A stretch of 64,000 nucleotides of DNA. It comes from Roseburia sp. Its GTDB lineage: Bacteria > Bacillota > Clostridia > Lachnospirales > Lachnospiraceae. The position numbers and the translations under genes were made by a program. The DNA is taken from positions 620,001 through 684,000 of the forward strand of contig JAGBEG010000010.1 in assembly GCA_017937095.1 (NCBI GenBank). Reading direction: 5' to 3'. The notes below the pieces were generated by a model. That model worked only from the letters and a program-made list of their open reading frames with translations. It did not search any database and had not been told where the DNA came from. Positions within the stretch are counted from its first letter, which is position 1, and each line of letters starts with the position of its first letter. Below are positions 1-64,000 of this stretch, piece after piece.

Positions 1-352
1 CGTTTTTCTGCGACAGAATATGAAGCGCAGCATTAAGCGTTGTGATGGAATCTTCCTCCCTCTTATTCCGGCTCTCCTTCACATCTGCGACCCATTTCAG
101 AAATCTGCCAAAGAAAACCGCCCCATGCTTATGCAGCCACGCAAGGAATACAAGCGCCCAGAACATAGACCAGCATATCAGCATTTGTTCGACGTCATCT
201 GACGTTCTGTCTGATTTCAGAAGATACCACAAAAAAACGCCGCCCGAGACAAGACATAGAACGATGAGCAGTGCATTCAGTACGATTTGCCCGGTTTTTA
301 TTTCGATCCGGTGAAGCTTCTTTAAAAATTTCTGTTCCTTATCTTCCTTCAT
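1..352 (-). CDS. Two-helix membrane protein, C-terminus beyond left edge
   Basis: An open frame starts with ATG at 352 and runs leftward off the window without a stop (at least 117 residues). It is preceded by AGGAAGAAC as a ribosome binding site. The N-terminus is charged (MKEDKEQKFLKKL), then come two hydrophobic segments (about residues 22-44 and 59-78) and a charged, probably helical cytoplasmic tail (VADVKESRNKREED). I do not recognise a family. The gene starts 24 bases after the SseB-like fragment on the same strand, so both may share a transcript. A small inner-membrane protein is all the sequence supports. Confidence 0.6.
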   Translation of the reverse strand, partial: MKEDKEQKFLKKLHRIEIKTGQIVLNALLIVLCLVSGGVFLWYLLKSDRTSDDVEQMLICWSMFWALVFLAWLHKHGAVFFGRFLKWVADVKESRNKREEDSITTLNAALHILSQKN

Positions 353-376
353 GTTCTTCCTGTTCCTTTTGTACGC

Positions 377-727
377 TTAATAACATTCCCAGCCGTCATA
401 GCACTCACGCAGTCTTTTCCAGTCTGTATACATGATTACGGCGTCTCTGTCATACTTTCCCTTCATGGTTGCAAGTGCAAATTCCGTCCCGCTTTTTAAG
501 GTAATGCTGCCTGCGGCGTCCGGCGGCTCGGGAAAATTCGCTCCCGCCTTCATGGGAACAAGGAATTTCACCCTCACAATCTCCTGCGACATAAAACGGT
601 AATAAAGACTGTAAATCGTTTTCTCATCCTCCGTTTCAATCCTTGGAAACTGCGCCATCAGAAGCATCCAACGCATCAGGGCAGGATTTGTATTTATAAT
701 TATAGCAAAAAGAGCCTCAAAAGTCAT
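377..727 (-). CDS. SseB-like domain fragment, possibly a decaying gene
   Basis: The frame contains NPALMRW near the N-terminus, a central VKFLVPMKAG strand and an AVIMYTDWKRLRECY segment. These resemble the NPxL, ARFLVP and AYTDWEEF blocks of SseB-family proteins. The protein is short: it stops at ECY, where SseB proteins normally continue with about 30-50 more residues. The first ATG (727) lies inside the stem of the intrinsic terminator at 707-750 and has no good ribosome binding site; Met18 (676) or Met24 (658) are alternatives, also without a clear site. I infer a truncated SseB relative of unknown activity. The family match is by eye. Confidence 0.45.
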   Translation of the reverse strand: MTFEALFAIIINTNPALMRWMLLMAQFPRIETEDEKTIYSLYYRFMSQEIVRVKFLVPMKAGANFPEPPDAAGSITLKSGTEFALATMKGKYDRDAVIMYTDWKRLRECYDGWECY

Positions 728-750
728 TTCTTTAATGACTTTTCAGACTC
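707..750 (-). terminator. Intrinsic terminator of the lipoprotein gene
   Basis: On the minus strand a 17-bp stem (one mismatch, one G-U pair) with a 5-base loop at 729-733 is followed by TTTTT (707-711). It sits about 70 bases downstream of the lipoprotein stop and ends that transcript. It also overlaps the nominal start of the SseB-like frame. Confidence 0.75.
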
Positions 751-818
751 TTCTCTGTAACAGTTCAACTGCTACGTTGTTTTGACATATTTTGCTTTTT
801 GGACGTAAAAGCCGCGTT

Positions 819-1685
819 TTATTTCAGTTTGGAATATGCCTCTATATATGCATTCTCCGTATCAGACCGTGAAGGAACAATATGCAGCTCGTCCGCCTCC
901 AAATACTCTGTACCGATATAATATAAATCGTAGACCTGTTCGTCCATTACCGCAAATTCCAGACTGTAATCTCCGTAATAATAGTACAGGTAACTGCTCA
1001 GGCTTCCATTGACATAAAAGCAGGGCGGTCCATAGGCTTCGATCAGCGACTCCACATCAAGATAATAATTTCCCGCATCGGTTTCCACTCCCTCAAGCCC
1101 CAGGCTCTCCAGAAGCAGCTTCGCCTCATAGGTGCTTGAGCCGGACAACCCAAGGGTTCCTATCTTGCTTTCTTTGATTGGCTTGCAGTCACGCTCCGCC
1201 TCCTGATCCAGATTATACATTGTAAGCTGTTTTACAACCTCAATTTTAACCAGACCGCCATCCTCTTCTCTCCAGATACGCTGTTCACTCTGCTCATCAT
1301 CATCGTTTAAAAAACCTGTTTCGTATTGCTCCTTTGCCGACTCCAGCTCACCATAATGCAGACCGCCATCGCAGTAAATCCCGACCGCCTGCAGGCTGCT
1401 CACCGTCATGGGGAGCGTCACCTCGACGCCGTCAAGCATAAGCTTTCCGTCAAATTTGGACGGATCAAACTGTGTGGTGTCGAACCACCACTCGTCGCCC
1501 TTCTTTCCGAAAAGTTCCGAAGCCGTTTGATCCTCTGTGCTTCCTTTTTCGCTGCTTACCGACGGCTCCTGTGTCTGTGTCTGTGCGCCTGCCTCATCTG
1601 CGCCTTCGTCCGCACATCCGCCTGTTCCAAGACCAAGCGCCGCTGTCAGACATACGGCAATTACTTTTCCTGTTCCTTTTCTCAT
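819..1685 (-). CDS. Predicted lipoprotein of unknown function
   Basis: The 288-aa protein starts at ATG 1685 behind AGGAGG with 5-base spacing; a longer frame to 1721 has no ribosome binding site. It carries a lipoprotein signal peptide ending in the lipobox LGTGGC (Cys about residue 24), then a Glu/Asp/Gln/Thr-rich linker (to about residue 55), then a soluble domain rich in Tyr and acidic residues. I recognise no family. It is divergent from the LytTR two-component system. The LytTR-like direct repeats at 1772-1801 lie just upstream of its likely promoter region, so it may be a target of that regulator. It ends at a strong terminator. Confidence 0.7.
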   Translation of the reverse strand: MRKGTGKVIAVCLTAALGLGTGGCADEGADEAGAQTQTQEPSVSSEKGSTEDQTASELFGKKGDEWWFDTTQFDPSKFDGKLMLDGVEVTLPMTVSSLQAVGIYCDGGLHYGELESAKEQYETGFLNDDDEQSEQRIWREEDGGLVKIEVVKQLTMYNLDQEAERDCKPIKESKIGTLGLSGSSTYEAKLLLESLGLEGVETDAGNYYLDVESLIEAYGPPCFYVNGSLSSYLYYYYGDYSLEFAVMDEQVYDLYYIGTEYLEADELHIVPSRSDTENAYIEAYSKLK

Positions 1686-1771
1686 AGCTTCCTCCTGTTT
1701 TTCTGATTTTTGGCAAATCAATGCTCTATCGACCCCATACTAACACCGATTTGACTTTCCGGCACATTTTT

Positions 1772-1801
1772 GCGTAAGCGAAGACTTTTTTGGCGTAAGC
1801 G
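1772..1801. promoter_or_regulatory. LytTR-type operator, two direct repeats
   Basis: The 9-mer GCGTAAGCG occurs at 1772-1780 and 1793-1801, identical in both copies and separated by 12 bases. Two 9-bp direct repeats with a 12-bp gap is the architecture known for AgrA/LytTR regulators. The site lies between the divergent lipoprotein gene and the LytTR regulator gene. On the minus strand it is followed about 5 bases later by a weak -35 and then TTAGTAT, a geometry that would suit activation of the lipoprotein gene. Function is inferred. Confidence 0.6.
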
Positions 1802-1855
1802 TTTTCTATGTTATATCTGCGCCGTTTTGGCATATCGGCGGAGGAATTTTCCTGC

Positions 1856-1884
1856 TTGCCTATTTCCGAAATGCATAGTACAAT
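1856..1884 (+). promoter_or_regulatory. Promoter for the LytTR regulator-kinase operon
   Basis: TTGCCT (1856-1861), a 17-bp spacer and TACAAT (1879-1884) form a sigma-A-like promoter. Transcription would start near 1891, leaving a leader of about 30 bases before the ATG at 1922. The match was made by eye. Confidence 0.45.
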
Positions 1885-1921
1885 CTTGGTTGACTTTTTT
1901 GACAAAGGAGAATATTTCTTC

Positions 1922-2614
1922 ATGAAAATCGCAATATGTGAGGACGAGGAGGTCATGGCAAAAAAGCTTTGGAATTTGTTTGTTGATGATCCCGCAGCGG
2001 ACGCCTCTTATTTTCTGAACCCGCTGGATCTGTTAAAGCGCTATGAACACGGCGAACGGTGGCAGATTTTGTTCTGCGACGCGCTTATGGAGCCGATAGA
2101 CGGAATTACCCTGTGCAGAAGAATCCGGGAATACGACCCCAATGTATATATTGTATTCGTGACAAACTATATTGAATATGCCCCCGCAGGCTATGAAATC
2201 GGACTGTTCCGCTATCTGCTCAAGCCCGTCACCAAAGAGGCGGTCGAAAAGGTGATGCAGGAAATCAAAGCGGATCTCCAGCAGTCCGCCCGTCTTCTGG
2301 TAAAAACCGCCGAAGGCTCCTTTTTTCTTGACCGGAGGGAGATTTTATATCTTGAGGTTTTCGACAAAGAGACCTGTATTCATTACGAAAACGAAACGGT
2401 TCGCGTCAGCAAAAGCTTAGGCGAACTCGAAAAGCAGCTCCGCCCCTATTCCTTTTTCCGGATACACCGCAAGTATCTGGTAAATTTAGAGCGCGTACAG
2501 GAGTTCGACCAATACCGGCTGACACTTGACAACGGGAAGACGCTGCCTGTCAGCAGGCGCAACTCCCTTGCCTTCCGCAGACAATTATACCGTTTTTTGG
2601 AGGAGAAATGCTGA
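1922..2614 (+). CDS. LytTR-family response regulator
   Basis: The 230-aa protein has an N-terminal receiver domain (residues 1-120) with the acidic pocket CEDEE, phospho-acceptor Asp53 (in FCDALMEP), Thr81 and Lys101 (LLKPVT). A C-terminal LytTR DNA-binding domain (about 130-228) shows FFRIHRKYLVNL and LPVSRRN. The start at 1922 follows AAAGGAG; an upstream in-frame ATG at 1808 would add residues unrelated to the family. The gene overlaps the kinase gene by a TGATG junction. It is an AgrA/VirR-type regulator that would bind paired 9-bp repeats such as those at 1772-1801, so autoregulation or control of the divergent lipoprotein is likely. Confidence 0.9.
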   Translation: MKIAICEDEEVMAKKLWNLFVDDPAADASYFLNPLDLLKRYEHGERWQILFCDALMEPIDGITLCRRIREYDPNVYIVFVTNYIEYAPAGYEIGLFRYLLKPVTKEAVEKVMQEIKADLQQSARLLVKTAEGSFFLDRREILYLEVFDKETCIHYENETVRVSKSLGELEKQLRPYSFFRIHRKYLVNLERVQEFDQYRLTLDNGKTLPVSRRNSLAFRRQLYRFLEEKC

Positions 2615-3933
2615 TGCACTACGATATGATCACGACATGTATTGTCATTTTTTTCAATACGCTTCAGGCTGCCGCTTTTTATCTGATTTATCTGCTGTTT
2701 TTTGTCAGGGATTCTGTTTTAGAGCGCAAAAGGCTCATGCTTTTTTCCGCCGCTGCCTTTTTGATTTTGTCCATAGGAAATGTCATCGGAAACGACCTTG
2801 TGATTGATGTCGGCGCGCTGCTGCTGCCCGTGCTCACCGCCGTTTTTCTTACACAAAAACGCATCTATAATGTTTTCATGCTTATTCCTGCCTTTTTCTT
2901 TTACACGCTGCTTGCCGTCTTTCCCGAATACATGCTGCGCCATGTATTCGACAACTGGCAGGACGAGCTGCTTGGCGTTCCCCGTCTGAGTGTTCCCGGA
3001 ATGCTGGTAGACGTAGGCTTATTGACACTGCTTTGCTTTTTTGCGCAAAAATGTAAAAAGCAGCGCATCAGCTTAAGACTAAAGGGCTGGGAAATCGCAG
3101 GACTTATCCTGTACTTTTTCTTTGCCTTTTTTGAGATTTATGTTCTTACGATTTTTCAGGGGACACTTACCGATACCGCACGCACGATATCCGACGGCAT
3201 CATCTTTATTTCTACAGTTGTAATTTTTATTGTGTATTTAAGATATCTCTTTGCCGTCCGGAAAAACCGCCTGTTAGAGGCGAATGTGAAGGAAACGGAA
3301 AATTATCTGTCCATGCAGCTCTATTTTCTGGAGCAGGAGCAGGAAAATGAAAAGGAACTGCGCCAACTGCGGCACGATCTGCGCAATCATCTTCAGGTCA
3401 TCCGTGAGCTTTGCGCCAACAAGGACTATGCCGGCGCGGAAAAATACGCCGCTGAGCTTTCCAAAAAGCCGGGGCTGACCGGACAATTCCACATCACGGG
3501 AAACCGGATTGCGGACATCGTGCTTGCTGCGAAAAAAGAAGCAGCTCTCCTCCAGGGAACTGCTTTTATCTGTGACGGTGATTTTCAATATTTTGACGAC
3601 ATGAAGCCCGCGGACGTCTGTACGCTGCTCTCCAATCTTTTAGACAACGCTCTTGAAGCCTGCAAAGACCTGCCGGAGAGCTGTATCCGTGTACGGGGCG
3701 TACAGCACAGGAACTTTTATACCCTGATAATTACAAATCCTGTCGCAAAACCTGTTACCATAAAAAATAATCAGATTGCAACGACAAAGAAAAACCGGCA
3801 TTCCCACGGAATCGGGCTCTCCGGCGTCGCCCGCATTGTACAGAGCTGCCACGGCGAATTTCTGCTCTCCTGTGAAGAAAACCTTTTTACGGCAAAGCTG
3901 ATCCTTCCCTTGAAACGAGCGTCTGATTCTTAA
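2614..3933 (+). CDS. GHKL sensor histidine kinase (AgrC-like)
   Basis: The 439-aa membrane kinase has about six hydrophobic segments in its first 210 residues. A helical region follows (LLEANVKETENYLSMQ), then the phospho-acceptor box LRHDLRNHLQV, the N box LLSNLLDNALEAC and the G box HGIGLSGVARIV. I prefer ATG 2614 because GGAGG lies about 10 bases upstream and it gives a one-base overlap with the regulator stop; ATG 2608 is also possible but too close to the ribosome binding site. It is the cognate partner of the preceding LytTR regulator. No AgrD-like peptide or AgrB gene is visible nearby, so the signal is unknown. Confidence 0.88.
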   Translation: MHYDMITTCIVIFFNTLQAAAFYLIYLLFFVRDSVLERKRLMLFSAAAFLILSIGNVIGNDLVIDVGALLLPVLTAVFLTQKRIYNVFMLIPAFFFYTLLAVFPEYMLRHVFDNWQDELLGVPRLSVPGMLVDVGLLTLLCFFAQKCKKQRISLRLKGWEIAGLILYFFFAFFEIYVLTIFQGTLTDTARTISDGIIFISTVVIFIVYLRYLFAVRKNRLLEANVKETENYLSMQLYFLEQEQENEKELRQLRHDLRNHLQVIRELCANKDYAGAEKYAAELSKKPGLTGQFHITGNRIADIVLAAKKEAALLQGTAFICDGDFQYFDDMKPADVCTLLSNLLDNALEACKDLPESCIRVRGVQHRNFYTLIITNPVAKPVTIKNNQIATTKKNRHSHGIGLSGVARIVQSCHGEFLLSCEENLFTAKLILPLKRASDS

Positions 3934-3972
3934 TCTTTGCTCCTGTCAAACGAACCCAAAAAGCCGCCGCGC

Positions 3973-5457
3973 TCACAGGATGATGCAGACCATCCCGCCG
4001 TTATTGTCATTGACAATTTTCTGCATGGTATCCTGTAATTTCATCTGACATTCGTCGTCCATCATGGAAATCTTGTTGCGAATCCCATCCTCCATCAGTT
4101 CCCCGATCGATTTACCGAAGATATTCGTCTCCCACGCGCCTTCTTCGCTCTGCTGTCCCTGCCGGATATAGGAAATCAGGTCGTTTGCCTGCTCCTCGCT
4201 CCCCACGATCGGCGCAATCTCCGTCTCAATATTCGCCTTGATCATATGAATCGACGGCGATACCGCCTTGATACGCACGCCGAACTTGTTGCCGTGGCGG
4301 ATCAGCACAGGCTCCTCCATGCGGATATCGGAGAGTCCCGGTCCGACCACGCCGTACCCCTTCATCTGCACCGCAGAAATAGCGTCCGCCACCTTATCGT
4401 AGGAGTCCTTGCGCTCCGACATCTCGCGAATCAGTGAAATCAGTTCATATTCCCCGGAAATCGGCACGCCCGCCAGCTCGCTCATATTCTCGTAATAATA
4501 TTTCTCCGCCACATCCATACGGATTTTCACACAGCCGGAGGCTAAATCCAGTTCCTCCACCTTGATGCGGGAAATATAGTGCTCCGGCGCAAATTCCTGC
4601 GCGTAGACGTCCTTTGTCTTTCTCATATTTCCGAGTATCTGTGCCGCCGTCTTTATGATTTCCGCCTTCATCGGATGGTCGGCGCTTAACATTTCCGCCC
4701 ACTTCGGGATGAAGAACTCGACGCGCACGACCGGAAATTCATATAGAATCTGTTCTAAAATCCGGTAGACGTCATCCTTCCTGAGCTGTTCACAGTTGAC
4801 CGGAATGACCGCCGTCCGGTACTTTTCCTTTAATTCCTCCGCAAGCTGCGTCGCTTCCTCGCTGTAGGGCTTATTGGAATTTAAGACAATGACATACGGC
4901 TTTCCGATGCCTGAAAGTTCCTGTATCGTCCGCTCTTCCGCCTCGATATAGCCCTCGCGCGAAAGCTCGCCGATCGTGCCGTCTGTCGTAACGACAATCC
5001 CGATCGTCGCATGATCCTTAATGACCTTCTGCGTGCCGATGGATGCCGCCTCCACAAACGGAATCTCATAATCGAACCAGGGCGTCTTTACCATGCGGTT
5101 CGTATTTCCCTCCATATGCCCGGTCGCGCCGTCCACCATAAAGCCGACGCAATCAATCAGACGGATCTTCACCCGCGTGTCATCGCCGAGCGTAATCTCA
5201 GCCGCATCCTTGGGAATAAATTTCGGCTCTGTCGTCATGATCGTGCGTCCCTGCGCGGACTGCGGCAGTTCGTCGATGGTCCGCTCCCTGCTATGTACAT
5301 CTTCCATAAACGGAAGTACCATTAAATCCATGAAGCGTTTGATAAACGTTGATTTGCCCGTGCGGACAGGACCGACAATTCCAAGGTAAACCTCGCCGTT
5401 CGTGCGGTTCTGGATATCTTTGTATAAATCAAATTCTTTTTTATTACTGATGTCCAT
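3973..5457 (-). CDS. spoIVA: Stage IV sporulation protein A
   Basis: The 494-aa protein matches SpoIVA end to end: N-terminal MDISNKKEFDLYKDI, Walker A GPVRTGKST, a TRAFAC-like GTPase/ATPase fold with LIDCVGFMVDGA, VVTTDGTIGEL and VLNSNKP, and the C-terminal NGGMVCIIL. SpoIVA hydrolyses ATP to polymerise on the mother-cell side of the forespore outer membrane and forms the coat basement layer. The start at 5457 is set by GAAGGGG upstream and by the conserved N-terminus. A sigma-E-like promoter lies at 5484-5512. This gene is the best evidence that the organism forms endospores. It converges with the kinase gene over 39 bases. Confidence 0.97.
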   Translation of the reverse strand: MDISNKKEFDLYKDIQNRTNGEVYLGIVGPVRTGKSTFIKRFMDLMVLPFMEDVHSRERTIDELPQSAQGRTIMTTEPKFIPKDAAEITLGDDTRVKIRLIDCVGFMVDGATGHMEGNTNRMVKTPWFDYEIPFVEAASIGTQKVIKDHATIGIVVTTDGTIGELSREGYIEAEERTIQELSGIGKPYVIVLNSNKPYSEEATQLAEELKEKYRTAVIPVNCEQLRKDDVYRILEQILYEFPVVRVEFFIPKWAEMLSADHPMKAEIIKTAAQILGNMRKTKDVYAQEFAPEHYISRIKVEELDLASGCVKIRMDVAEKYYYENMSELAGVPISGEYELISLIREMSERKDSYDKVADAISAVQMKGYGVVGPGLSDIRMEEPVLIRHGNKFGVRIKAVSPSIHMIKANIETEIAPIVGSEEQANDLISYIRQGQQSEEGAWETNIFGKSIGELMEDGIRNKISMMDDECQMKLQDTMQKIVNDNNGGMVCIIL

Positions 5458-5483
5458 AAAAATACCCCTTCCATACTTACTTA

Positions 5484-5512
5484 AATGTATGAAAGGGGTA
5501 ATGCATTTATAC
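5484..5512 (-). promoter_or_regulatory. Sigma-E-type promoter of spoIVA
   Basis: Reading the minus strand, GTATAAA (5506-5512), a 14-base spacer and CATACATT (5484-5491) fit the sigma-E pattern; the -10 element matches CATACAnT completely and the -35 partly. It overlaps the stop codon of the lipid kinase gene and lies 27 bases from the spoIVA ATG. Mother-cell sigma-E control of spoIVA is established in spore formers. Confidence 0.65.
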
Positions 5513-6448
5513 CAGCAAAACGCGCAGCTTTTTCGGAAGACACCGGAATCTGACCTCGGTAACGTCTCCGCAGTACTCTCCGTCCGCATGCAGTACCATA
5601 GGCTCTGCGAGATGTATCTCACATTCCGCACAGTCACGCACCACAAAGCCCCGAATCCACAGGTGCTTCGCCGCGACAAGAAACGGCAGGCAGAAAAACG
5701 TCCGCCACTTCGGGATTCCCGCCGCACTGCACACGGAGAGCATTCCGTCTGTCGCATCTGCGGCGGGAGCCATCGGGACACCGCCGCCCTCCGCCTTAAA
5801 ATTCATTGCCGCTATGTATATGATCTTCTTTAAGTTCTGCGTATCGCGCTTTTCATAGCGCACCGCAGCGCTTGTCGTGCGCATGGAAAACAACGACTGC
5901 ACGGTCAGGATCAGATAGGTCAGTTTCCCCAGATGCAGTTTATTCAAAAAATCCTTCAGTCTGGATTTCAAAGCCTTTTTGCACACAATCGCATCCAGTC
6001 CAAGACCGGAGCTGATTGCAAACAGCCTTGGCGCATCGCCGCCCTTCCAGCTCACCTGACCCAGATCGAGGGTACTGCAGGCTTCTGCGCCCATTTCCAT
6101 ACAGGCAATGATCCGGTTCAGATTCTCCGTCGGGCTGCCGTTAAGTCCAAGCCCGCGTGCCAGATCGTTTCCCGAACCGGTCGGAATCACCCCAAACCGC
6201 ACACGCGCAAAATCCGTTATGCCGTTGATGACCTCGTTTGCGGTTCCGTCTCCGCCGACCGCGACAAGGCAGATGTCCGCATCGTCCTGCTCACAGATTT
6301 CCCTTGCAAGAGAAAACGCATGCCCCGCATATTCCGTGACCCATGCCTTATACGCAATATTTTTCCTGCGTAATTCCTCCTGTACCTCCTGCCAGACGGC
6401 AGCGCCCCTGCCGCTTCTGGATTTCTCATTTACAATAAAATACAACAT
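5507..6448 (-). CDS. YegS/DagK-type lipid kinase
   Basis: The 313-aa protein has the diacylglycerol-kinase catalytic domain with VGGDGTANEVINGI (about residues 59-72) and IPTGSGNDLARG (about 85-96), and the C-terminal beta domain ending in MVLHADGE. These proteins phosphorylate diacylglycerol or related lipids at the membrane surface. ATG 6448 is preceded by AGGAG with 8-base spacing; an in-frame upstream start lies in the terminator region. It is upstream of spoIVA on the same strand but spoIVA has its own sporulation promoter. The exact lipid substrate cannot be told from sequence. Confidence 0.88.
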   Translation of the reverse strand: MLYFIVNEKSRSGRGAAVWQEVQEELRRKNIAYKAWVTEYAGHAFSLAREICEQDDADICLVAVGGDGTANEVINGITDFARVRFGVIPTGSGNDLARGLGLNGSPTENLNRIIACMEMGAEACSTLDLGQVSWKGGDAPRLFAISSGLGLDAIVCKKALKSRLKDFLNKLHLGKLTYLILTVQSLFSMRTTSAAVRYEKRDTQNLKKIIYIAAMNFKAEGGGVPMAPAADATDGMLSVCSAAGIPKWRTFFCLPFLVAAKHLWIRGFVVRDCAECEIHLAEPMVLHADGEYCGDVTEVRFRCLPKKLRVLLV

Positions 6449-6474
6449 TTGTCTGCTCCTATGTATAAACCGCC

Positions 6475-6510
6475 AAAAACGTCCATCAGGCATACACCGG
6501 ATGGACGTTT
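6475..6510 (-). terminator. Terminator of the alpha-glucan operon
   Basis: An 11-bp perfect stem (6477-6487 with 6500-6510) and 12-base loop is followed on the minus strand by TTTTT (6475-6479). It lies downstream of malQ and just before the lipid kinase start, separating the two transcription units. Confidence 0.8.
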
Positions 6511-6582
6511 ACTGCTGTGCCAGATTTTATTTAGTTTATCACGGAAATCCCGAAATTACAATACATCCGCTTTTGGCCTCAC

Positions 6583-8130
6583 TTATGCCTCTGCTTTTGC
6601 TACAGCATCCGCTTTTGGCTCCGCTTCTGCTTCCTCGTCCTGGACTTCCTTCACCGGAAGACGTCCGTACATCTCCATATAGTTATACAGACGCTTCGCA
6701 AGCTTATTCGTAATCTGGTCTGCGGTTGCGCGCCACTGCCAGTTGCCGCCGAGCGTAGACGGTGTGTTCATGCGCGCCTCGTGCCCCAGTCCGATCAGAT
6801 CCTGCATCGGAACGATGGCAAGCTCGCCGACCGACGACCATGCGCCGCGCATCATACCCCAGTTGTAGCCCTCTTCCTTCGTGAGGTTTAAGTACTCCTT
6901 GGCAAACTTCACGCTCTTTTTCGGCGCGGTCTTCATCCACCCGAGCAGCGTGTCGTTGTCATGCGTTCCCGTATAGACAACGCAGTGCTCTGTATATGTA
7001 TGCGGCAGATAATTGCTGCCCTCACGGGAATCGAACGCGAACTGGATGACTTTCATGCCCGGGAAGCCCGAATCCGCCACCAGCTTAAGCACGGACGGCG
7101 TGAGAAAACCGAGATCCTCCACGATGATATTTAACTTGCCAAGCTTCTTCTCAAGCACACGGAACAAGTCCATTCCCGGTCCCTTGCGCCACTCGCCGTT
7201 CTTTGCCGTCGTATCCTTCGCCGGAATCGCATAATACGAATCAAATCCGCGGAAATGATCGATACGGACGATATCATAAAGCTTTGACATTGCGGCAATA
7301 CGCTTCGTCCACCAGGAATAGTCATCCTTCTTCATGACATCCCAGCGGAACAGCGGATTGCCCCAGAGCTGTCCGTCCTCGGAAAATGCGTCCGGCGGGC
7401 AGCCTGCGACGTCAATCGGATTTAAGTCCTTATCCAGATAGAACTGTCCCGGATTCGCCCATACGTCCGCCGAATCGCCCGCTACGTAAATCGGAACATC
7501 CCCGATGATCTCAATTCCCTTGTCATTGACATATGCCTTTAATTCCCGCCACTGCTTAAAGAAAAGATACTGCAGCATCTGATAGAACCGGATATCCTCC
7601 GCATAAGTCTCCTCTGCCTTCTTAAGCGCCTCCGGCTCTCTCATCTTAAGGTCTTTGTCCCAGAAGAACCATGCTTTTCCGTCGTTCGCATCCTTAAGCG
7701 CCATAAAGAGCGCGTAGTCGCAAAGCCAGTCGGCCTCCTTCTCACAGAATCCTGCAAAATCCTCCGGCTCATTTTTCTCAAAGCGGGCAAACGCCAGCTT
7801 CAGAAGCTTGTAGCGCGATTCATACATCACACCGTAATCAACCGCCTTCTCACTTTTGCCCCATGGAAATGATTCACACTCCGCCTTCTTAAGCAGCTTC
7901 TCCCTGCACAGGTACTCCAGATCAATAAAATACGGGTTTCCCGCAAAGCTTGAAAACGACTGGTATGGGGAATCCCCATAACTTGTCGGACAGATTGGAA
8001 GAATCTGCCAATACTTCTGTCCCGCTTTCTCCAGAAAATCCGCAAACTTTCTGGCTTCTTTTCCCATGGTGCCAATGCCATAAGGCGAAGGCAGGGAAGA
8101 GATGTGCATCAATACTCCACTACTTCTCAT
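6583..8130 (-). CDS. malQ: 4-alpha-glucanotransferase (amylomaltase)
   Basis: The 515-aa GH77 enzyme begins with RSSGVLMHISSLPSPYGIG, typical of MalQ, and carries the GDVPIYVAGDSADVW block, the nucleophile region VRIDHFRGFDSYYAIP, the acid/base region NIIVEDLGFLTP and VYTGTHDNDT. It transfers alpha-1,4-glucan segments between malto-oligosaccharides in the cytoplasm. ATG 8130 lies 9 bases after GGAGG; an ATG directly abutting the GGAGG is less likely. The last about 20 residues are an Ala/Glu/Lys tail (EAEAEPKADAVAKAEA) beyond the usual end. It follows the LacI regulator gene by 58 bases and ends the ABC operon. Confidence 0.95.
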   Translation of the reverse strand: MRSSGVLMHISSLPSPYGIGTMGKEARKFADFLEKAGQKYWQILPICPTSYGDSPYQSFSSFAGNPYFIDLEYLCREKLLKKAECESFPWGKSEKAVDYGVMYESRYKLLKLAFARFEKNEPEDFAGFCEKEADWLCDYALFMALKDANDGKAWFFWDKDLKMREPEALKKAEETYAEDIRFYQMLQYLFFKQWRELKAYVNDKGIEIIGDVPIYVAGDSADVWANPGQFYLDKDLNPIDVAGCPPDAFSEDGQLWGNPLFRWDVMKKDDYSWWTKRIAAMSKLYDIVRIDHFRGFDSYYAIPAKDTTAKNGEWRKGPGMDLFRVLEKKLGKLNIIVEDLGFLTPSVLKLVADSGFPGMKVIQFAFDSREGSNYLPHTYTEHCVVYTGTHDNDTLLGWMKTAPKKSVKFAKEYLNLTKEEGYNWGMMRGAWSSVGELAIVPMQDLIGLGHEARMNTPSTLGGNWQWRATADQITNKLAKRLYNYMEMYGRLPVKEVQDEEAEAEPKADAVAKAEA

Positions 8131-8188
8131 AAACTTCATCCTCCAAAATTTACTGCTGTCTGCGGTCCGTACCCGCACTGGCGGCGTC

Positions 8189-9205
8189 TCATCCGCGCTC
8201 TACGACCCGGATGCTCTCCCCGCTCACAAATTCAAACGGAACGATCTCGTGAACCGGTTCTTTTTTTAATTCGATCTGACCAAACAGAATCTCGATACTC
8301 CGGCTCGCCAGCGTCTGATACTGCTGTTTGATCGTTGCAAGCTTCGGATTATAATATTCTGCAAGTGTCGTACCGTCAAAGCCGATCACCGAGATATCCT
8401 CCGGGACCCGAAGCCCTCTGTCGCGAAGCGCCCGGATCGCGCCGATCGCCGTGACGTCTGACATGGCAAAGACCGCCGTGACATCCGGGAACTTTGTGAC
8501 CAGGCGCTCCATCCCTCTGTATGCGCTGTCGAACGAGAAACGGGACTTCTCATAACACCGGTCGGCGTCAAGCGCCGCCCCATGCGCCGCAAAGCTCTCC
8601 CTGCATCCCGCAAAACGCTGATAGCTGGTGTAGGATTTGGTAAAATCACCGCCTAAAATGCCGATTTTCTCATGCCCGGCATCAAAGAGCGCGTCCACCG
8701 CACACCGCGCCGCCGCAATATCATCCGTCGCCACGCTCGAAAGATTCTGAAACTTCATCTGGTTCGCCCGGTTCGTCACCAGTACGCTTGGCACATCGAC
8801 CCCGGCAAATTCTCTCTCAAAATAGTCGGGATTACCGCCGAGGAACAATAAACCGAGCGGCTTTCGCTCACGGCAGAGCAGAATTGCCTGCTCCACCTCG
8901 TCCGCGTCCTCATCGAGATAAGATACCACCAGCGTGTATTCCGTCTTCTCTATCATACGCTGTATTTCCTCTACAATGCTGGCAAACAGCATATTGGAAA
9001 TACCCTTGACCAGTACGCCGATCGATTTCGAGTTATTCTGCTTCAAGTGCTTCGCATTATTGTTGGGGACGAAGTTGAACTTCGCCACCACTTCTTCGAT
9101 CTTCTGCTTCGCATCCGGGCTGACGTCACTCCTGTGATTCAATACCCGTGATACCGTGCTGACAGAATAACCTGACTCCCGGGCAATATCCTTAATTGTG
9201 ACCAT
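8189..9205 (-). CDS. LacI-family transcriptional regulator
   Basis: The 338-aa repressor starts MVTIKDIARESGYSVSTVSRVLNH, a canonical LacI helix-turn-helix and hinge, followed by a periplasmic-binding-protein-like effector domain (GVLVKGISNMLFASIVEEI to the C-terminus). ATG 9205 has AGGA 7 bases upstream; a longer start at 9226 adds MEQAGKN without support. It sits inside the maltose-type operon, between the permeases and malQ, and is the likely ligand of the AACGTT-centred palindromes at 12628-12686. An alpha-glucan or related oligosaccharide is the probable effector, by context. Confidence 0.92.
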   Translation of the reverse strand: MVTIKDIARESGYSVSTVSRVLNHRSDVSPDAKQKIEEVVAKFNFVPNNNAKHLKQNNSKSIGVLVKGISNMLFASIVEEIQRMIEKTEYTLVVSYLDEDADEVEQAILLCRERKPLGLLFLGGNPDYFEREFAGVDVPSVLVTNRANQMKFQNLSSVATDDIAAARCAVDALFDAGHEKIGILGGDFTKSYTSYQRFAGCRESFAAHGAALDADRCYEKSRFSFDSAYRGMERLVTKFPDVTAVFAMSDVTAIGAIRALRDRGLRVPEDISVIGFDGTTLAEYYNPKLATIKQQYQTLASRSIEILFGQIELKKEPVHEIVPFEFVSGESIRVVERG

Positions 9206-9295
9206 ATTTTTTCCTGCCTGTTCCAAATTTGCAACTGCACGCTGCTGATCTATGTACCCTTATTTTACATAAATTGACACATTATGTATATTATA

Positions 9296-10162
9296 TCAGC
9301 CTTTTACAGCGCCTGCAACTACTCCTTCGATAATATATTTCTGGCATGCAGCATAGAAAATGATGATCGGGATAATCGCAAGGACCAGCATCGCCATCAT
9401 GGTACCCCAGTCTACTGCGCCGTAGCCGCCTTTCAGATACTGGATAACGATCGGAATCGTCTTATATTTCTTCAGATCCAGCACCAGATACGGAAGAAGG
9501 TAATCGTTCCAGATCCACATTGCCTCTAAGATCGCAACCGTGATCGTGGTCGGCTTCATGATTGGGAACACAATCTGGAAAAATGTCTGGAGCGGCGTAC
9601 AGCCGTCAATCATCGCCGCCTCTTCGATCTCGAGCGGAATACTCTTGACAAAACCGCTGAACATGAATACCGCCTGCCCCGCGCCAAACCCGAGGTACAC
9701 GACAATAATTCCGATCGGGTTGCTCAAATGCATCATATTCGCCAGTTTGGACAATGAGAACATGACCATCTGGAACGGCACGATCATTGCGAACAGACAT
9801 GCCGTGTACATTGCGGAAGAAAGCTTTCCTTTGACTCTGTTGATGTACCATGCGCACATTGCGGTACATATGATGATAACAATAACAGAACCAACCGTGA
9901 TGATGACGGAATTTCCCATTGCTGAGAAGAAATTCGTCTTTTCAATACCGCTTACAAAGTTCTTAAGCCCGAAGAAGGAACGCTCATCCGGCAGCGCGAA
10001 CGGCTCTCTCGTGATAAATGCCTTTTTCTTGACCGCATTGATGACTACCAGGAAAATCGGATAGAGCCATAATACTGCAATTACTGTAAAAATCAGTGTG
10101 AGAAGCCATCCATGCTTCGCTCTTCTGACTGCGCTTACCTGATTATCTGTATTCTTTGCCAT
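9296..10162 (-). CDS. Sugar ABC transporter permease (MalG-like)
   Basis: The 288-aa inner-membrane protein has about six transmembrane segments. The EAA loop EIEEAAMIDGCTPLQTFFQI lies in the expected cytoplasmic position, followed by PIMKP. It belongs to the carbohydrate uptake CUT1 permeases and pairs with the MalF-like protein encoded immediately upstream; the two reading frames touch at TAATG (10162). Ribosome binding site AGGAGG. The substrate is probably a malto-oligosaccharide, because malQ is in the same operon. No ATPase gene is linked, so a shared MsmK/MsmX-type ATPase is presumably encoded elsewhere. Confidence 0.93.
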   Translation of the reverse strand: MAKNTDNQVSAVRRAKHGWLLTLIFTVIAVLWLYPIFLVVINAVKKKAFITREPFALPDERSFFGLKNFVSGIEKTNFFSAMGNSVIITVGSVIVIIICTAMCAWYINRVKGKLSSAMYTACLFAMIVPFQMVMFSLSKLANMMHLSNPIGIIVVYLGFGAGQAVFMFSGFVKSIPLEIEEAAMIDGCTPLQTFFQIVFPIMKPTTITVAILEAMWIWNDYLLPYLVLDLKKYKTIPIVIQYLKGGYGAVDWGTMMAMLVLAIIPIIIFYAACQKYIIEGVVAGAVKG

Positions 10163-11004
10163 TACTGCTGCACCTCCTTGCTTCTCGTAATTCTATTCTG
10201 TGCAACTGCGATTACCGCTACGATAATGAAGAAGATCACCGCTTTCGCCTGACCTGCGCCTTCCCATCCGGTTCTGCTGTAGAACGTCTCAAAGATGTTT
10301 AACGCGAGCATCTGCGAATTATTTGACGGTTCACCTGCTGTCAATGCAAGGTTCTGGTCGAACAGCTTGAAGGAGTTCGTCAATGTAAGGAACGTACAGA
10401 TTGTGATCGACGGCATCACCATCGGAATCGTCACATAACGAAGCACCTGCGGAGCTGTCGCTCCGTCGATCTTCGCCGCCTCGATCAGTTCGCCCGGAAT
10501 GTTCTGGATGCCGGAGATGTAGATGATCATCATGTAACCGATCTGCTGCCAGCACATCAGGATCACAAGTCCCCAGAATCCATAAGAAGCTGAATATGTA
10601 AGCGTCTTTCCGAAATGCTCTAAGATTCCGTTCAACAAAATCTGCCAGATATAACCTAATACAATACCGCCGATCAGATTCGGCATAAAGAATACGGTAC
10701 GGAAAGCATTGGTGCCCCTAATTCCCTTTGTTAAGAGCATCGCAATCGCAAACGCAAGCACGTTGATGGCAAGTACGGAGACAACCGTAAATAATGCCGT
10801 AAACCACAGCGCGTGCGTGAATGTCGAATCTGAAAATATTCGGATGTAATTTTTCAGTCCTACGAACTTTGCATCCGTAATTGTTGTGAACTCACAGAAC
10901 GACAGGTAGATACCCATAATAAAAGGAACTATAAATCCAAGAGTAAAAGCCACCATAGTCGGGAGTGCAAAAATTGGAAAATATTTCTTAATTGATTTCT
11001 CCAT
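10162..11004 (-). CDS. Sugar ABC transporter permease (MalF/UgpA-like)
   Basis: The 280-aa protein has six predicted membrane helices and the EAA motif LIEAAKIDGATAPQVLRYVT followed by IPMVMP, typical of CUT1-family permeases. It would form a heterodimeric channel with the MalG-like protein encoded next. It lacks the long periplasmic P2 loop of enteric MalF and resembles the shorter Gram-positive type. ATG 11004 follows AGAGGAT. The 143-base gap before it contains the attenuator-like hairpin at 11072-11108, which probably lowers permease expression relative to the binding protein. Confidence 0.93.
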   Translation of the reverse strand: MEKSIKKYFPIFALPTMVAFTLGFIVPFIMGIYLSFCEFTTITDAKFVGLKNYIRIFSDSTFTHALWFTALFTVVSVLAINVLAFAIAMLLTKGIRGTNAFRTVFFMPNLIGGIVLGYIWQILLNGILEHFGKTLTYSASYGFWGLVILMCWQQIGYMMIIYISGIQNIPGELIEAAKIDGATAPQVLRYVTIPMVMPSITICTFLTLTNSFKLFDQNLALTAGEPSNNSQMLALNIFETFYSRTGWEGAGQAKAVIFFIIVAVIAVAQNRITRSKEVQQ

Positions 11005-11071
11005 GATCTTTTATCCTCTCTTATACCATACATCACTTACCCCGCCATCAGGGGGACATTTCCTGTTGCAT

Positions 11072-11108
11072 AAAAAGGGATGGGCAGCGTTGGCGCCCAC
11101 CCCTTTTT
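11072..11108 (-). terminator. Hairpin between binding protein and permeases
   Basis: A stem of about 13-14 bp with one mismatch (11072-11085 with 11095-11108) is followed on the minus strand by TTTTTA. It lies between the binding-protein stop (11148) and the permease start (11004). Such intercistronic hairpins act as partial terminators or 3' stabilisers that keep the binding protein in excess. That role is inferred. Confidence 0.7.
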
Positions 11109-11147
11109 GCACTATGTGTCTGTTTGAGACGCCGTATCACACATGGA

Positions 11148-12587
11148 TTAGTGTGTTGCTGCGTACTCGGTTGCCCATCCGTCAACGAATGCGCTTACAA
11201 CTGCATCCCAGTCGCCTGTACCCTGTGCATACTCAAGTAATGCGGAACCTACGCCGTCTTTCCATGTCTCGGAAGGAATGGTGGAGAAGTTCCATGTTAC
11301 GGAGTACTTGCCTGCTGCAGTATTTGCTGCGTCTGCCTGGATGAATACGTTGTCTGCTGTGTAACCGTCAGCGAAGGTATCGAACGGTGTGGTGAATCCC
11401 ATAACGTTTGCCATGGAATCACGTCCCTCATCAGAGGTAATTACCCAGTTTAAGAAATCAAGTGTAGCCTGCTGATCCTCTGCGGACGCCTGGCTGTTTA
11501 CACACCAGTAGTTCTCGGAACCTGTGCAAAGGCCCTGGTTCTCCTCGCCCTCTACACCAATGTAGATCGGCATCATGCCCATATCCTCTGCTGTTACAAG
11601 ATAACCGTTGTCATCGTTTGTCAGGTTGCCGTACTCCCATGTACCGTTCTGGTAGAATACTGCCTCTTCCATACCGAACTCAGCCTCAGCCTCGTCACCG
11701 GTCTTGCTGGAAAGAAGTCCCGGCTCACAGGTAGAATCTGTGATGTACATATCCCATACCTGCTTGTAGTTGTCAAGGTAGGTACCCTCGATTGCATCTG
11801 TGGAATCAATACCCTTATCCTTGTACTCATAGTAGATCGGAAGGTTTGCAAGGTGTGTCTTGAATCTCCAGTCAGAAGAACCGTCCATACCTGCGGAAGT
11901 AAACGCTCCCTTTAACTCATAACCGAAGGTATCGTTCATCTCGTCAAGTCTTGCCTGAATGTCATCCGCAACTGCCTTTAAGGTCTCGAAATTGTTGATG
12001 TCTTCCGGTGAGGAGATTACTGCGTTCTCCAGTGTGCAGTAATCATTTAAGATCTTCTTATTATAAATGATACCGTAAGTCTCGATTACATACGCGATAC
12101 CGGATACCTCGCCTGCGTCATTCTTTAACGCGTAATCATCGCTGGTCAGGTGAGAGTAAAGCTCGCTGCCGGAAAGATCCATGCAGTAGTCCTTCCAGTT
12201 TGCAAGTCCGACCGGTCCGTTTACCTGGAATAAGGTAGGCGCTTCTGTCTTAGCGATCTCAGACTTTAAGGTCTGCTCGTAAGTTCCGTCTGCTGCGGTG
12301 ATAACCGTTACAGGAACACCTGTCTGCTCCGTGTAAGTAGCTGCAAGAGCCTGCCATGCGTCGTTCTGCTCCGGCTTGAAGTTCAAGTAGTAAACCTGTC
12401 CCTCGCCTGATGCTGCCGGTGCTGCTGCATCCCCTGCTTCTGTAGAAGCTGCCGCATCCCCTGCATCCGCCGCATCTGCTGCCGGTGTGCTTGTTCCCGC
12501 ATCATCTGCAGCGTCGCTGCCGCATCCTGCGAACATGGTAGCAAGCATTGCACTTGCAAGCATTACGGATAATACTTTTCTCTTCAT
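11148..12587 (-). CDS. Carbohydrate ABC transporter binding lipoprotein
   Basis: The 479-aa protein has a lipoprotein signal with lipobox MFAGC (Cys about residue 22), an Asp/Ala/Glu-rich linker to about residue 65 and a type I solute-binding domain (YYLNFKPEQNDAWQALAATYTEQTGVPVTV). It would sit on the outer face of the membrane and deliver sugar to the downstream permeases. ATG 12587 follows GGGAGG. It is the first gene of the operon behind the promoter at 12701-12729 and the operator region at 12628-12686. An alpha-glucan substrate is inferred from malQ. Confidence 0.93.
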   Translation of the reverse strand: MKRKVLSVMLASAMLATMFAGCGSDAADDAGTSTPAADAADAGDAAASTEAGDAAAPAASGEGQVYYLNFKPEQNDAWQALAATYTEQTGVPVTVITAADGTYEQTLKSEIAKTEAPTLFQVNGPVGLANWKDYCMDLSGSELYSHLTSDDYALKNDAGEVSGIAYVIETYGIIYNKKILNDYCTLENAVISSPEDINNFETLKAVADDIQARLDEMNDTFGYELKGAFTSAGMDGSSDWRFKTHLANLPIYYEYKDKGIDSTDAIEGTYLDNYKQVWDMYITDSTCEPGLLSSKTGDEAEAEFGMEEAVFYQNGTWEYGNLTNDDNGYLVTAEDMGMMPIYIGVEGEENQGLCTGSENYWCVNSQASAEDQQATLDFLNWVITSDEGRDSMANVMGFTTPFDTFADGYTADNVFIQADAANTAAGKYSVTWNFSTIPSETWKDGVGSALLEYAQGTGDWDAVVSAFVDGWATEYAATH

Positions 12588-12627
12588 AAAATTTTCCTCC
12601 CTAAATATTGTTGTTCAACTTTTCTTT

Positions 12628-12686
12628 GAAACGTTTCCCGGTATTGTTTCCGGTATTGTTATCGGTATCATTCTCGGTAACGTTTT
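12628..12686. promoter_or_regulatory. LacI-like operators joined by four 12-bp tandem repeats
   Basis: The perfect palindrome GAAACGTTTC lies at 12628-12637 and a second AACGTT-centred site at 12679-12684. Between them are four tandem 12-bp units, each beginning CGGTA, at 12639-12650, 12651-12662, 12663-12674 and 12675-12686. The array lies between the promoter and the ribosome binding site of the binding-protein gene (about +8 to +66), where a LacI-family repressor would block elongation. The AACGTT core matches LacI-family operators. The role of the 12-bp repeats is unknown. Confidence 0.6.
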
Positions 12687-12700
12687 CAGTTGATAGTCAG

Positions 12701-12729
12701 ATTATATTGCCACTTGCCGAAAAATGCAA
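12701..12729 (-). promoter_or_regulatory. Promoter of the sugar ABC operon
   Basis: On the minus strand TTGCAT (12724-12729), a 17-bp spacer and TATAAT (12701-12706) form a good sigma-A promoter. Transcription would start near 12694, giving a leader of about 107 bases that contains the operator and repeat array. Confidence 0.7.
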
Positions 12730-12888
12730 TATCTAATTGCTATTTTCCATATTTTTGCCAAGTTTGGTTTTTGATTTTTATAAGATTTGCACAAAAAAGG
12801 TGTACAGAATCCATGTTCTGTACACCTTCACATTCACCACACAGTAAATACACTATTTTTCAACTGCACCGGGCTGTGCTTTGCCCTG

Positions 12889-13731
12889 CTACTCGCCCTG
12901 CTTCTTTTCGTGGTCCGACAGCTTCATACATTTGATTCCATACGTGACGGTCTGCACCAGCCAGACAAGCAGCACCATCGTAAGCGGCAGAAGTCCCCAG
13001 TCCCATGTGAGCATACCCGCAAAGCAGACCAGAAACAGTATAATACAGGTATAGCCGCCGACCTGAAACGCATAGAAACCCGCCTCGTAGCTCTGCGCCC
13101 GCTCCATCTCGTCGCAGCTTGCAATCCATTTCTTCTGGAAGCCCGTGTCGTAAACACTGCCCTGCTTCTCCGGATTGATCTCCTTTGTCAGATTCACGAT
13201 ATTCTTCTGCATAACAATCGTCAGCGCCGTCACGCAGATAAGACCGAAGAATACAACAGCCACGCGAATCGCCGCCATCGTCGGATCGGAATCTACACCA
13301 AAAAAGTCGATTGCATAAAAGCCTGCTCCCATGAAAAAGAAGCCAAGGATGGATGCGACGCTTGTCAGAATCAATCCGATGGAAAGCTTCTCCTCAATGC
13401 CCTCAATCGTCTCCTCATCCTCGCCGTCCCATGCAAGGAACCGCTTCCGCAGATTTCCAAACACCGCGATATGCCAGATCAGAAGCAGCAGCGCAAGAAT
13501 CAAATTGCCATACGGCGCCGCCATAAGAAACGCCGAAAGCAGTCTCTCTGCCACTCCTGCCACTCCTTCCGCCATAGCTGCCGACGCCGCTCCCGCGATT
13601 CCCCCGCCGACCGTCGCAATCACAAGTAATATGATAAATTTCTTAAGAGACTTCTTATCTTCCCGTCTGTTCTCCATTACCTTCGGATTCTCTGCTACCT
13701 TCCTCTTCTCCATTGCCTTTGCATTTCTCAT
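12889..13731 (-). CDS. DUF3169-family membrane protein
   Basis: The 280-aa protein has a charged N-terminus and about six hydrophobic segments in pairs (residues about 30-55, 70-95, 118-140, 155-178, 225-245 and 250-270), with a conserved NLTKEINPEKQGSVYDTGFQKKWI cytoplasmic loop. This fits the DUF3169 family, which has no established function and is often encoded beside a small XRE regulator, as here. ATG 13731 follows AAGGGAG; internal Met7 and Met19 are alternatives. It lies 122 bases downstream of the XRE gene and is probably co-transcribed. Confidence 0.8.
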   Translation of the reverse strand: MRNAKAMEKRKVAENPKVMENRREDKKSLKKFIILLVIATVGGGIAGAASAAMAEGVAGVAERLLSAFLMAAPYGNLILALLLLIWHIAVFGNLRKRFLAWDGEDEETIEGIEEKLSIGLILTSVASILGFFFMGAGFYAIDFFGVDSDPTMAAIRVAVVFFGLICVTALTIVMQKNIVNLTKEINPEKQGSVYDTGFQKKWIASCDEMERAQSYEAGFYAFQVGGYTCIILFLVCFAGMLTWDWGLLPLTMVLLVWLVQTVTYGIKCMKLSDHEKKQGE

Positions 13732-13853
13732 ACTGCAAACTCCCTTCTTCTCTTCCTATCCGGCGCAATCCTCCTGCGCCGCAGCCGCTTTGCTGTTCTG
13801 ATATAGTTATCGTTTACTGCCCGCTTCTCCTGTATCACTGTCGCCTGTCGCTG

Positions 13854-14078
13854 TCATATTCCTGCATCTTTGCTCTCATCATCCACCCACGTAAATATCG
13901 CCTCCACCGGTACGTCGAACACTTTCGCAATCTTAAGCGCCAGCGTCACGGACGGCGAATAATCGCCCCGTTCAATCTGGCTGATCGTCTGTCTTGACAC
14001 ACCGACCAGCTTTCCCATCTCGTGCTGATTGACGTCAATCTTCGCACGGTATTCTTTCAAATGATTATATAGTGGCAT
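13854..14078 (-). CDS. Small XRE-family regulator
   Basis: This 74-aa protein is essentially one Cro/C1 helix-turn-helix domain: LKEYRAKIDVNQHEMGKLVGVSRQTISQIERGDYSPS, then LALKIAKVFDVPVEAIF. ATG 14078 is directly behind GGAGGAG; a longer frame upstream runs through the operator region and is not real. It precedes the DUF3169 gene. Three TGACAA-N6-TTGTCA sites cover its promoter, which suggests negative autoregulation. Confidence 0.92.
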   Translation of the reverse strand: MPLYNHLKEYRAKIDVNQHEMGKLVGVSRQTISQIERGDYSPSVTLALKIAKVFDVPVEAIFTWVDDESKDAGI

Positions 14079-14110
14079 ATCTCCTCCGCGCTTCCGTTTT
14101 ATCAATAATA

Positions 14111-14197
14111 TGACAATTTTCCTTGTCATTGCAATGATAGCACTGACAACTTTCCTTGTCAATATATTTTCCGCTTTTTTGACAACTTTTCTTGTCA
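14111..14197. promoter_or_regulatory. Three TGACAA-N6-TTGTCA operators
   Basis: Perfect 6-bp inverted repeats with 6-base spacers lie at 14111-14128, 14144-14161 and 14180-14197. The middle one overlaps the -35 and spacer of the XRE gene promoter, the first falls just downstream of the -10, and the third lies upstream. The spacers are also similar (TTTTCC, CTTTCC, CTTTTC). The XRE protein encoded at 13854-14078 is the likely ligand. Confidence 0.8.
14134..14162 (-). promoter_or_regulatory. Promoter of the XRE-DUF3169 operon
   Basis: TTGACA (14157-14162), a 17-bp spacer and TATCAT (14134-14139) on the minus strand. The -35 and spacer coincide with the middle operator, so regulator binding should exclude RNA polymerase. 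Confidence 0.7.
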
Positions 14198-14215
14198 CGC
14201 CATGACAGCTTTCTA

Positions 14216-14244
14216 TTGTAAAAATGTTAAGGAAATGCTAAAAT
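14216..14244 (+). promoter_or_regulatory. Promoter of the CLC gene
   Basis: TTGTAA (14216-14221), a 17-bp spacer and TAAAAT (14239-14244) lie 40 bases before the CLC start codon. I see no fluoride riboswitch in the short leader. Confidence 0.55.
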
Positions 14245-14283
14245 TTTTACATAAGTATCTTTAGAAAGGCACTGTCAGCAATT

Positions 14284-15543
14284 ATGAAAGAAATCATCAG
14301 GCACAAAATAAGACATAATTTCGAAAGGGCAAAAACCTCCGTCAAGTGGGTGATTTTTGCCATTCTCTCCGGTTTCATCGTAGGCTCCGCCGGCACGCTT
14401 TTTTATCTTGCAATGGGACTTGTCACACTCGTCCGCACGAAGAATCCATGGCTGATTTTTCTGCTCCCGATCGGCGGTCTTCTGATTGTCGGCGCTTACC
14501 GGGTCATGCACGACGAGCGTGACACGGGGACGAATCTGGTGCTCTCCGCCATCCATTCCGGCGACGAACTTCCGCTGCGCATGGCGCCGCTTATTTTTAT
14601 CTCAACGCTTATCACGCATCTGTTCGGAGGTTCCGCAGGACGCGAGGGAGCCGCACTGCAGCTTGGCGGCAGTATCGGAAACGGCATCGGGAAGTTATTT
14701 CACTTCGACGAGAAGGACAAGCACATTATGATCATGTGCGGCATGAGCGCGGCGTTTTCCGCCATGTTCGGCACGCCCATGGCTGCCGCGATCTTCTCGA
14801 TGGAGGTCGTCAGCGTGGGGATCATGTACTACGCAGCGCTTGTCCCCTGCGTGATTTCCTCCCTGATCGCGCATGCGATTGCGACGTCGTTCGGCGTGAC
14901 GCCCGACGGTTTCCCGCTCGGCAGGATTCCCGCTTTTACGGTCACCACCGCCGTAGAGATTTCGTTTCTCGCGATTTTGTGCGCGCTTGTGAGTATTCTC
15001 TTCTGCGTCATGCTCCACCAGTCGGGTCATCTTTATAAGAAGCTTTTTCCGAACGCGTATGCGCGGGCTTTCGCGGGCGGCTGCGTTGTGATCGTGCTGA
15101 CCCTGCTCGTCGGCGATCAGACCTATAACGGCACCGGAATTAACATTATCGCGAAATGCATGGACGGTTCCGTGCGCCCGGAGGCATTTTTCTTAAAGAT
15201 GCTTTTTACCGCCGCGACGCTCGGCGCAGGCTATAAAGGCGGTGAGATCGTTCCGTCCCTCTTTACCGGAGCCGCTTTCGGCTGTCTCTTCGGCAACCTT
15301 TTGGGCTTCTCTCCGACGCTCTGCACCGCCGTCGGGATGACTGCCGTCTTCTGCGGCGTAACGAACTGCCCGATCACCTCCCTGCTCATCAGCTTTGAGC
15401 TGTTCGGCTACGACGGGATGCCCTACTTCTTGCTTGCGGTTGCCTTCAGCTATATGCTGTCGGGCTATTTCGGGCTTTACCAGAGCCAGAAGATCATCTA
15501 CTCAAAGTACAAGACGAATTATATCAATAAGAAGACCCTGTAG
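14284..15543 (+). CDS. CLC chloride/fluoride channel-antiporter family protein
   Basis: The 419-aa polytopic membrane protein carries the CLC signature GGSAGREGAALQLGGSIGNG and GMSAAFSAMFGTPMAAAIFSMEV. The run LPLRMAPLIFISTLITHLFGGSAGREG and the GTNLVLSAIHSG segment look closer to the CLC-F (fluoride/proton antiporter) lineage than to classical chloride CLCs. That sub-assignment is from memory of the family. It would export halide across the cytoplasmic membrane. Start 14284 has only a distant AAAGG, so the exact start is less certain. It is transcribed alone and ends at the bidirectional terminator at 15592-15640. Confidence 0.88.
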   Translation: MKEIIRHKIRHNFERAKTSVKWVIFAILSGFIVGSAGTLFYLAMGLVTLVRTKNPWLIFLLPIGGLLIVGAYRVMHDERDTGTNLVLSAIHSGDELPLRMAPLIFISTLITHLFGGSAGREGAALQLGGSIGNGIGKLFHFDEKDKHIMIMCGMSAAFSAMFGTPMAAAIFSMEVVSVGIMYYAALVPCVISSLIAHAIATSFGVTPDGFPLGRIPAFTVTTAVEISFLAILCALVSILFCVMLHQSGHLYKKLFPNAYARAFAGGCVVIVLTLLVGDQTYNGTGINIIAKCMDGSVRPEAFFLKMLFTAATLGAGYKGGEIVPSLFTGAAFGCLFGNLLGFSPTLCTAVGMTAVFCGVTNCPITSLLISFELFGYDGMPYFLLAVAFSYMLSGYFGLYQSQKIIYSKYKTNYINKKTL

Positions 15544-15591
15544 GAATCATAATTTCATACTTTCTCGCAACACGGTATTTCCTATAGAGTA

Positions 15592-15640
15592 AAAAGCTCT
15601 TCCGATATGAACAGAAAATGTCCGTATCGGAAGAGCTTTT
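15592..15640. terminator. Bidirectional terminator between CLC and DUF1284 genes
   Basis: A perfect 16-bp stem (15592-15607 with 15625-15640) with a 17-base loop has an A-run on the left and a T-run on the right, so it can end transcription from both the CLC gene and the convergent DUF1284 gene. Confidence 0.85.
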
Positions 15641-15648
15641 CATATTCT

Positions 15649-15704
15649 TATTCTGCAGTACATCACCTGGGCTATTCTGCAATACATCACCTGGGCTATT
15701 CTGC
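15649..15704. repeat. 24-bp tandem duplication at the DUF1284 stop codon
   Basis: Two copies of a 24-bp unit (15649-15672, 15673-15696; one mismatch) plus a third copy of its first 8 bases, TATTCTGC (15697-15704). On the minus strand the unit contains the DUF1284 stop codon, so the gene end has been duplicated twice downstream. Confidence 0.8.
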
Positions 15705-16115
15705 TATACAGCGGTCAAGCTGCGCCAGCAGATCCTCATATTTGCAAAGTCCCTGCTTACGCCAGTCGCATTTCCCGCAATTTTCCATAAAAAACGTTTC
15801 TGTCATCGCCTTACGCGCATGCCTGCACATTTCGCGGTAGGTGTAGACCTCATTTTCCTTCAGTCCGAATGCTTCGATCACTCTGCGGTCTTTGTTTACC
15901 ACGCGGTTGTGATTGTGCGCACATCCGTTATCCTCTGTAAGGTTCGGGCAGTTCGCGCAGATCATGTCCGGCTCCGCCACGAGCAGCAGTTCCTCGTCGG
16001 GATCGTTCCTGAGACGCTCTACGATTGCCGTCATGTTCTCACAGAATGCTCCGCTGTAGCCTTTTCCCTCGTAAAGCGAGGTACAGACGATATGGTGCGC
16101 CCGAAATTTATTCAT
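15696..16115 (-). CDS. DUF1284-family cysteine-rich protein
   Basis: The 139-aa protein begins MNKFRAHHIVCTSLYEGKGYS, characteristic of DUF1284 (COG3543). It has cysteine clusters CANCPNL...GCAHN and CGKCDWRKQGLC that could bind metal or an iron-sulphur cluster. Its function is not established. ATG 16115 follows GGGAGGAG; an upstream in-frame start at 16142 lacks a site. It lies 49 bases downstream of bioY and is likely in the same biotin-regulated transcript. Its 3' end carries the tandem duplication at 15649-15704. Confidence 0.82.
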   Translation of the reverse strand: MNKFRAHHIVCTSLYEGKGYSGAFCENMTAIVERLRNDPDEELLLVAEPDMICANCPNLTEDNGCAHNHNRVVNKDRRVIEAFGLKENEVYTYREMCRHARKAMTETFFMENCGKCDWRKQGLCKYEDLLAQLDRCIAE

Positions 16116-16164
16116 TGTAATTCTCCTCCCGCATACAGCCATAAGAGCCGTATTCCTATCGTTC

Positions 16165-16722
16165 CTACGCTGCCGCGCGCACTTCCTCGTTTAAGATATT
16201 TCCTGCACGCAGTGCCTTTCTGATCGGGATTGCCACCAGATAAGCCCCGACAACCGAGATCACATCCTTAATAATATACGGAACAGATACTGTCACAAAC
16301 GCTGCCGGAAACGGGCTTGACGCTACAATCGCGAACTGGATCACCCCAAAGAGATGACAAATGGCAAGTCCTGCGATTCCAAGTGCGATACTGATTACAA
16401 TGTTCTTCTGCTTTCCGCCCAGACCGCAGAGCAGCGTAAGGAAAATAAAGCCCCAGATAAAGCCGCCGCTGTAGCCCACAAGCCAGGACGGACCGCCTGT
16501 CATTCCAGCAAATACCGGAACACCGATGGTTCCAAGCAATATGTAAAGCAGCGTGGAGGACGTTCCCTTCTTAGCCCCGAGCACATAGCCGCAAAGCGCC
16601 ATCGCAAAGGTCTGGAGCGTTACCGGAACGCCGCTTGGCATCGGAATCGTCATAATGGATAAGACGCTTAAGACTGCGGTAAACATACCGACGGTTACAA
16701 TCGTTTTCGTTGAAATTTTCAT
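16165..16722 (-). CDS. bioY: Biotin transporter S component BioY
   Basis: The 185-aa membrane protein has six hydrophobic segments and the BioY signatures PVTLQTFAMALCGYVLGAKKG, GGPSWLVGYSGGFIWGF and VPYIIKDVISV. BioY captures biotin, alone or with an ECF energy-coupling module, which is not encoded here. ATG 16722 follows GAGGAG. Its promoter overlaps a BirA-like dyad (16824-16854), consistent with repression by biotinyl-BirA. The DUF1284 gene follows. Confidence 0.93.
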   Translation of the reverse strand: MKISTKTIVTVGMFTAVLSVLSIMTIPMPSGVPVTLQTFAMALCGYVLGAKKGTSSTLLYILLGTIGVPVFAGMTGGPSWLVGYSGGFIWGFIFLTLLCGLGGKQKNIVISIALGIAGLAICHLFGVIQFAIVASSPFPAAFVTVSVPYIIKDVISVVGAYLVAIPIRKALRAGNILNEEVRAAA

Positions 16723-16802
16723 GATTCTCCTCGTTTCTGCACAGTCTGCGCTTCTGCTTCTTCTATCTCTTTCATACGCACTGTGCGTTTTGTACAAGGA
16801 TT

Positions 16803-16854
16803 ATCATAGCACGTTTTCTTTGATTGTCAACCTATTTTTATTGATGGTTTACAT
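16803..16854 (-). promoter_or_regulatory. bioY promoter with BirA-like operator
   Basis: TTGACA (16825-16830), 16-bp spacer and TATGAT (16803-16808) on the minus strand. The dyad TGTAAACC-N13-GGTTGACA (16824-16854) covers the -35 and its upstream flank and resembles BirA (biotin repressor) operators. A further half-site-like GGTTACAT occurs at 16859-16866 inside the asparaginase 3' end. Confidence 0.65.
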
Positions 16855-16878
16855 TTTGGGTTACATTTTCTGTTCGTA

Positions 16879-17916
16879 TCAACGCTTTACATTAGAATTG
16901 CATTTTCTGTTCTTCCCAAAGATGACGTCATAATTAATATTCCGATAAAAAATCTCCTCCGCGTCACACTGCGTGAGATCAAAATTTCCAAGCATCCACA
17001 TGGTCTTGGCAATCACGGACTCCAATGTCATATCGTAGGACTCCAGAAAACGGCAATATTTCTTCATGTCATGTCCGACCTCATAGACCGTCATATCGCT
17101 TCCCTCGTGCGCGACCTGCGTTGCCATGACGACCAGCTTCCTCGGGTATTTCTGGCACAACTGGTAAAAATCATCGGCGATCGACTTGGGAATACCGCCC
17201 ACCCCGAAGCTCTCCACAATGATGCAGTCATAATTTTCAAAAATGCTCGCGAGGATGCCCGGCTTTATACCGGGAATCAGTTTCATGAGGAATACATTCT
17301 CATCCATCTCCTCATAGAAGCGCACCTCCTCCTCATAGGGAAGCATCGGGATATAGCGCATGATATTCATGTCCTGTATCGTTGCCAGAGACGGATAATC
17401 AATGCTCGAAAAGGCGTTGTAGCTCTTCGAGCGCACCTTTTTCGCACGGGTTCCCGCAATGACCTTTCCGTCAAATACGATCTGTACGCCCTGCGATCCG
17501 TCGTCCGCGGCATAGAGAAAGCTGTCGGTCAGATTGGACTTCGCATCGGTAATCTCCAGATCGATCGGCTTTTGCGCGCCCGTGATGACGATTGGCTTTG
17601 CCGTGTTCTGTATCATATAGGAAAGCGCCGCCGCCGTATATGCCATCGTGTCCGTTCCGTGCGCAATGACAAACCCGTCAAAGCTGTCATAATTCTCACG
17701 GATGGCATGTACCATCTTCTTCCAGTGCCGCGGCTCCATATTCGAGCTGTCAAGGTTCAAAAGCTGCATCGTCTCAACCTCACAGATGTCCTTCACCTGC
17801 GGGATAAATGCCAGCAGCTCCTCCGGTGTAATCTGGGGTTTCAGACCGTTATCGGACTTTTTGGATGCAATCGTGCCTCCGGTGGCAATCAGTAAAATTC
17901 GTTTTTTCTGCGGCAT
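16879..17916 (-). CDS. ansA: Type I (cytoplasmic) L-asparaginase
   Basis: The 345-aa enzyme has no signal peptide. It shows the two asparaginase signatures: LLIATGGTIASKKSD near the N-terminus (first catalytic Thr in TGGT) and VIAHGTDTMAYTAAALSYM (second catalytic Thr-Asp), plus GAQKP with the catalytic Lys. It hydrolyses asparagine to aspartate and ammonia. ATG 17916 has GGAGAG 7 bases upstream; the earlier ATG at 17931 overlaps that site. The C-terminal 20 residues are encoded by AT-rich DNA with a direct repeat CATTTTCTGTTC. A terminator precedes the gene, so it has its own promoter or is attenuated. Confidence 0.93.
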   Translation of the reverse strand: MPQKKRILLIATGGTIASKKSDNGLKPQITPEELLAFIPQVKDICEVETMQLLNLDSSNMEPRHWKKMVHAIRENYDSFDGFVIAHGTDTMAYTAAALSYMIQNTAKPIVITGAQKPIDLEITDAKSNLTDSFLYAADDGSQGVQIVFDGKVIAGTRAKKVRSKSYNAFSSIDYPSLATIQDMNIMRYIPMLPYEEEVRFYEEMDENVFLMKLIPGIKPGILASIFENYDCIIVESFGVGGIPKSIADDFYQLCQKYPRKLVVMATQVAHEGSDMTVYEVGHDMKKYCRFLESYDMTLESVIAKTMWMLGNFDLTQCDAEEIFYRNINYDVIFGKNRKCNSNVKR

Positions 17917-17937
17917 ATTTCTTCTCTCCATTTCCCC

Positions 17938-17966
17938 AAAAAACGGGGCTGCATATGTACAGCCCC
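17938..17966 (-). terminator. Terminator after the threonine aldolase gene
   Basis: GGGGCTG paired with CAGCCCC (17945-17951 with 17960-17966) and an 8-base loop, followed on the minus strand by G and TTTTTT (17938-17943). It closes the trp-aldolase transcript. A TATAAT on the minus strand about 40 bases upstream of it leaves open that it is also an attenuator in the asparaginase leader. Confidence 0.75.
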
Positions 17967-18022
17967 ACAGTCAGGTCTTTCTTTTAGCATCTGCAATATC
18001 TTCTGTCATTATACAACCGCAG

Positions 18023-19060
18023 CTATAAAAGTGAAGCAATATCTGCAAGCAGCGCATCCACATTTTCTTCCTTTGTCGCCCAACAGGTACAGAAACGCAC
18101 CGCGCTGTGGCTCTCGTCCACGCGTGCCTGATACGCATAGGTGTATTTTTCTTTCAGCTCCGCAAGAACTGCATCCGGCAGAATCGGAAACTGCTGGTTC
18201 GAAGGAGAGTCCACGTAGAACGCAATTCCCATTTTTGTTAATTCGTCTTTTAATTTCTCCGCCAATCTTGCTGCGTGAGCGGAAATATCAAAATAGCGGT
18301 TCTCCTCAAACAGCGTCAGAAACTGGATGCCGAGCAATCTGCCCTTTGCAAGCATACCGCCCCGCTGCTTGATATTATAACGGAAATCTGCTTTCAGCTC
18401 CTCGTTCGTAATCACGACCGCTTCCCCGAAAAGCGCTCCCACCTTCGTACCACCAATATAGAAGACGTCGGTAAACTCCGCAACGTCGGCGAGCGTAAGG
18501 TCATTCTCCCTGCACGCAAGACCGTAGCCAAGGCGCGCTCCATCCATGAAGAGATAAAGTCCCTTCTCGCGGCACGCGCGGCTGATTGCCGCAAGCTCCG
18601 CCTTCTGATAGATCGTGCCGACCTCGGTCGGATTGGAAATATAGACCATCTTCGGCTGCACCGTATGCTCAAAGCTCTCATCTGCAAAGTGCGCATCCAC
18701 ATACGCCGCGATCTGCTCCGCCGTAAGCTTTCCGTCCGGCGTCTCAATCGTAAGGCACTTGTGCCCGCACGCCTCAAGCGCGCCCGTCTCGTGCACGTTG
18801 ATATGTCCCGTCGTGGCAGTGATAACCCCCTGATAATGCCGGAGCGCTGCGGAAATCACCGTCACATTCGTCTGCGTTCCTCCCACGAGGAAATGAACAT
18901 CCGCCCCCGGAGCTTTACACGCCTCCTTAATCAGCGCCGCCGCCTTCGCGCAGTATTCATCCTCACCATAGCCTGCCGTCTGCTCCATGTTCGTCTCACT
19001 AAGACGCTCCAAAATCGCAGGATGGCATCCTTCCGTATAATCGCTGTTAAAACGTATCAT
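18023..19060 (-). CDS. Low-specificity L-threonine aldolase
   Basis: The 345-aa PLP enzyme of fold type I starts MIRFNSDYTEGCHPAIL and carries ATTGHINVHETGALEACG, LFMDGARLGYGL and the PLP-lysine segment FYIGGTKVGALFGEA. It cleaves threonine (and allo-threonine) to glycine and acetaldehyde. ATG 19060 has AGAGGA upstream; the longer frame to 19189 runs through a tandem repeat. It follows trpD by 146 bases with no terminator in between, so trp operon read-through is plausible. Confidence 0.92.
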   Translation of the reverse strand: MIRFNSDYTEGCHPAILERLSETNMEQTAGYGEDEYCAKAAALIKEACKAPGADVHFLVGGTQTNVTVISAALRHYQGVITATTGHINVHETGALEACGHKCLTIETPDGKLTAEQIAAYVDAHFADESFEHTVQPKMVYISNPTEVGTIYQKAELAAISRACREKGLYLFMDGARLGYGLACRENDLTLADVAEFTDVFYIGGTKVGALFGEAVVITNEELKADFRYNIKQRGGMLAKGRLLGIQFLTLFEENRYFDISAHAARLAEKLKDELTKMGIAFYVDSPSNQQFPILPDAVLAELKEKYTYAYQARVDESHSAVRFCTCWATKEENVDALLADIASLL

Positions 19061-19132
19061 CTCTCTTATCCTCTCTCTAAGTATTTCACAGCGATTGTAC
19101 ACACGGACTGTTGCGCGGACCCCTGCGCCCTG

Positions 19133-19188
19133 TCTGCCGCCGCGCGGTTTTCGTATTTTGTCTGCCGCTGCGCAGATTTCGTATCTCA
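19133..19188. repeat. 28-bp imperfect tandem repeat between trpD and aldolase
   Basis: Units at 19133-19160 and 19161-19188, both beginning TCTGCCGC and containing TTTCGTAT; a third, partial unit starts at 19189. It lies between two genes of the same strand and has no coding role that I can see. Confidence 0.6.
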
Positions 19189-19206
19189 TCTGCCGCCGCC
19201 TGTGCG

Positions 19207-20223
19207 CTATGCCGCCTGATTGGAAACCTTTACAAGCTCCTTCAGCTTCTCATACGCCGCCCCGGAGTCAATCGCCTCTGCCGCTAATTTTACACCAGCC
19301 TCTATGGTTTCTGCAACCCCTCCGACATAAAGAGTTGCCCCGGCATTTAAAAGCACAATGTCCCGCTTTGCGCCTCGTTCCTCTCCTTTTAAGATCGCCG
19401 TTGTAATCGCGGCATTCTCCGCTCCGTCGCCGCCGCGCAGTTCTTCTACGGATGCACGCTTTATACCGAACTGCTCCGGTGTAATCTGATAGGTCGTCAC
19501 TTTACCATCCTTAATCTCAGAGACAGTCGTCTCACCGGACAATGTAATTTCATCCATATTGTCTTCTCCGCTCACCACAAATGCACGCTCTACACCGAGC
19601 CGGCTCATCGCAGTCGCAACCTTCTCCGTCAGCTTCGGGCTGTAGACGCCTACGACCATATTCTTTGCCCGGGATGGGTTTGCAAGCGGTCCCAAGATAT
19701 TAAATACTGTGCGGATTCCCATTTCGCTCCGTGCCTGACCGACATAGCGCATGGACTTGTTGAACAACTGGGCGAACATAAAGCCAATGCCGACCTCGTT
19801 TACGCATTTCTCTACGACCTTCGGCTCCGCCATGATATTCACGCCGAGGGCTTCCAATACGTCGCCTGCACCGGATTTGGAAGAAATAGAACGGTTGCCG
19901 TGCTTTGCGACCGGAAGTCCCGCCGCCGCAACGACAAACGCCGACGTTGTCGATATATTAAATGTAAACGTCCGGTCGCCGCCCGTTCCGACGAGATCTA
20001 CATAATTATCAGCCGCGGGTGTAATCGTCTCCGCCTTATCGCGCAGCACCGATGCAAAACCTGCCAGCTCGTCAAGCGTCTCTCCCTTCACGCGCTCTAA
20101 CGCGAGAAAGGATGCGATCTGCGCCTGCGTCGCCTCCCCGCTTAACATGATGTCCATTGCCTGTCTTGCTTCTTCTTCCGTCAAATCAATTCCCTCTGCC
20201 GCTTTTGCTATAAATTCTTTCAT
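19207..20223 (-). CDS. trpD: Anthranilate phosphoribosyltransferase
   Basis: The 338-aa protein has the glycine-rich DLVGTGGDRTFTFNIST loop, KHGNRSISSKSGAGDVLEALG, and NILGPLANP, all diagnostic of TrpD. It joins anthranilate to PRPP in the second committed step of tryptophan synthesis. ATG 20223 sits 8 bases after GGAGG. It is the last trp gene here, after trpA, whereas trpD usually follows trpG. No TrpG fusion is present. It is 51 bases downstream of trpA. Confidence 0.96.
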   Translation of the reverse strand: MKEFIAKAAEGIDLTEEEARQAMDIMLSGEATQAQIASFLALERVKGETLDELAGFASVLRDKAETITPAADNYVDLVGTGGDRTFTFNISTTSAFVVAAAGLPVAKHGNRSISSKSGAGDVLEALGVNIMAEPKVVEKCVNEVGIGFMFAQLFNKSMRYVGQARSEMGIRTVFNILGPLANPSRAKNMVVGVYSPKLTEKVATAMSRLGVERAFVVSGEDNMDEITLSGETTVSEIKDGKVTTYQITPEQFGIKRASVEELRGGDGAENAAITTAILKGEERGAKRDIVLLNAGATLYVGGVAETIEAGVKLAAEAIDSGAAYEKLKELVKVSNQAA

Positions 20224-20274
20224 TCTGTTTTCCTCCACTTTGTTATTCTATTTCGTTTGTTTCGTTTGCTTCTC

Positions 20275-21072
20275 TCAGCGATTCAGTTCTTTCCGGAAGG
20301 CCGCGCAGTACTCCTCTGCCGCCTGCGGCGCAAAATCCTGCTTCTCTAAGAGCTGGATAAAATAGCTTCCAACGATGGCTCCGTCAATCAGTTCCTTCAT
20401 CGGCGCTACATCCTCCGCCGTGCGGATGCCAAAGCCCATCATGACCGGAAGTTCCGTCGCCTCCTTTACTTTCTTAAGGTATGATTTAACTTCCTTGTGG
20501 AAGTCTGCACCCTGACCGGTTACACCCATCGAGGAAACACAGTAGACAAAGCCTCGCGCGCCGTCAAGAATCTTAGGAATGCGTTCTGCTGACACCGGAG
20601 ATACAAGCTGGATTAAGATTGTGTCATCCGACTGCTTTAAGTATCTCTGGATTTCCTCCTGCTCCTCAAACGGCAGATCCGGGATAATCAGTCCGTCTAC
20701 GCCCGTCTCGTTGCACTTTTTTACAAATGCCTCCACACCATAGTGGAGCACCGTATTATAATACATCATAAAAACAATCGGCACCTCTACGCCCTCTGCG
20801 CGCAGTTCCTCCATCATTCCGAAGATTTTCTTCACATTTACGCCGCCGCAGATCGCGCGGTAGGAAGCGTCCTGAATGACCGGGCCATCCGCCACGGGAT
20901 CGGAAAACGGAACGCCAAGCTCCACCACATCGCATCCGCCGCGCTCCTGCGCCTTGATAATCTCCTTCGTTGCCGCCAGGTCGGGCAGTCCCGCCGTAAT
21001 ATATGTAATAAACGCTTTTTCCTGTTTCTGTCTGCATGTTTCCATGCGCGCTTCAATTCGATTCATCGCCAT
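20275..21072 (-). CDS. trpA: Tryptophan synthase alpha subunit
   Basis: The 265-aa TIM-barrel protein contains VVELGVPFSDPVADGPVIQ (with the catalytic Glu), the catalytic Asp region GVDGLIIPDLPFEE, VYCVSSMGVTG and GFGIRTAEDV. It cleaves indole-3-glycerol phosphate to indole, which is channelled to TrpB encoded just upstream (62-base gap). ATG 21072 follows AAGGAATGGAGA. Confidence 0.97.
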   Translation of the reverse strand: MAMNRIEARMETCRQKQEKAFITYITAGLPDLAATKEIIKAQERGGCDVVELGVPFSDPVADGPVIQDASYRAICGGVNVKKIFGMMEELRAEGVEVPIVFMMYYNTVLHYGVEAFVKKCNETGVDGLIIPDLPFEEQEEIQRYLKQSDDTILIQLVSPVSAERIPKILDGARGFVYCVSSMGVTGQGADFHKEVKSYLKKVKEATELPVMMGFGIRTAEDVAPMKELIDGAIVGSYFIQLLEKQDFAPQAAEEYCAAFRKELNR

Positions 21073-21134
21073 TCTCCATTCCTTTCTATCCTGTCAGAAC
21101 TATCTTTCTATCTGCAATACCTAATAATTAAATA

Positions 21135-22346
21135 TTAATTTAAATATCCTTTTCCCGCCAGATAATCTGCAATTGTGTTTACATCCTTGTCGCCGCGACC
21201 TGACAGACATACTACCGCGATCTGCTCTTTTGCCTTTTCCTCTCCAAGCTTCTCCTTAAGCTCCTTTGCATACTTTTTCACATATGCCACCGCGTGGGCG
21301 CTCTCGATTGCCGGAATAATTCCCTCAACTTTGCAAAGCTCCATGAGCGCATCCATTGCCTCTACATCCGTAATTGAGGTGTACTCTGCCCTGCCGCTGT
21401 CCTTTAGATACGCATGTTCCGGTCCGACGCCCGGGTAATCCAGTCCCGCCGAGATAGAATGTGCGAGCTGTACGTTTCCGTCCTCGTCCTGTAATAGATA
21501 AGAGCGCATACCGTGCAGAACGCCCGGCTCGCCAAGCGCCATTGCGGAAGCGTGCTCCCCCGTCTCGATTCCCTTTCCGGCAGCCTCAACACCGATCAGC
21601 TTTACGTCCTTCTCCTCAATGAAGTCTGCAAACATGCCGATGGAGTTCGACCCGCCGCCGACGCATGCCATCACGACATCGGGAAGTCTGCCCTCCGCCT
21701 CAAGAATCTGTTTCTTTGCCTCACGGCTGATGACGCTCTGGAACTCTTTTACCATCTTCGGGTAAGGATAAGGTCCGACCGCCGAGCCAATGACATAGAA
21801 GGTGTCCTCCGCCGTCTTTGCCCATGTGCGGATTGCCTCGTTTGTCGCGTCTTTTAAGGTGTTGCTGCCCGAGGTAACGCTCACGACCTTCGCGCCGAGC
21901 ATCTCCATGCGCATCACATTGAGCGCCTGCCGCTTGATGTCCTCCGCGCCCATATATACCGTACATTCCATATCAAAGAGCGCTGCGCCTGTCGCTGTCG
22001 CCACGCCGTGCTGTCCTGCGCCTGTCTCTGCGATAACCTTGGTCTTTCCCATACGCTTTGCCAGAAGGATCTGCCCGATCACGTTGTTGATCTTGTGCGC
22101 TCCGGTATGATTTAAGTCCTCGCGCTTTAAATAAATCTTCATCCCGTATTCCCCGCTGAGGCGCTCGGCATAGTAAAGCGGCGTCTCCCTGCCGACATAC
22201 TGCTTTAAATAATAATGATACTGCTTAAGGAACTCCGGGTCACGAATCGCCTCCTCGAATGCCGCATCCAACTCCTCCAATGTATTCATCAGCGATTCCG
22301 CCACATACTGCCCGCCAAATTCTCCGTAATACGCTTTTTTATTCAT
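21135..22346 (-). CDS. trpB: Tryptophan synthase beta subunit
   Basis: The 403-aa PLP enzyme starts [20 protein letters not shown] and has the PLP lysine in [35 protein letters not shown] and [17 protein letters not shown]. It condenses indole and serine to tryptophan. It is of the TrpB1 type that pairs with TrpA. Start at 22346 is chosen from the conserved N-terminus; ATG 22358 is a close alternative and sits on the purine-rich site. Confidence 0.97.
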
Positions 22347-22365
22347 GTTATGTTCCATCCTTTTC

Positions 22366-23058
22366 TTATATTTTCCCCGCCGCATCCTGTGTCCGCACTG
22401 CGCGGACAAATGCTTCTATCTTTTCTTTGCTCTTCCTTGTCACACCATCCATGGTCTCTTCCACGCCGCTGCTGACGTCCACAACATCCGGTGCGAAAAT
22501 CCTTATGCCCTCCGCGACATTCGCCGCATCGAGTCCGCCTGCCAGAAGAAATGTAAGCTTTGCCTTGGCGGCTTCCTGCCGGAATTTCGTGACCTCTTCC
22601 CGAAAGACCTTACCGGTCGCATCCTCTTTTTCCTCCCAGCCGAACGTCCTGCCGCTTCCATAAGCGCCTGCGTCAAAGAGAATGCCGCTTTCACCCATGT
22701 GCATCGTATCGCGCCATCGGCGTACCTCCTTCGGCTCTGTCAGATTTACCGCCAGCCACACGGGAAGCGCCGTCAACATCTGGAACCGTTCAAAATCCGA
22801 CGGATTCATTCCATGTATCTGCAGGATATCAAAGCCCGCCTCCCCGATTTCCCGCATCAGCTCCATATCCGGTTTTACCGTTACGGCAACTTTTTTTATA
22901 TTTGGATTTAACTTCCGCGAAATTTTCTCCGCTTCTGCAACGGGCAGATACCGTTTGCTCTTCTCATAAAATACAAATCCCGCATAATCGGCTCCGGCTT
23001 CATTCAGATATCCGATTTCCTCTTCCCGGGTGATTCCGCATATTTTAATCGCTGTCAC
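22366..23058 (-). CDS. trpF: Phosphoribosylanthranilate isomerase
   Basis: The 230-aa protein begins [29 protein letters not shown] and contains the C-terminal [15 protein letters not shown] phosphate-binding segment. It performs the Amadori rearrangement of PRA to CdRP. A GTG start at 23058 is supported by GTAGGAGG 7 bases upstream; no ATG in frame matches the family start. It begins 11 bases after trpC and ends 19 bases before trpB. Confidence 0.94.
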
Positions 23059-23069
23059 ATCCGTTCCTC

Positions 23070-23843
23070 CTACAGGCTCTTCCAACGGGCTGCCACCTCT
23101 CTCGGGTGCTCCGCTTCCATAAACGCCCTTCCAATCAGAAAGGCATCCACCCCGCAGTCCTTTAAGAACCGCACGTCATCGTCACATAAGATACCGCTCT
23201 CCGCCACAAAGATCTTCTCCGGCGGAACCATCCTCCCAAGCCGCCTTGTCGTATCAAGCTCAATGGAAAAGTCCTTAAGATTCCGGTTATTGACGCCGAT
23301 AATGCGCGCATCCAGCTTTAGCGCCCGCTCCGTCTCCGCCTCGTCGTGTACCTCGACTAACGCATCCAGACCAAGCTCCATAGCAAGCTGATAGAAATCC
23401 TTTAGCTGCGCGTCGTCTAAGATTGCCGCAATCAGAAGAACCGCATCCGCTCCGATGGCGCGCGCCTCATAAAACTGATACGGCTCAATCATGAAATCCT
23501 TGCGCAGAATCGGAAGCGCCGTAAGCTGTCTGATCTGCTTTAAATATTCCACACTGCCGTTGAAGTGATCCTCTTCCGTCAGACAGGAAATCGCATCCAC
23601 AGAAGCGTCATATTCTTCGATTCGGTCAAGCAAATTAATTTTACTTTTAATTTCTCCGAGGCTTGGCGACGCTTTCTTAAATTCACCGATAATCGAGATT
23701 CCATCCTTCCCGAGCGCTTCCGCAAAGCTGTGCCGTTCTCCGTCGTAGCTTTCCGCCAGTCTTCGCATCGCCTGCTCTGAGATTCTTTTCTTATGCTCTG
23801 GCAGCCGCCTTTTCTTGTCTTCCACAATCTGATCTAATATCAT
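23070..23843 (-). CDS. trpC: Indole-3-glycerol phosphate synthase
   Basis: The 257-aa TIM barrel shows the family motifs IIGEFKKASPSLGEI, SCLTEEDHFNGSVEYL, PILRKDFMIEPYQFYEARAIGADAVLLI, GVNNRNLKDF and FVAESGI. It closes the indole ring from CdRP. It is not fused to TrpF. The GGAGG serving its ATG at 23843 lies inside the small frame 23845-23931, which suggests coupled translation. Confidence 0.97.
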   Translation of the reverse strand: MILDQIVEDKKRRLPEHKKRISEQAMRRLAESYDGERHSFAEALGKDGISIIGEFKKASPSLGEIKSKINLLDRIEEYDASVDAISCLTEEDHFNGSVEYLKQIRQLTALPILRKDFMIEPYQFYEARAIGADAVLLIAAILDDAQLKDFYQLAMELGLDALVEVHDEAETERALKLDARIIGVNNRNLKDFSIELDTTRRLGRMVPPEKIFVAESGILCDDDVRFLKDCGVDAFLIGRAFMEAEHPREVAARWKSL

Positions 23844-23844
23844 C

Positions 23845-23931
23845 TCAAACCTCCAAATTCATCTTTCTTTCAAGCGGCGTATTGCGGTAAAGCAGGCTGC
23901 ATATCAGGTCCTGCCCGCACTCCCCGCACAT
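23845..23931 (-). CDS. 28-aa Cys-rich smORF tiling the trpG-trpC gap
   Basis: The frame begins with ATG sharing one base with the trpG stop (TGATG at 23931) and ends with TGA one base before the trpC ATG, so it fills the whole gap. The peptide starts MCGECGQDLICSLLY and ends RKMNLEV, with a CxxC. It has no separate ribosome binding site and would be translated by reinitiation after trpG. It could be a real small protein, a coupling device, or chance. I know of no counterpart. Confidence 0.4.
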   Translation of the reverse strand: MCGECGQDLICSLLYRNTPLERKMNLEV

Positions 23932-24500
23932 CAGATGACGCCCGAGATAAAATTCTCGACCATCCGCTTGCCGTGCTCCGTGTAGATGGATTCGGGATGG
24001 AACTGCAGCCCGACCACCGGATATTCCCTGTGGCGTATCGCCATAATCTCACCGTCCGCCGTCTCCGCCGTCACCGTCAGACACTCTGGCAGGTTCTCCC
24101 TAAGCACTGCCAGAGAATGATATCTCGCCACCTTTACAGGAGAATCAATTCCGGTAAAAATGCCGTCGCGCCGATGTGTGATTTCCGACTGCTTTCCGTG
24201 GAATAATGTCTTCGCATAGCTTACAGTTCCGCCGAACGCCTCTCCGATGCACTGATGCCCCAGACAGATGCCAAGAATCGGTATCTCGCGGTAGAACTCC
24301 TTTACGACGTCCATACAGATGCCAGCCTCCTTCGGACTCTTGGGACCCGGCGAGAGGACGATTTTTTCCGGCTTCATGGCGCGAATCTCATCGATCGTAA
24401 TCTCATCGTTGCGCACGACTTTGATATCCTGTGTAAAAGTTCCAATATATTGATACAGATTAAATGTAAAGGAATCATAATTGTCAATCAGCAGTATCAT
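23931..24500 (-). CDS. trpG: Anthranilate synthase glutaminase subunit
   Basis: The 189-aa class I glutamine amidotransferase starts MILLIDNYDSFTFNLYQYI and carries the catalytic Cys in ILGICLGHQCIGEAFGG and the His-Glu pair in GLQFHPESIYTEHG. It supplies ammonia from glutamine to TrpE. It overlaps trpE by ATGA (24497-24500), which couples the two subunits. It may also serve as PabA, as in other Firmicutes. Confidence 0.96.
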   Translation of the reverse strand: MILLIDNYDSFTFNLYQYIGTFTQDIKVVRNDEITIDEIRAMKPEKIVLSPGPKSPKEAGICMDVVKEFYREIPILGICLGHQCIGEAFGGTVSYAKTLFHGKQSEITHRRDGIFTGIDSPVKVARYHSLAVLRENLPECLTVTAETADGEIMAIRHREYPVVGLQFHPESIYTEHGKRMVENFISGVI

Positions 24501-25957
24501 AAGTTCTCCTCCTCAAGCAGTGTTCTCGCCAGCGCCATCACCTTGTTGCAGCACTCCTTGTATTCATTTTCCGGTACGGAATCCGCAACGATTCCCGCGC
24601 CCGCCTGCAGATACACGTTTCTGCCCTTCTTGATCATCGTGCGGATCGTGATACAGAAATCCATATCCCCGGAAAAGTCCACATATCCGGTCGCTCCGCC
24701 GTATAGTCCGCGCCGCACCTCCTCAAGCTCCTCGATAATCTCCATCGCCCGGATCTTGGGTGCTCCGCTTAAGGTTCCTGCCGGAAGGAAGGACGCCAGA
24801 AGGTCGAACGGATGGAAGCTTCCCTTTTTCCGTCCCTCGACCATGGACACGATGTGCATGACGTGGGAGTAATTGCGCACGCTCATGAAGTCCGTCACCT
24901 TGACTGTTCCAAATTCGGAAATACGCCCCATGTCGTTGCGCGCCAGGTCAACTAACATCACATGCTCCGCGCGCTCCTTCTCATCCGCCAGAAGTTCCCG
25001 GCGCAGCGCTTCGTCCTCCTCTGCTGTCTTGCCGCGCGGTCTTGTTCCTGCAATCGGACAGGTAAATACCTGCTTACCGCGCTGCTTTACGAGCATTTCC
25101 GGAGAGCTTCCGATCACCTCGAAGGTTCCGAAATTAAAATAGTAAAGATACGGCGACGGATTCAACTCCCGAAGCTCCTTATAGAGCGAAAAGCCGTCCC
25201 TTCCTGTCTCAACCGTCCAGCGCTGGGATAAGACGGTCTGGAAAATATGTCCCTCTCTGATGTAGTGCTTGATTTTCTCTACCTTGGCGCTGTACTCCTC
25301 CAGTGTGTCTGATTTCTTTCGGATGACGCCGTCCCGTACCGCCGCCGCTTCTTCCTTCGCGCTCTCTCCTTTGCCGGAAGCAAGCTTCTCGGGATGCATC
25401 GCCTGTGTAATCAGCAGCTCCGCCGTCTTAAGCGCCTCCGCCCTGCCCGCCTCATCATCGGATGAAAGCACGACCGCTGTGAGCGTCTCCGCCACATAGT
25501 CAACAACGATAAATTCCTTCATGAGCATGAACTGAATTGTCTCAATCCCGATTTCATCCGGATTCGTCTCAGGAAGCTTCTCGGAATACCGCACGAAGTC
25601 ATATCCCACATTTCCGACGAGTCCGCCGGAAAAATTCAGTTCGTCGTTGTCCTTTCTGATTTCAAATTCACTGTAATATTCCTTCAGCCGCACAAGCGGA
25701 TTTCCTTTTCGCACCTCACGCTCACCGTTCCTTCTGGTAATGACAAGCGCTTCCTTCTCCGAGGTAATGATTTCCTCCGGCTCTGCACCCATGAAGGTAT
25801 ATCTGTCATAATTCTTATCATAGCTCTCGAGCAAAAATCCCTTCTTTCGCGCGCCCTCACTCTGATCGTTCCTTCCCACCAGATTCTCGAACATCTCCGT
25901 CGGCGTCTCACCCACTATACTGACTGTCTTCTTGTAAACCTTAAAAATCCGCTTCAT
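24497..25957 (-). CDS. trpE: Anthranilate synthase component I
   Basis: The 486-aa chorismate-utilising enzyme has the N-terminal regulatory half with LLES (feedback-site LLESxD region), and the catalytic half with FQTVLSQRW, PSPYLYYFNFGTFEVIGSSPE, PIAGTRPRG, ELLADEKERAEHVMLVDLARND and AGTLSGAPKIRAMEII. It converts chorismate to anthranilate with TrpG and is expected to be inhibited by tryptophan. ATG 25957 follows AGGAGG. It is the first trp gene, behind the T-box leader. Confidence 0.97.
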   Translation of the reverse strand: MKRIFKVYKKTVSIVGETPTEMFENLVGRNDQSEGARKKGFLLESYDKNYDRYTFMGAEPEEIITSEKEALVITRRNGEREVRKGNPLVRLKEYYSEFEIRKDNDELNFSGGLVGNVGYDFVRYSEKLPETNPDEIGIETIQFMLMKEFIVVDYVAETLTAVVLSSDDEAGRAEALKTAELLITQAMHPEKLASGKGESAKEEAAAVRDGVIRKKSDTLEEYSAKVEKIKHYIREGHIFQTVLSQRWTVETGRDGFSLYKELRELNPSPYLYYFNFGTFEVIGSSPEMLVKQRGKQVFTCPIAGTRPRGKTAEEDEALRRELLADEKERAEHVMLVDLARNDMGRISEFGTVKVTDFMSVRNYSHVMHIVSMVEGRKKGSFHPFDLLASFLPAGTLSGAPKIRAMEIIEELEEVRRGLYGGATGYVDFSGDMDFCITIRTMIKKGRNVYLQAGAGIVADSVPENEYKECCNKVMALARTLLEEENL

Positions 25958-25999
25958 AATTTCCTCCTGTTTTCTAAAAAGAATCCGGCCCGGTCGGGC

Positions 26000-26038
26000 T
26001 TTTCATGCAATAGGACGCAATTTCCTATTACATGAAAA
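26000..26038 (-). other. 15-bp hairpin just after the T-box terminator
   Basis: TTTTCATG(T/C)AATAGG arms at 26000-26014 and 26024-26038 form a 15-bp stem with one G-U pair and a 9-base loop. Its 5' arm on the RNA is the U-run of the T-box terminator, so the two structures are adjacent or exclusive. A second small GCCC/GGGC hairpin (25988-25999) follows, seven bases before TTTTT at 25976-25980. Possible tandem attenuation or RNA protection; function unknown. Confidence 0.5.
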
Positions 26039-26370
26039 ACGTCCCTGACCCGGTCTAAGACCAGATCAGGGACGATTGTACTCGTGGTGCCACCCTTCTT
26101 CTCCGGGCACACCGATGTAATCAAAAAACGGATATCTCCAAACTGGAAATATCCGCCACCAATCATGTCCGAACTCTCAGATACAGATTCCTCTATATCG
26201 TACCCCTGTAACGTGAGGACACGGCATCCGCTACTTGACACGCCATGCGCATCGTTCGCCTTGCTCTCGCAAACCCATTCCCGCCGTACTATCCTGCCTG
26301 TTTCCACCGCCACAGGCTCTCTGTGAGGACTCATACGGAGTACTCCTTTTGCTCATCGATTTCTCTTATT
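26035..26370 (-). promoter_or_regulatory. tRNA-Trp T-box leader of the trp operon
   Basis: The minus strand carries the T-box motif AGGGTGGCACCACG (26083-26096), followed by a terminator stem (26040-26074, arms CGTCCCTGA...TCAGGGACG) and TTTTT (26035-26039). Upstream are stem I hallmarks AGAGAG and GGTGGAAACAGGC. A TGG triplet at 26275-26277 in GAATGGG is the likely Trp specifier codon. Uncharged tRNA-Trp would stabilise the antiterminator and turn on trpE-D. Established for Firmicutes amino acid operons; the specifier assignment is by eye. Confidence 0.93.
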
Positions 26371-26376
26371 TCTTGC

Positions 26377-26405
26377 AGTTTACTACACTGACGTGTCAGT
26401 GTCAA
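26377..26405 (-). promoter_or_regulatory. trp promoter with palindrome in its spacer
   Basis: TTGACA (26400-26405), 17-bp spacer and TAAACT (26377-26382) on the minus strand, about 30 bases upstream of the T-box stem I. The inverted repeat ACACTGAC-GT-GTCAGTGT (26385-26402) fills the spacer, a position suited to a repressor. Such a factor would add transcriptional control to the T-box. Confidence 0.65.
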
Positions 26406-26499
26406 GAAGTTTTTTCATTTTCTTTCACTTTTCCTGTAACACCTTTTCCTGCAACAGTTCATCCTTCCTGCCAAACCGCCGCGGCTTTCTGCACGGCAG

Positions 26500-27909
26500 C
26501 TACGGATTGCATCTCTTGCACGGCTCGTATCCCGCCGCGATCAGCTCCTCCCTGCTTCCCGTAAAATTCGCTTTGTTCTCCGGGGCAATATCCGCCGCAC
26601 TCGCGCAGGAGGGAAGATGAAATTTCTTCGTGTTCCTGTTCATAACATATTCCGCCTGCATGTCCCCGGTTCCTTCCGCCGAATCGTATATCTCCGCTTC
26701 AACTTCCTTCTCCCCGGTTTCTCCGGTCATTTCTGTGCCTGCGCCTGACGCCGCTTCTTCCGGCTCTCCTTCCGCTCCCGCCAATGCCGCTCCCGGCTCT
26801 CCTTCCGTTTCCTCTCCCGCCGACGCCGCTCCCGGCTCTCCTTCCGTGCCTGCGCCCGCCGATGCCGGCTCTCCTTCTACTTCCGCGCCTGCACCTGCCG
26901 CCTCCAGCGTCTCGCCGTCCCGGTAATCCGTGCACGGCGGCACATTCCACGTAACGGTACTGCCGTCGCTTACCGCCACAAGCGTCCCCTGCAGATCAGT
27001 CCGGTAGAGCGCCGCCCCGACCGACTGAATATTCTCTAAAACCTCCGCCATCGGATGCCCGTAAGAATTAGAAAGCCCTGCGCTGATTACAACTGTCTCC
27101 GGGCTGACTGCCTGCAAAAATGCAAGGGAAGACGATCCATTGCTCCCGTGATGGCTCGCAAGATACACGTCCGAATCCAGAGTTATGCCGCTCTCCATCA
27201 TTCTGCGCTCTACGCCTGTTCCCGCATCCCCGCAGATCAGAAATGACGTCTCTCCATAGGTCAGGCGCACGCCGACAGAGTTATCGTTTGCATCCGGTGC
27301 ATCGTAGCCGTCGGGGCAGACGACAGTAAACTCCGCGCCGCCAAGCGTATAAGTATCGCCGACTGCCGGATAGGCAAGCGCGACGTCCTTTTCCTCAATG
27401 ATATTAAGAAACGAGTCGTACACCCTCGAATCCGCTGTGTAGTCCGGTGCGAGCACCAGCTCACAGGGAAATACATTCAGCGCGCCCACGACTCCGTTCA
27501 GATGATCCGCATCGTAATGTGAGGCGATCACATATTCCAGTTCGTCCACACCCTGCTCCTTTAAGAAGCTCACTACAAAAGACGAGTATTCTCTGTCGCC
27601 GCCGTCAATCAGCATATATTCCCCGTCCTGCTCCACAAGCACGGCATTTCCCTGTCCAACATCAAGAAAGGTCACGGTAAGTGTGCCTTCCTCTCCCAAG
27701 TCCTGTTCCGCTGCCGGATGATTCTCCTCTTTTTCGCTGCCTGCTTCCTTCTCCGCTGGCGCCTCTTTTGTCCCGGCAATCTTTGCCTGCTCCGACGCCG
27801 CGTCCATATTTTCCGGATTCGTATCTGCCGCCGTGCATCCGCTCATCAACGCCAAAAAGAGCAGTGCCGCAAGCACGCTCTTTCCGGTGGTTTTTCTGTT
27901 CTGTTTCAT
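26500..27909 (-). CDS. ComEC-like metallo-beta-lactamase lipoprotein
   Basis: The 469-aa protein has a lipobox (LMSGC, Cys about residue 25), an acidic linker, and an MBL-fold domain (about 70-325) with VTFLDVGQGNAVLVE, SHYDADHLNG (metal ligands), LICGDAGTG and ASHHGSNGSS, like the nuclease-type domain of ComEC. A repetitive linker rich in EGEPGAA units (about 330-395) joins it to a C-terminal Ada-like metal site, FHLPSCASAADI...YEPCKRCNP. It is anchored outside the cell and may cleave nucleic acid or phosphodiesters; substrate unknown. ATG 27909 follows GGAG. Confidence 0.85.
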   Translation of the reverse strand: MKQNRKTTGKSVLAALLFLALMSGCTAADTNPENMDAASEQAKIAGTKEAPAEKEAGSEKEENHPAAEQDLGEEGTLTVTFLDVGQGNAVLVEQDGEYMLIDGGDREYSSFVVSFLKEQGVDELEYVIASHYDADHLNGVVGALNVFPCELVLAPDYTADSRVYDSFLNIIEEKDVALAYPAVGDTYTLGGAEFTVVCPDGYDAPDANDNSVGVRLTYGETSFLICGDAGTGVERRMMESGITLDSDVYLASHHGSNGSSSLAFLQAVSPETVVISAGLSNSYGHPMAEVLENIQSVGAALYRTDLQGTLVAVSDGSTVTWNVPPCTDYRDGETLEAAGAGAEVEGEPASAGAGTEGEPGAASAGEETEGEPGAALAGAEGEPEEAASGAGTEMTGETGEKEVEAEIYDSAEGTGDMQAEYVMNRNTKKFHLPSCASAADIAPENKANFTGSREELIAAGYEPCKRCNP

Positions 27910-27929
27910 TCCGTCCGCTCCATTCTAAG

Positions 27930-28520
27930 CTACTCTCTCCACACAAAGCCGTCCGCCATAATCTCTGCTGCACGGTCGGCTTCCTCATCCCCGCTGTAAT
28001 TCGTCAGATGCACCAGACAGTACCGGTAATCTCCGATAATATAGTACTGTCTGGTCACTGTTCCGTCCTCCTCGATAATTTCAAACATAATCATCGGGTC
28101 CTCATTCGCTGTATATGTCCCGCTGCCGTTTAGCTGCGCATTCTGATTTCCCATCTGCGCGAGAAGCTGCGCCATAATGGCATCCTTAAATTCCATATAC
28201 TCATCTTTCCCGTAGCGGTTCGTACCCTCATTAATGGAAATATTATCCGGGCTTGCGTCGTCATCATGCCCGTCCTTCACATAAAAAAATTGTTCGTCCG
28301 TGGAATGCGTCTCGCTCTCCACCCATCCGTCCAGAACCGTATAAGTGCCAAATTCCTTTCTGTAAATTGAATCGCCGTGCTCATTTAACTCGACGCTCTC
28401 CTCAAAGCCATCCGCGTCCTTGGATGCCTTATGCCCGCCACAGCCTCCAAGCATCGTACACAGGACCAAAAGCACCGTCATACCTACGCAGATTCTCCTT
28501 TTTGCATGAAACATTTTCAT
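27930..28520 (-). CDS. Small predicted lipoprotein
   Basis: The 196-aa protein has a lipoprotein signal with LGGCGG (Cys about residue 27), then an acidic soluble domain with YTVLDGWVESETHS, YVKDG and a C-terminal YCLVHLTNYSGDEEADRAAEIMADGFVW. The layout resembles PsbP-like/DUF1795-type lipoproteins, but I cannot name a family. ATG 28520 follows AGGAGG. It precedes the MBL lipoprotein by 20 bases, so the two are probably co-expressed at the cell surface. Confidence 0.75.
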   Translation of the reverse strand: MKMFHAKRRICVGMTVLLVLCTMLGGCGGHKASKDADGFEESVELNEHGDSIYRKEFGTYTVLDGWVESETHSTDEQFFYVKDGHDDDASPDNISINEGTNRYGKDEYMEFKDAIMAQLLAQMGNQNAQLNGSGTYTANEDPMIMFEIIEEDGTVTRQYYIIGDYRYCLVHLTNYSGDEEADRAAEIMADGFVWRE

Positions 28521-28674
28521 ATTGTCCTCCTCCCATCCTCTTTTACCGGACTATCATATCATCTTTTACCTGTTTCCTGCAAGTACACATATAGCGATGT
28601 TTTCCTCTTATGATTCTTTTCAAAAGCTGCGATTGTTTTTTCTTTACATATGCGCTTTTACTTACCGGGTGCAG

Positions 28675-31224
28675 TTAACCAATTCCTCCCATCCCGCTCT
28701 CGCTCTCCATAAAATACATCCGCGCCGCAAAATCCGGGAAATGCCGCACCTCTCCATTGTAGCCCGTTCCGCCGAACGCCTGATGAAGACGCACGCCGCC
28801 GTACATCAGCGCATCACCGCATGCGTGGTACTCCTCCGTTTCCCCGTCCAGCTTAACGAACCGTGCAATCAGATTGTGTGCGGCGGAATCCTGCCTGATA
28901 TGCACCGGGGAAACCGTATTTACCAGATCCCCGAACTCCTTCACATTATACTTTAAGGCACGGTTATAAAAATGATAACGGCAGGACGGATCAAGCCCCT
29001 TCGGCTTATAGTAATGATACTGTGTATTCGGCACGACGAGCTTGTGCATAAGAAGCCCGACCGCTTTCGTCCGGTCCTCCGACACGCAGGTCCACTCCAT
29101 CTGATTGCCGGAAATCTCCCTAAGACAGCTTCCGCCCTCCTCAGAGAAAAAGCTTCTGCCACGGTAAAAGACACCATTCTGCAATACGTCTCTCCACTGC
29201 TTGTACAAAGAAATCTGCTCTTTGACCGCCTCGAACTCTTCCTTTTTCATATCGCAGAAATTGCACTCGTAGCCGAGCACACCGAACGCCGCCACCGCGA
29301 ACCGTGTCTCAAGCGGCGTCCGGCGCAGCGTCTGGTGATTCGGACACGCGGAGACATGCGCGCCTATGACGGACATCGGATATCCGTAGCTGTAGCCGCA
29401 CTGAATCTCTGCGCGGCAGAGCGCATCCGTGTCGTCGCTCGCCCAGATCTGCGGAAAATAGCACAGCATCCCCAGATCGAACCGGTTGCCTCCCGACGCA
29501 CAGCCCTCGAAGAGAATGTCCGGGAAACGCGCCGTCAATTCCCGCATACAGCGGTAAAGCCCCAGCACATAGCGGTGTGCCAGCTCCCCCTGCTGCCCCG
29601 CGGGAAGCGCCTGTGAAAAGTAATCGGAAAACGTCCGGTTCATATCCCATTTCACATAGGAAATGTCAGCCGAAGAAAAGACCTCACTCATCTTTTCAAT
29701 GATAAAATCCTGCACCTCGCTTCTGCTTAGATCAAGGATTCGCTGGTTGCGCCCCTGTGCGTGCGGTTTCCCCGGAATCTCAAGCGTCCAGTCGGGATGC
29801 GCCGCATAAAGCCTGCTGTTTACATTTACCATCTCCGGCTCCACCCAGATACCGAAGGAAAGCCCCAGTTCCCTGATTTTTCTTCCAAGTCCGCCAAGAC
29901 CGCCCGGAAGCTTTTTCGGATTTGCCTCCCAGTCTCCCAGCGAGTGTGCATCGTCATTCCGTTCGCCGAACCATCCGTCGTCCATGACGAACAGTTCGAT
30001 GCCCGCCTCTTTTCCCTTTTTTGCAAGTGCGAGGAGCTTTCGCTCGTTGATATCGAAATAGGACGCCTCCCAACTGTTCAACAGCACCGGACGCGTCTTA
30101 TGCTTCCATGCGCCCCGCACGATATGCTCCCGCACGAAACGGTGCATACACTGGCTCATACCGTTATAGCCGCAGCCGGAATACGCCATGACCGCCTCGG
30201 GAGCCTCAAACTGCGCCCCGGGAGAAAGCCGCCAGCAAAACGACTGCGGATTGATGCCTGTCACAACGCGAAGCTTTCCAAAGCTGCTCACCTCCGCCGC
30301 CTCATAGTGATTGCCGCTATAAATAAGGTTAAACCCGTAGCAGCCGCCAAAATCCTCCGTCGCCCCTCTCTCTGAAAGCATCACAAACGGATTCGCACGG
30401 TTCGACGACGTGCCTGTATAGGAAGCGTTCACATATTTTCCCGCGCGCATGGGCAGGTCATTTTTCTTCATTTCCCGCGCCCATGCTCCGGTAAAGGTCG
30501 TAAGCGTATAGTCCGCCGTGTCAAAATCAAGCTGCGCGCTCATCAGGCGTCTGATCTGTATCTCCTCTTCGCTCTCGTTTGTAAGCCTTGCGCTGCGGGT
30601 AATCACGTCGCAGTCGCCATAGACCGCATAAATCAGTTCCAGCTTCACATTGTACTGTCTGTCGCGCAGCATCACAATAAGCCGCTCTGCGTTCCCTATC
30701 TCATCGTAAGCGTGCGGAAGCGCCATGCACGGCGCGGTTTTCCCATCGTCTGATACCGCCTCCTCGTAATCCGCTGCGGCTTTCCCGCAATTTGCCGCAT
30801 CCCTTGCACAATCCGGCTCGGTTTTGGCATTTTCTGATACGGTTTCTGCATGATCCGCAGCACTTCCGGTCGATACATTCGTAATTTTGTGCATATCATA
30901 GAGAAAATCGGACGTCATACTTCCGTCCGCATGGACAAACTCCACAAACGGCTCCCTGATATCCCCTTTTCCATAGGAAGACATCTCGAGCCGCATATCC
31001 TCCAGTGAGAACGCGCCATGCGCCTCGTCATAGACGTTCGTATTTCCCGGCGCAAACGCGTGCTTTTCCACAAGCGGCGCAAGCTCCTCCTCCCTTAGAG
31101 GTTCTGAAAATATGATTTTCTGTCCGTAATACAGATGCTCCAGATGTCCCGTCTCCGTCACGCGAAAACAGTATGTCGTATGCTCCGTCTCCAATATGAA
31201 ATTCTTTCCGTCCGTTCTAATCAT
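28675..31224 (-). CDS. GH36 alpha-galactosidase
   Basis: The 849-aa cytoplasmic enzyme has the N-terminal beta-sandwich, catalytic barrel with FVMDDGWFGERND, YVKWDMNR (nucleophile Asp), CASGGNRFD and QIWASDDTDALCR (acid/base Asp), and a C-terminal sandwich. It removes alpha-1,6-galactose from raffinose-type sugars or galactomannans. ATG 31224 follows AGGGGA. The N-terminal domain contains an unusual Ala/Asp/Glu-rich insert at about residues 118-167 with two related 16-residue units. The gene follows a GPH symporter and a beta-galactosidase, so uptake and hydrolysis of galactosides is the likely pathway. Confidence 0.94.
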   Translation of the reverse strand: MIRTDGKNFILETEHTTYCFRVTETGHLEHLYYGQKIIFSEPLREEELAPLVEKHAFAPGNTNVYDEAHGAFSLEDMRLEMSSYGKGDIREPFVEFVHADGSMTSDFLYDMHKITNVSTGSAADHAETVSENAKTEPDCARDAANCGKAAADYEEAVSDDGKTAPCMALPHAYDEIGNAERLIVMLRDRQYNVKLELIYAVYGDCDVITRSARLTNESEEEIQIRRLMSAQLDFDTADYTLTTFTGAWAREMKKNDLPMRAGKYVNASYTGTSSNRANPFVMLSERGATEDFGGCYGFNLIYSGNHYEAAEVSSFGKLRVVTGINPQSFCWRLSPGAQFEAPEAVMAYSGCGYNGMSQCMHRFVREHIVRGAWKHKTRPVLLNSWEASYFDINERKLLALAKKGKEAGIELFVMDDGWFGERNDDAHSLGDWEANPKKLPGGLGGLGRKIRELGLSFGIWVEPEMVNVNSRLYAAHPDWTLEIPGKPHAQGRNQRILDLSRSEVQDFIIEKMSEVFSSADISYVKWDMNRTFSDYFSQALPAGQQGELAHRYVLGLYRCMRELTARFPDILFEGCASGGNRFDLGMLCYFPQIWASDDTDALCRAEIQCGYSYGYPMSVIGAHVSACPNHQTLRRTPLETRFAVAAFGVLGYECNFCDMKKEEFEAVKEQISLYKQWRDVLQNGVFYRGRSFFSEEGGSCLREISGNQMEWTCVSEDRTKAVGLLMHKLVVPNTQYHYYKPKGLDPSCRYHFYNRALKYNVKEFGDLVNTVSPVHIRQDSAAHNLIARFVKLDGETEEYHACGDALMYGGVRLHQAFGGTGYNGEVRHFPDFAARMYFMESESGMGGIG

Positions 31225-31240
31225 CCGCGCTTCCCCTCTC

Positions 31241-31348
31241 TTATTCCTGCTGCCGCTCACTTCGCCGCTCGCTTTTCATTCTTCCAGCAGACTTCTATTC
31301 CTGCTGCCGCTCACTCCACAGCTCACTTTTCTTTCTTCCGGCAGGCTC
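31241..31348. repeat. 54-bp imperfect tandem duplication between symporter and alpha-galactosidase
   Basis: Two units start at 31241 and 31295 (54-bp period), both containing TATTCCTGCTGCCGCTCACT and ending in TTCTTCC(A/G)GCAG. The second runs into the 3' end of the symporter gene, where a GGCAGGC-TCAC-GCCTGCC hairpin also lies. Confidence 0.7.
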
Positions 31349-32738
31349 ACGCCTGCCCCGCCTTCCGCTGTCGTTTCACTTCTTCTGCGATTTCCTCGAC
31401 TTTCTCCTCTGTGAGAAGATATTTCTTATGGAATAAAAATACCGCCGCCAAAAGCCCGGCAATCGGTATGACCGTCATCGTCATGCGAAGTCCCACAACG
31501 GAGGAATCCGCTGCTGCGGACACTGCCGCCGCCGTATCGGAGGTATCGCTGCTCAGATTGCAGACCGCAAGACAGATGGATGCGATCATTGCCGCAACAC
31601 CGCTCGCCAGCTTTACCACAAATGTCTGCATCGAGAAAATGACGCTCTCATCCCTGCGGTGATTCTTCCATTCGCCATAATCCACCGTATTGGCAAGAAA
31701 TATCGTCGTCAATACGGTGAGCATTCCGTTTGCCCCGAAGATAAAAAAGCCCGGAATAAACAGTAAAAATACGTTGGACATATTCGTAAATGCCAGAACC
31801 AGCAGCACCGCATAACCGATGACCGCCATCGCAAAGCTTGTATAAAATACCCTGATTGCGCTCATGAATCTGCGCAGCAGCGGGAAAAACAGCATCATTG
31901 AAATTATCTGTACAGCCCCGCCGAAGGTGTTGAACAATGTATAGCTATTATACCATCCCTCACCGCCGAAATCATATTTAAAAAAGTAGATGACGAGATT
32001 TGACGTCGTGTAAATCGAGCAGTTAATGAGCACGATGGTAAGCACGACCGTCATCGCCTGATCGTTCGAGAGCAGTGCCCGAAACATCTGCCCCACCGAC
32101 GGCGAATCCACATCGACCGTGGATTTCTCCCGGATATTCACGCAGGTAATCACGATAAATACGACAAACACAACTGCGACGGCCAGCGCAAAGCGCCGAA
32201 ATCCGACGCGTTCATCCCCCTGACCGAGCTGATAGACGCAGAGCATTGTAATGATCGTGACGATTGCAGATCCGACGCCCGCGCAGGAACGAGCCAGCGT
32301 GGAAAGCCCCTCGCGCTCCTTACCACCTTCGGTAAACGCCGGAATCATCGACCAGTAGGGAATGTCCATCATCGTGTAGGTCACGCCCCATAAAATATAA
32401 GTAATTGCCGCATAAGCGACCAGCCCGCTTCCGTCCAGTGCTGGCGGCGCTGCGAACATAAAATACAGCACAAACGCATTTAACACTGTTCCAATCAGAA
32501 GCCACGGGCGGAATCTGCCCCACTTCGTCCTTGTCTTCGCCACGATCACGCCCATAATCGGGTCGTTGAACGCGTCGAACACGCGCGCCGCCATTAAGAT
32601 CACGCCCATTGCGACTGCGCTCACCCCTAAAATATCCTGATAATAATACAGAATGTAGCTTGCGGAAAGCATATAGACCATATCCTTCCCGACTGCCCCA
32701 AGACCATACGATACCTTTTCTCTTCCTGTCAGTTTCAT
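31347..32738 (-). CDS. GPH-family sugar:cation symporter (MelB-like)
   Basis: The 463-aa protein has about twelve membrane segments and the family N-terminus LTGREKVSYGLGAVGKDMVYM, RVFDAFNDPIMGVIVAKTRTKWGRFRPWLLIG, and the central YWSMIPAFT segment. It would import a galactoside with Na+ or H+. It lies between the beta- and alpha-galactosidase genes with gaps of 48 and 122 bases. The C-terminal tail is Lys/Glu-rich and cytoplasmic. Substrate specificity cannot be read from sequence; melibiose/raffinose-type or lactose-type sugars fit the context. Confidence 0.92.
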   Translation of the reverse strand: MKLTGREKVSYGLGAVGKDMVYMLSASYILYYYQDILGVSAVAMGVILMAARVFDAFNDPIMGVIVAKTRTKWGRFRPWLLIGTVLNAFVLYFMFAAPPALDGSGLVAYAAITYILWGVTYTMMDIPYWSMIPAFTEGGKEREGLSTLARSCAGVGSAIVTIITMLCVYQLGQGDERVGFRRFALAVAVVFVVFIVITCVNIREKSTVDVDSPSVGQMFRALLSNDQAMTVVLTIVLINCSIYTTSNLVIYFFKYDFGGEGWYNSYTLFNTFGGAVQIISMMLFFPLLRRFMSAIRVFYTSFAMAVIGYAVLLVLAFTNMSNVFLLFIPGFFIFGANGMLTVLTTIFLANTVDYGEWKNHRRDESVIFSMQTFVVKLASGVAAMIASICLAVCNLSSDTSDTAAAVSAAADSSVVGLRMTMTVIPIAGLLAAVFLFHKKYLLTEEKVEEIAEEVKRQRKAGQA

Positions 32739-32786
32739 GTTATCCTCCCTGTTTTCCGAAGTAAAATGCGACTATACTTTCCTGAT

Positions 32787-35246
32787 TTATATTTCTTTCC
32801 TGTCTTCTCTTCCCGTCACCGTAAACGATATGCTCACAGGCTCTGTCTGCCCGTTACAGATCGTAAGGCGCGCCGCGCCGGACGCCCCTGTCGTCTTAAG
32901 ATACGTACCGCCCATGCCGCCATGCAGCGACGCCGTCTTTGGTCCGATCAGTTCAACGGGACCTTCCGCCTCAAAGGTAACCGGCTCGTTAAAAAAGCTA
33001 AGCACATTTTCGTGTTCATCCCGCGCCTCAATGCGTATCGCCGCCACATCGTAGGTACTCTTTTCACAGAGTTCTGTGTGATCCGCCCGTACATACAGAT
33101 GCGTCTCCTTCATCGGCTCTTTTACGACCGTTTTTACAACCGTTCCGTCCTTTACTGCCTCGAACCGATAGCTTGTAGACTCTCCGCCCCAGTCGCCGAT
33201 GTAGCGGGTGTAAAGCGACACAATTTCAGCCGGCTTCATGCGGTAGAGCAAAAGCACCTTTGCCGCTGTAAGGTACAGTGATTTCGGCAGATTGGAAAGT
33301 CCCACGCGCGCCGCCAGATTGAACGCATTTCGGATCGTTTTCTCCTGCGCAGGCTTCATTTTCTCATTTTCCGCAATCGCATTTCCGATGAAATCATCGA
33401 TGACGAGCGGGCCGTGCGCCAGATTGCGGTACGGGGAATCCTCCCTTTTGTACTCCTTGATAAAACGGTCGTTCTTGTACATGCGCACACTGTCCGCATT
33501 TGTGAAAATATAAGTCTCGCCCCGGTTACAGCCCGGATGCTCCCCGATATCCATTGCCGAACTGAGCAAAAGCACCGGCTCCTTCTCCTGCTGACACGCG
33601 TAGACCGCCGCCGCAAGCTTCGGATTGCGGAACATATCCATCACACCGTGATAACAGATACGGTCGCCGCTTCCAAAATCCTTGTGCGTGTTGTAGTCGA
33701 ACATGCACCAGCCAAAGCTTCCGGCAATATCCTCCTCCCCCGCTACGGCATCAAGCACCCGCACATGACGCATCGCATGTTCCGTGCGGTGCTCCTCCCA
33801 GTCGAACGCCTTTGTCGGGTACATATGCCCGTTGTACTCGCTGATGAGATATGGCTTATGCACATCAGACGTGACAGCCGCCTTTTTCTCACACCCCTTC
33901 TTCTTTCCGTCGTGCAGGAAATCATTATAGGTGTAGACGTCCTCCAAAAGACTGCTCTTTTTGTGTGCCCGCACGCCTCCGGTCGGACGGGAAGGGTCCA
34001 GAAGATGCGCCGCCGCATTTGTCTCCTTATAAAATTCATCGTCATCCTCCGACTCGTTGATCCGGACGCCCCAGAGAATGATCGAAACATGGTTGCGGTA
34101 CTGCCGCACCATATCCCGTACATTGGCGACCGCCTGTTTTTTCCACGCCGCATCTCCAATGTGCTGCCAGCCCGGAAGCTCCGTAAAGACCAAAAGCCCG
34201 ATCTCGTCACACCGTTCAAGGAAATAATGCGACTGCGGATAGTGCGAGGTGCGCACCGCGTTGACGCCAAGCTCATATTTTAAAATATCTGCATCAAGCT
34301 TCTGCATCGCCTCCGGCATTGCATAGCCCACATAAGGATAACTCTGGTGGCGGTTCAGACCGCGGAGCTTCACCTTTTTCCCGTTCAGGTAAAAGCCGTC
34401 CGAAAGGAACTGCGCACGGCGGAATCCTGTCACCGTAGTTACTTCGTCGATGGGCTCTCCTGCGAAAAGCAGTTCGGTCTTCACCTCATAGCAGACCGGA
34501 TCATCAGGTTCCCACCGTTTCACACACTTAAGCGGAACATGCAAGGAAAGCGTTGGTCCGGCAATATTGGTCTCTGTAAGCCACGTATATTCCGCCGTTC
34601 CCCGCTCCCTGATGCTCTGTCTGACCGAAAGCCCTTCGCCTGCCTCATTTACAAGAATCTCGGAAATCAGTTCACCGCCTGCGTCCTGCGCCACGCGCAT
34701 CCCCGTTTCTGCGGCTTTCCCGCTTATCTCCTGCTCCGGCAGTTCGCCGCGCACGAACACATCCGAAAGGTACTGTTCATTTTTAATGTCAAGCCACACC
34801 TCGCGATAGAGCCCGCCGTATGTCATATAGTCGATGACGAAGCCGAACGGCGGAACATTAAGGCTCTCCCTGCTGTCCACCTTCACCACCAGGAAATTAT
34901 CCGAACCATAGATCAGTTCCTCTGTGACGTCTATCGTAAATGCAGTGTAGCCGCAGTGGTGTTCTCCCACGCGCTTGCCGTTCCAGTACACCTCGCTCTC
35001 GTGCGCAGCGCCGTCGATTGTGAGCAGTACCCGCTTTCCCTTCCACGTCTCCGGCACGAAAACGCTTCTGCGATACCCGGAAACCATCTGATAACACTGC
35101 TCGTCAAAATAGTGTAACGGTGTTTCTTTTACCGTGTGCGGCAGGCGGACATCGGAAAATGAAGCGGTATCGCACTCCCGCGCAAGCAGCTCCTCCCCAA
35201 ACTGCTCCGTAAATTTCCATCCGTCATTTAAGTAAATTCTCGCCAT
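32787..35246 (-). CDS. GH2 beta-galactosidase
   Basis: The 819-aa enzyme has the GH2 sugar-binding domain (GYRRSVFVPETWKGKRVLL, GEHHCGYTAF), an immunoglobulin-like domain, and a TIM barrel with RGLNRHQSYPYVGYAMPE, VRTSHYPQSHYF, acid/base Glu in LWGVRINESEDDD and nucleophile Glu in YLISEYNGHMYP. It lacks a signal peptide. ATG 35246 follows AAGGAG. It could also act on related beta-linked sugars. First gene after the TetR regulator; a tandem repeat array (35279-35345) lies in its leader. Confidence 0.93.
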   Translation of the reverse strand: MARIYLNDGWKFTEQFGEELLARECDTASFSDVRLPHTVKETPLHYFDEQCYQMVSGYRRSVFVPETWKGKRVLLTIDGAAHESEVYWNGKRVGEHHCGYTAFTIDVTEELIYGSDNFLVVKVDSRESLNVPPFGFVIDYMTYGGLYREVWLDIKNEQYLSDVFVRGELPEQEISGKAAETGMRVAQDAGGELISEILVNEAGEGLSVRQSIRERGTAEYTWLTETNIAGPTLSLHVPLKCVKRWEPDDPVCYEVKTELLFAGEPIDEVTTVTGFRRAQFLSDGFYLNGKKVKLRGLNRHQSYPYVGYAMPEAMQKLDADILKYELGVNAVRTSHYPQSHYFLERCDEIGLLVFTELPGWQHIGDAAWKKQAVANVRDMVRQYRNHVSIILWGVRINESEDDDEFYKETNAAAHLLDPSRPTGGVRAHKKSSLLEDVYTYNDFLHDGKKKGCEKKAAVTSDVHKPYLISEYNGHMYPTKAFDWEEHRTEHAMRHVRVLDAVAGEEDIAGSFGWCMFDYNTHKDFGSGDRICYHGVMDMFRNPKLAAAVYACQQEKEPVLLLSSAMDIGEHPGCNRGETYIFTNADSVRMYKNDRFIKEYKREDSPYRNLAHGPLVIDDFIGNAIAENEKMKPAQEKTIRNAFNLAARVGLSNLPKSLYLTAAKVLLLYRMKPAEIVSLYTRYIGDWGGESTSYRFEAVKDGTVVKTVVKEPMKETHLYVRADHTELCEKSTYDVAAIRIEARDEHENVLSFFNEPVTFEAEGPVELIGPKTASLHGGMGGTYLKTTGASGAARLTICNGQTEPVSISFTVTGREDRKEI

Positions 35247-35278
35247 AGGTCCTATCTCCTTGCTCATGTTTGCTATTT

Positions 35279-35345
35279 TGCTATATCGCTCTTTTTGCTA
35301 TATCGCTCATGTTTGCTATATCGCTCATGTTTACTATATCGCTTT
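35279..35345. repeat. 17/18-bp tandem repeat before the beta-galactosidase
   Basis: Units of TGCTATATCGCT plus CATGTT (or a variant) start at 35279, 35296, 35314 and 35332 (the last degenerate). On the minus strand each full unit carries ATGAGCGAT, giving a possible very short reading frame (MSDIANMSDIAKRAI) upstream of the enzyme. Role unknown. Confidence 0.7.
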
Positions 35346-35355
35346 TGCTTCAATG

Positions 35356-35976
35356 TCACCGGCTTCTCTTTGCTCCATCGCTGCCGACGACCTCTGCGGC
35401 AGGCGTCACGATTCCGTCCATCAGGATTGCGACCACCTCGTTCAACGCATCCATATAGGAAATCCCGTTCCGGATCAGAACATCCCTCTGAAAAAATTGT
35501 TCCAGCGTCGCCTCAAGCATCATCTTTACAATCGGAATGTCCACGCGCCGGATCACGCCCTCTTCCATCCCCTGTTCCAAAAGGGCGATCGTGCGCTCCC
35601 ATCCGGTCTCGAGACGCTTTTCCACCTGCTTATAGATCACAGGGTATTTCTCCTTTAACAGATAGAGCTGCCGGAAATCCACATCCCGGTAGCTCTCCGG
35701 CATCACGCCCAGAATCGTCCGGATCTTCTCCTGCGTCGTAAGCGACGCATCCTCTACAATGCGCCGCTCGCTCTCCTTGATGGAATCAAACATATAATCG
35801 ACCATCGCTAAGAACATGGATTCCTTGTCCCGGAATACCGTATAGATCGTTTTCTTGCTCATGCCAAGCCCTTTTGCGACGTCATCCATCGTAAATTTCA
35901 GACCTTTTTGATTGAATACCTTTACCGTACCTTCCAGAATCAATTCCTTCTGCTTTTTTTCATCCCTCTGCTGCAT
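35356..35976 (-). CDS. TetR/AcrR-family regulator
   Basis: The 206-aa protein has an N-terminal TetR DNA-binding domain (ILEGTVKVFNQKGLKFTMDDVAKGLGMSKKTIYTVFRDKESM) and an alpha-helical ligand domain. ATG 35976 follows GGGAGAGGG; the frame extends to 36180 but that part overlaps operators and promoter. Two GAAAC-N16-GTTTC palindromes flank its promoter, indicating autorepression, and could also affect divergent larB. It is upstream of, and probably co-transcribed with, the galactosidase genes. Confidence 0.9.
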   Translation of the reverse strand: MQQRDEKKQKELILEGTVKVFNQKGLKFTMDDVAKGLGMSKKTIYTVFRDKESMFLAMVDYMFDSIKESERRIVEDASLTTQEKIRTILGVMPESYRDVDFRQLYLLKEKYPVIYKQVEKRLETGWERTIALLEQGMEEGVIRRVDIPIVKMMLEATLEQFFQRDVLIRNGISYMDALNEVVAILMDGIVTPAAEVVGSDGAKRSR

Positions 35977-36022
35977 TCTGCCCTCTCCCGCGCTGTCTCC
36001 CGCCGTTCGTTTTTTCTTCAAG

Positions 36023-36108
36023 GAAACTCTTTTTCTATTTTCGGTTTCCTCAATTATAGCATGAAGCGCATTTTCTTCACAAGAAACCAGATTCACAAAA
36101 TCAGTTTC
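36023..36108. promoter_or_regulatory. Two GAAAC-N16-GTTTC operators flanking the tetR promoter
   Basis: Inverted repeats at 36023-36048 and 36083-36108 have identical arms and identical 16-base spacers, 60 bp apart. Between them, on the minus strand, TTGTGA (36077-36082), 18 bp and TATAAT (36053-36058) form the regulator promoter. This is a typical autoregulatory layout. Confidence 0.75.
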
Positions 36109-36143
36109 CATTTTTTGTAGAAAAGTGCTAAAAACCGCATCTC

Positions 36144-36172
36144 TTGCATTCCCGCCCGCCCCCATGTATAAT
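36144..36172 (+). promoter_or_regulatory. larB promoter
   Basis: TTGCAT (36144-36149), 17-bp spacer and TATAAT (36167-36172), with the larB ATG 31 bases further on. It is 36 bp from the nearest TetR-type operator. Confidence 0.65.
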
Positions 36173-36203
36173 GAAGCCATATAGTTATTATCTGGAGGAC
36201 ATC

Positions 36204-36956
36204 ATGGAGAACGAACATATCAGACGTATTCTTTCCGACATTGAAAACGGCACGATCAGTGCAGACGAGGGCTATGCAAGGCTAAAGCTCGCCCCGTTTG
36301 AGGATCTGGGCTACGCGAAGGTCGATCATCACAGGGAAATCCGGCAGGGGGCGCCGGAGGTCATCTACGGCGCGTCCAAGACAAAGGAGCAGATTGAGGG
36401 CATCGCCCAAAGCCTTCTCGCCCACTGCCCGGAAAATATTCTGATTACCCGCCTTTCTGCGGAATCGGCTTCCTATCTGTCCGGGCGGTTTTCGCTCTTC
36501 TACGATGAAGCGTCGCGCATCGGCATCATCAACCGCAGGGAGCATATCACCGCAAAGGGCACGATCGTTGTCGCCACCGGAGGCACCAGCGACATCCCCG
36601 TTGCAGAGGAAGCCGCACTCACCGCAGAGGTGCTCGGCAACCGCGTCATCCGCGTCTATGATGTCGGAGTTGCAGGACTGCACCGTCTGCTTTCACAGTT
36701 GGACGTGCTGACAAGCGCCAACGCCATCGTCGCCGTTGCCGGAATGGAGGGCGCGCTCGCCAGCGTTATCGGCGGACTCACCGACTGTCCCGTTATCGGT
36801 GTTCCCACAAGTGTCGGTTACGGTGCAAGCTTTCACGGCGTCTCCGCTCTGCTGTCCATGTTAAATTCCTGCGCCAGCGGGGTCTCCGTCGTCAATATCG
36901 ACAACGGCTTTGGCGCCGGGTATCTCGCAAGCATGATCAATCACATTGGAGGATGA
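36204..36956 (+). CDS. larB: Nickel pincer cofactor synthase LarB
   Basis: The 250-aa protein matches LarB, an AIR-carboxylase (PurE)-like enzyme: GYAKVDHHREIRQGAPEVIYG, VVATGGTSDIPVAEEAA, YDVGVAGLHRLL and VPTSVGYGASFHGVSALLSMLNSCASGVSVVNIDNGFGAG. LarB carboxylates and hydrolyses nicotinic acid adenine dinucleotide in the first step of the Ni-pincer cofactor of lactate racemase. ATG 36204 follows GGAGGACATC. larC follows after 3 bases. LarA and LarE are not in the window. Confidence 0.95.
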   Translation: MENEHIRRILSDIENGTISADEGYARLKLAPFEDLGYAKVDHHREIRQGAPEVIYGASKTKEQIEGIAQSLLAHCPENILITRLSAESASYLSGRFSLFYDEASRIGIINRREHITAKGTIVVATGGTSDIPVAEEAALTAEVLGNRVIRVYDVGVAGLHRLLSQLDVLTSANAIVAVAGMEGALASVIGGLTDCPVIGVPTSVGYGASFHGVSALLSMLNSCASGVSVVNIDNGFGAGYLASMINHIGG

Positions 36957-36959
36957 ACT

Positions 36960-38270
36960 ATGAAAACAATTTATCTGGAATGCAATATGGGCGCTGCCGG
37001 AGATATGCTGATGAGCGCGCTCTATGAGATTTGCGATCAAAAAGAATGGTTTCTCTATAAGATGAATGAAGTCTTCGCCCCTTATCATGTGACGCTCTCC
37101 GCAACGCCTTCCACGAAATGCGGCATTGCGGGCACGCACATGACGGTTACGGTAGACGGTGTGGAAGAGTCAGCGGATGGCTCCGCTCCTGCTTCCCCTT
37201 CGCACACGCATCACAGCGAAACAGCCCACACGCACGCGCAGGACGGGGATTCTGCGGACACGGCGCAGGCAGATAATGCCGATACGTCCCATGCACATAC
37301 GCATACCGATTATGCCTCCCTCTGTGAGAAGATCGCATCCTTCGACCTCCCCGCAGAGGTAAAGGAAGATGCCGGGGCGATTTATCGCCTTCTCGGCGAA
37401 GCGGAGGCAAAGGTACACGGCACGACAATCGAGCAGATTCATTTTCATGAGGTGGGTACGCTTGACGCTCTCGCGGATATCGTCGGCTGCGCGCTTTTGA
37501 TCGGTCTGATTGCACCGGAGCAGATTCTCGCGTCACCGCTTCACGTCGGAAGCGGCTTCGTCCGCTGTGCACACGGTGTGCTCCCGGTACCTGCTCCGGC
37601 GACCGCCGAGCTTTTACAGGGCGTCCCGTTTTATTCCGGTTCCGTCACCGGGGAGCTTCTGACTCCGACCGGCGCAGCAATCTTAAAATACTATGTGACA
37701 CGATTTTTCCCGATGCCTGCCATCACGACCACTGCAATCGGCTACGGAATGGGCGCGAAGGATTTTGAGTTTGCCAACTGTGTGCGCGCATTCTTAGGCG
37801 ATACCGTCTCCTACCTCACGCCAGAGGAGGAAGAAAGCTTCTCCTGCGACGATACGGTTCTTTCGATTTCCTGTAATGTTGACGATATGACCGGGGAAGC
37901 GCTTGGACTTGCCACTGAGATTTTCATGGCTGCGGGAGCGCTCGACGTCTACACGATCCCTGTTCAGATGAAAAAGAACCGCCCGGGCATCCTTCTGACC
38001 TGTCTCTGCGAGCCGGACGACCGCGAGAAGTTCACAGGACTTTTCTTCCTGCACACCTCCACCAGAGGCGTGCGCTACCAGCTCTATGAGCGCGCCAAGT
38101 TAGAGTCCACCTTTGAGACGAAGAAGACGTCCTACGGCAATATCCGCATCAAGAAGAGCACAGGCTACGGCATAGAAAAGGAAAAGCCGGAATTTGAGGA
38201 CTTAAAGTCCGTCGTGTTAAAGAACCACTGCGCTATGTCGCTTGAGGATGTGACGAAATCGCTCCGCTGA
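36960..38270 (+). CDS. larC: Nickel insertion protein LarC (single frame)
   Basis: The 436-aa protein starts MKTIYLECNMGAAGDMLMSALYE and contains IHFHEVGTLDALADIVG, TGELLTPTGAAIL and the C-terminal cyclometallase part with KKNRPGILLTCLCEPDD. LarC inserts nickel into the pincer cofactor using CTP. Residues about 80-118 form a His/Thr/Asp-rich linker (THTHHSET..HAHTHT) that may store nickel. In some lactobacilli the gene is split and needs a frameshift; here it is continuous. It ends 4 bases from the convergent HAD gene. Confidence 0.95.
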   Translation: MKTIYLECNMGAAGDMLMSALYEICDQKEWFLYKMNEVFAPYHVTLSATPSTKCGIAGTHMTVTVDGVEESADGSAPASPSHTHHSETAHTHAQDGDSADTAQADNADTSHAHTHTDYASLCEKIASFDLPAEVKEDAGAIYRLLGEAEAKVHGTTIEQIHFHEVGTLDALADIVGCALLIGLIAPEQILASPLHVGSGFVRCAHGVLPVPAPATAELLQGVPFYSGSVTGELLTPTGAAILKYYVTRFFPMPAITTTAIGYGMGAKDFEFANCVRAFLGDTVSYLTPEEEESFSCDDTVLSISCNVDDMTGEALGLATEIFMAAGALDVYTIPVQMKKNRPGILLTCLCEPDDREKFTGLFFLHTSTRGVRYQLYERAKLESTFETKKTSYGNIRIKKSTGYGIEKEKPEFEDLKSVVLKNHCAMSLEDVTKSLR

Positions 38271-38274
38271 CGGT

Positions 38275-40287
38275 TCATTCGCCCACTCCGACTTTGAAGT
38301 CAAACATCTCTTTTATTTTCATCAGATACCTTTCATGCTCCCCTGCTGCAGCAAGCATGGGAGCATAGGCGTCTCTTCCGCTGATCTGATTCATATGCGG
38401 ATAGTCCTTAAAATGCGCCTCATACTCCCGGATAAAATCAAGAATCCCTTTCTGTATCTGACAGATTCCCTCCTGATTGTAATCCATATCGCCAAAGCAA
38501 AGCTTCGTCTTTCCCTGCCCGTCCACGGCGAACCGCAGGAACTGCCTGGTCGGTGATGCAAGCAGCAACTCCCAGTATATATTGTAATCGCGATTCGGAT
38601 CGTGCGCTTTCCATAAATCGCGGTTCTGCGCCGACGAGTACATATAGGACACCAGTCTTCCCGACTGCAGAAACGCTTCACCCGCTTCCGTTTCCTCGTT
38701 GTGCGGCGTATTGGTTCCTGCGATTATCCCGGTCAGCCGACAGGGCAGGTTCCATTTGCGCTCCACCAGATAAGCCAGGGACATTGCGCCGCTCCCCGCC
38801 CAGCCAATGTCGACGGCACAGGCTCTCTTGCAGCCACAAAGCATCTGCGCGTAATATTCCCTTGCCGCGCTCTCCTGCTCCCCGTAGACCGCAAGTACCG
38901 TCTGCCATTGCTCCTCAAGGAAACGCTTGATCCTGCCTATATTTGACTCATCCAGAAAATCGGATTCCAAAAGCCCATCGGGCAGCGAGCCAAGCAGCAT
39001 GTCCAGATCCATTGCATGAAATATGTCCCTCAATGTTTTTCCCTGATTCACCTTATGAAAGAGAAATCGCCGGAAATAATCATAGCGGTTGTCCTGCGCC
39101 ATCAGCTTTGTGGCTGCCGCCCTCGACCAGCAGGCATACGCCGTCTGCACGCCCGGATACAGTAATTCATACGCCTGCTTTAAAATGTCTCCGTCCCTCG
39201 ACAGAAAAAGCAGCCGTTCCACTCCCTGTTCCCTGCAATAGCGGTGAATAAAGCTGCAATACCCCAGCACGAACAGTCCGCCATAGACATATCCGTACTC
39301 GTATGCCATCCCATAGCTTTCGATGCCATTGTACAGATGGTGATTGACGATTCCGCGGTAAGCGCCTCCAACGACCGGAGACATTTCCATGGCGCGGTAC
39401 GCTGCCGTCTTTCGGTCTGCATTCGGGTAATAATAAACGTCAAATCCATGCTTTTTTGCCATTTTCACGTCACTGTGCGGATTGTCTCCAATGTGCACGA
39501 CCGACACCCCATCGGGCAATTCGCGCTTTACCTTTGCAAACAACGTGCCGTCCGATTTGCCCGCTCCGTATTCACAGGAAACGCAGACCTTTTCTATTCC
39601 CTCATACCCCGCCTTTTTCAGCAGCTTTTTTATAAATGCAGAGGGAAGGTACATGTCCGATACGGCGATCATCTTTTTCCCCTGCTTTTGCAGCAGCCGG
39701 TACACCGAAAGCATATAGGGATTGGCATAACAGAATGCTTCCTCGCAGTCCAGCTCCGTCTGCATTCCCTGTTCCATGGAAATCCCTGTCTCGCGGGAGA
39801 GTTTTTCCCAGATTTCCGACAGCGTTACCTCTCCCTGCCCGTATCTGCTTCTTTTCTCTTCTCTCGCTTCCCGCTCGAAGCGCATCCGAAGCTCCTTAAA
39901 ATTGAGAAAAAGAAGCTTCTCCCCGACAAAGTAAAATAAATCTGTCGGACTCGAGAACGGCCGGAACAAAAGCGTATCAAATACGTCGAAGCTTATCACA
40001 TCATATCCCGCCAGAAACTCTGCAAGTTCCCCGGGCCGCATGACCTTTAAGACCGCAAGCTCCGATTCGCTTGCCCCGGTCGGAATGTGCTTCTCTTCCG
40101 TTATGCCCACAGCATTCTCCTGCCCGTGCAGCCTGCCTCCCGGCAGCCTGACCCGGATGTTTAACGCCAGCAGATAAAGCCATGACAGCGGCACTTTAAG
40201 CCCCGTCGCGTCATCGTGCATCCTGTGATAGCGCTCCCTTATTTCCGGGTATCGGTTTACAAGGAAATGATAGATTCTGTATCGCAT
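38275..40287 (-). CDS. HAD hydrolase plus RDG-module surface-glycan protein
   Basis: The 670-aa protein has an N-terminal region of about 95 residues, a HAD phosphatase-like domain (VISFDVFDTLLFRP about residue 97, IAVSDMYLPS, GAGKSDGTLF, VVHIGDNPHSD), and a C-terminal module with LLFLSRDGD (about 355) and AVDIGWAGSG (about 492). The same HAD-RDG layout recurs in the 1021-aa protein at 46014-49079. It resembles the COG5610-type HAD proteins of polysaccharide loci. ATG 40287 follows GCGGGAAG. Function unknown; glycan modification is inferred from context. Confidence 0.8.
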   Translation of the reverse strand: MRYRIYHFLVNRYPEIRERYHRMHDDATGLKVPLSWLYLLALNIRVRLPGGRLHGQENAVGITEEKHIPTGASESELAVLKVMRPGELAEFLAGYDVISFDVFDTLLFRPFSSPTDLFYFVGEKLLFLNFKELRMRFEREAREEKRSRYGQGEVTLSEIWEKLSRETGISMEQGMQTELDCEEAFCYANPYMLSVYRLLQKQGKKMIAVSDMYLPSAFIKKLLKKAGYEGIEKVCVSCEYGAGKSDGTLFAKVKRELPDGVSVVHIGDNPHSDVKMAKKHGFDVYYYPNADRKTAAYRAMEMSPVVGGAYRGIVNHHLYNGIESYGMAYEYGYVYGGLFVLGYCSFIHRYCREQGVERLLFLSRDGDILKQAYELLYPGVQTAYACWSRAAATKLMAQDNRYDYFRRFLFHKVNQGKTLRDIFHAMDLDMLLGSLPDGLLESDFLDESNIGRIKRFLEEQWQTVLAVYGEQESAAREYYAQMLCGCKRACAVDIGWAGSGAMSLAYLVERKWNLPCRLTGIIAGTNTPHNEETEAGEAFLQSGRLVSYMYSSAQNRDLWKAHDPNRDYNIYWELLLASPTRQFLRFAVDGQGKTKLCFGDMDYNQEGICQIQKGILDFIREYEAHFKDYPHMNQISGRDAYAPMLAAAGEHERYLMKIKEMFDFKVGVGE

Positions 40288-40598
40288 TTTTCTTCCCGCC
40301 TTTATCGTGTTTATAGCATATATTTTACTACTTTTTATAACTACATTCCACACCAATCTCTTCTATCGTATTCCCCACAAATATAGGTTTTTATTTTCCT
40401 TTTGTTTTTCAATGTTTTCTTTTTCCTGTTTCTCCTCACTTTTTTCATTTTTGTTTTTTATACTTCGAAATTCTTACATTATAAACGTATTTTTATTTCG
40501 CATTTTAAACATACTTTTAATATACGTTTGCATTGTGTTTTATGTGTTATGCAAATTAGCGATACTGTAATGTAGAAAATGGGGATTGGAGGATATTT
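40288..40598. promoter_or_regulatory. AT-rich divergent control region
   Basis: No gene. Three related boxes occur: AAACGTAT (40483-40490), AAACATAC (40507-40514) and ATACGTTT (40522-40529). A minus-strand TATAAT (40478-40483) adjoins the first and lacks a good -35. An inverted repeat TTTGCAT-N15-ATGCAAA lies just right of the boxes. The AAACGTA core also builds the 49-bp palindrome at 49152-49200, suggesting a common regulator for both HAD genes. Confidence 0.5.
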
Positions 40599-41003
40599 AT
40601 GAATCGAAAAAGAGATACTTACGACAGAATTGCAGTCGGAGAACGCATCCGCCGCAAGAGAATACAGATTGGACTTTCTCAGGACGAGCTGGCAGAACGC
40701 ATCGACCGCGCTACCAAGTACTGTTCTGACATTGAGCGCGGAATTTGCGGCATGTCGATTGAGACGATGCTGGCTATCTCTGATATTCTGGATATGAGTC
40801 TGGATTTTCTGATGTTCGGGGAACTCGACGAGGAAGAACAGGCGCGTCAGGAACGGGACGAGCTGGCGCTCGCCCATCTGCTCTCAAAATGCACCGACCG
40901 CGAACGGGACTACGCGCTTCGTCTGCTAAAGCTCTTCATCGCATCCATGAATCTGAGTCATTCCGGGGGGAATGGGAATGAGGAGACCGCATCACAGGGG
41001 TGA
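40599..41003 (+). CDS. XRE-family regulator
   Basis: The 134-aa protein has a helix-turn-helix domain at residues 14-70 (GERIRRKRIQIGLSQDELAERIDRATKYCSDIERGICGMS) and a charged helical C-terminal part (DEEEQARQERDELALAHLLSKCTDRERDYALRLLKLF). ATG 40599 follows TTGGAGGA. It diverges from the HAD-RDG gene and may control it through the AAACGTA boxes. Its last codons form half of its own terminator. Confidence 0.9.
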   Translation: MNRKRDTYDRIAVGERIRRKRIQIGLSQDELAERIDRATKYCSDIERGICGMSIETMLAISDILDMSLDFLMFGELDEEEQARQERDELALAHLLSKCTDRERDYALRLLKLFIASMNLSHSGGNGNEETASQG

Positions 41004-41021
41004 CCTGTGATGCGGTCTTTT
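40985..41021 (+). terminator. Terminator embedding the XRE stop codon
   Basis: A perfect 14-bp stem (40985-40998 with 41004-41017) is followed by TTTT. The TGA of the XRE gene (41001-41003) is in the 5-base loop, so translation runs through the left arm. Confidence 0.85.
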
Positions 41022-41403
41022 CTGTTGACGAGACGGAAGTCGTGCAGCGTCTTCAGCAGTTTCCCCAAACACGGTATGACGTTTTATATGCAGTTTATAC
41101 TAATCTGCATGATAACGATGTTAATGATATTAAAGCATATATAATGTAACGCGAGACGGATAGAAAAATGCTTCAGAATCATAAAAACAGATTTTCTGCA
41201 AGACCATTTTATCTGCAAGATAAGAATTATATCAAAGTTCTTTTCCTTATTTACTTTCTTGTATTTTTCTTACCGTTCTCCGTAAAACTAAATATAACCG
41301 CTATAATCCTTAGATTTCAAGGTTTAATAGCGGTTATTTATTTTCTCAACTTTCAATGATGACCTTATATCATCAGCGGGTTTGTCAAGTGCTTAACAAA
41401 ACA
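41004..41403. other. Gene-free AT-rich stretch with a convergent terminator
   Basis: No credible gene. A 10-bp stem TAACCGCTAT/ATAGCGGTTA (41295-41304 with 41327-41336) flanked by A/T runs probably terminates the minus-strand 383-aa gene. The rest shows only short inverted repeats such as ATGCAG...CTGCAT near 41090. Confidence 0.5.
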
Positions 41404-42555
41404 TCAACCCCTACGCAGATGATAAATCTGAGTATCCTCGTCACTGCTGAGTTGCTGCCTAACTTTATCCGGACATATGTGGGTAATAATACGCAATTCC
41501 ACTTCTGATGCCTCACCCATATATATTAGCGCAGTCAAAATATTCGCCTTCTGATTTGAGGCATTTTTTAGTCTATTGGTAAGCTCGGCAACCTCGTCCA
41601 GGTTGTACTGCCCAATCACCTGAATAGCAAAGTCTGAAACCTGTGAGAAATCAATGGTATCAATTGACGCACATATGGATTTAAGAGTCCCCCGCATAAC
41701 CCAATAGGAAATCAAACCTGACATAACTCTCCCATCGTGCTCATCAATAGCCATCGCCTTGATGAAGTCCGCAAATGAAAACTTTTGAAGTGTATTCTCA
41801 GTCAACATGGGTTTCAGGGTGTTCACGAGAGCCCGGTAGTCTATCGGCATATTTACGGAAGTGCTCTCAATCCTCACAGGATTCATCGCAAAAAAGAGTG
41901 AATCGCTTACAAAAGCGGAAGGCAGATAGTCCATCAGCCACTCCTCTTCTTCATCGTTCTCCTCATTATTCAGGGATACATAAGCGGACATAGTCTCCGG
42001 TTTTAAAAATTGCTCTACGTCTGAAACAGTGGTCATAGTCACTTCTTCACCCATCTCCGAAGATATGCTTGCATTTTGAGTGCAGGATTTAAGAAGCTCC
42101 TTTTCCTCACTAGTTAAAACCCGAACATTTGTGGCACGTATTGCCTGATTGAAAACTTTAGCAATGAAAACCTCTGGATCCTCACTATTTGCTCCATTCA
42201 AAAGTGAAGTCTTCGTCTTTTTCTGAAGGCTGGACTTCTCAATAAGATTTTGAAGAGCGGTTGCCGCAAGCATAGGCTCCTGTATGCCCACGCTGTTAAT
42301 GCGTTTCTTTAAATCATCACTGGACAAGCGAAGAATCTCTAGCCGCAATTCATCCTTGATAGATTTATTACCATTCACATAATGCGAGCATACGGAATCA
42401 GACAATATCTCATAGGTATCGTTTGAAGTAGGATGTACACCTTTAAGCAACAGGTTCACGCAATTTCTTTGTGTAATTTTCGTAAAAGGTCTAATGCCGC
42501 ATAAATAAAACGTTGTAAAATTCAACGGCAAAACAGATGACTGCAACTGCTCCAC
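41404..42555 (-). CDS. Unrecognised 383-aa protein beside an XRE regulator
   Basis: I do not recognise a family. The protein is soluble, with no signal or membrane segment. An N-terminal helical part (SIKDELRLEILRLSSDDLKKRI) precedes Ser/Thr and acidic stretches (NNEENDEEEEWLMDYLPS, about 200-217) and a C-terminal helical region (LDEVAELTNRLKNASNQKANILTALIYM). A GTG start at 42555 is supported by AAAGGAAG. It diverges from an XRE gene and has a good promoter at 42624-42652. AT-rich codon use and the neighbourhood suggest a transferred accessory module; a phage- or defence-related role is only a guess. Confidence 0.65.
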   Translation of the reverse strand: MEQLQSSVLPLNFTTFYLCGIRPFTKITQRNCVNLLLKGVHPTSNDTYEILSDSVCSHYVNGNKSIKDELRLEILRLSSDDLKKRINSVGIQEPMLAATALQNLIEKSSLQKKTKTSLLNGANSEDPEVFIAKVFNQAIRATNVRVLTSEEKELLKSCTQNASISSEMGEEVTMTTVSDVEQFLKPETMSAYVSLNNEENDEEEEWLMDYLPSAFVSDSLFFAMNPVRIESTSVNMPIDYRALVNTLKPMLTENTLQKFSFADFIKAMAIDEHDGRVMSGLISYWVMRGTLKSICASIDTIDFSQVSDFAIQVIGQYNLDEVAELTNRLKNASNQKANILTALIYMGEASEVELRIITHICPDKVRQQLSSDEDTQIYHLRRG

Positions 42556-42874
42556 CTTCTTCCTTTTCTTGTGCTACATAACAAAATACCCTTTCTGCCC
42601 AATAGTAATGATGTCTAACTACAACTATAACATATTGAAAACATTTTGACAAGTTTTTGAAAAGAAAAAGGACAAGACATGACAACTTTTTATAAAACAT
42701 GAAATTATGCTTTTACACCAAAAAATATTCAGAAAAAGTCAATTGTATTACAAAAAAGCCATAAAAAATATATAAAGTTACAGAAACAACTTGTCTACGA
42801 TAGTTTAATTACAAAAAAATTCTACTGTAGTATCATTAAGACACAGAAATAAGGACGAAAGGAGGGGACTGCGG
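42556..42874. promoter_or_regulatory. Divergent promoter region with TGACAA boxes
   Basis: No gene. On the minus strand TTGTCA (42647-42652), 17 bp and TATAGT (42624-42629) form the promoter of the 383-aa gene. TGACAA occurs at 42647-42652 (overlapping that -35) and within GACATGACAACTTTTT near 42676-42690. A weaker plus-strand TTACAA-N16-TATCAT precedes the XRE gene. TGACAA boxes are candidate XRE binding sites. Confidence 0.5.
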
Positions 42875-43258
42875 ATGGATGCTGTGAAAGTAAGAAATTA
42901 CAACAAAGACAAAGCTACGTTGGGGAGCAACATCTCTAATGCGCGCAAAAAACTTGGCATATCAGGCACGGAACTTGCCGGACGTATTGGCAGCGACAAA
43001 TCCGCAGTTTCAAAGCTTGAAAACGGAGAACGCAGCCCCAATTTCGAGACTCTTTTAAAAATAGCTGACGCACTAGAAACATCTGTTGAGACTTTGGTAC
43101 ACAGTGAAACTTCGTGTTCATCCACAGCATGGCTGCAAGAGATTAAACATAAACTCGACGTACTCCCACCTGAATCACAGAAATCTGTGAAGATAGCAAT
43201 AACAGCGATGATAGACGGTTTTCTGATAAAACAGGGGATCATACCGGAAGAAATGTAA
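42875..43258 (+). CDS. XRE-family regulator
   Basis: The 127-aa protein carries a helix-turn-helix domain at residues 16-72 (GSNISNARKKLGISGTELAGRIGSDKSAVSKLENGERSPN), then a helical tail (QEIKHKLDVLPPESQKSVKIAITAMIDGFLIKQG). ATG 42875 follows AAAGGAGGGG. It is divergent from the unknown 383-aa gene and probably represses it or itself. Confidence 0.9.
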   Translation: MDAVKVRNYNKDKATLGSNISNARKKLGISGTELAGRIGSDKSAVSKLENGERSPNFETLLKIADALETSVETLVHSETSCSSTAWLQEIKHKLDVLPPESQKSVKIAITAMIDGFLIKQGIIPEEM

Positions 43259-43353
43259 AAATCATCACACTCAGAAAAAAGTTGGTTTTAATGACAACTT
43301 TTCTATGAAATATTGGCCTTAACACTAACGACTAAATCACCAACCCTTGTTAA

Positions 43354-43596
43354 AATAGAATCATCCTAAGGGATCCCAAGGAAAATAATAACATACAAAT
43401 ATGTCACCTATATCCACGCGCTGAAAAAGGCAAGAAAGCGGCAAAGCAAGACAAGTATCAGGCAAACTTTATCAACACAGCCATTACCCACAACAAGCTC
43501 ATCAAAAAGTCCGACAGCGTTCAGGAACAGAGAATGACATCGCAACAAGTAGCTACCACGCAAAGAGGAACTTACGCAGAAAGGAGGTCCATATGA
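43354..43596 (+). pseudogene. Unrecognised ORF remnant without a start
   Basis: A frame open from 43354 to TGA at 43594-43596 encodes a Lys/Gln-rich tail (EKGKKAAKQDKYQANFINTA, then THNKLIKKSDSVQEQRM). There is no plausible start codon with a ribosome binding site, so I read it as the 3' remnant of a lost gene, perhaps from a mobile element. Its stop overlaps the toxin ATG. Confidence 0.3.
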
Positions 43597-43676
43597 ACAC
43601 ATTGGAAGTACTTACGCTTTTACTGGTTATATTTGCAGCCTTGACATACTTAGACAATAGAAATAATTTCAAGTAA
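43593..43676 (+). CDS. Putative holin-like type I toxin, 27 aa
   Basis: The peptide MNTLEVLTLLLVIFAALTYL plus DNRNNFK is a single membrane helix followed by a short charged tail with the D-N-R-N ending. It matches the pattern of Firmicutes putative holin-like toxins of type I toxin-antitoxin systems. AAAGGAGG lies 7 bases upstream of ATG 43593. An antisense antitoxin RNA would be expected from the other strand; hairpins at 43767-43795 and 43827-43859 are candidate ends, but I cannot define the RNA. Confidence 0.65.
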   Translation: MNTLEVLTLLLVIFAALTYLDNRNNFK

Positions 43677-43934
43677 TATAAATAAGCGATCAAAAACAGC
43701 CGTTCTCCTGAAACGGATGTGCGAACAAAAGCTGATATAAGGCATGCGAATAGTTGCCAAAGGGCAGGCGGAAACCACCGCCTGCTCTTGACATGCACCG
43801 GCATGTGCTGTTATATATAAAGCAAGGGCTGGAAGCTCATCGAGGAGCCTTCAGCCCAGTTATTATCATAAAAGACTAGTATTTACAGACTTTTGTTCAC
43901 ACACTCCATCAAGGAGCCTTATTTTAATATAATT
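43677..43934. other. Hairpin-rich gene-free region, possible small RNA
   Basis: It contains GGGCAGGCGG-AAACCA-CCGCCTGCTC (about 43767-43793), a plus-strand promoter-like TTGACA-N17-TTATAT starting near 43788, and a long hairpin GGGCTG...CAGCCC (about 43828-43859). The last, read on the minus strand, is followed by TTGCTTT and may terminate the glycan genes. A small RNA antitoxin for the toxin gene could lie here. Confidence 0.4.
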
Positions 43935-45980
43935 TCACGATTTGTTCCACGCATCATTTAATGCTTCAATTAACGTATCAATTTCACATGATACATCATA
44001 TTCGTTCCAATCCTTTTGCATTAAATCTATCAATCTATTCATGATCCACTTTCTGTCCGTCACCCCATGAGCCTTCTCCGATGTCCCCGCATCATATGTT
44101 ACCAGCATTACATTAGGAGATACTATATTTTTTCCATACCTTAATTCTTTAGTCCCGCCCAGCAATATTTCTATTTGCTTGATATCAATTGAACTTCTTA
44201 TGTTTTCCAGCAGTAGTATTTTTGACCTGCTCTCTGTAAGAATCATCTCTGTAATATCATTTCTTCCCAAAGCATCTTTCTCAAGACTGTTTCCTGTTAT
44301 CTTTTCAAATATCTTACTATAATGAAATTCTGATATTCTAAACTGCGCATTCCAAGCAATCGCACAACTTCCCTGAATCTTATTTGCACAGTATATTCCA
44401 GCATATCCGCCTGCTGAACTACCATAGAAAATAATATTCTCTCTCCTAATACTATTTTTCTGAGCAATTTTTTCTACAAGATCTATTACACAATCCAGAT
44501 AACAATGTTCTTCATTTCCATAATACCAACCTACCAGCAGCCCCTTATCTTCATATTCCTTATACATAGGGTCTGCTATGCACAAAACATTCTCCCTTAA
44601 ATATGATGAATACGACCATCTTTGAAATTCAGGAATACAATCCGTATTCACAATACCAGCGCTCAACAAAACCACAAGTCTGTCTGACTGATTATTTTTA
44701 TACATGATATCAATATCGGTGCTGCTATATCTTAGTGAATATCTCCCAGTAGAATAGTAGTCAAATTCATCTAATATAGGCAAAGCAGAAATCATTTTTA
44801 TATAATCATTCCCTTTTCTTCTTTGTTCTATTGCCTCGATATTACACTTGACAAACTCATGTTCCTCTTTTTTCTCTACATTACATTTAATCTTATTGAT
44901 ATCGTTCGCTAAAACTTTCTCTTCATACTCAAGCTTTCTCCGATTTGTGCCTGCAAATTGTAAGCAAGGAACACTTTCTGGAATAGAAATAGAATTGTCT
45001 TGTAAAAAATTAACAAATTCCGAAAAACACTGCGGATACCTACGGTTAAACTGAGAATAGTCTGCAAGATCATAATAATATTTAATGTCTTTCTCCCAAT
45101 CGAATTTTTCGAATGAAATTGTAGGCAGCATAAAATATGATGTTAATTCTCTTGTACGCGAATCAGATATTATGAACAGCGATTTTATATTATTCCATAA
45201 GCTAACTACATTACCGTGAAATCTTCCACCCATCGAGAAATCATACAAACAGGTTTCTCGCATCCATTCTTCCACCGAAAAAAAACACTTTTTTTCCTTT
45301 TTAAGCCATTGAGCAACCCAGGTATAATAAGCATCATCGTTAGCGTGTTTTGGTTCAAACTCGTGATTCGTCTGTTCTACAAATAAAGCATTTTGACCTG
45401 CGGAAAAAGACAAAAAACGTTTCTCAGCCCTATTAAGTGATCCGTAAAACGTTCTGAAATTGCATATGTAATTATTGGGATGCAAAATATTGTCCTCTAT
45501 CTTTAGCGCAGGATTATTCCAATAATACATAGATGGACATCCAATTACCGCGATATTCTTTATATCGTTCTTTTTTAATACTGCCGCAGTATAATCTCCT
45601 CGAACTCCCAACACTCCCCTCTCTTCCAGTCTTTTTAGCAGTGATATCGTCCGTTTACTAAATTTAAATTCCAAATCCAGGCTATTTGACTGTAAGCCAA
45701 TACTAATCGGGATAATCGGTCTCGTTGTCTTTTTTATCAGGCTCTCCAAAAAAGGAAAATTATCCCCTTCTCTAATCCATATTAAATCAGTAGTTATAAT
45801 TGCATCATATGAATCTAACGACACTCCTTTTTCCTCATAGTCATATGGTATTCTCTCTATAGGCAATATTCTCCTTAAAGCTGTCCAAAAGACATTATTC
45901 CCTGTATTATTTCCTATTTGCATAAATTTATGATCTGATGTAGCCTCTTCACTGACCACCGGATAGAACATTCCCAGCAT
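43935..45980 (-). CDS. Pyruvyltransferase-like/alpha-beta hydrolase fusion
   Basis: The 681-aa protein has an N-terminal polysaccharide pyruvyltransferase-like half (MQIGNNTGNNVF; GVLGVRGDYTAAVLKK; DFSMGGRFHGNVVSLWNNIKSLFI about 250-275) and a C-terminal alpha/beta-hydrolase-like half with the nucleophile elbow FYGSSAGGYAGIYCANK (about 515). The halves are joined by a charged segment (about 355-395). Such enzymes act on cell-surface sugars; ketal pyruvate addition and a hydrolase or acyltransferase step are plausible. ATG 45980 follows GGAGAG. It follows the GT2-HAD gene by 33 bases in the same AT-rich island. Confidence 0.78.
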   Translation of the reverse strand: MLGMFYPVVSEEATSDHKFMQIGNNTGNNVFWTALRRILPIERIPYDYEEKGVSLDSYDAIITTDLIWIREGDNFPFLESLIKKTTRPIIPISIGLQSNSLDLEFKFSKRTISLLKRLEERGVLGVRGDYTAAVLKKNDIKNIAVIGCPSMYYWNNPALKIEDNILHPNNYICNFRTFYGSLNRAEKRFLSFSAGQNALFVEQTNHEFEPKHANDDAYYTWVAQWLKKEKKCFFSVEEWMRETCLYDFSMGGRFHGNVVSLWNNIKSLFIISDSRTRELTSYFMLPTISFEKFDWEKDIKYYYDLADYSQFNRRYPQCFSEFVNFLQDNSISIPESVPCLQFAGTNRRKLEYEEKVLANDINKIKCNVEKKEEHEFVKCNIEAIEQRRKGNDYIKMISALPILDEFDYYSTGRYSLRYSSTDIDIMYKNNQSDRLVVLLSAGIVNTDCIPEFQRWSYSSYLRENVLCIADPMYKEYEDKGLLVGWYYGNEEHCYLDCVIDLVEKIAQKNSIRRENIIFYGSSAGGYAGIYCANKIQGSCAIAWNAQFRISEFHYSKIFEKITGNSLEKDALGRNDITEMILTESRSKILLLENIRSSIDIKQIEILLGGTKELRYGKNIVSPNVMLVTYDAGTSEKAHGVTDRKWIMNRLIDLMQKDWNEYDVSCEIDTLIEALNDAWNKS

Positions 45981-46013
45981 CTTTTACTCTCCAATCTTGT
46001 TAAATTAGATTTT

Positions 46014-49000
46014 TCATTTTTTTCTAATTCCTGTTTTTATACGCTTTTTCAGAAACGCCCTATCATTGAATAGCCAAAATATGAATTTTGATAATGAACT
46101 CTTCTTTTCCATACCCTTCTGCTTATACAACTCCCAGGCATAATTTATATCTTTGGGCTGTACTTCCCGGTAAACCAGCTTTTCAACATATTCTGTCCGC
46201 GTTTTATAGTATCCCAGCAGTCTATGATAATTTATGTTTTCTCTCCACTGCTCTGGCAAAAAAATTGTCCCGCCAGCCCACATATCATCCTCAAAAGACA
46301 CACAGTCAAATATTTTCAGATCCTCTTGTTCAAGATACGCCAGCATATGCTCAAATGGATATGATATTTCAATATTTCTCATATACATCTGATCAAAGTA
46401 CTTTCCGAATATTGAACAATATTCCCTTACAAAATCAAGTGCTGAACTTTGTATTTCTCCCACCAGATATGTAAAAGGATATTCATATTCTGATTTTTCA
46501 AATTCAGGATTCACTATACCGTTTTTTACGGAATATCCCGTACATGATGGCTGTAAAGCGGAAAACAGCAATTCCCTCTGCGCTCCTGTTATTGATGGTG
46601 TAAAGTCATAAAAAGGTATGACTTCAAATCCATATTCTTTCTCGCGCTTACAACACTCTTCATCATTTTTATGAATATAAAAACCATCGACCGCTTTCCC
46701 AGTAACCTTATAAATCATTTCCTGCGTGCGTCCACTATATCCGATATCAACAAGCGCGGAGTTATCTGTAAAAACAGAATCAAAATAATTTTTCACGGAT
46801 TTATTGTAATTTCTCGCTTTTTCAGCATTGAAACACTTTTTTATAACATTATTAATGAAGTCACAATACTCTTCGAAGTTTGTAATCCTTTTATCCAGAA
46901 TGCTCTTCTCCATCCGCTTTGTATTGGCATCCATAATAATAACCGGCTGAAACATTTTTATTAACTCAGCACCTGTTAATTTTCTTGCGCTCAACGCTTC
47001 ATATAATGTGTACAAATCTTCATATCTTTCAATTCCACATAACAGCGCTGCCTTTCTTGACGTGTAGAAATATTCCGTTTTGACTGCAGGCATCATCACA
47101 TGCTCTGCTAACACTTCAAAGGCTTTCAACGGAAGATATCCGTCACGCGCAATAAAAACTAATTTATCATATCCATTTTTCTGCACATATTCTGAAATCC
47201 ATTTAACCACCCCTAAAAGATGTAGTCCCAAAGCAAGCCTTCCGAAAAACTGAGGAGACGCATTCATTTCAGACCATTCGTTATATGAATAAAAAGGCAT
47301 ATCATATAATTTATTTGCTGCGACCGCAATAGCACATCTGTTTCCAAGATAATTCAAGCTTTTTTGAAAATTAATCAGACTGTTGTTTTTTCCATTATAC
47401 GAACTAATCGCATGCGTTGTTTTCACATCTGATATACCAAAGCTTAAACACTCAATCGTTTTAGGGTAGAAAGCTGTTCTATAACCTTCATTTCGTGCAT
47501 TTAAGACATCGTCCTGCCAATTATCTCCTATATGCAATATCCTTTCTGCTGATATTTCAAGCTCGTTCTTTACCTTTTTATATAATGTCCCGGTTCTCTT
47601 AGAAGCTTTTTGTTCACACGAAACATATATATGATCAAATGAAGTATATCCGTTTTTTTTCAAAATACGAATTAAATCTTTAACTCCGATATACATATCA
47701 GACACAAAAATAATCTTTTTCTTAAGGCAAAGCGCCAGCTTGTACAGGTTAAAGATACTTTCTCTCCTCGTTAATAGTTCTTCTTCCAACGCAATTTCAG
47801 CATTTTTCATTTTTAGTAAATCATCTTTACTAATAGCAACCAAAGAAAAAATTTCATCATATATATCGTCTATAGTTATATCCTCGACGGGTTCCTTTGC
47901 ATCATATATTTTTCTTTTTCTGATCGCCTTCTCTGCTTCTTCTCTGATTTTTGAAAACAGAATCCCAGAATATGGATTGATTTTTTTATACTTTTTGTCC
48001 AACAATTTAAACAAATCAGAGGGGCTGTAAAGAGGACGCATCAATGCCGTATCAAATATATCAAATGATACTACCGTCACATCGTCGGAAGCAATCGTAT
48101 CTATTAGCTTTTCATACCTATTATCATATTTTGTTGCTGCACTGTAAAAGTATCCCGGAAACTTTGGAATATCATTTGATAAGAAGGCATTATTCAGCAT
48201 CGCAATACAGCTAGTTTTATCGCTCTCCAAAAGATTTGAATTAATGACATTTTGAGTCCAGAAATATTTGTATAGTGCTTCCCATCGTCTGTAGTGCCCA
48301 ATTATTTTCTCATTTGCAGAATTATCATTCAAAAAATTTCTTACAAAATCAAATGATAGTATAAGGTCCCCAATATTTTTTTTCATTTTTTTAGGGTCAT
48401 CGTTCAAAGCTGTCGATGCATTTGAATTACGATAATAATAATACCTGGCATATTTCACGCATTCCAGCTTTTGTGCGAAGAAAAACAAAACGGATGAAAA
48501 TACAAAATCTTCACACATTATCAAATGCTCTTTTTGAAGATCCAATATCGGGTATGCCTTTTCCCAAATTGTCCTTGAGTATAATTTATTCCATACAGTA
48601 TGCCATGTAAAATTCTGCCCCTCCTGCATCCAATATGACTCATATATTTTTTCACCTGATATACAGCCATATTCAAAATCTTCATATAGATTCTGAATCC
48701 ATTGATAACCAGTCTCATCTTCTTGAACAAGCTTTGCAACAACAATATCCGACTTCGTCGATTCTGCTTTTTCTAAAAGGTTTCTATAATAATCAATCGA
48801 TATATAATCATCGGAATCCACGAAACCGATATAGTCGCCTGACGATGCCTTTACCCCCGTCATCCGCGCTCTAAATAATCCACAGTTCTTTTCATGATCA
48901 ATCAGTTTTATTCTGGAATCTGTGTCAGCCATTCTTAACACAATATCTCTTGTGGAATCTATTGAGCCATCATTTACAACAATTATCTCTATCTGTGAAT

Positions 49001-49079
49001 ATGTTTGTCTTATTATGCTATTAAGACATTTTTCTATCGTTTTCTCAACATTGTATGCCGGAACAATAATTGATACCAT
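46014..49079 (-). CDS. GT2 glycosyltransferase-HAD-RDG fusion protein
   Basis: The 1021-aa protein has a GT2 domain (SIIVPAYNVEKTIEKCLNSI, DGS, and DSDD about residue 88), a HAD domain (VVSFDIFDTALMRP about 337, FVSDMYIGV, SKRTGTLY, LHIGDNWQDD), and a C-terminal module with LVFIARDGYL (about 640) and ALVDIGYSGRTQE (about 775). It is soluble and presumably acts on lipid-linked or surface glycans at the membrane. ATG 49079 follows AAGGAG at somewhat long spacing. The promoter is covered by a 49-bp perfect palindrome. HAD and RDG parts are paralogous to the 670-aa protein at 38275. Confidence 0.88.
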   Translation of the reverse strand: MVSIIVPAYNVEKTIEKCLNSIIRQTYSQIEIIVVNDGSIDSTRDIVLRMADTDSRIKLIDHEKNCGLFRARMTGVKASSGDYIGFVDSDDYISIDYYRNLLEKAESTKSDIVVAKLVQEDETGYQWIQNLYEDFEYGCISGEKIYESYWMQEGQNFTWHTVWNKLYSRTIWEKAYPILDLQKEHLIMCEDFVFSSVLFFFAQKLECVKYARYYYYRNSNASTALNDDPKKMKKNIGDLILSFDFVRNFLNDNSANEKIIGHYRRWEALYKYFWTQNVINSNLLESDKTSCIAMLNNAFLSNDIPKFPGYFYSAATKYDNRYEKLIDTIASDDVTVVSFDIFDTALMRPLYSPSDLFKLLDKKYKKINPYSGILFSKIREEAEKAIRKRKIYDAKEPVEDITIDDIYDEIFSLVAISKDDLLKMKNAEIALEEELLTRRESIFNLYKLALCLKKKIIFVSDMYIGVKDLIRILKKNGYTSFDHIYVSCEQKASKRTGTLYKKVKNELEISAERILHIGDNWQDDVLNARNEGYRTAFYPKTIECLSFGISDVKTTHAISSYNGKNNSLINFQKSLNYLGNRCAIAVAANKLYDMPFYSYNEWSEMNASPQFFGRLALGLHLLGVVKWISEYVQKNGYDKLVFIARDGYLPLKAFEVLAEHVMMPAVKTEYFYTSRKAALLCGIERYEDLYTLYEALSARKLTGAELIKMFQPVIIMDANTKRMEKSILDKRITNFEEYCDFINNVIKKCFNAEKARNYNKSVKNYFDSVFTDNSALVDIGYSGRTQEMIYKVTGKAVDGFYIHKNDEECCKREKEYGFEVIPFYDFTPSITGAQRELLFSALQPSCTGYSVKNGIVNPEFEKSEYEYPFTYLVGEIQSSALDFVREYCSIFGKYFDQMYMRNIEISYPFEHMLAYLEQEDLKIFDCVSFEDDMWAGGTIFLPEQWRENINYHRLLGYYKTRTEYVEKLVYREVQPKDINYAWELYKQKGMEKKSSLSKFIFWLFNDRAFLKKRIKTGIRKK

Positions 49080-49151
49080 TTTTATAAGTCTCCTTCATCT
49101 TGTTATAGTCATCCGAAAGCTTTAATCCAACAATTTGAAAGCTTCAACTAG

Positions 49152-49204
49152 CAATGTACGTTTAAAACGTATATATTATATACGTTTTAAACGTACATTG
49201 TCAA
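49152..49204 (-). promoter_or_regulatory. 49-bp perfect palindrome over a consensus promoter
   Basis: Bases 49152-49200 are a perfect palindrome centred on T49176. Each arm contains a 13-bp palindrome, ACGTTTAAAACGT (49158-49170) and ACGTTTTAAACGT (49182-49194), 24 bp apart. On the minus strand TTGACA (49199-49204), 18 bp and TATAAT (49175-49180) place the spacer and -10 inside it. It would be a tight operator for the GT2-HAD gene. Confidence 0.8.
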
Positions 49205-49236
49205 CCACAGGCATACACAAACCGCAAAATCTGCGC

Positions 49237-49273
49237 AAAAAAACAGAGCCCATGCTCATCGCATAAGCTCTGT
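49237..49273 (-). terminator. Terminator of the glycan export operon
   Basis: ACAGAGC/GCTCTGT (49243-49249 with 49267-49273) plus an inner ATGC/GCAT pairing is followed on the minus strand by TTTTTT (49237-49242). It lies downstream of the ABC ATPase gene. Confidence 0.85.
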
Positions 49274-49342
49274 CCCAATGAATCTTCGATATATTGACCG
49301 CACTGTTATAGCCTGGTCCTCTTTTTCTTGCAATTCATCCCC

Positions 49343-51268
49343 TCATCCGTCTCTGTTCTCCCGATACGCCCGACACACCTCCCGGGGCTCGCCCTCCATC
49401 CGGAGCACGCCCTTTTCAATCCAGACGACCTTCGTACAATTGTCTACAATCGTCTGCATGGAATGCGACACCATAAGCACCGTCGCACCGCCATGAATCA
49501 TTTCCTTGATCCGCGCAAGGCTCTTCTTGCGGAAAAATTCGTCGCCGACGCTTAAGACTTCATCCAGAATCAATATTTCCGCCGTCTCGCCTGCCGTTGC
49601 AATGGCAAAGCCAAGCCTTGAAACCATACCGGAGGAAAAATTGCGCACTTTCTCCTCCATGAAGCCTTCCAGCTCCGCAAACGCGACGATCTCATCATAG
49701 TGTGCATCCAGAAATTCTCTGGTATGACCGATAATCGCACCGTTTAAGTACACATTTTCGCGCGCCGTCAGCTCCATGTCAAAGCCTGTGCCAAGCGTCA
49801 GAAGCTGCAGCTTTTTCCTGTCCACCGCAACCTTTCCCGAGGTCGGCGAGAGCGCGCCGGAGACAATCTTAAGCAGCGTGCTCTTTCCCGATCCGTTCGT
49901 CCCGATGATTCCTACGATTTCCCCCGGATAGACCCGAAAGCTCACGTCCGAAAGCGCCAGCAGTTCCCGGTAACTCACCTGACGCTTCATTAGCTGGATC
50001 AGATACTCCTTGATGCCGGATACATTCTGCGTCGCGATCCGGAAACGCATCGTCACGTGTTCAACGGAAATGACGGGCGCGCCCTTCTGGTAATTCTCCT
50101 GCGCCTCCTCATACCAGCTCCGTATCTCTTCCTCCGTCACATCCAAAGAAAGATCCTCCACAAAGTCATCCGAAGCCTTCTGCGTCTTTGCCGTTATTTT
50201 CTTTTGCTGCCTTCTTTTTCTCCGGTCGGCGGTGATTGTGGCAAACACTGCGGCAATCATCAGAACGATTGCTGTCCCAAGCACCACGATCAGCTTCCGG
50301 TTCTGCCTTTTGATCGCCTGCTCGCCCTCGTTTGGTTTCCATTCCAGAAGCTCGTTGTCTGCGCCAAGCCGGTAGAAGCCGCACTGCCCGCTCATATCCA
50401 TCGCATAGACGATAAATTCACTGCGCACCGCATCCAGCGTCAGTTCTTCCGGCCAGTTCTCACAGACCGCAGGCGACATATAATAGTATTTCGTCCCGTT
50501 TGTCACAAGGGAATTGCAGGGATAGAGCTGCTTTGCACTCTCACTGTAGGCATACAGGGAAAGCCTGCCGTCTGCATCCGCCAGATAGAGGAACTTCACC
50601 GTCTGCATGGAATTGGTCAGCCATGTGACTTCTGTGTCGCCGAACGTTCCCGAAAGCTTCTCATACTGCCAGTCCGTTTCCTCCGGGATATAAGATGCCG
50701 CATCCACAATGTAAGCTGCCGCTCCGTCCGTCTCGATTTCCGCTAAGACAGGTACGCCGCCTGCGACGGGTACTTCCGCTTCCTCTGTCTCCTCTGCCTC
50801 CTGCTCCGCCGCAATGTCTTCGCCTTCAATATAGACCGGCGCCGTCGCAAGCGTTGTGACGTCAAATCTCTCCGCCGTCTCTCCGTCCTGCGCCGCCGTC
50901 TCGATCACCGCATTCTCTACCGTTACCTCTGCCGTTCCTCCGCTCTTCGTGTGAAAGCGCAGCATATATTTGACCTGATTGTGCAGGCCCACACCCTCGA
51001 GCGTGATAACGCCGTCCTCTTCGCCATCCCCGCCTCCCAGATAAGTAAGCCTTGAGGTATCGTAGGCAAGCTCCACATGATACGCGCCGATTGGCGCATC
51101 CCCGTTTAAATAGACGCCAATCGGAAATTCCTCATTATCGGTGGCACGGTAATAATTGGAACCGAAGGTCACCGTCGCTTCCCCGGCAGACACCGGTTCC
51201 GGGTATACAAGCAGCGCAGCAATGCACAAAAGCAGCGCCAGAAAGCTTCTCTTCCTCTTTTTGTTCAT
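49343..51268 (-). CDS. ABC ATPase fused to secreted cohesin-like domain and TM helix
   Basis: The 641-aa protein has an N-terminal signal peptide (to about residue 28), an extracellular cohesin-like beta domain (NEEFPIGVYLNGDAPIGAYHVELAYD, LTYLGGG), an acidic linker and a second extracellular region, one transmembrane helix (about 325-347), and a cytoplasmic Wzt/TagH-type ABC ATPase with IGTNGSGKST (about 455), NFSSGM signature, LILDEVLSVGD and the switch His in VSHSM. It energises glycan export with the ABC-2 permease encoded upstream. ATG 51268 follows GGAGAGG. The ectodomain-ATPase fusion is unusual for such exporters. Confidence 0.88.
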   Translation of the reverse strand: MNKKRKRSFLALLLCIAALLVYPEPVSAGEATVTFGSNYYRATDNEEFPIGVYLNGDAPIGAYHVELAYDTSRLTYLGGGDGEEDGVITLEGVGLHNQVKYMLRFHTKSGGTAEVTVENAVIETAAQDGETAERFDVTTLATAPVYIEGEDIAAEQEAEETEEAEVPVAGGVPVLAEIETDGAAAYIVDAASYIPEETDWQYEKLSGTFGDTEVTWLTNSMQTVKFLYLADADGRLSLYAYSESAKQLYPCNSLVTNGTKYYYMSPAVCENWPEELTLDAVRSEFIVYAMDMSGQCGFYRLGADNELLEWKPNEGEQAIKRQNRKLIVVLGTAIVLMIAAVFATITADRRKRRQQKKITAKTQKASDDFVEDLSLDVTEEEIRSWYEEAQENYQKGAPVISVEHVTMRFRIATQNVSGIKEYLIQLMKRQVSYRELLALSDVSFRVYPGEIVGIIGTNGSGKSTLLKIVSGALSPTSGKVAVDRKKLQLLTLGTGFDMELTARENVYLNGAIIGHTREFLDAHYDEIVAFAELEGFMEEKVRNFSSGMVSRLGFAIATAGETAEILILDEVLSVGDEFFRKKSLARIKEMIHGGATVLMVSHSMQTIVDNCTKVVWIEKGVLRMEGEPREVCRAYRENRDG

Positions 51269-51311
51269 GTCTCCCACCTCTCCTTTGCAGCGCACGATGT
51301 GCTCCCGAACA

Positions 51312-52100
51312 CTATAACTTCTGCATCACAAGATTTTCGTTTTTGCGGAACACAGAATAACCGACCGCAAAGCTTACGATTCCCCAGCCTGCCATCTGGA
51401 TGAGCCGCACCGGTTCGGGCCAGCGCTGGTAGAGCACCGCATCTCTCGCGACAGAAATATACGCATAGACCGGGTTGCTGCCAATGACCTTCTGCATAAG
51501 CTCCGTTGTGCTTTCATACGGATAAAAAATCGCTGACATATACATCCATAATGTCAGAATAATGGAATACAGATATTTCACATCTGCAAAAAACACATAC
51601 AGAATTGAGAGAAGATAGCCGATTCCCATAGAAAAGAGCAAAAGGAAAAAGACGTCGACCACAAACAGCAGCATCGTCACGGACGGGCGGATACGAAACA
51701 CGAACAGCATCAGCACATAGGCGATACAGACATATCCGAAATTGGTAAGCGCCGCATACGTCCGCGCCAGAACGAAGGTCTGCTTCGGAAGCTTTACCTT
51801 TAGAAGAAGCGTCTGATTGTCCACAAGCGCCGTCATTGCCGCGTTGGTCGCTCCGGAAAAGAACTGCCAGATAATCTGTCCTGTCAGATAATAGATCGGG
51901 AAATTTTCAATCGAACGCTTGAAGATGGTCGTGAAAATCATCGACATCACAGCCATCGTCATCAGCGGATTTAAAACGCTCCACAAAATTCCCAGGAAAG
52001 AGCGCGCATATTTTCGCTTGATTTCCCTGCCGACCAGTTCCCTGATCACAAAATAGTATTGTCTTATTTCCTCTCTGTTTCCTGCTCCCGCACTCTTCAT
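51312..52100 (-). CDS. ABC-2 polysaccharide export permease (Wzm/TagG-like)
   Basis: The 262-aa protein has the amphipathic N-terminus with ELVGREIKRKYARSFLGILWSVLNPL, six membrane segments and FADVKYLYSIILTLWMYMSAIFYP, characteristic of ABC-2 exporters of teichoic acid or O-antigen type. It pairs with the ATPase encoded 43 bases downstream. ATG 52100 follows GGAAGGATTGG; translation is probably coupled to the minicistron at 52097-52144 through ATGA. Confidence 0.92.
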   Translation of the reverse strand: MKSAGAGNREEIRQYYFVIRELVGREIKRKYARSFLGILWSVLNPLMTMAVMSMIFTTIFKRSIENFPIYYLTGQIIWQFFSGATNAAMTALVDNQTLLLKVKLPKQTFVLARTYAALTNFGYVCIAYVLMLFVFRIRPSVTMLLFVVDVFFLLLFSMGIGYLLSILYVFFADVKYLYSIILTLWMYMSAIFYPYESTTELMQKVIGSNPVYAYISVARDAVLYQRWPEPVRLIQMAGWGIVSFAVGYSVFRKNENLVMQKL

Positions 52101-52183
52101 CGAAACCAATCCTTCCATGACTTTCTGATGTATACAAAATTCATCAAAACCAATCCTTCCATGACTTTCTGATGTATACAAAA
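52096..52183. repeat. 44-bp tandem duplication of a start region
   Basis: Units at 52096-52139 and 52140-52183 differ at one base. Each holds, on the minus strand, the end of the RDG gene, GGAAGG and an ATG. Both copies encode FVYIRKSWKDWF. Confidence 0.9.
52097..52144 (-). CDS. 15-aa minicistron linking RDG and permease genes
   Basis: ATG 52144 overlaps the RDG gene stop (TGATG) and its own TGA overlaps the permease ATG (ATGA at 52097-52100). It encodes MNFVYIRKSWKDWFR. It exists because of the 44-bp duplication and would pass ribosomes from one gene to the next. It has GGAAGG upstream. Whether the peptide itself matters is unknown. Confidence 0.5.
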   Translation of the reverse strand: MNFVYIRKSWKDWFR

Positions 52184-53511
52184 TACTTGTAGCAGCGCAC
52201 ATGCCGCAGATATCTGCGTACCTGCCTGCCGCCCGCTGCGATGCTCCCCTCTGCCCAGCCGCGCTCTGCGGTCTTCTCGCCCGTCATGCCAAGCTTTGAC
52301 GCCATTTTTCTGACAAAGTTCTGGGAGCGCAATTCCTTCTCCGAAAACGGCTCGCCCACACATTTCAGACGCTCCTCCAGCACATCATCTGAAAAAAGAT
52401 ATGCCCCGTAACACTCCGCCTCTTTTCGCACAGGTTTTCCCATCAGCCGCGTGAGCAGTTCTTCTACAAAAGGAGTCTTGTCTGCATCAAATGTCCGGTT
52501 TTGTTTTATCTGTGTGCAGTAGGCGTGCACATAGCATTGCAGCGCCGCTGCATTCTGTATCAGACGGGTTCCGTTCGGGTTTTGTTTTCCTCCGGTCACA
52601 GGCCGTATGCAGTCTCCTCTTCCGGTATACCCCGTCGTCATCCCCACAGGCTCCGAGAACACGCACTCGAACAGGCAATTGGAAAAATACGCCTTTCTCT
52701 TAAGTCCGCTTCCGGGCGAAAAATAAAACGCCTGATAGCCTTCATGCGACTTTCCCGGCAGTTCGTAAAGCCCAAAATAATAGCCGCAAAGACGGATTCC
52801 GGGCTTCTTTTGGGAGAGCAGCAGGATTAAGGTCTGCTGCATCGTCCCTGTCCATCCGCTGTCCACAAGCGCATAGGGAATATCCTCGAGAAGTCCCTCC
52901 TGCGCGAGATAACGCATGGTTTCCCCATACGCTTTTCTTGAATGCGCATCGACACAGTCCAGGAAAAACGGTGTGTCCGAAAGCCTCTCCTTTAAGGAGA
53001 TAAGCTCCGTCCGCGTAAGACGCTCCCTTCTCCTTTCCTCATAGCCGAGCATTCTTGACAAGACATTTGTCTCTTCCTCTGTCAGCGCCGCACGTTTTGA
53101 CAACGTTTCAAACGTGACATTCATGCCGTCAAGACAGATCTGTTCGACGCATGTCCTCCCCATAAGGTGATATGAGGGAATCCGCAGCGCATAGCGCGAA
53201 ATGCGCAAATACCTTATGTCAATTGGGATTCCTCTCGCTTCGGCAAGCTTCTGCGCGGTAAGATACATCTGCCATCCGTCCCGCGCCAGAAAGTAAAGGC
53301 GCTGTTTCCCTGACGCTTTCGCCTCCTTTAGCACCCACTCCACATACGCCGTCATCACCGGGGCGAACACATGCAGATAAAGCTCTGTGTGCAGACCGCA
53401 GTTCTGATATTTCGTAAGGCTCTCGCAAAGAGCGTTATAATACACCGGATTTTTCTGTAAGCTCCGCCTGTAGCTGCGGATTCTCTGTTCCAGCCGTCTG
53501 CTTTCTTCCAT
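52144..53511 (-). CDS. Standalone RDG-module protein
   Basis: The 455-aa protein carries LYFLARDGWQMYLTAQKLAE (about residue 72) and YALVDSGWTGTMQQTL (about 217), the same two blocks found in the C-terminal parts of the 670-aa and 1021-aa HAD proteins, but no HAD domain. It is encoded between GT2 and the exporter permease, so a role in making or finishing the exported glycan is likely. Start 53511 gives a 77-base overlap with the GT2 gene; a later start would cut the conserved N-terminal region. Confidence 0.8.
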   Translation of the reverse strand: MEESRRLEQRIRSYRRSLQKNPVYYNALCESLTKYQNCGLHTELYLHVFAPVMTAYVEWVLKEAKASGKQRLYFLARDGWQMYLTAQKLAEARGIPIDIRYLRISRYALRIPSYHLMGRTCVEQICLDGMNVTFETLSKRAALTEEETNVLSRMLGYEERRRERLTRTELISLKERLSDTPFFLDCVDAHSRKAYGETMRYLAQEGLLEDIPYALVDSGWTGTMQQTLILLLSQKKPGIRLCGYYFGLYELPGKSHEGYQAFYFSPGSGLKRKAYFSNCLFECVFSEPVGMTTGYTGRGDCIRPVTGGKQNPNGTRLIQNAAALQCYVHAYCTQIKQNRTFDADKTPFVEELLTRLMGKPVRKEAECYGAYLFSDDVLEERLKCVGEPFSEKELRSQNFVRKMASKLGMTGEKTAERGWAEGSIAAGGRQVRRYLRHVRCYKYFVYIRKSWKDWF

Positions 53512-54334
53512 ACTTATATCCCGCTTCCTTCCGCTTCATAAAAGCCACCAGCGCATACGGCAGCAGACCGCCGAGCAGCGGACGCAGACAATAGAGCCAG
53601 CCTGACGGGAACAGCATATGCATCGCCTTAAAGTTCCTGTAGCGAAGCCTCATCTCAGCCTTTCTGAAACAGAATTTCCGTCTTTGAAACGACGCCGTAT
53701 CTTCTCTGTAGCAGAACAGAAATTGCTGAAGATTATATCCCCTGTAGCCCGACTGATGCAGTCTCATGAAAATCTCATAGTCCTCACACCGCAGCGTCTC
53801 CTCCGACACCTGATAGCCGTCATTTTTTTCAAAAAGCTCCCTCCGGTACATGACGGTGGGATGGATGAACGGAGAAAACGGAAGATAGTCCCTGTCCGAC
53901 GGGCATTCCGGCATAAAACGCGCGCCCCAGACCCCGGATGCGTCAAAAAGCTTCGCATTGCAGCCGCACCACGCATATTCCGGATGCGCCTCCATAAATT
54001 CATACTGCGCCAGAAGCCGTCCCGGCAGTGCGATATCGTCCGCGTCCATCCGCGCGATATATCTCCCCTTTGCCCGTTTGATGCAGGCATTCAGAGAAAA
54101 TGCAAGACCATGATTTTCTTCCCTGCCGATCAGCACGATCCGCTCGTCAAGTGTTCCCAGCTCCCTGATGTAACCGGCTGCCTCCTCATCAGAGCCGTCA
54201 TCGTAGATAATAAACTCAAAATCACGGAAGGTCTGGTCTAAAACTGACGCCACCGCATCATGCAGCGCCTTCCTGTCCCATTGGTTATACACTCCCATAA
54301 CGACGGAAATCTCCGGTTCATATGCATGTTTCAT
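53435..54334 (-). CDS. GT2-family glycosyltransferase
   Basis: The 299-aa GT-A enzyme has SVVMGVYNQWDRKALHDAVASVL, IYDDGSDEEAAGYI, the DxD motif in YIARMDADDIALPGRL, and CEDYEIFMRLHQSG near the catalytic base. A C-terminal hydrophobic helix (about 250-270) may bind the membrane. It transfers an activated sugar to a growing surface glycan. ATG 54334 overlaps the GT4 gene by 17 bases. Confidence 0.92.
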   Translation of the reverse strand: MKHAYEPEISVVMGVYNQWDRKALHDAVASVLDQTFRDFEFIIYDDGSDEEAAGYIRELGTLDERIVLIGREENHGLAFSLNACIKRAKGRYIARMDADDIALPGRLLAQYEFMEAHPEYAWCGCNAKLFDASGVWGARFMPECPSDRDYLPFSPFIHPTVMYRRELFEKNDGYQVSEETLRCEDYEIFMRLHQSGYRGYNLQQFLFCYREDTASFQRRKFCFRKAEMRLRYRNFKAMHMLFPSGWLYCLRPLLGGLLPYALVAFMKRKEAGYKYGRKQTAGTENPQLQAELTEKSGVL

Positions 54335-55487
54335 GCTCTCCGCTCCACTCCCTGTCCACCTCGCCGTAAATACGGCGCATAATTTTATCCGTTGCCTCTA
54401 TACTAAAGCGCTCCGCCGTCTGCCTGCAGCCCTCTGCAAGCTGCCGCCGCAGCGAAACGGATTCTTTTAACCTGCATATAGCGTTTGCAAAATCCTGCTC
54501 GCTGTTCGCATCGCACACGATGCCGTTTCCGCCGTCGCGCACATACTCCCTTGTGCCCCTGTTATCCGCCGCAATCATCGGCACCTCACACGCCAGTGCT
54601 TCGATCGCCGCGATTCCAAGTCCCTCCCGCTTAGACGGAAACGCAAAGCAGTCCGCGCTTTGCAGCACCTCGGCCACGTCCGTCCGGTAACCGAGAAGCC
54701 TCACCCTTTGCTGCAAACCGAGCGCTTTTATTTCCTCCTGCAACTGGGGTTCCAGCGGTCCGCTCCCGCAGATACTGTAATAAATATCATTTCCGCCAAG
54801 CCGGGCGATTGCCCGTATGACCGCCTTATGGTTCTTATTTTCATTCAGCTCCCCGACAGATACCACATGAAACGCCCCTTCGGGAAGCGCGAGTTCCCGC
54901 CGTTTTCCGGGACGCAGTTCCTCTATTTTTCGAAATTTTGCAATATCGACCCCGACTCCCGGAATGTATTCCACCTTACCCCCGCGTCGAAGCCCGAATC
55001 GTTTTGCATTCTCGTAATCTTCATGATTGATTGTAATCAGCCTGTCCGTACAATGCGCCAGAAGCCGTTCCGCCGTACCGTAAAGCAGCCGGTTTTTCTT
55101 TGGCGCTCCCTTATAAAAATGAAAACCGTGCGCCGTATAGATCACGCAGACCTTCCGCCTGCACAAAAGCGCCGCCAGTCTCCCCAGCACGCCGCCCATC
55201 GGATTGTGGCAATGCACCAGCCGAATCTGTTCCTTCTTTATAATCTTTCTGAGTTTCAGACACGCTCCCGCGTTTTTTATCACGTGAAAGGGACTTTTGC
55301 AGATATCAATATGATGCAGCACCAATCCCATTTCCTGTAATTTCTTTTCATCAATGTCATAGACAGGATTTTTAAAATTTGATGCATAGTGTACCGTGTA
55401 GCCGTTTTCCTGCAAAATTTTTACATCATTCATTTCAAACTGCGGAAGAAAACCGCCTATCGTTGTAATTATCAATGCATGTTTCAT
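54318..55487 (-). CDS. GT4-family glycosyltransferase
   Basis: The 389-aa GT-B enzyme starts MKHALIITTIGGFLPQFEM, contains VHCHNPMGGVLGR, IYTAHGFHFYKGAPKKNRLLY, and the C-terminal donor-binding segment FPSKREGLGIAAIEALACEVPMIAADNRG. It resembles the EpsD/CapM-type enzymes of capsule clusters. ATG 55487 follows CAGGATG at fair spacing. First of two glycosyltransferases in the export operon, 142 bases after the surface protein gene. Confidence 0.92.
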   Translation of the reverse strand: MKHALIITTIGGFLPQFEMNDVKILQENGYTVHYASNFKNPVYDIDEKKLQEMGLVLHHIDICKSPFHVIKNAGACLKLRKIIKKEQIRLVHCHNPMGGVLGRLAALLCRRKVCVIYTAHGFHFYKGAPKKNRLLYGTAERLLAHCTDRLITINHEDYENAKRFGLRRGGKVEYIPGVGVDIAKFRKIEELRPGKRRELALPEGAFHVVSVGELNENKNHKAVIRAIARLGGNDIYYSICGSGPLEPQLQEEIKALGLQQRVRLLGYRTDVAEVLQSADCFAFPSKREGLGIAAIEALACEVPMIAADNRGTREYVRDGGNGIVCDANSEQDFANAICRLKESVSLRRQLAEGCRQTAERFSIEATDKIMRRIYGEVDREWSGEHETCI

Positions 55488-55556
55488 TTGTCGTCATCCT
55501 GTTTTATCCTGTACGCCGCGTGTACCATGCGACCGCCTGCACACTGCGCATATTTT

Positions 55557-55582
55557 TATCCGGGAGCAGACGCTCCCGGATA
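55557..55582 (-). other. Perfect hairpin downstream of the surface protein gene
   Basis: TATCCGGGAGC/GCTCCCGGATA (55557-55567 with 55572-55582), 11 bp with a 4-base loop. No T-run follows on either strand, so I read it as an mRNA 3' stabiliser or weak attenuator that sets the abundant surface protein apart from the downstream glycosyltransferases. Confidence 0.6.
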
Positions 55583-55629
55583 CACCACACAAAGTTTTTT
55601 ATGAATTCATACAAAACAAAGGTACTAAA

Positions 55630-56247
55630 TTATGCTCTTTTTCTGTTTACACAGATCAGAGCCGCACCGCAGAAAAGCGCTGTGAATGCCAGAACATTCA
55701 TGCCTGCGTCTGCTGTCTTAGGAGATGTCACTCCTGTAGATGCAGATGAAGCTGCGCTGCTGTCCGTGCTGCCGGACTGACTGTCAGAGCTGCCGGATGC
55801 TGTATCTACCGTTGCAAATACAACCGGAGATAAGGATGTAAAGGTAACCCATACCTCGCTGCCCTTCCATGTGCAGTCAAGTTTCTCCCAAGTTCCGTCT
55901 GCCTTCTGATGCAGTGCAACAAGCGCTGTTCCTTCCATAACATCAGAAATTGTAAATGGAATCGAAATCGGATTTGACGCGGAAACTTCTATCGGAACTT
56001 TAACATCATATGCCTTTAATACCTGGCTGTTAGCGCCGACAAGTTCCTTCGCCTTCTCCTGCGCAACCGCAGTTGTCGCAGAATCAAGCTTAACAACGTC
56101 AATTTCATCTGCCGAAAGAGTACTGCCATCCGCAAGGGTTGCAGTACCGACTGTTACATCTGCGCTCGGGCTTACTGCCGCAAATGCGGTCACACTCATT
56201 CCAAGTGTCAGAATAAATGCTAATGCTGTTGTGATAACTTTCTTCAT
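55630..56247 (-). CDS. Sortase-anchored surface protein (SPKTA type)
   Basis: The 205-aa protein has a signal peptide ending in AFAAVSPSA (cut near residue 24), a secreted domain with SNPISIPFTISDVMEGTALV and WTEKL-like strands, a Ser/Thr-rich linker (SGSSDSQSGSTDSSAASSAS), and a C-terminal sorting signal: SPKTADAG, a hydrophobic helix and NRKRA. It should be anchored to the wall by the sortase encoded upstream. ATG 56247 follows GGGAGG. It may be a glycan carrier or matrix protein, by context only. Confidence 0.82.
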   Translation of the reverse strand: MKKVITTALAFILTLGMSVTAFAAVSPSADVTVGTATLADGSTLSADEIDVVKLDSATTAVAQEKAKELVGANSQVLKAYDVKVPIEVSASNPISIPFTISDVMEGTALVALHQKADGTWEKLDCTWKGSEVWVTFTSLSPVVFATVDTASGSSDSQSGSTDSSAASSASTGVTSPKTADAGMNVLAFTALFCGAALICVNRKRA

Positions 56248-56325
56248 CGGACCAATCCTCCCTTCCCTGATATTTTTGTGTGGTTCTATATCAAACGCCC
56301 CGGCATATGCCCGGACGCTGATACC

Positions 56326-57432
56326 TTAATCCTCTTCCGGAATATAGAATATATCCAGAATCATCTCATAGAGGGCGTCCTCGTCTACGTGGTATTCCTC
56401 ATAGACCTCACCCTTTTCCTGCTCCCCGGCAACGATATAAAAGCTATCCTCCGAAAAGCTGCAATTTAACGCCGCTGTGGCAAGATAGGTAATCTCTCCC
56501 GCCGTAACGTCCGTAACCATATATTCCGATAGCTCGCCGTAAATCGTAAGCGGCAGCGTGATATCGCTCTTCATCGCCTGGATTGCCTGTCCCATAAATG
56601 CGAGCAGATATTGCTTCTGTCTCGCAAGGCGCTTGACTGCGCTGTAATCCTCATTCTCGTTACGCGCCTGCACATACAGACGCGCCTCATCCCCCATCAG
56701 GGTGACCGTCTCGCCTTCCTTGTACATGCTCCCGTAATCTTCCTCTAAATCCTCAAGCGCGGTAAGCGTAACTCCGCCCACTGCGTCATTTACCACGCCG
56801 ATCGCATTCATATTGATTGCCGCGCAGGCGTGGATCGGAAGCTGGTACATCAGATTAGACACCGCTTTCTCCATCATCTCGCAGCTTAGCATTGCCCCGT
56901 CACCGTAGGCGTACTGCAGCGCAAGCTGTGCCTCCACCGTGTTGTAATACTGCCCCGACAAATCATAAACGTCAATTCTCGTCATCGTGTCTCTGGGAAT
57001 GGCAATGACGCTCATTTTCTGGTTCGCCTCATCGATCACCAGCAGGAAAATCGCGTCCGCCTGTCCGCTGTTTCCGAGTGTTTCATTCTTCTTAAGCGTG
57101 TCCTCCCTGCTGTCTACACCGATACAGAGGATTGTCGTAAGTTCCTCATTATAACGGTACTTCTGCCCGTTATGATAGACGACGCCCTCTTCCTCAAAGC
57201 CTGTTTCCGTGTCCGCGGCAAGCACCGGGGCGGCGTTTGCTATATTTTTCTTTAAACTGGACTTTCCGGCCGCACGCAGAACAAAAAAGCCTGCCACTGC
57301 GGCGATTACCAATATGATCAGCGCAATGACGATTCCAAGCGCAATCTTATACCCTTTTCCTTTCAGCCCGCCGCCGGTTTGGGTTTTTACATTTGTATTT
57401 GTATTCGGTTTTTTCTTCGCCCTAGTTTTCAT
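56326..57432 (-). CDS. LytR-CpsA-Psr (LCP) family glycopolymer ligase
   Basis: The 368-aa protein has a basic N-terminal tail, one membrane helix (about 30-55), and an extracellular LCP domain with TILCIGVDSRED, GQADAIFLLVIDEANQKMSVIAIPRDTMTRID, VGGVTL and MGDEARLYVQAR. LCP enzymes transfer lipid-linked glycopolymers to peptidoglycan. ATG 57432 overlaps the sortase gene by 11 bases. It matches the exporter and glycosyltransferases downstream: synthesis, export and wall attachment in one operon. Confidence 0.92.
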   Translation of the reverse strand: MKTRAKKKPNTNTNVKTQTGGGLKGKGYKIALGIVIALIILVIAAVAGFFVLRAAGKSSLKKNIANAAPVLAADTETGFEEEGVVYHNGQKYRYNEELTTILCIGVDSREDTLKKNETLGNSGQADAIFLLVIDEANQKMSVIAIPRDTMTRIDVYDLSGQYYNTVEAQLALQYAYGDGAMLSCEMMEKAVSNLMYQLPIHACAAINMNAIGVVNDAVGGVTLTALEDLEEDYGSMYKEGETVTLMGDEARLYVQARNENEDYSAVKRLARQKQYLLAFMGQAIQAMKSDITLPLTIYGELSEYMVTDVTAGEITYLATAALNCSFSEDSFYIVAGEQEKGEVYEEYHVDEDALYEMILDIFYIPEED

Positions 57433-58297
57433 CTGCAAGCACCTCATCTGTAAGAACCGCTACAACAAGAAAACGTTTGTCATCCTCTCCCTTTATGCAG
57501 GTGGACAATGTGAGCAGCTTATCCTGCGCCGTCACTTCCAGTTCCTCCCGGAACAGGTCTGTCATGCTCCTGCCCTCCTTCAGCGAATCCGCAAACCGCT
57601 CTAAATCCGCCGCGCTGTCAAAATCATAGCTGCCCATGATGTGAAGATCGCTATAAGTCACCGCCGCATAGATCCGGTACACAAAAGTCTTCTCCGGCGT
57701 CACCACATAGACGTCCTCGTGCGCATCAAAAAACGCATCGTTCTCAAATTCATGCAGTGACCCGAACATCGTCCCGTTTTTCATGTTATGTCCGTAAAGC
57801 ACCGTGTTCGCATCGCAAAAATCCGCCGCATTGCACGGCTCCATATAGATAGCTCCCGGAAGCCCTGCTGCTTTCTCCACCGTGTGCTGCAAATAATAGT
57901 CGTCATACGGATTCTGCGCTTCCTCCCTGCGCAGCACCGGATAATTCACCTGCGTTCCCGGAATGCATATCCACGCGCAGATGTCCGTATTGGTCTCCTT
58001 AAGCGTCTGAAAATCCACTTCCGGCAGCCCTTCATATGTATTTGCTGCGGTCTCTGTGCTGTCTGCCGCCTCTGTGCTGCCTGCCGCCTCTGTCGTCTCT
58101 GGCTCTGCCCGCTCTGCAGATACGGCTGTCTCTCTCATGTTCTCATAGACAGCTTCCTCCTGCTTCCGGCGTACCGCATGAAAAATCATCAGAATCACGC
58201 AGACGAGCAGCACGATTGCCAGAATCGCAGATATTACCTTTTTCGTAGTTCTATTTGTACTTTTATTTGTATTTCTATTTGTATTTCCTTTTCTCAT
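57422..58297 (-). CDS. Class B sortase
   Basis: The 291-aa protein has an Asn/Thr-rich cytoplasmic tail, a membrane helix (about 20-42), a variable Ala/Glu/Thr linker (repeats of STEAADSTETAAN) and a class B sortase domain: ICIPGTQVNYPVLR, catalytic His in TVLYGHNMKNGTMF, Cys in LLTLSTCIKG and Arg in DDKRFLVVA. It would cleave the SPKTA signal of the surface protein encoded two genes later. ATG 58297 follows GGAG; first gene of the operon, behind the promoter at 58359-58388. Confidence 0.94.
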   Translation of the reverse strand: MRKGNTNRNTNKSTNRTTKKVISAILAIVLLVCVILMIFHAVRRKQEEAVYENMRETAVSAERAEPETTEAAGSTEAADSTETAANTYEGLPEVDFQTLKETNTDICAWICIPGTQVNYPVLRREEAQNPYDDYYLQHTVEKAAGLPGAIYMEPCNAADFCDANTVLYGHNMKNGTMFGSLHEFENDAFFDAHEDVYVVTPEKTFVYRIYAAVTYSDLHIMGSYDFDSAADLERFADSLKEGRSMTDLFREELEVTAQDKLLTLSTCIKGEDDKRFLVVAVLTDEVLADEN

Positions 58298-58358
58298 TTT
58301 CTAAAAACTCCATGCTAACGTTTTTAACATCTTTTCTATTCCTGTTATAAACATTAGT

Positions 58359-58388
58359 ATTTTATGCATATCTGTCGAATTATGTCAA
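58359..58388 (-). promoter_or_regulatory. Promoter of the sortase-glycan operon
   Basis: TTGACA (58383-58388), 18-bp spacer and TAAAAT (58359-58364) on the minus strand, about 55 bases before the sortase ATG. No operator symmetry is obvious. Confidence 0.65.
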
Positions 58389-58431
58389 GTCCTTTCTAAA
58401 AATAAAATGAAAACAGTATTTCTTACAGAGC

Positions 58432-58476
58432 AAAAAAAGAGTTCCGCCTGCGTTTAAAACGCAGAACGAAACTCTT
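58432..58476 (-). terminator. Terminator after the 149-aa gene
   Basis: AAGAGTT/AACTCTT and CTGCGTTT/AAACGCAG stems with small internal loops (58437-58476), followed on the minus strand by a run of seven T (58432-58438). It separates the metF-linked genes from the sortase operon. Confidence 0.8.
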
Positions 58477-58526
58477 CCTTCCGTTGCCTTATCCAATTTC
58501 CCGGACCTTTCCATGTCCGCCTTTTG

Positions 58527-58976
58527 TCAATCCTCAATCGTAAGCTTTCCCGGGCGCACATCCAGATACAGGCTGCCCTTATCCGCCTTATACATATCCA
58601 AAAGCAGCACCCAGAGCTGGTGAATCTGCTCTAGCAGTACCGGGGACGTCTCCACGCTGTGCGGCAGGAGCGTCCGAAGATCGAAGAAACGCACGCCGAG
58701 CGGCGGCAGAAATACCATATTGCTGGTCGTAACGTCTCCGTCCGCCGTCTTAATGAGTTCATAGGTAATCATGCAGAACTCTTCCCCGCGGTGCTTGCAG
58801 TAATACGACACATAACATTCGTCGACGGTCCACTCCACGCCGTTCTCCACCTCAACGGGCTTCTCAGACACATCGTTCGCCTCCGTCGTCTGTACCTCTA
58901 CATTCCAGCGGATTCTTCCGTCTTTCGTCTCCTTGATCAGTTCCGTTAATTTATGACAAAGTGTCTCCTGCTTCAT
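58527..58976 (-). CDS. Hypothetical 149-aa protein
   Basis: A soluble acidic protein with WTVDECYVSYYCKHRGEEFCMITYELIKTADG and a C-terminal LLPHSVETSPVLLEQIHQLWVLLLDMYKADKGSL. No signal peptide or membrane helix. I do not recognise a family. ATG 58976 follows AGGAGAGG. It follows the 152-aa gene by 97 bases that hold two hairpins (59000-59024 and 59043-59060) and ends at a strong terminator. Confidence 0.75.
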   Translation of the reverse strand: MKQETLCHKLTELIKETKDGRIRWNVEVQTTEANDVSEKPVEVENGVEWTVDECYVSYYCKHRGEEFCMITYELIKTADGDVTTSNMVFLPPLGVRFFDLRTLLPHSVETSPVLLEQIHQLWVLLLDMYKADKGSLYLDVRPGKLTIED

Positions 58977-59073
58977 TTCAAACCTCTCCTGTCCCTTTTA
59001 TTATGTGCAAAAACTGCACATAATCAACATTCGCCGCTCCCCGAACACGTAAACGTGTTCTTCTCGCTTACGC

Positions 59074-59532
59074 TCATTTTATCATGCGCGCTTCCCGCAG
59101 AGCCTCCTGCTCCTCTGACAGGCGCGCCCCATTCTCCGCCGCAAAAGCCTCAAGGCGTTCCACATAAAAGCCTACCGCATCCTTCGACTGCTCAAACTGC
59201 CATAACTGCGGTTCGTCCTCCCAGCCCGCCACATACACCATATTGTAATCCAGATATGCCACTGTAGCTGACAATTCGCCCCGCCGGAAGGTCTTCTGCA
59301 TGACAGGCTTTCTTCCCGAAGGCTGCCATACAGCAGCACTCTCTGTCTCCTGCTCCGGCTTGTCCTCCTTCAAAAGCGCTTCCTGCCCCAGTTCATGCCC
59401 CAGCAAAGGCGCTTCCTGCCCCGCTTCGTCCTCCACAGACTCCGGCACGCCCTTAATGCGCTCTTCCAGCTCCTCCACGGAATCAAACAGCTCGAACATG
59501 TCAAGCTGCCCCTCAATACTCTTCTTCCCCAT
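59074..59532 (-). CDS. Hypothetical 152-aa protein after metF
   Basis: The N-terminus IEGQLDMFELFDSVEELEERI is helical, followed by a Glu/Gln-rich variable region with short repeats (QEAPLLGHELGQEALL) and a C-terminal domain FRRGELSATVAYLDYNMVYVAGWEDEPQLW. No known family comes to mind. ATG 59532 lies 2 bases after the metF stop, with its ribosome binding site inside the metF end, so translation is likely coupled. Confidence 0.75.
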   Translation of the reverse strand: MGKKSIEGQLDMFELFDSVEELEERIKGVPESVEDEAGQEAPLLGHELGQEALLKEDKPEQETESAAVWQPSGRKPVMQKTFRRGELSATVAYLDYNMVYVAGWEDEPQLWQFEQSKDAVGFYVERLEAFAAENGARLSEEQEALREARMIK

Positions 59533-59534
59533 AT

Positions 59535-60404
59535 CTATCCTCTCACATAGATTTCCGATAGATTGTCAAGAATCTCCCCGGCAACATCCGGCTTATTCAT
59601 CGTATAGATATGTACATGGTTGACCCCGTTCGCGATCAGATCGATGATCTGGTCGGTCGCATAGGCGATTCCCGCCTGACGCATCGCCGCCGGATTATCC
59701 CCGAAACGATCGACGATTGCCAGAAAACGCGGCGGAACCATGTTGCCGGAAAGCGATACAATACGCTTGATCTGCGCCTTGTTCGTGACCGGCATGATTC
59801 CCGCCACGACCGGCACGTCAATGCCCTTAGTGAGCGCCTTATACATGAAATTATACAAAATATGATTGTCAAAGAACATCTGCGTCGTCAGAAATTCGCA
59901 TCCGGCTTCCACCTTCTCCTTGAGGTGATCCAGATCCTCGAAGATCGTGTCCGCCTCGGGATGTCCTTCCGGATAGCACGCGCCGCCGATGCAGAAATCT
60001 CCCTGTGCCTTGATATCGGCAATCAGCTCGCTCGCATGCTTGTACTGATTCGGCAGCGGGAAATCGGCATTTGCCGGAATATCGCCGCGCAGCGCGAGGA
60101 TATTCTCGATCCGGTTCGCCTTAAGCTCGTCAATCACAGATGCGACCTTCTCCTTTGTGGAAGATGCACAGGTCAGATGCGCCAATGCCGGAATGTGATG
60201 CTTTTCCACTTCCTTTGCCAGTTCGACCGTATAATCGGATGTGCCGCCTGTCGCCCCGTAGGTCACGCTCATATAAGCCGGCCTGACCGCCGCCATATCC
60301 GCAACCGTCTTTTTATAATTCTCAAGCTGCGCGCCCTGCTTCGGCGGGAACAGCTCGCAGGAAATCGTTACCTGGTTCGTCTTTAACAATTCTGTCAGTC
60401 TCAT
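59535..60404 (-). CDS. metF: 5,10-Methylenetetrahydrofolate reductase
   Basis: The 289-aa TIM-barrel flavoprotein has ISCELFPPKQG (catalytic Glu), SVTYGATGG, LAHLTCASSTKEKV, ALRGDIP, GGACYPEGHPEA, FLTTQMFFDN and PVVAGIMPVTNKAQI. It reduces methylene-THF to methyl-THF for methionine synthesis or the methyl branch of acetogenesis. ATG 60404 follows a purine-rich AGGAAGAGAGGAAAAAAAG leader. It follows greA by 72 bases. No SAM riboswitch is visible. Confidence 0.95.
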   Translation of the reverse strand: MRLTELLKTNQVTISCELFPPKQGAQLENYKKTVADMAAVRPAYMSVTYGATGGTSDYTVELAKEVEKHHIPALAHLTCASSTKEKVASVIDELKANRIENILALRGDIPANADFPLPNQYKHASELIADIKAQGDFCIGGACYPEGHPEADTIFEDLDHLKEKVEAGCEFLTTQMFFDNHILYNFMYKALTKGIDVPVVAGIMPVTNKAQIKRIVSLSGNMVPPRFLAIVDRFGDNPAAMRQAGIAYATDQIIDLIANGVNHVHIYTMNKPDVAGEILDNLSEIYVRG

Positions 60405-60476
60405 CTTCTTTTTTTCCTCTCTCTTCCTATCGTATCGCCATGTATTTCCGAAACGTCCGGCAGCCGTTTTCCGCCG

Positions 60477-60980
60477 TCAGAAGCTCCGCAGCTTATCCGT
60501 GCCGTCGTCAACGGTATTTTCAATCTTACGAATCTCTACAAAATACGAATAATTCTCGTTCACATGTACCTCCACCCGGTCACCGACCTTGTGTCCGAGC
60601 AACGCCTTCCCGAGCGGCGACTCGTTGCTGATTAAGTTCTTCAGCGAATTTCCGCGCACAGTCGTGACGATCTTATAGACCTCTTCCTCATCGTCTTCCT
60701 CGAAATAAACTGTGACCGTGTTGTTCATCCCGACTTCATCCTCTGCGGACTCCGTGGAAATAATCTTCGCCGTCTTTATCATCTTCTCAAGATACCGGAT
60801 GCGGCTCTCATTCTGGTTCTTGTCCTTCTTCGCCGCGTGGTACTCGAAATTCTCGCTCAGATCGCCGTGTGCTCTCGCCTCCTTGACCGCCTCAAGGGCT
60901 TCCTTACGGACGACCAGCTTCCGGTACTCGATCTCTTCTTCCATTTTCTTAATGTCCTGCTCTGTCAGCTCATCATACAT
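60477..60980 (-). CDS. greA: Transcription elongation factor GreA
   Basis: The 167-aa protein has the N-terminal coiled coil (MYDELTEQDIKKMEEEIEYRKLVVRKEALEAVKEARAHGDLSENFEY, with the acidic tip) and the C-terminal FKBP-like domain (ISNESPLGKALLGHKVGDRVEV). It rescues backtracked RNA polymerase by stimulating transcript cleavage. The promoter at 61016-61044 places the transcript start near 61009, which rules out the ATG at 61011-61013. ATG 60980 fits the family, although a TTG at 60989 is nearer the AAAGG. Confidence 0.93.
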   Translation of the reverse strand: MYDELTEQDIKKMEEEIEYRKLVVRKEALEAVKEARAHGDLSENFEYHAAKKDKNQNESRIRYLEKMIKTAKIISTESAEDEVGMNNTVTVYFEEDDEEEVYKIVTTVRGNSLKNLISNESPLGKALLGHKVGDRVEVHVNENYSYFVEIRKIENTVDDGTDKLRSF

Positions 60981-61015
60981 ATTTCGCAACCATACCTTTC
61001 TGTCTACAACCATTT

Positions 61016-61044
61016 ATTATAGTGATTTCCCCAGATACCGTCAA
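61016..61044 (-). promoter_or_regulatory. greA promoter
   Basis: TTGACG (61039-61044), 17-bp spacer and TATAAT (61016-61021) on the minus strand. It begins within the last codons of the phosphopantetheinyl transferase gene. Confidence 0.65.
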
Positions 61045-61745
61045 ATACTTTTCTCCAGCTTTGCCCGAAGATCCACCCGGATTGGTGCAGCCGCAACCGG
61101 CTTTGCTGCGCACACGGAAAGAAAGAGCCCTTCCGCTTCCTCCCATGTCTTAAAAAAATAGCTGCGCTCTCCCGACAGCTTATCGGAGAGCACGCAAAAA
61201 TCAGTAAGCGGCAGGTGCATTCCCTCGCCTACCGCTTTGATATAACTCTCTTTTCTTGTCCAGAACCAGAAGAAATCGTGTTCTCCGCGCAAAAGCGCCG
61301 CACATTCTTCCTCTGTAAAAAAACGCTCCGCCATCCCGGATCTTACCTGCCGCTTTGTCTCAACATCAATCCCTGCCGCGCAATCGGTAAACACTGCCGC
61401 CGCGTAATCCCCTGCATGGGAAAGATTAAAGAAAAGCTCCTGCCGCTTGGCCAGATAAGGCTTCCCGAAAGCCCCGCGCCTTATGCTCACCTGCGTTTTC
61501 CCCGGAACTCCTGCAAGCAGGCTTAGACCCCGCTCACGCAGTCCAAATTCAAGCAAAAGCCCTGCGCCAAGGCTCCGTCTCCGGTCGTCAGGCGACTTCA
61601 GGCGCTCTATCTGCGCCCTCCGCTCCTCTGTGATCCATAAAAGTCCTCGCGCAAACAGCGCATCGTCCGCAAGCACCGTCGTATCCGCAAGCAGGATTCT
61701 GTCCGCAAGGCAGTCTGTGTCCGGCGCGTACTCCTTCTGCACCAT
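61041..61745 (-). CDS. 4'-Phosphopantetheinyl transferase (Sfp type)
   Basis: The 234-aa protein has the Sfp-family motifs FNLSHAGDYAAAVF, AGIDVETKRQ and FWFWTRKESYIKAVGEGM. It transfers phosphopantetheine from CoA to a Ser of carrier proteins (fatty acid, polyketide or peptide synthases; no such target is encoded here). ATG 61745 overlaps the HPt stop (TGATG), so it belongs to the signalling transcript. Confidence 0.92.
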   Translation of the reverse strand: MVQKEYAPDTDCLADRILLADTTVLADDALFARGLLWITEERRAQIERLKSPDDRRRSLGAGLLLEFGLRERGLSLLAGVPGKTQVSIRRGAFGKPYLAKRQELFFNLSHAGDYAAAVFTDCAAGIDVETKRQVRSGMAERFFTEEECAALLRGEHDFFWFWTRKESYIKAVGEGMHLPLTDFCVLSDKLSGERSYFFKTWEEAEGLFLSVCAAKPVAAAPIRVDLRAKLEKSI

Positions 61746-62095
61746 CAGGCCGCCTCCAGCAGACTGCCAAGCTTCCGCTTCGACTGCATCAGTTCGTCGC
61801 AGACCCCAAGAAGATTCTCGTCCGATCCGGCGCGGAGCGGTTCTACAATCCGCACAATAATATCATACATCGGCGTAAGCCCCATATTCGCAAGAACCCC
61901 TTTTAGGGTATGCGCATGTTCAAACGCCATTTTTATGTCATGCTGCTGCAGTGCATCGAGCAGCCCGTCGAAATTCTTATCCTCCATCACAGAGCCAAGG
62001 CACATCCGGTAGAGATCTTCATCGTTGATAAAACGCTCCATCGCGCCATCGACATCACATCCCCAACTTTTTAGTTCCTCCAGCAATGTACTCAT
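61745..62095 (-). CDS. HPt (histidine phosphotransfer) protein
   Basis: The 116-aa four-helix protein contains the phospho-acceptor His in AFEHAHTLKGVLANMGL, preceded by DLYRMCLGSVMEDKNFDGLLDAL. It would shuttle phosphate to or from the receiver domain of the EAL protein encoded immediately upstream, with which it overlaps by ATGA. The kinase partner is not in the window. Confidence 0.9.
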   Translation of the reverse strand: MSTLLEELKSWGCDVDGAMERFINDEDLYRMCLGSVMEDKNFDGLLDALQQHDIKMAFEHAHTLKGVLANMGLTPMYDIIVRIVEPLRAGSDENLLGVCDELMQSKRKLGSLLEAA

Positions 62096-64000
62096 ATCTT
62101 CTCACCTTCCAGTCCTTTCTCTCCGGCAGTCACAACCTGTCCCATAAGCCTGCCGAGCCCTATGACGTGCTCCACCCTGCGAAATGCGATTTCCGGCACG
62201 AACGGCTTCACAATGTAGTCCTCCGCCCCGAGTTCCAAGGTCTGAAGCTGCCGTCCCGTCGTGTCATCCGCCGTTATGACGATCACAGGAATCCCCGCAA
62301 TTGCGGAATCCTTTGACTTTCTCTCAAGAAACGTCAGACCGTCCATCACAGGCATCCTTAAGTCCAGAAGAATCAGCGCTATCTCTCCTGCATGCTCCGC
62401 AAGAACCGAAAGCGCCTCCGCCCCGTTCTCAGCCTCAAGTACCTGATAATGTGCCTCTAAGATGCAGCGCAGCGATACCCGGTTCGCCTCCTCATCATCC
62501 ACTACAAGAATCGTTCTTACCGCATGTTCTGCCGCGTACAGAGCCTGTCTGTACTTCTGCAGTTCCTGATCCATCTTCTTCTGCTGCGTGATATCGGAAA
62601 TCGTTCCGACGATAATATGCTTTCCGCCGACCTTCGTGATATACTTAAGCTTCAGATGAACCCAGATCCATCTGCCGTTCTCAAGCCTGCGCATAAATTC
62701 GCACTCCGCCATCTCTCCGGTCTTAATCAGCGTATCAAATGTCTCAAGCAGTTCTTCCCTGCCCTCTTCCTGCACTGCCTCTATGCTGTCCCTGCGCCCG
62801 AATGTATTGATATCCCCGTAGCCGAACAAATCATAGTAGGCATTATTGGCGCGGAGAATGCCGATACTCCTGCTCTCCTCATCGTATTCGTAAATTCCGG
62901 CTGCATCCAGCATACCGGAAAACATTCCTTCCATCTGCGCCGTGGCAGTCCACAGGCTGTCTCCGGCTGCGTCCATTGCGCGCTCCTGCTCCTTATGTCC
63001 CCTGTCCCTGGAAAATGCGAGCGCTTCATAGTCTTCCACCGGCATCGGTCTGGCAAAATAATAGCCCTGCACATATTCGCAGCCGACGCTGTGCAGAAAA
63101 TCGACCTGTTCCCTGCGCTCTACGCCCTCTGCCACGACCGGGAGATCGAGCCACTTCGCCATTCTGACAACGGACGCAAGGATATTCTCTCCTCTGCCCG
63201 ACTTTTCTGAATCCGAAAGGAACTTCATATCGATTTTTAAAATATCGACCGCGATATCCTTGAGCACATTTAAGGAAGAATAGCCGCTCCCGAAATCATC
63301 CATCAGAATCGAAAAGCCCTCTCTCTGCAGGCGCTCCATCGTCTCCTTGATTGCCTTGGGATTTGTCGTGTACGCACTCTCTGTAAGCTCAAGCTGCAAT
63401 AACTCCCGCGGAATCTGATACTTGTCCGTCAGGCCGCAGATCCATTCCACCAGCTTCGGATTGTACATGCTGACCCTTGAAATATTTACCGAGACAGGCG
63501 CAGGCGTCCTGCCCTCTGCGATCCACTTTGCGATCAGTGCGCAGGTCTTCTCCCATACATAATAATCCAGCTTGATGACAAAACCGTTCCGCTCAAAAAC
63601 AGGTATGAACTCCCCCGGAGAAATCATCTCCCCCGACGGCTTCCTCCAGCGCACCAGCGCCTCCGCCCCGCAGAGCTTATTGTCCTGCAGGCTGTACTTC
63701 GGCTGCAGATAAATCACAAATTCCTCGTCGGCAAGCGCCTTTCGCATATGATTTACGATCTGCTGCTCCCGTACAATGCCGTCCCGCATATCTTCCGTGT
63801 AGAACGCATAGTTATTGATGTAATTGCCCTTGCACTGCTTCGCTGCGAGAAGCGCGCGGTCATACATCCGGTCGACCGGCATCTTTCGTTCCTCTTCCTC
63901 GATCACATACATCCCGACCGTCGGTACGACGTCAAATTCCAGCGCATACTGTCCCAGACGCATCCTCAGATATTTCACAAACTCAATGAGCGCTTCCTCG
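62092..64000 (-). CDS. GGDEF(remnant)-EAL-PAS-REC signalling protein, N-terminus beyond right edge
   Basis: The frame is open to the right edge (at least 635 residues visible). In order: the end of a GGDEF domain (RMYDRALLAAKQCKGN), an EAL phosphodiesterase domain with intact motifs (AEALVRW, ELTES, DDFGSGYSS, KIDMKFL, VAEGVE, QGYYFARP), a PAS domain (FGYGDINTFGRRDSIE to GTISDITQQKKM), and a C-terminal receiver (ILVVDDEEANR, phospho-Asp in LILLDLRMPVMDG, IVKPF). It should hydrolyse cyclic di-GMP under PAS and phosphorelay control. Whether the GGDEF is active cannot be seen. Confidence 0.93.
   Translation of the reverse strand, partial: EEALIEFVKYLRMRLGQYALEFDVVPTVGMYVIEEEERKMPVDRMYDRALLAAKQCKGNYINNYAFYTEDMRDGIVREQQIVNHMRKALADEEFVIYLQPKYSLQDNKLCGAEALVRWRKPSGEMISPGEFIPVFERNGFVIKLDYYVWEKTCALIAKWIAEGRTPAPVSVNISRVSMYNPKLVEWICGLTDKYQIPRELLQLELTESAYTTNPKAIKETMERLQREGFSILMDDFGSGYSSLNVLKDIAVDILKIDMKFLSDSEKSGRGENILASVVRMAKWLDLPVVAEGVERREQVDFLHSVGCEYVQGYYFARPMPVEDYEALAFSRDRGHKEQERAMDAAGDSLWTATAQMEGMFSGMLDAAGIYEYDEESRSIGILRANNAYYDLFGYGDINTFGRRDSIEAVQEEGREELLETFDTLIKTGEMAECEFMRRLENGRWIWVHLKLKYITKVGGKHIIVGTISDITQQKKMDQELQKYRQALYAAEHAVRTILVVDDEEANRVSLRCILEAHYQVLEAENGAEALSVLAEHAGEIALILLDLRMPVMDGLTFLERKSKDSAIAGIPVIVITADDTTGRQLQTLELGAEDYIVKPFVPEIAFRRVEHVIGLGRLMGQVVTAGEKGLEGEKI

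Follow-up and report, generated by a model that had tools for sequence, protein, structure and literature searches.

Genes at the locus

In the 64,000-nucleotide stretch of Roseburia sp. DNA investigated here (the window), a series of genes on the reverse strand runs from a class B sortase gene to a gene (49343..51268) encoding an ABC ATPase fused behind an ectodomain (Table 1). From the sortase gene to the fusion gene, the gaps are −26, 78, 142, −17, −77, −59 and 43 nt in order, followed by a 263 nt gap. The next gene, 46014..49079, is perhaps the first of a second transcription unit. The gene set is read as a putative wall- or capsule-glycan export operon. ARDG matched no Pfam or NCBIfam family over cut-off.

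Table 1. Coordinates of genes and features in the window
Feature	Position	Strand	Remarks
Promoter-like site	58359..58388	(-)	TTGACA-18-TAAAAT upstream of sortase gene; consensus scan only
Class B sortase	57422..58297	(-)	PF04203; TIGR03064 E 1e-47, over cut-off
LCP-family glycopolymer transferase	56326..57447	(-)	PF03816 E 2.4e-19
Secreted surface protein	55630..56247	(-)	SPKTA sorting-type signal
GT4-type glycosyltransferase	54318..55487	(-)	PF00534
GT2 glycosyltransferase	53435..54334	(-)	PF00535
ARDG (working name)	52144..53511	(-)	Conserved operon protein; recurring synteny
ABC-2 type permease	51312..52202	(-)	Partner subunit; PF01061 E 4.5e-12
Fusion gene	49343..51268	(-)	641 residues; domains in the next five rows
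Signal peptide	51185..51268	(-)	Residues 1-28; basic at the start, then a hydrophobic core and V-S-A
Cohesin-fold domain	50819..51184	(-)	Residues 29-150
ECTO2	50327..50767	(-)	Residues about 168-314; mostly beta domain
Single TM helix	50234..50290	(-)	Residues 327-345; basic stretch behind
Wzt/TagH-type ATPase domain	49361..50071	(-)	Residues 400-636; without Wzt_C behind
Promoter-like site	49204-49175	(-)	In 263-nt gap; perfect consensus; consensus scan only
GT2 plus HAD-type protein	46014..49079	(-)	HAD-type stretch over NCBIfam TIGR01549 cut-off

The order GT4-GT2-ARDG-permease-fusion was found in the window and in nine other genomes, L032 among them; in two further genomes (L028 and L077) two permease genes lie behind the fusion gene instead. 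Of the full 20-kb loci, 37 had an ATPase assigned, and among these GT2 was present in 37, GT4 in 36, ARDG in 34, the permease in 33, LCP in 25, HAD-ARDG in 24 and both SPKTA and sortase in 15 each.

A 44-bp tandem duplication (97%) at 52096-52184 covers the region where the ARDG gene ends and the permease gene begins; the permease start may have moved, and the true start may lie inside 51312..52202. ARDG and permease form one chain in L032 (L032:7330-9609). On an R. inulinivorans contig (L030/L133) several operon genes are in pieces, and an extra cohesin-TM protein adjoins, with a sub-cut-off Listeria-Bacteroides repeat match behind its TM. Elsewhere in the window, 43935-45980 encodes a protein that joins a polysaccharide pyruvyl transferase domain to a C-terminal part with a weak, below-cut-off peptidase_S9 match, and 38275-40356 encodes a conserved protein, present in 24 of the 37 full loci, with a HAD-type stretch over the TIGR01549 cut-off and no Pfam family over cut-off.

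Architecture and distribution of the fusion

The fusion gene is a single open gene preceded by a good ribosome site. The original prediction, that a signal peptide, a cohesin-like domain, a second ectodomain, a TM helix and a Wzt/TagH-like ATPase occur in one chain, was confirmed computationally. The signal peptide was called by eye and by hydropathy only. The chain has a signal-type N-terminus, the TM helix and a basic inside flank, the sequence features expected of type I topology; the N-terminal part is thus predicted to lie outside and the C-terminal part inside. The charge rule held in 44 of 46 fusions, the window included, and an N-terminal hydrophobic core was seen in 40 of the 46.

A search of 144 other related genomes gave relatives of the first 400 residues in 15, and whole-chain relatives include proteins of 652 and 637 residues with 59% and 50% identity. 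The clade's ATPase segment was scanned against 84,980 species, one genome each. This gave 231 relatives, of which the best 80 were kept. These comprised 45 cohesin-TM-ATPase, 13 TM-ATPase and 17 ATPase-alone chains, in classes set by a threshold of hydropathy and by ORFs taken from their first start; the rest were two ECTO2-ATPase chains (one cut by a contig end), two cut by contig ends and one with no ORF. By these rough classes the outside module is missing from 30 of the best 80 ATPases. Rows classed as ATPase alone with doubtful starts include L124, L158 and L163; L099 resembles the TM rows, L121 and L135 are genes broken by an interruption, each preceded by a piece of cohesin, and L110, L120, L133, L144 and L168 have ectodomain modules on the permease. 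Some collections overlap (judged by length, L105/L027, L133/L030, L120/L082 and others are the same contigs), and counts are not additive across collections. By their record titles, the relatives belong to Pseudobutyrivibrio, Roseburia, Butyrivibrio, Mediterraneibacter, Eisenbergiella, Eubacterium, many uncultured Lachnospiraceae and a few other Clostridia. The fusion is real and common to many relatives.

Identity of the ATPase

The last 240 residues of the fusion are an ABC ATPase (Pfam ABC_tran, E 3.9e-21), and its Walker A, Walker B and signature motifs are intact in all 46 fusions, that of the window included. Its closest PDB chains are of the O-antigen type (6amx, E 3.8e-47) and the teichoic-acid TagH/TarH type. 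The best NCBIfam models are of the same two types, all below their cut-offs; PRK13545 matched, also below cut-off, over model positions 6-236 of 549. The window system is filed with the Wzm/Wzt-TarGH-type exporters. Wzm/Wzt O-antigen exporters share with it the ATPase type and the ABC-2 permease type, but possess a C-terminal Wzt_C, whereas no Pfam match to Wzt_C (PF14524) was obtained in the window fusion and the extra domains are instead N-terminal and outside. Two ordinary Wzt paralogs in the same genome (L042 and L043) both match Wzt_C.

The ATPase subunit of B. subtilis TagGH is usually called TagH. According to passages of PMC11466899, in which this subunit is printed as TagG, it bears a TM helix and an extracellular SH3b-like domain of a kind said to bind wall polymers. 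As far as those passages go, an exporter ATPase with one TM helix and an outside domain is already known from B. subtilis, which contradicts the earlier statement that known exporters keep their substrate-recognition domain in the cytoplasm. The order described there is ATPase, TM and SH3b-like ectodomain, while in the window it is signal peptide, cohesin, ECTO2, TM and ATPase. With this reversed order, a TagH layout, in which TM and ectodomain follow the ATPase, was ruled out for the window fusion. In the literature searched, nothing was found in print on an exporter with a cohesin fold, on the N-terminal position of that fold or on its interchange between ATPase and permease, and these features appear new.

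Cohesin fold, ECTO2 and dockerins

The fold predicted for the first outside domain is the cohesin beta-sandwich, and the structures that match it best serve in protein docking and not in carbohydrate binding. Glycoside hydrolases of C. perfringens contain non-cellulosomal cohesins (2vo8, 2jh2 and 2w1n) that are 11-14% identical to the window domain; those sit outside transporters, whereas the window cohesin is part of one. The window ectodomain gave no Pfam match to PF00963 (Cohesin) over cut-off; a permease-borne relative in L172 did pass it (26.4 versus 24.1 bits). Cohesin and ECTO2 domain models were built from the window and fetched relatives together, of both fused and free kinds, and at E 1e-4 the cohesin profile matched 178 of the 397 family genomes, so that the window cohesin has relatives outside exporters too. 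In 13 aligned rows of the cohesin domain, Y, F and G positions do not vary. For ECTO2 no match was found among solved structures, and its fold may be one without a solved counterpart.

A single dockerin match was found in the same genome. On contig C11 (L192:2784-7213) the gene for this dockerin protein is directly followed by one for a free membrane protein with cohesin and ECTO2, and a Clp ATPase gene comes after that. The free paralog is arranged as cohesin, Cadherin-like, ECTO2 and TM; its cohesin passed PF00963 with 26.8 bits in the genome search but did not appear when the protein was scanned at E 0.001. The dockerin protein has SH3, GW, Cadherin-like and Dockerin domains in Pfam, which could be read as those of a wall enzyme. 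Dockerin was present in 25 of 50 hand-chosen cohesin genomes. A cohesin/ECTO2 gene directly follows the dockerin gene in this genome and in 14 of 16 other stretches (15 of 17), ECTO2 alone reaching the threshold in five of the 15 (L177, L179, L181, L183 and L184); it was not found behind the dockerin gene in the two remaining stretches, which are second dockerin loci of their genomes (G008 and G014). In about ten stretches the gene after that is Clp-like, judged by its start and checked with Pfam in the window's own genome only. Because this adjacency recurs, a non-cellulosomal cohesin-dockerin pair at the surface is likely. Among 12 fusion genomes, however, six gave no dockerin match, and in the other six a dockerin adjoins a separate cohesin/ECTO2 gene; the fused cohesin may therefore bind something other than a dockerin.

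The ectodomain on ATPase or permease

In five of the best 80 loci (L120, L133, L144, L168 and L172) the cohesin-ECTO2-TM module is fused to the permease, and in L110 ECTO2 without cohesin is, making six of the best 80 loci with modules on the permease. L172 contains both a permease-borne cohesin and a cohesin-ATPase in the adjoining gene. Permease-borne cohesin-ECTO2 was also found in G034 and G158, whose contigs are those listed here as L133 and L120. On a quick ATPase tree (22 of 76 inner branches starred), the cohesin label requires 15-16 changes against a shuffled mean of 25.9, with none of 500 shuffles as low, and the starred branches alone force at least 8. The label changes together with the permease-borne cases show a module that passes down by inheritance yet has often been acquired, dropped or relocated, and the computation demonstrates its interchange between ATPase and permease.

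The TM-to-ATPase linker measures 28-201 residues (median 65) in 45 fusions. Since the modules are mobile and the linkers inside are long, a tether at the exporter is favoured over an ATP-coupled gate. It had been proposed that the outside domain could sense or hold the exported glycan or a surface protein and gate transport from outside. Its placement is one from which it could hold something outside; gating is disfavoured by the permease-borne modules, by the ATPases without modules and by the linkers.

Possible role of the outside domain

We give about an even chance to the fusion being the motor subunit of an exporter with an outside docking arm for an extracellular partner, not a gate. The fusion gene would supply the ATPase subunit of a permease-plus-ATPase exporter, which would carry a glycan of the cell wall or capsule, already finished and lipid-linked, to the outside. 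The chain would span the membrane once, with the cohesin-fold socket and ECTO2 outside and the motor inside on a flexible tether. We infer that the outer part holds a partner, which may be a protein on the wall side or the glycan as it emerges, beside the exporter exit, by which export and wall attachment, perhaps through LCP and the sortase-anchored SPKTA protein, would occur at one place. The exporter role is supported by the ATPase and permease matches and the recurring operon, the link to the wall by the LCP, sortase and SPKTA genes of the loci, the socket by the predicted fold and the Pfam match in L172, and docking by the free cohesin/ECTO2 kin behind dockerin genes.

That the ectodomain binds the exported glycan, as a carbohydrate-recognition domain outside which replaces the cytoplasmic Wzt_C, is unlikely. 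In the window and its relatives the chain ends right after the ATPase model (extension of 3-18 aa in 45 relatives), as against the Wzt_C of the Wzt paralogs, and the SH3b-like domain described in the passages on TagGH (PMC11466899) is of a wall-polymer-binding kind; the structural matches to protein-docking modules and the 30 close ATPases without ectodomain nevertheless speak against it. Sensing of a glycan or surface protein, with ATP hydrolysis gated through the membrane, would fit a single TM helix joining outside and motor in one chain, but it is quite unlikely given the permease-borne modules, the long cytoplasmic linker and the repeated label change on the tree. Even less probable is that the SH3/Cadherin-like wall protein is docked through its dockerin by the fused cohesin and pulled to the exporter. 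This would fit the position of the only dockerin match of the genome beside the free paralog, and the cohesin/ECTO2 models match fused and free kinds alike, though they were built from both; against it stand the six fusion genomes without a dockerin match, the separate partner genes in the other six, and the wall-enzyme status of the dockerin protein, itself a reading of Pfam domains. The invariant cohesin positions and the wide retention of the module make it highly improbable that the ectodomain only anchors or spaces the ATPase at the membrane in a neutral way, despite the 13 relatives classed as TM-ATPase without ectodomain.

Cohesin-type plug-and-socket joints are known from cellulosomes. 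To our knowledge, the handover of lipid-linked glycans from Gram-positive exporters to wall-fixing enzymes is poorly known. Extending the docking-arm reading, it might be, although this is doubtful, that in Lachnospiraceae such a cellulosome-type joint, placed interchangeably on motor or channel together with ECTO2, assembles one complex for export, lipid-carrier release and wall attachment. If true, cohesin modules would extend to a transporter, and a docking module exchangeable between motor and channel would offer a handle for pulling out the partner.

The sortase-LCP-SPKTA cassette

At E 1e-10, 49 of the 397 family genomes had a member of the SPKTA protein family. From 54 places, 27 sortase-LCP-SPKTA loci were examined; a cohesin gene was present in seven and was not found in the fetched stretch of the other 20, several of which are cut by contig ends. 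The cassette therefore does not need the cohesin. The genome of the window has a second SPKTA-LCP-sortase set (L203, G000 C14:163447-164178), with no exporter or cohesin gene detected in the 19.5 kb around it. By gene type, the sortase and LCP genes at 56326-58297 parallel the M. gnavus srtB4 capsule cluster, where passages of PMC13121745 report that capsule display depends on an LCP gene as well as on one of sortase B type; an exporter or cohesin, both present in the window, is not named in those passages. By analogy only, the LCP-SPKTA pair may be compared to A. oris LcpA-GspA, in which, as stated in parts of PMC6381275, a wall-anchored protein is glycosylated by an LCP enzyme.
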